Source: Candidatus Neomarinimicrobiota bacterium (lineage in GTDB: Bacteria > Fidelibacterota > Marinisomatia > Marinisomatales > TCS55). Taken from it: DNA of 22,991 nt. The notes below the pieces were generated by a model that saw only the letters and a list, made by a program, of their open reading frames with translations, ran no database searches and was not told where the DNA came from. Below, in pieces: positions 1 to 22,991 of the stretch. A program made the position numbers and the translations under genes. The stretch lies in contig JABIDL010000003.1 in NCBI GenBank assembly GCA_018651745.1, forward strand, positions 1-22,991. Direction: 5' to 3'. How positions within the stretch are numbered: position 1 is the first letter of the stretch; each line of letters starts with the position of its first letter.

Positions 1-1
1 A

Positions 2-352
2 TATTCTATTGATAAAAAATATCCCAATGCCGGTAGAGAATTGGGATGGTACTTTATGTTTCCCGGCAAATCATTAAATAAAGATCCTGTTTCTGGGATT
101 ATTAGGCGACATCATGTTCATGAATCCAATATTCAGCGTGCTGTTAAAAAGGCTGTACGCAATGCAGGGATTCATAAACAGGCAGGATGCCATTCGTTCC
201 GTCATTCTTTCGCCACCCATTTGTTAGAAAATGGTTATGATATTCGTTCTGTGCAAGAATTGCTGGGACATAAAGATGTGCGCACAACCATGATCTATAC
301 TCATGTGATGCAAAAAGGACCTCTGGCTGTAAAAAGCCCATTGGATCATTAA
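2..352 (+). CDS. intI: Integron-type tyrosine recombinase (IntI family), C-terminal part, cut by window edge
   Basis: The open frame enters from the left edge and ends at TAA 350-352, leaving about 116 C-terminal residues; the in-frame TTG at 41 is not a real start. Visible catalytic residues of tyrosine recombinases are the His-x-x-Arg box (His codon 191-193, Arg 200-202, in [14 protein letters not shown]), the later His (269-271, LLGHKDV) and the nucleophile Tyr (296-298, TMIYTHV). Upstream of the HxxR box is a stretch resembling the extra segment peculiar to integron integrases: YPNAGRE, then [15 protein letters not shown] and QRAVKKAV. This is much closer to IntI than to XerC/D or phage integrases. 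IntI normally recombines attC cassette ends with attI, which lies beside the 5' end of intI. Here that side is outside the window. The first catalytic Arg and the Lys are also outside. The reading frame shows no internal lesion. Confidence 0.88.
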
Positions 353-476
353 AGTTGTTCCACGACCATCCTTAGTCATGGATTTGCATGCGCTGGGAAG
401 CTTGTGCCACATTAATGCCTAAAAAATGTTTATTTAAACCAATTTGAAAAAGTCCGTAATAATCTTATTTTAGAAT
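353..476. other. Intergenic gap between intI and the Crp/Fnr gene
   Basis: This 124-nt stretch follows the integrase stop. I see no attC-like site with paired simple-site cores and no GC-rich hairpin with a T-run that would mark a terminator. It holds a 12-bp palindrome, GTTTATTTAAAC (428-439), and a possible promoter close to the next gene (separate entry). The palindrome could be an operator for the following regulator, but nothing else in the sequence supports that. Confidence 0.5.
444..471 (+). promoter_or_regulatory. Candidate sigma70-type promoter for the Crp/Fnr gene
   Basis: TTGAAA (444-449) and TATTTT (466-471) are separated by 16 nt. Transcription would then begin about 6-7 nt after the -10 box, at or within a base or two of the ATG at 477, giving a leaderless or nearly leaderless message. 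No Shine-Dalgarno sequence precedes that ATG, which fits a leaderless start. The match is by eye in AT-rich DNA, so it is weak evidence. Confidence 0.3.
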
Positions 477-1157
477 ATGAGTAAAGTAGAATTTCTTCAA
501 TCGGTCCCCATATTTTCTGATCTCAGTGATGAAACGCTGAAAAAAATATCCGATAAGATGGTAACTCGGTCTTACACCAAAGGACAAATGATTCTTCTAG
601 AAGATGCTGCCGGTGAGACTTTTTTTGTCATGTCATCCGGTAGTGTAAAGGTTACACGTCTCAGCGGTGAAGGTAGGGAAGTTATTTTGGCAATTCTCGG
701 CGAAGGCGATTTTTTCGGCGAAATGTCTCTTTTAGATGGCGAAGGTCGTTCAGCCAATATCGTATCCATTAACGATTCCGAAGTTTTAACACTGACTCGG
801 GGAGATTTCCTAGATATTCTAGAGACATTCCCCAAGATAGCAATTAGCTTTTTAGAAGAACTTGCAAGACGTTTGAGAAAAAGTGATCAGCAAATTGAAA
901 GTTTGTCTCTTGCGGATGCAGACCAACGAATTGGAATGGTTTTGGTAAGGCTCGCAGAAGAACTTGGTACTATTAAACAGGGGAACGTCTCGATTAAAAA
1001 TTTTCCGTTTCAACAAGATATTGCCAACATGGCCGGGACATCTCGAGAAACAGTTTCACGTACTCTAAGAGTTTTGGAAGACAACGGATACATGTCTCGC
1101 AAGGCAAAAACGTTGATTATTTACAATTTTGATTTCTTCCAGAAAAATTTTTCCTAA
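477..1157 (+). CDS. Crp/Fnr-family transcriptional regulator
   Basis: This 226-residue protein has the usual family length and architecture. Residues about 10-125 form a cyclic-nucleotide-binding-type beta-roll, with GEGDFFGEMSLLDGEGRSA at 76-93. That segment resembles the phosphate-binding cassette of CRP, including the Glu and Arg-Ser that contact cyclic nucleotide. A dimerisation helix follows (about 122-145). The C-terminal winged helix-turn-helix includes TSRETVSRTLRVLE at 188-201. The protein has no cysteine at all, so it cannot hold an FNR-type Fe-S cluster; it may bind a nucleotide or another small ligand. The ATG at 477 places the first family residues (VEFLQSVPIFSDLS) in the normal position. 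It heads a run of tightly packed genes 26 nt upstream of meaB. Its regulon cannot be told from the sequence. Confidence 0.9.
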   Translation: MSKVEFLQSVPIFSDLSDETLKKISDKMVTRSYTKGQMILLEDAAGETFFVMSSGSVKVTRLSGEGREVILAILGEGDFFGEMSLLDGEGRSANIVSINDSEVLTLTRGDFLDILETFPKIAISFLEELARRLRKSDQQIESLSLADADQRIGMVLVRLAEELGTIKQGNVSIKNFPFQQDIANMAGTSRETVSRTLRVLEDNGYMSRKAKTLIIYNFDFFQKNFS

Positions 1158-1183
1158 CACATAACTTACATGTAACCATCCCC

Positions 1184-2116
1184 ATGGCGGACTCAATGCT
1201 GGATGGAATCCGGTCCAACAACCACAGGATTCTTTCTCGTGTCATTTCAAATATTGAAAATGACCTGTCGCTTCCCAAGGATTTTTTCCCGGCAATTCAT
1301 ACGCACGCAAGAAATGCGATACGGTTCGGAATTACAGGTCCTCCCGGTGCCGGAAAAAGTACCATTACCGATCAACTCATTCGTCGATATATTGAAGATG
1401 GAAAATCGGTCGGCGTTGTTGCAGTTGATCCGACAAGTCCATTTTCCGGCGGTGCGCTTTTGGGTGATCGGATTCGAATGAATACCTATTCTTGGGATGA
1501 CAATGTATTTATCCGTAGCATGGGCTCGCATGGCGATTTGGGTGGAATGGCACGCAAAGCGCAAGATGTTGGCGATGTGCTCGCCGCCAGCGGAAAAGAT
1601 ATTATTATTTTCGAAACGGTAGGAGTTGGGCAGGCAGAATATGATGTTGCTAAAGCTGTAGATATTACCTGCGTGGTTTTGGTCCCGGAATCCGGAGACG
1701 AAATTCAAATGATGAAAGCAGGGCTCATCGAAATTGCAGATCTTTTTATTATTAATAAATCAGATAGACAAGGTGCCAAACGATTGGCACATTTGCTTAA
1801 GGGAATGATGCACTCAACACGGAAAGACGGAATCGAACCTCCGGTGGTAAATACGCAGGCAAATGACGGAACAGGCATTGAAGATTTGTACACTACGATT
1901 TATGATTCCTTCTCAAAACTCGATTCTTCCGGCCGGTTAAATGAAAAACGACTTACGCGTTATCGCAATCGGGTGCGTGCCCTTGTCCATGAAGAATTGC
2001 TTAAAGGGTTTTGGACTTCATCTAAAATGAAAGAATTAGAGAAGCGAACCGCATCGCTAGAATCTATTGGAATGTCACCATTCGAAGCGTCAAAAGAACT
2101 ATTGCGTAATTCCTGA
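1184..2116 (+). CDS. meaB: MeaB/ArgK-family P-loop GTPase (methylmalonyl-CoA mutase-type chaperone)
   Basis: This 310-residue protein has the typical MeaB length. It carries Walker A GPPGAGKST (52-60), the ETVGVGQAE switch segment characteristic of the family, and the guanine-specificity motif NKSD. The segments VAVDPTSPFSGGALLGDRIRM and RSMGSHGDLGGMA are also family hallmarks. Family members load and protect adenosylcobalamin-dependent acyl-CoA mutases such as methylmalonyl-CoA mutase through GTP hydrolysis. No mutase gene is in this window, so the client is inferred. The ATG at 1184 has no clear Shine-Dalgarno sequence; a second in-frame ATG lies four codons downstream. The gene ends one base before the tatC start, which suggests translational coupling. 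Confidence 0.93.
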   Translation: MADSMLDGIRSNNHRILSRVISNIENDLSLPKDFFPAIHTHARNAIRFGITGPPGAGKSTITDQLIRRYIEDGKSVGVVAVDPTSPFSGGALLGDRIRMNTYSWDDNVFIRSMGSHGDLGGMARKAQDVGDVLAASGKDIIIFETVGVGQAEYDVAKAVDITCVVLVPESGDEIQMMKAGLIEIADLFIINKSDRQGAKRLAHLLKGMMHSTRKDGIEPPVVNTQANDGTGIEDLYTTIYDSFSKLDSSGRLNEKRLTRYRNRVRALVHEELLKGFWTSSKMKELEKRTASLESIGMSPFEASKELLRNS

Positions 2117-2117
2117 C

Positions 2118-2843
2118 ATGACTAGAAAACCCGAAAAGACAATGCATTTTCTCGATCATCTTGAAGAATTGAGGTGGCGAATTTTGAAATCTTTGATTGG
2201 AATCCTCATCGGCGCGACGGTTACTTTTTCTTTTATTGATCCTATTTTAGAATTGCTGATTCAGCCTATTAAATCTGTAGATGCGCCGTGGGAATTGCAG
2301 GTGCTAAAAGTTCAGGGAATGTTCCTGATTAAATGGACCGTTGCATTTATTGGAGGTGTGATCATTGGCCTTCCCATCATTACGTACCAGTTCTGGCAAT
2401 TTGTCGCGCCGGCGCTAAAAGGAAAGGAACGAAACATTGCATTTCCGCTCATTCTGTTCACGTACCTCGGATTTTTATCTGGAATTTATTTTGCCTTTAC
2501 TATTTTAATCCCTATTTCGCTCACATTTTTTGCATCCATGGGAGTAACGGATATTCAAAATCAGTTTTCCATCAATTATTATTTCAGTTTTATTACATGG
2601 CTCATGATTGGGTGCGGGTTGATGTTTGAACTTCCTGTCTTGGTATATTTTTTGGCGAAAATTAATTTTGCAACTCCTGCATTCATGCGTCATTATCGCA
2701 GACATGCAATCGTTTTAATTATGATTATTTCCGCATTTGTTACGCCGCCGGATCCGGTTAGCCTCTTCATGATGACTCTTCCATTGGTAATTTTATATGA
2801 AATTAGTATTGGCGTAGCTTGGTTTGTAACCAAGGGGAAATGA
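2118..2843 (+). CDS. tatC: Sec-independent (twin-arginine) protein translocase subunit TatC
   Basis: This 241-residue polytopic membrane protein has TatC length and about six hydrophobic segments. The N-terminal cytosolic motif HLEELRWR (14-21) is the conserved signal-peptide-binding region. The C-terminal stretch has FELPVLVYFLAK, RHAIVLIMIISAFVTPPDPVS and PLVILYEISI, all TatC signatures. TatC recognises twin-arginine signal peptides and exports folded proteins with TatA/TatB, neither of which is encoded in the window. I chose ATG 2118, one base after the meaB stop; an upstream in-frame start (2067) would add residues overlapping meaB with no family similarity. No Shine-Dalgarno sequence is present, so coupling to meaB is likely. 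Confidence 0.96.
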   Translation: MTRKPEKTMHFLDHLEELRWRILKSLIGILIGATVTFSFIDPILELLIQPIKSVDAPWELQVLKVQGMFLIKWTVAFIGGVIIGLPIITYQFWQFVAPALKGKERNIAFPLILFTYLGFLSGIYFAFTILIPISLTFFASMGVTDIQNQFSINYYFSFITWLMIGCGLMFELPVLVYFLAKINFATPAFMRHYRRHAIVLIMIISAFVTPPDPVSLFMMTLPLVILYEISIGVAWFVTKGK

Positions 2844-2877
2844 TTGGTAGCCCACTTCATATTTGGTAACTTAACCC

Positions 2878-3870
2878 GTGCGCAAAGACCTTAAAGAACT
2901 CAAACAAATCACCGCTCCAATTCTTGAAGATATTAAAGTATTCGAACAAGAATTTCGGGATGCACTTAAGTCCGAAGTCCGTTTAGTTAATACGATCGGG
3001 AAATATATTCTGCGCCATAAAGGGAAACACATTCGCCCGATTTTAACAATCCTTGCATCACGAGTATGTGGAGAAAAACCATCCCTAAATAGCTACCGCG
3101 CCGCTGTAATGATTGAGCTTTTGCATGTGGCAACTCTGGTGCATGACGATGTGGTTGACGACGCAGAAAAAAGAAGAGGGTTTCCATCAATTAATCGCGC
3201 TTGGAAAAATAAAGTGGCCGTCTTGATGGGTGATTTTCTTATGAGCAAGGCATTGATCAATATCGTAGGTATCAAAGATTTTGAAGCTCTGATGCTGATT
3301 TCGAGTACAGCTGAAAAAATGAGCGCGGGAGAAATTTTTCAAATTGAAAAAACGATAACTCGTACCATATCTGAAACGGATTATTACAATATGATTTTTC
3401 AGAAAACTGCTTCTCTAATTTCGGCAAGTTGTGAGTTGGGTGCCATTACTGTCACAGGCAAAGAAAAAGATCGCGAAGCCATGCGTACCTACGGAGCCAA
3501 GCTGGGAATGGCATTTCAAATTCGGGACGATCTTTTCGACCTTTTCGGAAAAGAAGAAGATATCGGGAAAAATGTGGGTGCTGATGTAAAACGAAATTTA
3601 ATGACGCTACCTGTAATTCATTCCTACAAAACGCTGTCAAAACCTGCCGCTAAAGAAGTAAAAAAATTGCTGAATGGGTCAAAAAAATCACGAAAAAATA
3701 TTGGACGCTTAAGAGATATTGTAGATGCAGCCGGCGGACAAGAATATGCACGAAATAAAATGGATGAATTTGGAAATCAAGCTTTGGATGCTATTGCTGA
3801 ATATCCGGATTCGCCCTACAAGCAATCCATGACAGAGCTAATTGCATTTAACAGCCAACGAATTAGGTAA
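2878..3870 (+). CDS. Long-chain all-trans polyprenyl diphosphate synthase (IspB/HepT type)
   Basis: This 330-residue protein belongs to the trans-isoprenyl diphosphate synthase family. The first Asp-rich motif is DDVVDD (90-95, followed by RRGFPSIN) and the second is DDLFD (217-221); both bind Mg-diphosphate. GKHIRP (50-54 region) is the substrate-binding site. The fifth residue before the first Asp motif is a small Ala (A85). In this family a bulky residue there stops growth at C15-C20, so a long chain (about C35-C50, quinone side chain) is likely; the exact length cannot be read. The start is GTG 2878 with no Shine-Dalgarno sequence. It is 34 nt from tatC and one base from the next gene. 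Confidence 0.92.
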   Translation: MRKDLKELKQITAPILEDIKVFEQEFRDALKSEVRLVNTIGKYILRHKGKHIRPILTILASRVCGEKPSLNSYRAAVMIELLHVATLVHDDVVDDAEKRRGFPSINRAWKNKVAVLMGDFLMSKALINIVGIKDFEALMLISSTAEKMSAGEIFQIEKTITRTISETDYYNMIFQKTASLISASCELGAITVTGKEKDREAMRTYGAKLGMAFQIRDDLFDLFGKEEDIGKNVGADVKRNLMTLPVIHSYKTLSKPAAKEVKKLLNGSKKSRKNIGRLRDIVDAAGGQEYARNKMDEFGNQALDAIAEYPDSPYKQSMTELIAFNSQRIR

Positions 3871-3871
3871 C

Positions 3872-4900
3872 ATGCAATCACCTAAGGCCATTTTGGTCAT
3901 CCGGTTTAGTTCTATCGGTGATATTGTACTGGCTACTTCACCACTCAAAAGTATCCGAACCGCCTTTCCCGATTCTCGAATTGATTTTTTAACATTAGAT
4001 CGCTTTCAGGATTTATTGCTGTTCCACCCGGCAATCGATCGGCTGGTTTGTTTACATGCCGATGCCGATATAAAAGAAATGACTCACTTTGCCAGAAACC
4101 TTCGAATTGGTGATTATGATTTAGTTGTGGATCTTCACAATTCCCTTAGATCAAAATGGATTCGATCTAAATTGCATGGTATTAAAACGGTTGTTCTTAA
4201 AAAACCGAGATGGAAACGATTTAAGTTGTTCAATTTTCATCTAAACCATTTCGAAGCCGGGTTTTCTCAACGTGCATTGTATCATGAGCCAATGAAGTCA
4301 TTTCTTCCTGATAATTTTGATATTCCCTTAACAGAATTGGCGGTGAAAAATGAAGAAAAATTGTTCGCTAAAGATTGGTTAAAGAACCAAAACATTACAG
4401 GACCGTTTTATACAATCATCCCATCTGCCGCATGGAAACAAAAAATGTGGAATCCAATTCGATATGCGGAAGTGGCAAAAATATTATCCGAAAAATTACA
4501 AATGCAAACCGTGATTCTAGGCGGAAAGTCTGACGATATTTGTGCGAAGATTTTTAAAGAAAATCCAGATTGTATTGATGCTCACGGAATGCTCACATTT
4601 CGAGAATCGCTGTCGGTACTTTCTTTGTCACAATTTGCCATTGGATCGGATACAGGATTTATGCATGCTGCGGAGGCCCTCGGAATTCCGGTAACCATGA
4701 TCATGGGGCCGACATCTATAGAAAGCGGAGGAGGTACACAACTTTCGACATCGAATCTTTTATCGGTACCGGATCTGAGATGCAGACCATGCTCACAAAA
4801 TGGGAAACGGTCATGTTATAGGAAAGAACAATTTTGCATGACGAATATTCCACCATCATCAGTTGTTGAAAGTGCGCTGAGAATCGCAAACATATCATGA
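3872..4900 (+). CDS. ADP-heptose:LPS heptosyltransferase-like glycosyltransferase (GT9)
   Basis: This 342-residue protein has GT9 features. The N-terminal KAILVIRFSSIGDIVLATSPL contains the conserved Asp (D17) of the heptosyltransferase SSxGD motif. The C-terminal half has GSDTGFMHAAEALGIPV and MGPTS, the ADP-sugar side of the GT-B cleft. A Cys cluster near the end (LRCRPC...SCYRKEQFC) is common in this family. It probably transfers heptose from ADP-heptose onto Kdo or core heptose of LPS at the cytoplasmic face. The WaaA-like gene that starts inside its stop codon supports this. Start ATG 3872 lies one base after the upstream stop; a start 10 codons earlier would only add overlap. Whether it acts as heptosyltransferase I, II or another cannot be told. 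Confidence 0.88.
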   Translation: MQSPKAILVIRFSSIGDIVLATSPLKSIRTAFPDSRIDFLTLDRFQDLLLFHPAIDRLVCLHADADIKEMTHFARNLRIGDYDLVVDLHNSLRSKWIRSKLHGIKTVVLKKPRWKRFKLFNFHLNHFEAGFSQRALYHEPMKSFLPDNFDIPLTELAVKNEEKLFAKDWLKNQNITGPFYTIIPSAAWKQKMWNPIRYAEVAKILSEKLQMQTVILGGKSDDICAKIFKENPDCIDAHGMLTFRESLSVLSLSQFAIGSDTGFMHAAEALGIPVTMIMGPTSIESGGGTQLSTSNLLSVPDLRCRPCSQNGKRSCYRKEQFCMTNIPPSSVVESALRIANIS

Positions 4901-6180
4901 TAATTTTCTGGAAATTATTATACAATATCATCTTTCTACCGCTGATGGTTTTTCTAACATTAATTGTTGCACTTTTTAATAAAAAATTACGGACCGGCAT
5001 CATGGGGAGACTGTCTTCGTTATCCATATTAAAAACTCACTTTAGCGATGAGAAAAACAAGGCGCCCGTGTATTGGTTCCACGCAGCGTCTCACGGAGAA
5101 TACGAACAAATTCGGCCCGTGATTAAAGGTCTCAAAGATGTTGAACCCACTGCAAGAATATTGGTGTCGTTTTTTTCTCCATCAGGTTTCAACCATGTGA
5201 AGGATGACAATATCGAATGTAAAGTGTACTTGCCATTTGATTTTCCTTGGACAATTACCAGAGCTTTGAAAATTGTAAATCCTAAAAAACTGATATTTGC
5301 TGCTTATGATATTTGGCCAAATCTCGTTTGGATGTCAAAATCTTTGAATATAAAAACAACACTATTTGCTGTCCGGTTTGTAAAAGGAACCAAAAAACTG
5401 TCGCCAATCCTTAGGAATTTCTATGCTTCGGTGTATCATTGTTTTACTGAAATTTTTACGGTCACAAAATCTGATCACGATAGATTGCTTCAATTGCTGA
5501 CCGGGCCGATCCGGCCGGACGTTCAGGCATTTGGAAATCCACGCTACGATCAGGTAAAATCCCACGCAGACGATTTTACAGCTCAACATACGGAATCTGT
5601 ATTGAGTCGAAAGAAATGTCTGATTGCCGGAAGCGTCCATCGCGAAGATGAAGAAATCATTCGTTCATCAATGATAAATCTACTCAATAAATTTCCTAAA
5701 CTTTCTCTCATTTGGGTTCCGCATGAGCCGGATGAAAAAACTGTATCCGATGCCGTTTCCTTTTTTAAAGGTGAGCAATTTGAAACATCGGTAATGAATC
5801 ATAATAAGGTAAATCAAATTGGATCAGAAAAGGTGATTGTTGTGGCAACGGTTGGTGTCCTTTCAAAGTTGTATTGGAATGGGCAAGTAGCCTACGTTGG
5901 TGGAGGTTTTTCTGCTGGGGTTCACAATGTTATGGAACCAGCAATTGCGAGACTTCCGGTATTTTTTGGACCAAATTATGCGGTGTCACATGCAGCAGAA
6001 GAACTCATTGAAGCAAAAGGTGGATTTACCATTTCAAGTGGAGATGAACTTCAAAAAGGCATTGAAACATTATTACAATCAGATGAATCCTTAATAAAAT
6101 CCAGCTATGAAGCAACAGGTGTAATTCACAGAAACCTCGGCTCTGCAACACGAGTAGTACGCGGAATTATTAAGAATTGA
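4897..6180 (+). CDS. waaA: 3-deoxy-D-manno-octulosonic acid (Kdo) transferase, WaaA/KdtA-like
   Basis: This 427-residue protein has an N-terminal hydrophobic anchor (about 5-26) followed by a GT30-type fold. FHAASHGE (61-68) carries the Glu (E68) that acts as general base in WaaA enzymes. AFGNPRYDQV, AGSVHREDEE and YVGGGFSAGVHNVMEPA match the acceptor and CMP-Kdo half of the family. It should add one or more Kdo residues to lipid A precursor. The usual ETELWPN segment reads AAYDIWPN (135-141), so the family Glu is Asp here, and the following N-A-R-L-S segment is also altered. This is a divergent member, but no catalytic motif is lost. ATGA overlaps the upstream GT9 stop by 4 nt. Confidence 0.87.
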   Translation: MIIFWKLLYNIIFLPLMVFLTLIVALFNKKLRTGIMGRLSSLSILKTHFSDEKNKAPVYWFHAASHGEYEQIRPVIKGLKDVEPTARILVSFFSPSGFNHVKDDNIECKVYLPFDFPWTITRALKIVNPKKLIFAAYDIWPNLVWMSKSLNIKTTLFAVRFVKGTKKLSPILRNFYASVYHCFTEIFTVTKSDHDRLLQLLTGPIRPDVQAFGNPRYDQVKSHADDFTAQHTESVLSRKKCLIAGSVHREDEEIIRSSMINLLNKFPKLSLIWVPHEPDEKTVSDAVSFFKGEQFETSVMNHNKVNQIGSEKVIVVATVGVLSKLYWNGQVAYVGGGFSAGVHNVMEPAIARLPVFFGPNYAVSHAAEELIEAKGGFTISSGDELQKGIETLLQSDESLIKSSYEATGVIHRNLGSATRVVRGIIKN

Positions 6181-6181
6181 T

Positions 6182-7495
6182 ATGCTATCATTTTCCATAC
6201 AATATCCTAAATTTTCATTTACAAATGATCTCGAGTTCCGACCTGGACTTCATGTAATTTATGGAGAGAGCGGTGTTGGAAAATCTTGGCTTATTCATTC
6301 GCTTGCAGGATCAAATCCAAACGGCATCCCGAATTATGAAATTCAAAAACAAGTAATTCCTAAAAACATTCAAATCGTTTTTCAAAATCCCGATAACCAA
6401 ATTGTGGCGGACAGCATTCATCAGGAATTGGCATTTGCATTTGAGTGCAATTCAGTAGATGTGAAATGGATTCAGGATAAAGTTAATTCATCAGCGGAGG
6501 ATCTTCCTCGGAAAATTTCTTTGGACCGGCATCCGGTTACATTGAGCGGGGGAGAAATGGAACAGCTGAATCTTGTGACAACCTTTGGCAGCAATCCCAA
6601 TTTAATTTTTATTGATGACGGCCTTTCATTTTTAACTCTGAAAACAAAACAGAAATGGGTTGAAAAAATTCGAGAAAAAATTCAATCTAAAAACTTCATT
6701 GTTATTTGGTTTACTAGTGATCCTTCCGATTTAGATTATGGCGATTCTATTTGGGAAATGACATCTGCATTTTTTAAAAAATATGAAAGCAAAATTCCCC
6801 TTTATCACAAAGGGAAAAACAAACCTGCTGGAGGAATGAGAATACAAATTCAGGATCTACATTTTTCATATGAAAATGGGTATGAATTGTATTCCGGATG
6901 GACATCAGAAATACAGAACTGCCGAAGCATCGGGTTGCGAGGTGAAAACGGATCCGGAAAAACTACAATTGCTCGTCTTTTGTCGAAGGGGTTAAAACCG
7001 GATTCCGGCGATGTGAAACTCACGATTAATCATAAAACACCTTCGATTGCTTTGGTGGACCAATTTCCTGAGCGAATGCTTGGTGTATCGTCATTAGAAT
7101 TCTTTCTTGATCAGCTGATTGCTCATGAAAAAATGGATGAGTATCACGTATCCACCTGTATCAATGTGTTACAAGAACACCACATTCCTTGGGATTCGAT
7201 AAAACATAAATATCCGATTGATTTACCCTGGAATATGATCAGGCTTGCGGTGGTTATTTTGCTTTCCAATTGTAATTACGAAGTGTTGATATTTGACGAA
7301 CCGACTTTTGGGCTTGGGACAGAGCAAACGCAAAAGATGATCAATTATTTTAATGAAATCATGTCGCGTAAACATCTTGTATTTATTTCACATAATACTA
7401 ATTTCCTCGCTTCTGTTTGCGATGGATATATAGATTTAACCAAAATTGAGCATAGCCTCGCTCACGATAAAGTACAATTTGATGACCATGAATAA
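6182..7495 (+). CDS. Tandem ABC ATPase (ECF/CbiO-like), one canonical and one degenerate ATP site
   Basis: Two ABC ATPase halves are fused in 437 residues. Half 1 has Walker A GESGVGKSW (28-36), Q-loop QNPDNQ (68-73) and signature LSGGE (121-125). Its Walker B ends IDDG (D145, D146), so Asp replaces the catalytic Glu, and Ser179 sits where the switch His should be. Half 2 has Walker A GENGSGKTT (254-262), Q294, Walker B LIFDEP (E373) and switch His H404. Its signature is DLPWN (347-351) instead of LSGGQ. In a head-to-tail pair, Walker A2/E373/H404 would meet the good LSGGE of half 1 and form one competent site; the other site would be degenerate. QNPDNQ resembles cobalt/ECF-type importers. 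No membrane or binding component is encoded in this window, so the substrate is unknown. It starts one base after waaA. Confidence 0.85.
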   Translation: MLSFSIQYPKFSFTNDLEFRPGLHVIYGESGVGKSWLIHSLAGSNPNGIPNYEIQKQVIPKNIQIVFQNPDNQIVADSIHQELAFAFECNSVDVKWIQDKVNSSAEDLPRKISLDRHPVTLSGGEMEQLNLVTTFGSNPNLIFIDDGLSFLTLKTKQKWVEKIREKIQSKNFIVIWFTSDPSDLDYGDSIWEMTSAFFKKYESKIPLYHKGKNKPAGGMRIQIQDLHFSYENGYELYSGWTSEIQNCRSIGLRGENGSGKTTIARLLSKGLKPDSGDVKLTINHKTPSIALVDQFPERMLGVSSLEFFLDQLIAHEKMDEYHVSTCINVLQEHHIPWDSIKHKYPIDLPWNMIRLAVVILLSNCNYEVLIFDEPTFGLGTEQTQKMINYFNEIMSRKHLVFISHNTNFLASVCDGYIDLTKIEHSLAHDKVQFDDHE

Positions 7496-7496
7496 T

Positions 7497-8072
7497 ATGA
7501 ATCCTGTGAAAATAAAACTAACCGATCCATCAAGAATTTTAACGATGGCAAATATGGTAAGTCTGATTCGGGCATTATTGGTAATCCCCATTATTTATAC
7601 ACTCCGTAATCCTGATTGGGCTACTTATACTTTTATCTTGATTGTGATTGGAGTTCTTTCGGATGCGTTAGATGGATACTTGGCCCGCCGAGCACATGAA
7701 GTAACTCATTTCGGAAAATGGCTGGATCCCATCGCAGATTTTGTAGTCATATTTTCAATTGCGTCGTATTTGGTACTGATTGGAAGATTTCCTCTTTGGT
7801 TTTATTGGTTTTTTCTCATTCGCTATGTAGCCATTGCCATCCCGGCCATTTATTTGCTCAATCAATCTCATTTCATCCTACAATCAAATTGGTATGGAAA
7901 ATGGGGAGCCGGCATTTCATCGCTAGCCATAATTTTGCACGTATTCCCATTAAAACATGTGGACTGGCTTCCCGAAGCGACCTTGTGGGCTGCAGCTATT
8001 TTACTTTCTGTGAGCTGGGTGATGTATTTCAATACCTTTATCAAAGAATATAGACGGCAGTCAAACATATGA
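7497..8072 (+). CDS. pgsA: CDP-alcohol phosphatidyltransferase, probably phosphatidylglycerophosphate synthase
   Basis: The 191-residue membrane protein has the full CDP-alcohol phosphotransferase signature D-x2-DG-x2-AR-x8-G-x3-D-x3-D at residues 56-81 (D56, D59, G60, A63, R64, G73, D77, D81). These residues bind CDP-diacylglycerol and metal. The N-terminus (MANMVSLIRALLVIPII) matches the PgsA start, which suggests glycerol-3-phosphate as acceptor, the step towards phosphatidylglycerol and cardiolipin. Other acceptors remain possible. ATGs at 7482 and 7488 also lie in frame. I chose 7497 because it follows the ABC stop by one base, a spacing seen at four other junctions here. Its stop overlaps the ftsY start by 4 nt. 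Confidence 0.85.
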   Translation: MNPVKIKLTDPSRILTMANMVSLIRALLVIPIIYTLRNPDWATYTFILIVIGVLSDALDGYLARRAHEVTHFGKWLDPIADFVVIFSIASYLVLIGRFPLWFYWFFLIRYVAIAIPAIYLLNQSHFILQSNWYGKWGAGISSLAIILHVFPLKHVDWLPEATLWAAAILLSVSWVMYFNTFIKEYRRQSNI

Positions 8073-8965
8073 CGCCACTAACATCCCTTTTTTCGGCATT
8101 GAGCCGAACCCGGGATTCTTTATCCAAAGCTCTAAAATCCTTTACAAACAAGTCCGCCGATTTGGGTTCAATGGATGCGTTAGAGGCCAGCCTTCTATTA
8201 AGCGATATGGGAATAGATACTACAGAAGAAATTCTCGCTTTAACTGAAAAAACAAATAGTGAAAATTTAATCCAAGTCGTATCCGATTATCTGATTGATA
8301 TTTTACAAACTATAGAATCGAGTCCGTTGCCGAATGATGATTTACCCCCGACCGTTTTATTAATTGTTGGCGTAAACGGAACCGGAAAAACGACATCTGC
8401 AGCAAAATTAGCCCGGTTTTTTAAACCACATAAAAATGTGTTATTAGTGGGAGCAGATACCTACAGAGCTGCTGCAGCTGAGCAACTTAGAGTGTGGGCA
8501 AATAGAGCGGATATCCGGTTGGTTTCAAATGAAGCATCTAAAGATCCATCAGCGATTATATTTGATGGATTGACATCTGCAGTTGCAAATAATTCAAATA
8601 TGGTTATTGTTGATACTGCCGGCAGGCTTCATACGTACAATCATTTAATGGTTGAATTATCAAAAATGAATCGCGTATTAGATGAACATTTTCCTCAGTT
8701 CAGTAAAAAATCTCTCATTACCATTGATGCATCTCTGGGGCAGAATTCGCTTCATCAGGCAAAGGTGTTTTCGGACCATGTTGATCTCGATGGTGCTATT
8801 CTCACTAAAATGGATGGAACTGCAAAAGGGGGAATTGCATTTCCACTGGTTCGAGAATTATCTCTTCCGATTCGCTATGTTGGAACCGGCGAAGATTTGA
8901 ATGACATTGAACCTTTTAGCGGGGAAACTTATGTGAAATCCATTCTCGGCATTGATCGTGAGTGA
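8069..8965 (+). CDS. ftsY: Signal recognition particle receptor FtsY
   Basis: This 298-residue protein is an SRP-type GTPase. It has a helical N domain (about 1-90) and a G domain with GVNGTGKTT (101-109), GADTYRAAAAEQL (128-140), DTAGRLH (182-188), TKMDGTAKGG (246-255) and the closing YVGTGEDLNDIEPF. The order and spacing match FtsY rather than Ffh, because there is no methionine-rich M domain after the G domain. The long acidic A domain found in E. coli FtsY is absent, as in many other bacteria. It docks ribosome-SRP complexes at the membrane for co-translational insertion. ATGA overlaps the pgsA stop, with no Shine-Dalgarno sequence. Confidence 0.96.
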   Translation: MTPLTSLFSALSRTRDSLSKALKSFTNKSADLGSMDALEASLLLSDMGIDTTEEILALTEKTNSENLIQVVSDYLIDILQTIESSPLPNDDLPPTVLLIVGVNGTGKTTSAAKLARFFKPHKNVLLVGADTYRAAAAEQLRVWANRADIRLVSNEASKDPSAIIFDGLTSAVANNSNMVIVDTAGRLHTYNHLMVELSKMNRVLDEHFPQFSKKSLITIDASLGQNSLHQAKVFSDHVDLDGAILTKMDGTAKGGIAFPLVRELSLPIRYVGTGEDLNDIEPFSGETYVKSILGIDRE

Positions 8966-10253
8966 ACAAAAAAAACTACACCTCATCAGTCTCGGGTGTG
9001 CAAAAAATCTTGTCGATTCAGAAATATTGCTTGGAGGGCTTAAGCAATCGAAATTCAATATCACTCACGATCCAACAGTCGCAAATACGATTGTTGTAAA
9101 CACGTGCGGATTTCTAGATATGGCGCGAGAAGAATCTGTGGAAACCATCCTGCAGGCCGCAGAACTAAAACGCAAGGGAATATTGGATCAACTTGTTGTG
9201 ATGGGCTGTTTGTCCGAACGGTATCCCCATGAACTTGCTAAAGAAATTCCTGAAGTGGACAGATTTTTTGGAAGTAACGATCATCGGCAAATTGTATCGT
9301 TTATTACAGGAAAAACTTTTTCTCGCGATGATCCGTTATTTTTACGATCGATCCTTACCCCCAAACATTATGCGTACTTGAAAATTGCTGAAGGATGTGA
9401 TAACGGTTGTTCATTTTGTAGTATTCCACTGATGAGAGGTCTTCAAAAAAGCCGTCCGATTTCGAGCATTATAGATGAAGCTGAAAGGTTGATATCGATT
9501 GGAACCAAGGAATTGCTTCTCATTGCTCAAGATACAACAACCTATGGATGGGATTTCAGGGACAAGCAATCGTTAGCCGATCTAATTCTTGCCCTTGAGG
9601 AAACATCGGATGATTTAGAATGGGTTCGAATCCATTATGCACATCCGGCCCATTTATCTCAAAGCATAATTGATGCGATGGGATCATCTTCGAAAATATG
9701 TAAATATCTTGATATGCCTGTCCAACATGCGTCTAACTCGATTTTGAAATCGATGCGTAGGGGACTGAACCAAGATGGGATCAGAAAGAAAATTGATTCG
9801 CTCAGGAAGCATGTGCCGGGAATTCATTTGAGAACAACGGTCATTGTGGGTTACCCCGGGGAAACAGAAGATCATTTTAAAGAATTATGTGATTTTGCTG
9901 AAGATATTCGGTTCGACAGACTTGGTATTTTTACTTATTCTGAAGAGGAAGGTACTTTAGCAGCAGATTTATCGGATGATGTTCCCCGCGGAGTAAAGGA
10001 CGAAAGAAAAGCAGTGCTACAAGATATTCAAGCTGGCATTAGTTTTGAAAATAATCAATCTTTAGTCGGTAAAACTTTAAAGGTCATTGTTGATGAAGCA
10101 GGTGAAGAGGTCGCAGTAGGGCGAACCGAATATGATTCTGTTGAAGTGGATAATATCGTTAAAATAGAAGGAAAAACAGAACCCGGGACCTTTATGAATG
10201 TGAAGATCACGAGTGCGAATGAGTTTGAATTAATTGGATCGCCGAAAAGATAA
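8958..10253 (+). CDS. rimO: Ribosomal protein uS12 methylthiotransferase RimO
   Basis: This 431-residue protein is a radical-SAM methylthiotransferase. The N-terminal UPF0004 domain has three cluster Cys (C14 in SLGCAKNLVDSE, C50 in NTCGF, C84 in MGCLSERY). The radical SAM core has CDNGCSFC (C147, C151, C154). The end of the protein (about 370-431) looks like a TRAM domain. SLGCAKNLVDSE is typical of RimO rather than MiaB. It methylthiolates the conserved Asp of ribosomal protein uS12. I prefer GTG 8958, which overlaps the ftsY stop by 8 nt, a spacing repeated at two other junctions; TTG 8952 is possible. It is the last gene of the first block. Confidence 0.94.
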   Translation: MSEQKKLHLISLGCAKNLVDSEILLGGLKQSKFNITHDPTVANTIVVNTCGFLDMAREESVETILQAAELKRKGILDQLVVMGCLSERYPHELAKEIPEVDRFFGSNDHRQIVSFITGKTFSRDDPLFLRSILTPKHYAYLKIAEGCDNGCSFCSIPLMRGLQKSRPISSIIDEAERLISIGTKELLLIAQDTTTYGWDFRDKQSLADLILALEETSDDLEWVRIHYAHPAHLSQSIIDAMGSSSKICKYLDMPVQHASNSILKSMRRGLNQDGIRKKIDSLRKHVPGIHLRTTVIVGYPGETEDHFKELCDFAEDIRFDRLGIFTYSEEEGTLAADLSDDVPRGVKDERKAVLQDIQAGISFENNQSLVGKTLKVIVDEAGEEVAVGRTEYDSVEVDNIVKIEGKTEPGTFMNVKITSANEFELIGSPKR

Positions 10254-10260
10254 CCCTTTT

Positions 10261-10289
10261 GACCATTTGGGAAAGCAGCAACAATGGTC
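10261..10289. repeat. Inverted repeat in the rimO-yebC gap
   Basis: GACCATT (10261-10267) and AATGGTC (10283-10289) are perfect 7-bp inverted arms around a 15-nt loop. They lie within the 79-nt gap that separates the two packed gene blocks. The stem has three G-C pairs and is followed by GTAATTTC, not a clean T-run, so a strong intrinsic terminator is unlikely. It could be a weak terminator, an operator for a dimeric regulator, or chance. I see no convincing -35/-10 pair for yebC in the gap. Confidence 0.4.
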
Positions 10290-10332
10290 GTAATTTCATT
10301 GCTAATTCTTTCACAAAAATACCAAAGGAACC

Positions 10333-11061
10333 ATGTCCGGACATAGTAAATGGTCATCTATTAAGCGGAAAAAAGCTGTCATTGATGCGAAACGCGGGAA
10401 AATTTTTACCAAACTTATTCGTGAAATTACCATTGCTGCACGTGATGGTGGCGGCGACGAGGAAAGTAATCCACGCCTGCGTCAGGCAATCATAAATGCA
10501 AAAGCTGCGAATATGCCTCAAGATAACATGCAGCGAGCCATTAAAAAAGGCACCGGCGAATTGGAAGGTGTTCAATACGAAGAATCCACCCTCGAAGGAT
10601 ATGGCCCGGAAGGTGTCGCCATCTTTATGGATATATTATCCGATAACCGAAAACGAACTGTAGCAGAAGTGCGACACCTCATGGCAAAATACGGTGGAAA
10701 TCTTGGCGAAAACGGAAGCGTATCTTGGATGTTTGAAAAAAAGGGACAAATTGTCCTAGATCAAGGATCGCATAATGAAGACGATATTTTTGAATCTGTG
10801 ATAGATTCCGGTGCGGAAGATTTTGAAACAGATGATGGTTCCTGTGTGGTTACGACCCATCCTTCTGAATTAATGACTGTGAGGGATGCACTTGATAAAC
10901 TCGGTTTCTCTGTCCAGTCAGTTGTATTGGAAATGATTCCAAAAAACACCCAAACAGTGGATGCTGAAAAATCGGTTCAAGTAATTACATTGCTTGAGCA
11001 ATTGGAAGACCATGACGATATTCGGTCTGTCTTTACTAATTTTAATTCGGTAGAAGGATAG
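10333..11061 (+). CDS. yebC: YebC/TACO1-family protein
   Basis: This 242-residue protein matches the family from its first residues (MSGHSKWSSIKRKKAVIDAKRGK). It continues with NPRLRQAIINAKAANMPQDNM, LEGYGPEGVAIFMD and NRKRTVAEVRHLMAKYGGNLGENGSVSWMF. Family members were long annotated as transcription factors; more recent work places them on the ribosome, easing translation of difficult stretches such as proline runs. AAGGAACC just before the ATG gives only a weak and very close ribosome-binding site. yebC directly followed by ruvC and ruvA is a widely conserved order. It opens the second packed gene block. Confidence 0.95.
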   Translation: MSGHSKWSSIKRKKAVIDAKRGKIFTKLIREITIAARDGGGDEESNPRLRQAIINAKAANMPQDNMQRAIKKGTGELEGVQYEESTLEGYGPEGVAIFMDILSDNRKRTVAEVRHLMAKYGGNLGENGSVSWMFEKKGQIVLDQGSHNEDDIFESVIDSGAEDFETDDGSCVVTTHPSELMTVRDALDKLGFSVQSVVLEMIPKNTQTVDAEKSVQVITLLEQLEDHDDIRSVFTNFNSVEG

Positions 11062-11067
11062 GTAACC

Positions 11068-11544
11068 ATGCAAGTTATTGGCATTGATCCCGGGTTAAGC
11101 GCTACCGGATACGCATTGCTAGAAGAAAATAAGGGAAAAGTAATTGCTAAAATGTATGGAACCATTACACCACCGAAAGGAAAGACTCTTGCAGATAGAC
11201 TTGAATATCTATTTTCAAAAAGTACTGAAATCATTAAGGAAATCCAGCCGGACGTAATGGCGATTGAAGACACATTCTTTCATAAAAATTTTAAATCTGC
11301 GCTCATGCTGGGCCAGGCTAGAGGCGTTTTAATTTTAGCAGCTGCACGAATGGGGATTCATTGTGTAGAGTTTGCGCCAAAAAAGGTAAAAATGTCAGTC
11401 GTGGGAAATGGAAATGCCAGCAAAGAACAGGTTCAATATATGGTAAAGCAAATTCTCAAATTGAAAGAAATGCCAAAATCATTGGATATTTCTGATGCGA
11501 TGGCAATAGGTCTTTGCTACATAAACCAAAATAAATATCTATAA
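11068..11544 (+). CDS. ruvC: Holliday junction resolvase RuvC (crossover junction endodeoxyribonuclease)
   Basis: This 158-residue protein has RuvC length and an RNase H-like fold. Its catalytic acidic residues are D7 (in GIDPGLSATGYALLE), E67 (AIEDTFFHKN) and D140/D143 (LDISDAMAIGLCY). It cleaves Holliday junctions as a dimer together with RuvAB. The start ATG 11068 lies 6 nt after yebC. AAGGA at 11054-11058, inside the end of yebC, lies 9 nt upstream and is a plausible ribosome-binding site. ruvA follows after 4 nt; ruvB is not in the window. Confidence 0.96.
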   Translation: MQVIGIDPGLSATGYALLEENKGKVIAKMYGTITPPKGKTLADRLEYLFSKSTEIIKEIQPDVMAIEDTFFHKNFKSALMLGQARGVLILAAARMGIHCVEFAPKKVKMSVVGNGNASKEQVQYMVKQILKLKEMPKSLDISDAMAIGLCYINQNKYL

Positions 11545-11548
11545 AAAT

Positions 11549-12148
11549 ATGATTGATTCATTAAAAGGAATTTTAATTAAGAAGGACCCCACATTTGCGG
11601 TGGTTGATGTGAATGGAGTTCGCTTTTCTGTTCAAATTACACTTTCTTCTTACCAAAGTCTTCCCAATGTGGGACAGGAAATGGAAATCCAAACATATTT
11701 GAATTTTCGGCAGGATGGTTTAGATCTTTTTGGATTCAGCGGAGAAGAGGAACGAAACGTATTCTTATTATTAACATCGGTTAGTGGAATCGGTCCCAAA
11801 TCTGCCGTAAAAATTCTATCCGGAACCCAACCGAGTGAATTCAGGAAAAGAATTGTTTCCGGTGATGCAGAAGCTCTGACCGTCATCCCGGGTATCGGCG
11901 CTAAAACTGCACAGAGAATTATTGTGGAATTAAAAGATAAATTTACCGATATAGCCGATTCAGAATATCCACCCATTGTTTCTTCTGAAAATGCTGAAAC
12001 GGTGAAAGATGTAATTACGGGTTTAACTGCTCTTGGATATAAGCGTGGGCAGATAAATCAGGCGCTTCGAAAACTGGAAGAAAAAGATGAATTGAACGGG
12101 AGTCTTGAGGGTTTAATTAAAAAAGCATTGGCGCATGTGATATCATGA
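11549..12148 (+). CDS. ruvA: Holliday junction DNA helicase subunit RuvA
   Basis: This 199-residue protein has the three RuvA domains: an N-terminal OB fold (1-65, MIDSLKGILIKKDPTFAVVDVNGVRF), tandem helix-hairpin-helix motifs (SGIGPKSAVKIL and IPGIGAKTAQRIIVELKDK), and a C-terminal RuvB-binding domain (DVITGLTALGYKRGQINQAL). The tetramer holds the junction and directs RuvB. The stop overlaps the next start by 4 nt. In place of the usual ruvB partner, an aminotransferase gene follows. Confidence 0.96.
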   Translation: MIDSLKGILIKKDPTFAVVDVNGVRFSVQITLSSYQSLPNVGQEMEIQTYLNFRQDGLDLFGFSGEEERNVFLLLTSVSGIGPKSAVKILSGTQPSEFRKRIVSGDAEALTVIPGIGAKTAQRIIVELKDKFTDIADSEYPPIVSSENAETVKDVITGLTALGYKRGQINQALRKLEEKDELNGSLEGLIKKALAHVIS

Positions 12149-13344
12149 AACCGTTTGCAAATCGATTACTTAATTTGGGTACAGAAACAGCATTTGCCGT
12201 TTCTGCTCAAGCTCGTGCATGGGCGGACAAAGGAAATAAAGTATATCCGTTTCATTTGGGAGATATTAAACTGCCAACCCCACCAAATATTATTGAAGCC
12301 GCAAATAAATTTTGCAGAGATGGAAAAAATGTTTACTGCCCAGCAGAAGGTATCCCGGAACTGCGGAATGCGTTGGCAGATGATGTCGGAAAGAAGCGTG
12401 GTGTATCCTACTCAACAGATCAAGTTAGCGTTCAACCCGGAGGCAAACCCACAATCGGGAAATTTATTCAAACTGTGATGAATCCCGGCGATGAAGTTTT
12501 GTATCCAAATCCCGGATATCCGATTTACGAATCCCAAATTGAATATCAAGGCGGTAAAGCAGTTCCTTATCATTATTTTGAAACAGATTCCGGATTTGAT
12601 ATTGATCTAGAAGAACTAAAGAATTCCATTACAGATAAAACTGTTGCACTCATTTATAATAATTATCAAAACCCGATTGGTGCTGAGTCGTCCCAATCTG
12701 AAATGGAAGCAATCGCAGATATTGTAATTGAACATGATCTTTGGATGTTAAGTGATGATGCTTATTATGAAGTTCGGTACGGAATTAAACCGAAATCTAT
12801 CGTAGCAATCCCCGGTATGCGGGAACGAACAGTAATCTTATACACTTTTTCAAAACGATTTGCAATGACTGGGTGGAGACTTGGCGCATCCGTTGGACCA
12901 AAAGAATTGATTGAAAATATCAGCAGACTAAATGTGAATGACGAATCGTGCACCAACCATTTTTTGCAATGGGCTATGATTGAGGCTTTGACGGGAGACC
13001 AGTCCGGACCGCAAAAATTATTGGATTTACTTCAACGCAGAAGAGATGCAGCTGTTGAAGGACTGAATGCGATTGATGGGACTCAAATTGCAACCCCCAA
13101 TAGTACGTTTTATCTCTTTCCAAATGTGACTTCAATAATGAAACGCAAAGGTTTCACCAACTTGAAAGATCTACAAGTGCAAGCATTGGAACAATCTGGT
13201 GTTTCTTTTTGTATGCGAGAACACTTTGGTCGGCCGAATCCCAACGAAAAAGATTATTTTATTCGATTTGCATATTCCGGGATTTCTGAGGAAGAAATCA
13301 GGGAAGGAATGGCAAAATTGAAAACCTATTTTGAATCTTCTTAA
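12145..13344 (+). CDS. Fold-type I (class I/II) PLP-dependent aminotransferase
   Basis: This 399-residue enzyme has the class I aminotransferase pattern. It shows the PLP-Schiff-base Lys in YTFSKRFAMTGWRLG (K237), a conserved Asp in LSDDAYYE (D204/D205) and the NNYQNPIG turn that contacts substrate carboxylate and cofactor. The C-terminal Arg that binds the alpha-carboxylate is probably in the FIRFAY segment. The FAMTGWRLG segment resembles aspartate/aromatic-type aminotransferases, but alanine or other amino acids are equally possible. It overlaps ruvA by ATGA and is one base from gcvT. Its pathway cannot be inferred from neighbours. Confidence 0.9.
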   Translation: MKPFANRLLNLGTETAFAVSAQARAWADKGNKVYPFHLGDIKLPTPPNIIEAANKFCRDGKNVYCPAEGIPELRNALADDVGKKRGVSYSTDQVSVQPGGKPTIGKFIQTVMNPGDEVLYPNPGYPIYESQIEYQGGKAVPYHYFETDSGFDIDLEELKNSITDKTVALIYNNYQNPIGAESSQSEMEAIADIVIEHDLWMLSDDAYYEVRYGIKPKSIVAIPGMRERTVILYTFSKRFAMTGWRLGASVGPKELIENISRLNVNDESCTNHFLQWAMIEALTGDQSGPQKLLDLLQRRRDAAVEGLNAIDGTQIATPNSTFYLFPNVTSIMKRKGFTNLKDLQVQALEQSGVSFCMREHFGRPNPNEKDYFIRFAYSGISEEEIREGMAKLKTYFESS

Positions 13345-13345
13345 C

Positions 13346-14440
13346 ATGATTGAACTTCAAAAAACATCTCTCTACGAGACTCATATTAGTCTGGGTGCCA
13401 AAATGGTTGATTTTGCAGGATATCTCATGCCGGTCCAGTATTCCGGAATTATAGATGAACATTGTGGAGTGCGCGCTAAGTGCGGGATATTTGATGTGAG
13501 TCATATGGGGGAATTTTTTGTGCATGGAACTGATGCTGAATCTTTTTTAGACATGGTAACCGTTGGAAATGTTTCCAGCATGAAAACCGGTGACGCGCAA
13601 TACTCGCTGATGTGCAATCCTAGTGGTGGGATAATTGACGACTTACTCATTTACAAAAAAAAATCGGGTTATATGCTTGTCGTCAATGCGTCAAATATCG
13701 AAAAGGATTTTGCTTGGCTCTCACAAAATGCCTATCGAGGAACCACCATTCGAAACATCAGCGAGGAAACGGGATTAATTGCGGTTCAAGGACCACAATC
13801 TCGGGCTATTTTAAACCCGTTACTCGATTTCAATATTTCTACCTTGGGATTTTATACTTTTACCGAATGTTCCCTAAGTGGATATTCTGTTACGTTGGCA
13901 AGGACTGGATATTCCGGTGAATTAGGATACGAAATTTATTGTTTTTCTCCGGATGCGCCTGGCGTTTGGGGTGCGATTTTCCAATCCGGTGGGGATGAAA
14001 TTATTCCGGCAGGTCTGGGCTCTAGAGATACGCTTCGCATGGAAATGAAATATTGTTTGTACGGAAATGATATCGATGAAAATAAAAATCCAATTGAGGC
14101 TGGATTGAAATGGACTATTCATTTTGATAAACCTCAATTTATTGGGAAGGAAGCCATCCAATCTTTTGTTGAAAATCCAAAGCGCAGACTAGTGTGTATT
14201 CAAATGACAGAAAAAGCTGTTCCCAGAAAAGGTTACACCATTTGGAAGGAATCGGATGAAATTGGAATTATAACAAGCGGAACGATGTCTCCAACACTTG
14301 GGAAAGGAATTGGAATAGGTTATGTTTCAAAAGATTATTCCAAAAATGGGACAGAAATAGTTGTGGATATTCGAGGGAAGAAAAAATCAGCTGAAATTGT
14401 AAAAAACCCCTTTTATAGAAATGGAACCTTACATGCCTGA
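13346..14440 (+). CDS. gcvT: Glycine cleavage system T protein (aminomethyltransferase)
   Basis: This 364-residue protein matches GcvT from the start (LYETHISLGAKMVDFAGYLMPVQY). It continues with IFDVSHMGEF, GGIIDDLLIY (the catalytic Asp lies at 98-99), LARTGYSGELGYEI, LGSRDTLRMEM and the end TSGTMSPTLGKGIGIGYV. It transfers the aminomethyl carbon of glycine to tetrahydrofolate. The partners GcvH, GcvP and lipoamide dehydrogenase are not in the window. Stand-alone folate-binding homologues such as YgfZ lack parts of these motifs, so GcvT is favoured. I chose ATG 13346, one base after the aminotransferase stop. No glycine riboswitch precedes it; it sits mid-operon. Confidence 0.93.
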   Translation: MIELQKTSLYETHISLGAKMVDFAGYLMPVQYSGIIDEHCGVRAKCGIFDVSHMGEFFVHGTDAESFLDMVTVGNVSSMKTGDAQYSLMCNPSGGIIDDLLIYKKKSGYMLVVNASNIEKDFAWLSQNAYRGTTIRNISEETGLIAVQGPQSRAILNPLLDFNISTLGFYTFTECSLSGYSVTLARTGYSGELGYEIYCFSPDAPGVWGAIFQSGGDEIIPAGLGSRDTLRMEMKYCLYGNDIDENKNPIEAGLKWTIHFDKPQFIGKEAIQSFVENPKRRLVCIQMTEKAVPRKGYTIWKESDEIGIITSGTMSPTLGKGIGIGYVSKDYSKNGTEIVVDIRGKKKSAEIVKNPFYRNGTLHA

Positions 14441-15413
14441 TAAATCCATTCTCGTAACAGGTGGGTGCGGATTCATTGGATCGCACCTTGTAGATCATTA
14501 TTTAGCGGAAAATAAAAAAGTAGTTTGTCTTGATAATATGAACGATTTCTATAATCCGGAAATCAAACGATTGAATCAATTGCCTCACTTGTCTTCGGAT
14601 AATTATACATTTATCGAAGGCGATATTCGAGATAAGCAAATTGTTTCATCACTTTTTAAATCGCACAACATTGGGAAGGTCATTCATTTGGCTGCCATGG
14701 CAGGTGTTCGCCCATCTGTAGAAAACCCGAGATTATATTTAGACGTTAATGTGATGGGGACGCAGGTTTTATTGGATGTAGCAAAAGATCATACCGTTGA
14801 TCATTTTGTTTTTGCATCGTCATCTTCGGTGTACGGTAATAATGAAAAGGTTCCCTTTTCGGAGGACGACAGAGTGGATGGTCAAATTTCACCGTATGGT
14901 TCTTCTAAACGAATGGGTGAGTTGCTTTGCCAAACCTATCACCATCTTACAGGATTACCCATTTCCTGTCTTCGTTTTTTTACAGTATATGGTCCGCGAC
15001 AACGCCCGGAAATGGCAATTCATTTATTTGTTCGATCCATCCTAAATGGGAATGGAATTACCGTTTTTGGTGATGGAAATAGTGCCAGAGATTATACTTA
15101 CATTGATGATATAATAGATGGTATAATCAAAGTAACAGAGGCGCCAAACACTTTTATGATTTACAACCTCGGAAACTCAGAACCAGTGAAATTGATTGAT
15201 ATGGTAAATGTAATTGGTTCTGCCACAGAAAAAACGCCTGATATTACAATGTCAACAATGCCTGTCGGGGATGTTGTGCAAACATTCGCCGATATCAGCA
15301 GGAGTGAGCGCCGGTTAGGTTATTCCCCACAAACAAATTTTAATAAAGGAGTTGAACAATTTGTGGATTGGTTCCGAACTGTCATTAAATCAAACGGAGA
15401 CCTTTACGCATGA
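14433..15413 (+). CDS. NAD-dependent nucleotide-sugar epimerase (UDP-glucuronate 4-epimerase-like)
   Basis: This 326-residue extended SDR protein has the NAD motif GGCGFIG (10-16) and the catalytic Ser run ASSSSVYG with Y155-x3-K159 (PYGSSK). MAGVRPSVENP, LRFFTVYGPRQRPEMA and ARDYTYIDDIIDGI are also present. The RFFTVYGPxxRPxMA segment and the insert FYNPEIKRLNQL resemble bacterial UDP-glucuronate 4-epimerases. UDP-GlcNAc or UDP-glucose epimerase remain possible. It probably supplies sugars for LPS or capsule. ATG 14433 overlaps gcvT by 8 nt and starts close to the Rossmann motif; ATG 14421 would add four residues. Confidence 0.88.
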   Translation: MPDKSILVTGGCGFIGSHLVDHYLAENKKVVCLDNMNDFYNPEIKRLNQLPHLSSDNYTFIEGDIRDKQIVSSLFKSHNIGKVIHLAAMAGVRPSVENPRLYLDVNVMGTQVLLDVAKDHTVDHFVFASSSSVYGNNEKVPFSEDDRVDGQISPYGSSKRMGELLCQTYHHLTGLPISCLRFFTVYGPRQRPEMAIHLFVRSILNGNGITVFGDGNSARDYTYIDDIIDGIIKVTEAPNTFMIYNLGNSEPVKLIDMVNVIGSATEKTPDITMSTMPVGDVVQTFADISRSERRLGYSPQTNFNKGVEQFVDWFRTVIKSNGDLYA

Positions 15414-17812
15414 ATGAAAAGAGATTAGAAATATTAGGAATCCTTGCTATGGCTGTTTCATTTCTAGTGTTTGTTAGCCAGTTGGGATACCATCCGGGTG
15501 AAGATCCTGGAGGGATTTCTGCAAATACTCAAATCGAAAATCCGATGGGAGCTGTAGGTGTTCTCTTAGCATGGGTTTTTATCAAAATGACGTTTGGTTA
15601 TAGCACCCTTGTTCTTCCGGCTTTAGGATCGGTGTGGGGCTGGTGGTTGTTCAGTAAAAAAGATTTGGGAAAATTGATCAAAATGACGCAATTCTTTTTA
15701 GCATCGATGGTATTGACAGCAATTACGATTGGATCCATCGAAAAAACAATTTCTGAAAATTCATCTTTTGCATTCAGTGGAGTATTGGCAGGAACCATTG
15801 CACATTTTTTACATGAATTTTTTCTACATCCTATCGGTGCATTTACCATTATTTTAGTTCTTTGGTTGATATTAGTAAGATCCTATTTCTCGTTCAGTTT
15901 TTACGCACCAATTGAAAAATGGATCAATATTATTAAAACCAAACGTGCTGAGAAAAACCTCGTTCAAATCCATGAAGAAGAGGAAACCGAAAAGAAACAG
16001 CACACTCAAAATCTGTTATCTAAACTTAAACAAAAAACGCAAGGTGGTTCCTCAAAAGGTGTCAATAAGGAAAAAGTTGACCCACTAATAGATGCCAAAA
16101 ATGAAGATGCGAGTTCGAGTGAGGCAGAAGAGCCTAAGGATGATTCAATCGAAGCTAATGTGGACGAAAAAGAAGACCCTATTGCATCAAACGCCGAGGT
16201 TAGCGATAAGCTGGAGACTCCGCAACTTGATGACATGGTAGAATCGGAAACCGGCGATGAAAATGCAGAATCTCAAAGTGAGTCCGGTATTGAAATAGGC
16301 GAAGAAGTAAAGGAAGAAGAAATTGATCTGGATTCCATTGCTGAACGCACTAAACCAAAACGAAAATACCAACTTCCGCCTGCAGACATTCTTGAAACAC
16401 CCCCAACCATTCAGAGCGGATTAACCAAAGTGGAACTTGTAGATAGAGCCAATTTTTTAACACAATCCCTCAACACATTCGGCGTGGAAGGTCGAGTGGT
16501 AAATGTGAGTCCGGGGCCTGTCATTACATTATTTGAAGTAGAGCCAGCAGAAGGTGTGCGTGTAAATAAATTTGTTGCATTGGCAGACGACCTCGCGCGG
16601 GTAATGGAAGCTAGCAGAGTGCGTATCATTGCGCCAATTCCTGGAAAATCATCTGTTGGTATTGAGATCCCGAATAAAGATCCTGACACAGTTTATTTCA
16701 AGTCTGTGATCAGCTCCGAAAAATTTGTAAATACTAAATTCAAATTGACCTTGGCAATTGGGAAAACTACTTCCGGAGAAATTTCTACTTTAGAGTTAGA
16801 ACAAATGCCGCATTTGCTGATTGCTGGTACCACCGGGTCGGGAAAATCTGTCTGCCTCAATACCATTGTTTGCAGTTTGTTATATTCGGCAGCGCCTGAT
16901 GAAATTAAATTTGTAATTATTGATCCTAAAAAAGTGGAAATGACTCTCTATAGAGGGTTGGAAGGCTACCATCTTCTTGAAATGGATGATATCGATGAAC
17001 CGATTGTGACTTCGCATGACCATTCTATACTTGCATTACGGTCCGTTGAAAAGGAAATGGAACGAAGGTACAATAAAATGGCAGATGAGACCGTTAGGAA
17101 TATTTCTGAGTATAATTCGAAGATGAAAAATAATGGTAATCCTATCATGCCATATATTATTGTTGTGATTGATGAATTAGCAGATTTAATGATGATGAGT
17201 GCTCGTGATGTAGAGGCTCCCATTGCGCGTTTGGCGCAGCTTTCCCGTGCAGTTGGAATCCATTTAATTATTGCAACTCAGCGACCATCTGTAGATGTGA
17301 TTACCGGTGTTATTAAAGCAAATTTTCCATCCAGAATTGCCTTTCAGGTGGCGACAAAAATTGATTCGAGAACTATTATTGACATGCAGGGTGCAGAAAA
17401 ACTAATTGGTAAGGGCGATATGCTTTTTCTTGGCTCAGGGTCATCCGATCCGGTTCGACTTCATAATGCATTTATATCTTTAAATGAAATTGAGGCAATT
17501 GTTTCTCATGTAAAAGGTCAACCAAAACCTGAAGCACTTGTACTTCCATCTGTCCGTGAGGGAATAGTAGGTACCGGGGGATTTGATGGTGGAGGAGAAC
17601 TGGACGAAATGTTCAATGAAGCTGTCAAACTTGTGGTGACTCACCAACAAGGGTCTATATCGCTTCTTCAGCGCCGACTTAAATTGGGGTATTCTCGCGC
17701 AGCAAGAATTATTGACGAAATGGAACAGGCTGGAATCGTCGGTCCATTTACAGGTAGTAAAGCAAGAGAGGTTTTAGTCGATGAAACATATATAGAAAGT
17801 CTAAATCCCTAA
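15410..17812 (+). CDS. ftsK: DNA translocase FtsK/SpoIIIE
   Basis: This 800-residue protein has an N-terminal part with about four hydrophobic membrane segments in the first 165 residues. A highly acidic, low-complexity linker follows (about 190-310, rich in Glu, Asp and Ser). The motor has Walker A GTTGSGKS (473-480), IIDPKKVEMTLY and Walker B VVIDELAD (D588, E589). It also has SRAVGIHLIIATQRPSVDVITGVIKANFPSRIAFQV, typical of the family. The end (about 735-800) is a gamma winged helix (LKLGYSRAARIIDEMEQAGIVGP), which reads chromosome-orienting sites. It pumps DNA at the septum and activates XerCD at dif. ATGA overlaps the epimerase stop by 4 nt; a lolA-like gene follows, as in E. coli. Confidence 0.97.
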   Translation: MNEKRLEILGILAMAVSFLVFVSQLGYHPGEDPGGISANTQIENPMGAVGVLLAWVFIKMTFGYSTLVLPALGSVWGWWLFSKKDLGKLIKMTQFFLASMVLTAITIGSIEKTISENSSFAFSGVLAGTIAHFLHEFFLHPIGAFTIILVLWLILVRSYFSFSFYAPIEKWINIIKTKRAEKNLVQIHEEEETEKKQHTQNLLSKLKQKTQGGSSKGVNKEKVDPLIDAKNEDASSSEAEEPKDDSIEANVDEKEDPIASNAEVSDKLETPQLDDMVESETGDENAESQSESGIEIGEEVKEEEIDLDSIAERTKPKRKYQLPPADILETPPTIQSGLTKVELVDRANFLTQSLNTFGVEGRVVNVSPGPVITLFEVEPAEGVRVNKFVALADDLARVMEASRVRIIAPIPGKSSVGIEIPNKDPDTVYFKSVISSEKFVNTKFKLTLAIGKTTSGEISTLELEQMPHLLIAGTTGSGKSVCLNTIVCSLLYSAAPDEIKFVIIDPKKVEMTLYRGLEGYHLLEMDDIDEPIVTSHDHSILALRSVEKEMERRYNKMADETVRNISEYNSKMKNNGNPIMPYIIVVIDELADLMMMSARDVEAPIARLAQLSRAVGIHLIIATQRPSVDVITGVIKANFPSRIAFQVATKIDSRTIIDMQGAEKLIGKGDMLFLGSGSSDPVRLHNAFISLNEIEAIVSHVKGQPKPEALVLPSVREGIVGTGGFDGGGELDEMFNEAVKLVVTHQQGSISLLQRRLKLGYSRAARIIDEMEQAGIVGPFTGSKAREVLVDETYIESLNP

Positions 17813-17817
17813 TTAGC

Positions 17818-18402
17818 TTGACTAATCGTTTTTCTATTCTACCTTTTATTTTTGTTTTTTCTCTCGGTGCTAAGCCAAGCTATATTGATTCTTTGCGCAA
17901 AGCATTGACGGATCCACCTGGAGTAGAACTTTCCTTCACTGTCGATCAGACGATGCAAGGTGAAACCTGGCTAGGAAATGGCACGATAGAAATTATTGGC
18001 AAGAATCGCTATTTTGCGTCCATTGGTGATCAAGAAATCAAAGTAGAGGGACGTGACGTTCAAACCTGGAACAAGTCATCTTCGCAACTCATTAAGGATA
18101 CATTATATGAAGGCAATGTGAATATTATTTCGCTACTTAATGAGGATGGAAATAAAATCATTATTATGAATCAAATATTGAAACAGAACCACATAGTGAT
18201 AGAGTTTACTGTTCCAGAAATGGAAACAAGCGGTACAATTCGAATGAGTGACAAATCTTTTCTGCCCACAAACATTACGCTAAAAAATGGACCTAAAATA
18301 AAAACTGTCATGACTATATTGGACACAAAACCCATCGGGAAAAAATCAAAATTCCATTCTTTCAATCCTGATGTAAATGAGAGGATAGACCTACGTGAAT
18401 AA
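17818..18402 (+). CDS. lolA: LolA-like outer-membrane lipoprotein carrier protein
   Basis: This 194-residue exported protein has a short hydrophobic signal (FSILPFIFVFSLGA, residues 5-18). The rest is beta-rich, with LolA-like pieces: GVELSFTVDQTMQGE, GNGTIEIIGKNRYF, EIKVEGRDVQTWNKSSSQLI and LPTNITLKNGPKIKTVMTI. LolA carries lipoproteins across the periplasm to the outer membrane. Similarity is remote, as is usual for LolA outside Proteobacteria, but the position right after ftsK matches the E. coli ftsK-lolA order. The start is probably TTG 17818, 5 nt after ftsK, with no Shine-Dalgarno sequence; no ATG lies before the signal segment. Confidence 0.75.
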   Translation: MTNRFSILPFIFVFSLGAKPSYIDSLRKALTDPPGVELSFTVDQTMQGETWLGNGTIEIIGKNRYFASIGDQEIKVEGRDVQTWNKSSSQLIKDTLYEGNVNIISLLNEDGNKIIIMNQILKQNHIVIEFTVPEMETSGTIRMSDKSFLPTNITLKNGPKIKTVMTILDTKPIGKKSKFHSFNPDVNERIDLRE

Positions 18403-19387
18403 GTGGTTCAAATTATTAATTGGCATTCTAATGAGTGCGGGTGGCCTTTATTATGCCTTTAAGGACATGGATTTTGTCCAACTTGTAGATACGATTTCAA
18501 ATGTGAATTACGGTTGGGTTGCGTTAGCGATGATTTTAATGGTTTTCTCTGTTGGTATTAGAGCAGAACGATGGCGGCTGATTTTGATGCCATTCGAATC
18601 GTTACAGTTTCATCCATTATTTGGTTCTACAATGGTTGGATATTTTGGAAATGGCGTTTTGCCGTTTCGCCTTGGTGAACTATTGAGAGCTTACAGTCTT
18701 TCTTCATACACAAAATTGACACCGTCTTCATCATTTGGTACAATTATTTTAGAAAGAATTTTGGATATGTTGGGTCTTGCGGCAATGATTGCAATTTTTG
18801 CGCCATCCCTTCAATCTGAAATGCTAAGTACAGAATTTCTTTTATTTGTTGGAGTAATATCACTTTTGATTTTTGTAGGAACCATTTGGTTAGGTAATAG
18901 CCATTCCAAATTTCATGAAAAGGTGATTCATTGGAAAATATTTGAATCTAAATGGGCACAGAAAATTTTATTCTCACTGAATAATGTATTGAATGGTATT
19001 ACTGCTCTCAAAAATACGAAACACATCGGAATGATTGCATTTCATACCGTGTTTTTATGGGTGCTTTATTATATATCGGTTTGGTTAGTTGTAAAAGCAA
19101 CCGGGATTAACCTGGGTTTTTCTGGAATGGGAATACTGCTTATTTCAACAACTCTTGCGATCACCATTCCATCAGCACCGGGATATGTTGGCACCTATCA
19201 TGCAGCTGCAGTTTATATTTTGACAAATGTGTATGAGGTTGCATTAACTCATGCCCAAGCTTTTGCCGTCATCATTCATGCCATAGGGTTTTTCCCACTT
19301 TTGGTAATTGGTGCTATTTATTTCGTAAAAGGGTCTATTCGGATTGTTGATCTAAAAAAATCTGTGGTTCCTGATGAAAGCATATGA
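18395..19387 (+). CDS. YbhN/UPF0104-family integral membrane protein (lysylphosphatidylglycerol synthase TM-like)
   Basis: This 330-residue polytopic membrane protein has several hydrophobic segments and family motifs: GIRAERWRLIL, GYFGNGVLPFRLGELLRAY, ILERILDMLGL and SAPGYVGTYHAAAVYI. The family matches the flippase half of MprF-type enzymes, without the aminoacyl-transfer domain. Roles in lipid or polyprenol-linked sugar flipping have been proposed, but the substrate here is unknown. GTG 18395 overlaps the lolA stop by 8 nt; GAGG about 10 nt upstream is a possible ribosome-binding site. The gene overlaps the next one by 14 nt. Confidence 0.83.
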   Translation: MNKWFKLLIGILMSAGGLYYAFKDMDFVQLVDTISNVNYGWVALAMILMVFSVGIRAERWRLILMPFESLQFHPLFGSTMVGYFGNGVLPFRLGELLRAYSLSSYTKLTPSSSFGTIILERILDMLGLAAMIAIFAPSLQSEMLSTEFLLFVGVISLLIFVGTIWLGNSHSKFHEKVIHWKIFESKWAQKILFSLNNVLNGITALKNTKHIGMIAFHTVFLWVLYYISVWLVVKATGINLGFSGMGILLISTTLAITIPSAPGYVGTYHAAAVYILTNVYEVALTHAQAFAVIIHAIGFFPLLVIGAIYFVKGSIRIVDLKKSVVPDESI

Positions 19388-19922
19388 TACTATATTTTTA
19401 GATCGTGATGGCACATTGAATCCTGATCCGGGTTACATCGCATCACTAAGAGATTTCACATTCTTTGATTTCGCACTACCTGCTCTACAAAAGCTAAAAG
19501 ATAACCGGTTTTGTATCGTTACAAATCAATCCGGAGTTTCTCGGGGAATCATTGAGCAAAATGAATTGAATAAAATCCATCATTATGTCCAAACTGCTTT
19601 TAAGGATCACGGCTTGGACTTGCTTGATATTTTTGTTTGCAATGACCATCCGGATCATGCGACCGAGCGAAGAAAGCCGGGCACTGGCATGTTTTTTGAA
19701 GCCGCAAAAATATATGGGATTGATCTTGCTAATTCAGTTATGATTGGGGATGGAATTGCAGATATGGAAGCTGCACAATCTTTAATAATGGATGGAATCC
19801 TTGTTAGAACTGGAAAAGGATCTGAATCGGAATCTCATTTTATTAAATCTGAATTTCCAATAGCTGTGGTTGATAATTTAGAAAAAGCTGTAAATTGGAT
19901 TTTATCCAAGGATTCAAAATGA
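19374..19922 (+). CDS. HAD-family phosphatase, GmhB/HisB-N-like, lacking the usual zinc-site cysteines
   Basis: This 182-residue protein has HAD motifs: DRDGT with D10 nucleophile and D12, T50 in CIVTNQSG, K101 in RRKPGTGM and GDGIAD (D126, D130). FLDRDGTLN and TNQSGVSRG are GmhB-like. GmhB dephosphorylates the C7 phosphate of heptose 1,7-bisphosphate on the way to ADP-heptose. This fits the GT9 heptosyltransferase at 3872-4900. Canonical GmhB binds zinc with a CxH...CxC loop. Here C89 and H92 remain, but the CxC pair before RKP is absent (T97, E98, R99), so the zinc site is probably lost. A related phosphatase with another sugar substrate is possible. The gene overlaps its upstream neighbour by 14 nt. 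Confidence 0.82.
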   Translation: MKAYDTIFLDRDGTLNPDPGYIASLRDFTFFDFALPALQKLKDNRFCIVTNQSGVSRGIIEQNELNKIHHYVQTAFKDHGLDLLDIFVCNDHPDHATERRKPGTGMFFEAAKIYGIDLANSVMIGDGIADMEAAQSLIMDGILVRTGKGSESESHFIKSEFPIAVVDNLEKAVNWILSKDSK

Positions 19923-20818
19923 AGATTGCAGTGATCATGGGTGGACATTCCGGAGAGCGAAATGTATCTCTAGATTCCGGAAAGGCAATTGCGGATGCAT
20001 GTATTTCGTTAGGTCATGAAGTTCAAACTCTTGACATCAATATGGATCTCGTTTCCATTGTTCCCCAAATTAAATCAGTAGATTTAGTGTTTAACGGATT
20101 GCATGGGACGGGTGGCGAAGATGGAACTATTCAAGGGTTTTTAAAATCTCTTGATGTGCCATTCACCGGATCTGGGGTGGAAGCTTCAGCAATTTGCATG
20201 GATAAACGCGTATCAAAATCTTTAGCTGAAAACAAAGGAATTAAAACGCCTGACTGGATTTCAATTGGTAGCCATGAAAATATCCCGAATGAAATAAGCC
20301 TCAATTATCCACTTGTTGTAAAACCAAGTAGAGAAGGGAGTTCGCTTGGCTTATCCATTATTCAAGATCAATCCCGATTGCCCCAAGCAGTAGAATTAGC
20401 AAAACAGCATTCCGGTGTTGTATTAATCGAAGAATATATTCATGGGAAAGAAATCACTGTTTCCATCATTGGGAATGAAGCATTTCCAGTGGTTGAAATA
20501 ACCCCATCGCATGAGTTTTATGATTATCAATGTAAATACACAAAAGGATTGAGCGATTATCTGTGTCCGGCGGACCTTACGGAAGAAACATCAATGCGAA
20601 TTCAAGCAATTGCATTAGAAATCCATTCGATGATGAGATGTAGACATTATTCCCGGGTTGATTTTAGGATGGATGAAAAAGGTGATGCATATTTTTTAGA
20701 AATCAATACGCTTCCGGGAATGACTTCAACAAGTTTACTTCCGAAATCAGCAGAAGCAAACGGGCTGTCATTTATCAATCTGATTGATAAAATTATTCAA
20801 CTAGCGGCGCATGGGTAA
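19919..20818 (+). CDS. ddl: D-alanine--D-alanine ligase
   Basis: This 299-residue ATP-grasp enzyme matches Ddl: MKIAVIMGGHSGERNVSL (E13 is the conserved Glu), FNGLHGTGGEDGTIQGFL, GSGVEASAICMDK and VVKPSREGSSLG. VLIEEYIHGKEITVSI, YDYQCKY and EINTLPGMTSTSLLPKSA follow, the last with the metal-binding Glu and Asn. It joins two D-Ala for peptidoglycan, so the cell makes a D-Ala-D-Ala stem. I chose ATG 19919, which overlaps the previous stop by ATGA and has AAGGA 6 nt upstream. An earlier in-frame start (19895) adds non-homologous residues. It stands away from any mur cluster. Confidence 0.96.
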   Translation: MKIAVIMGGHSGERNVSLDSGKAIADACISLGHEVQTLDINMDLVSIVPQIKSVDLVFNGLHGTGGEDGTIQGFLKSLDVPFTGSGVEASAICMDKRVSKSLAENKGIKTPDWISIGSHENIPNEISLNYPLVVKPSREGSSLGLSIIQDQSRLPQAVELAKQHSGVVLIEEYIHGKEITVSIIGNEAFPVVEITPSHEFYDYQCKYTKGLSDYLCPADLTEETSMRIQAIALEIHSMMRCRHYSRVDFRMDEKGDAYFLEINTLPGMTSTSLLPKSAEANGLSFINLIDKIIQLAAHG

Positions 20819-20827
20819 ATACATACA

Positions 20828-22216
20828 ATGAGCATTTCATTTTATAATTCAGCTACTCGTCGGAAGGAAACATTTGTTCCCTTAGAAAAAGGAAAAGTAA
20901 AGCTATACACTTGTGGTCCCACTGTCTATGATGACGCACATATTGGGAATTTTCGCACATTTTTGTTTGAGGATTTTTTGAAACGTTTTTTGATACTTCG
21001 CGGATTTAACGTTACTCACATAATGAATTTGACGGATGTAGATGATAAAACTATCAACAGGGCAAATGAAGAGGGGATAGGTTTAAAGACACTTACCGAA
21101 AAATTTATTAACAATTTCTTTCGAGATTCAGAACTTCTCAATATGTTACCGGCAGATGAATATCCGGCTGCAACAGATCATATTCCAATTATGATTGGCC
21201 TGATTCAATTACTGCTAAATAATAACCATGCTTATACCACGGATGATGGGTCAGTTTATTTTTCAATAAAGTCATTTAAGGATTACGGAAAATTGGCTCG
21301 TTTAGATTTGACTGGGCAGACCCAAACGAATCGCGTATCAACGGATGATTATTCAAAGGATAGCCTACAAGATTTTGCATTGTGGAAGTCATGGAAAAAA
21401 GAAGATGGCGATGTTCATTGGGATTCTCCGTGGGGGAAAGGTCGTCCCGGGTGGCATATTGAATGTTCTGCCATGTCTATGCATTACCTAGGCAATCATT
21501 TTGATATTCATTGTGGGGGAACTGACAATATATTTCCTCATCATGAAAATGAATTGGCTCAATCTGTTGCCGGGAATGGATCTGATTTTGTCAATGTTTG
21601 GATGCATTCAGAGCATTTATTGGTGGATGGTGGAAAAATGAGTAAATCGTTAGGAAATTTTTATCGATTAAAGGATCTTATAGGAAAAGGAATATATCCA
21701 GAAGCAATTCGATTGGCTTTACTCACCGGTCATTATAGATCACGGCTAAATTTTACCTTGAAAAAAGTGGCGGAATCGAAAAAAACTATTTCAAGAGTAA
21801 TGGATTTTAAGGATCGGCTTGACTCTTTAAATCGTCAGGGAGATTTTACCAATGCAGAATTACCCATTGAATTCGATTCATTTGTTTTAGCTTTGGATAA
21901 CGATCTAAATATATCAGAAGCACTTGCAGTTTTCTTTGAATGGATCAGGAAAATAAATACTAAATTAAATGATGGGAATATTTCAGCTGAGGAAATAACA
22001 TCCGGACTGTATTTTTTAGATAGATTTAATTTTCTCTTTCAGATTTTTTGTGACGAGGATGATGTTCCTGAGGAAATAATGGATTTGGTTACTCAAAGAG
22101 AAAAATCTAGAAATAGTGAAAATTGGAAAGAGTCTGATCGGATCCGAGATGTATTGTCTCATAAAGGATGGCTTGTGGAAGACACTACGACCGGAACAAA
22201 AATAAAGAAACTTTAA
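20828..22216 (+). CDS. cysS: Cysteinyl-tRNA synthetase
   Basis: This 462-residue class I synthetase has YTCGPTVYDDAHIGNFRTF near the N-terminus, with the zinc Cys C29 and the HIGH-type motif HIGN (38-41), a usual variant in CysRS. NLTDVDDKTI, WHIECSAMS (a zinc Cys) and HCGGTDNIFPHHENE (the zinc His residues) follow, and then KMSKS (270-274). The C-terminal helical part ends with SDRIRDVLSHKGWLVEDTTTGTKIK, the normal CysRS terminus. It charges tRNA-Cys. It starts 9 nt after ddl and is the last gene of the second packed block. Confidence 0.97.
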   Translation: MSISFYNSATRRKETFVPLEKGKVKLYTCGPTVYDDAHIGNFRTFLFEDFLKRFLILRGFNVTHIMNLTDVDDKTINRANEEGIGLKTLTEKFINNFFRDSELLNMLPADEYPAATDHIPIMIGLIQLLLNNNHAYTTDDGSVYFSIKSFKDYGKLARLDLTGQTQTNRVSTDDYSKDSLQDFALWKSWKKEDGDVHWDSPWGKGRPGWHIECSAMSMHYLGNHFDIHCGGTDNIFPHHENELAQSVAGNGSDFVNVWMHSEHLLVDGGKMSKSLGNFYRLKDLIGKGIYPEAIRLALLTGHYRSRLNFTLKKVAESKKTISRVMDFKDRLDSLNRQGDFTNAELPIEFDSFVLALDNDLNISEALAVFFEWIRKINTKLNDGNISAEEITSGLYFLDRFNFLFQIFCDEDDVPEEIMDLVTQREKSRNSENWKESDRIRDVLSHKGWLVEDTTTGTKIKKL

Positions 22217-22438
22217 GCTCAATAATTATTTTAAATTTATCTTTAATAGTTATTGTTACTATTATTTATCTTATATAATTTTCTAGGCTTTATTCGTACA
22301 GGTCGAGCCGAAGTGAAACAAAGAACAGATATTAATCAAAATTCTATTTGGATGAATCTTTTAGGATTTTTACGTCGTATAGTGGTATCTGAAATGGTTG
22401 AAATAACGGCTTCACTAGCGGAATTGTTAAAAAGATTT
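22217..22438. other. AT-rich non-coding gap upstream of the tRNA-tuf operon
   Basis: These 222 nt separate cysS from the first tRNA. I find no GC-rich hairpin with a T-run for terminating cysS. The left part is very AT-rich and contains a promoter-like pair (separate entry). The right part is more balanced in composition. An open frame runs through it and into the tRNA genes, but its downstream translation is the typical artefact of reading through tRNAs, so I do not call a gene. Confidence 0.6.
22250..22279 (+). promoter_or_regulatory. Candidate promoter of the tRNA-tuf operon
   Basis: A perfect -10 box TATAAT (22274-22279) is preceded by TTATTG (22250-22255, 18-nt spacer) or TTGTTA (22253-22258, 15-nt spacer). 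Transcription would start near 22286 and give a leader of about 150 nt before the first tRNA, to be removed by processing. The surrounding DNA is AT-rich, so such a match can arise by chance; the position ahead of a highly expressed operon is supportive. Confidence 0.4.
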
Positions 22439-22511
22439 GCCGGTGTAGCTCAGTTGGTAGAGCAGCTGATTTGTAATCAGCAGGTCGGGGGTTCGAGTCC
22501 CTTCGCCGGCT
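22439..22511 (+). tRNA. tRNA-Thr (anticodon UGU)
   Basis: The 73-nt cloverleaf has acceptor GCCGGTG pairing with CGCCGGC (one G-U) and anticodon stem GCTGA/TCAGC around loop TTTGTAA, so the anticodon is TGT (22472-22474). The T arm has loop TTCGAGT and two G-U pairs. The discriminator is T. The following bases are CGA, so no 3' CCA is encoded. It is first in the Thr-Tyr-Gly-Thr-tuf cluster. Confidence 0.97.
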
Positions 22512-22582
22512 CGATACGAAAAAACATTGGTAAGAAAAAATTTAGGACATCGATGGAAGAAAAAAAGAAAATTAATATTACC

Positions 22583-22665
22583 GGGGAGATGCCCGAGTGG
22601 TCAAAGGGAGCAGACTGTAAATCTGCCGGCGTACGCCTACGGAGGTTCAAGTCCTCCTCTCCCCA
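22583..22665 (+). tRNA. tRNA-Tyr (anticodon GUA)
   Basis: The 83-nt gene has acceptor GGGGAGA/TCTCCCC and anticodon stem GCAGA/TCTGC around loop CTGTAAA, giving anticodon GTA (22617-22619). A long variable arm is present, as expected for bacterial (type II) tRNA-Tyr. The discriminator is A, and no 3' CCA is encoded. It is separated from the first tRNA by 71 nt of A-rich spacer. Confidence 0.97.
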
Positions 22666-22672
22666 CAACTAC

Positions 22673-22743
22673 GCGAGCGTAGTTCAATGGTAGAACCCCA
22701 GCCTTCCAAGCTGGTGATGTGGGTTCGATCCCCATCGCTCGCT
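22673..22743 (+). tRNA. tRNA-Gly (anticodon UCC)
   Basis: The 71-nt cloverleaf has acceptor GCGAGCG/CGCTCGC and anticodon stem CCAGC/GCTGG around loop CTTCCAA, giving anticodon TCC (22705-22707). The T loop is TTCGATC. The discriminator is T, and no CCA is encoded. It starts only 7 nt after tRNA-Tyr, so the two come from one transcript. Confidence 0.97.
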
Positions 22744-22758
22744 CAAATATCAAGGTGT

Positions 22759-22991
<233 letters not shown>

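Follow-up and report, generated by a model that had tools for sequence, protein, structure and literature searches.

The integrase gene at the left end of the window

The window analysed here is the entire contig C3 (22,991 bp), one of the 43 contigs that make up a 1.86 Mb draft genome. At its left end lies an open reading frame with an open 5' end, which encodes 116 amino acids and contains the string YPNAGRE (Table 1). The gene is truncated by the contig end, and its 5' two thirds, N-terminal residues included, fall beyond it.

Table 1. Genes and features at the left end of the window
Feature	Position	Strand	Remark
intI (type B), 3' end	2..352	+	last 116 codons and stop; IntI-specific segment and C-terminal catalytic residues
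REP-like hairpin region	351..411	+	immediately 3' of the intI stop
crp-type regulator gene	477..1157	+	chromosomal neighbour marking the integron site

The first-pass annotation had read the 116 residues as carrying tyrosine-recombinase catalytic residues together with the extra segment typical of integron integrases (IntI), and all of our comparisons agree with this reading. The NCBIfam integron integrase model TIGR02249 matched the window protein over profile positions 200-313 of 315 (E 2.3e-55) with 188 bits, which is under the model's 265-bit cut-off for whole proteins, as one would expect when a third of the protein is present, and the Xer-type models reached 88-90 bits at best. PF00589, the catalytic domain of tyrosine recombinases, was also matched (E 3.4e-23). 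Among solved structures the top match was IntI4 (2a3v; E 1.3e-38), followed by an XerC-like enzyme (E 2e-14). Alignment with the Xer proteins of the same genome revealed that the window protein and other IntI have extra residues, the IntI-specific segment near patch III, which the Xer proteins do not have, and the HSFRH, LGH and IYTH tyrosine motifs were all found in the window protein. In a tree of 86 proteins, the Xer proteins separated from the IntI group including the window fragment with a support of 99. Within that group the fragment fell in a clade of six close relatives; the tree is a quick build in which the fragment covers just 37% of the columns, but this placement fits the 91% identity that it shares with the protein of genome G038. 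Its nearest IntI come from within the phylum, not from the classic integron hosts.

These results confirm that the reading frame is the C-terminal end of an integron integrase, and its family is thereby observed directly. That a Xer-type recombinase or a phage integrase was mistaken for IntI has virtually no chance of being correct: the Xer models do share the catalytic core with the window protein and hence score on it, but the IntI model reaches 188 bits, the protein has the IntI-only segment, the tree splits it from Xer, and distinct Xer-like genes exist on contigs C2 and C14 of the same genome. On the family scores and the tree, we thus dismissed this identity.

Downstream of the gene, bases 375-410 of the window, 36 in all, are identical to DNA that follows a second intI on contig C32 of the same genome, and the REP-like flanks after the two genes are only about 90% alike; after the second gene, the hairpin region occupies L008 11490-11550. 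IS200-like Y1_Tnp transposase genes come after intI in genomes G130 (L153 1183-1812) and G022 (L034 796-1410). A model of the attC recombination site, which we built on 48 sites from non-relatives, detected no site anywhere in the window, in accord with the annotation's statement that no attC lies on this side of intI. Across 13 integron loci, the majority of them also sources of training sites, the model placed 52 of 52 matches on the array strand. Genome-wide scans with it found none, and are uninformative, since the scan filter also missed the known site of genome G010. Window positions 22439-22832, at the right-hand contig end, hold clustered genes for four tRNAs (Thr, Tyr, Gly, Thr).

The orthologous site and the edges of the arrays

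IntI joins the folded single-strand attC of a cassette to the attI site beside the 5' end of intI, and cassettes thereby accumulate in an array. At the same chromosomal site in the congener G010, a complete intI (317 aa) adjoins the same crp-type regulator gene. Upstream of this intI are, in order, attI-like DNA, an acetyltransferase cassette, an attC (124 nt, 29 bits with the attC model), a HigBA pair (a HigB-like toxin and its helix-turn-helix partner), an ATP-grasp gene and rpsT, the last two of which were assigned from their sequence. In the window genome, the rpsT region sits near the right end of contig C30, and past rpsT this contig carries an attC-like hairpin flanked by two cassette-like ORFs, the one nearer to rpsT membrane-protein-like and the farther one thioredoxin-like, before it terminates in TCCACCGGAC, which resembles the left half of a further attC. 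The sequence GGTGAGTTTATTCGTTA, which forms the right half of the hairpin, also closes attCs of G011, the other congener, and a search with an attC-end pattern gave one exact match at C30. The left R'' box of the hairpin is poor, and the attC model misses the site; its folding is moderately better than that of shuffled sequences (z about -1.5 to -1.8).

The annotation had placed a chromosomal integron just left of the window, and this claim gained indirect support from two sources, namely from the complete intI, attI-like DNA, cassette and attC beside crp in the congener, and from the rpsT side of the window genome itself, the far end of the site in the congener, which ends in cassette-like DNA. 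Neither of the outcomes that the annotation had named as refuting its claim came about. Given the rpsT side, window position 1 and C30 most likely bracket the unassembled array of the window integron. The pairing of C3 with C30 is a probable one drawn from synteny; the comparison of contig ends for shared DNA yielded zero overlaps, and no sequence connects the two.

The genome also holds a second integron. On C32, a methyltransferase gene is adjoined by a complete intI (317 aa) that belongs to a different type, A, and is 64% identical to the type B of the window across the last 114 aa; in G011 the same methyltransferase adjoins mutL. The window genome has mutL close to the right end of C2, and past that gene we found a well-formed attC. 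In this site all 12 pairs of the L box form, on either side of the customary two extra bases, as do 6 of the 7 R-box pairs, and its folding beats that of shuffles (z about -2.3). A further attC-end pattern gave one exact match here, and the last 17 bases of the site recur unchanged in attCs of two other genera, represented by G038 and G012. A strict attC scan of 89.6 kb of other sequence from the window genome returned no match; its rules, by which the G010 and G038 sites were also picked, had been set after the C2 site was seen, which makes the contrast somewhat flattering. The second locus thus comprises a complete intI, a predicted attI and an attC, with C32 and C2 putatively paired on the basis of synteny with G011. 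In G010, the miaA-mutL site is without intI and contains a 147-bp copy, 96.6% identical, of DNA at the far end of the G010 integron array (L189 4227-4372; L028 4749-4895); this copy may be a duplication or a scar left where an integron was lost.

Inexact matches to the attC-end patterns were no commoner than in the reversed-pattern control. One of them, at C28:13-29, led to half of an attC at the contig start. The left end of C28 (L187 1-1000), which borders chromosomal genes, consists of this right half followed by a cassette-like gene that weakly matches a prenyltransferase toroid, and may be a third array edge in the window genome.

The DNA upstream of intI aligns among C32, G010, G038 and G129, and C32 and the G129 contig end at the same column, in GTTA, at the point where the first cassette of G010 starts. 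This suggests that the conserved upstream DNA is a putative attI carrying different cassettes within the population. Repeats could instead have caused these breaks, but it would then be a coincidence that two genomes break at that exact base. Contigs that stop at the predicted crossover base, as these two do, may offer an easy way to read cassette turnover in natural populations.

Interpretation of the crp locus

Taken together, the window very probably starts within the integrase gene of a sedentary chromosomal integron whose cassette array lies to its left. The locus order in the genus would be crp - intI - attI - cassettes - (ATP-grasp) - rpsT, and the two edges of the window locus in the assembly would be window position 1 on C3 and the right end of C30. 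The second integron would run as methyltransferase - intI - attI on C32, with its last attC beside mutL on C2. The orthologous site, the attC-like hairpins and the conserved attI-like DNA are direct observations; the number of cassettes and any recombination activity of the integrase we infer. In their parts and layout, these loci are ordinary machinery of sedentary chromosomal integrons, a known kind.

Since the congener carries type A beside crp and the window type B, the question of a swap or a join arises for the window: its type B gene may have come to lie beside crp by genuine recombination at the repeat, or the two may have been joined falsely during assembly. In the latter case, the crp side of C3 would have been fused through the 36-bp repeat to the type B intI of the other site, and the crp site would really hold type A. 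The 36 identical bases after both intI genes and the type A gene beside crp in G010 speak for such a join, which we nevertheless consider unlikely, as the repeat is short and lies in a flanking repeat region about 90% alike, so that ordinary assembly settings should tell the two copies apart, and a biological exchange at the repeat accounts for the same facts. Under either reading, the genome contains both intI genes, and crp has an integron next to it. It is also quite improbable that the intI of the crp site is a remnant or a cassette-less integrase to which the C30 end is unrelated. The window gene indeed has no assembled array alongside, the C30 hairpin is imperfect, and genome G039 demonstrates that intI decay is possible, but the window fragment is in frame with its catalytic residues conserved, the contig breaks fall at intI, attI and attC-like DNA, as is usual for cassette arrays in draft assemblies, and the congener locus carries a cassette and an attC. 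In G039 (L035 4305-4850), intI has an internal deletion that leaves the N- and C-terminal parts in one frame of about 180 codons, which looks like a decayed gene.

In a broader picture, the integrons of this phylum would have two exchangeable integrase types that swap between chromosomal integron sites and across families, perhaps via recombination at the REP hairpins beside intI, while cassettes circulate between genera. We put this forward tentatively, as an idea that is still rather doubtful.

Distribution and relation to known integrons

The annotation's remark that the lineage is not a classic integron host was addressed through the distribution of IntI in the phylum. IntI was directly observed in 8 of the 40 genomes of the family and in 44 of the 245 genomes of the phylum, about one in five, which represent 25 of its 84 genera. 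The G038 protein, the 91% identical relative of the window fragment, is itself 92% identical to the copies in G022 and G021 and 88% identical to copies in another family. By comparison, the window and its congener G010 share 82% identity in MeaB, and the genes for a kinase and a transporter that adjoin intI in both G038 and G129 are just 50-54% identical. Because these genes diverge more, the similarity of type B intI across genera and families (88–92%) favours its transfer, although strong conservation could also add to the similarity. Furthermore, the end of a GDT1-family cassette together with its attC, 127 bp, is identical in two genera, as found in G011 (L119 1503-1629) and G034 (L171 8117-8243). 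In this phylum, sampled via draft genomes, integron integrases are thus a feature of roughly every fifth genome, and at least one cassette end is common, unchanged, to separate genera.

A review of 2021 counted 14 phyla with integrons (PMC8618304), and drafts are already known to split integrons at contig ends (PMC9024848). The present loci illustrate how draft genomes conceal integrons, with contigs that break inside intI, at attI or in attC.

Compared with known systems, these integrons resemble the sedentary chromosomal integrons of, for example, Vibrio and Xanthomonas in the extra segment of IntI, the attI-like DNA upstream, the attC-ended cassettes and the array strand orientation, as well as in the cassette types, which include toxin-antitoxin and acetyltransferase genes. 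They differ in that the arrays here are unassembled and in that the nearest relatives of the window IntI lie within the phylum rather than in the classic hosts. IntI4 (PDB 2a3v) aligns without gaps over 113 of the 116 window residues, the IntI-specific segment included, whereas its chromosomal neighbours and its host are different. As in the integrons described from metagenome-assembled genomes of archaea and other uncultured groups (PMC9668308), intI and cassette arrays occur here in drafts and are often split by contig ends, but the present integrons are bacterial, with their IntI placed among bacterial IntI.
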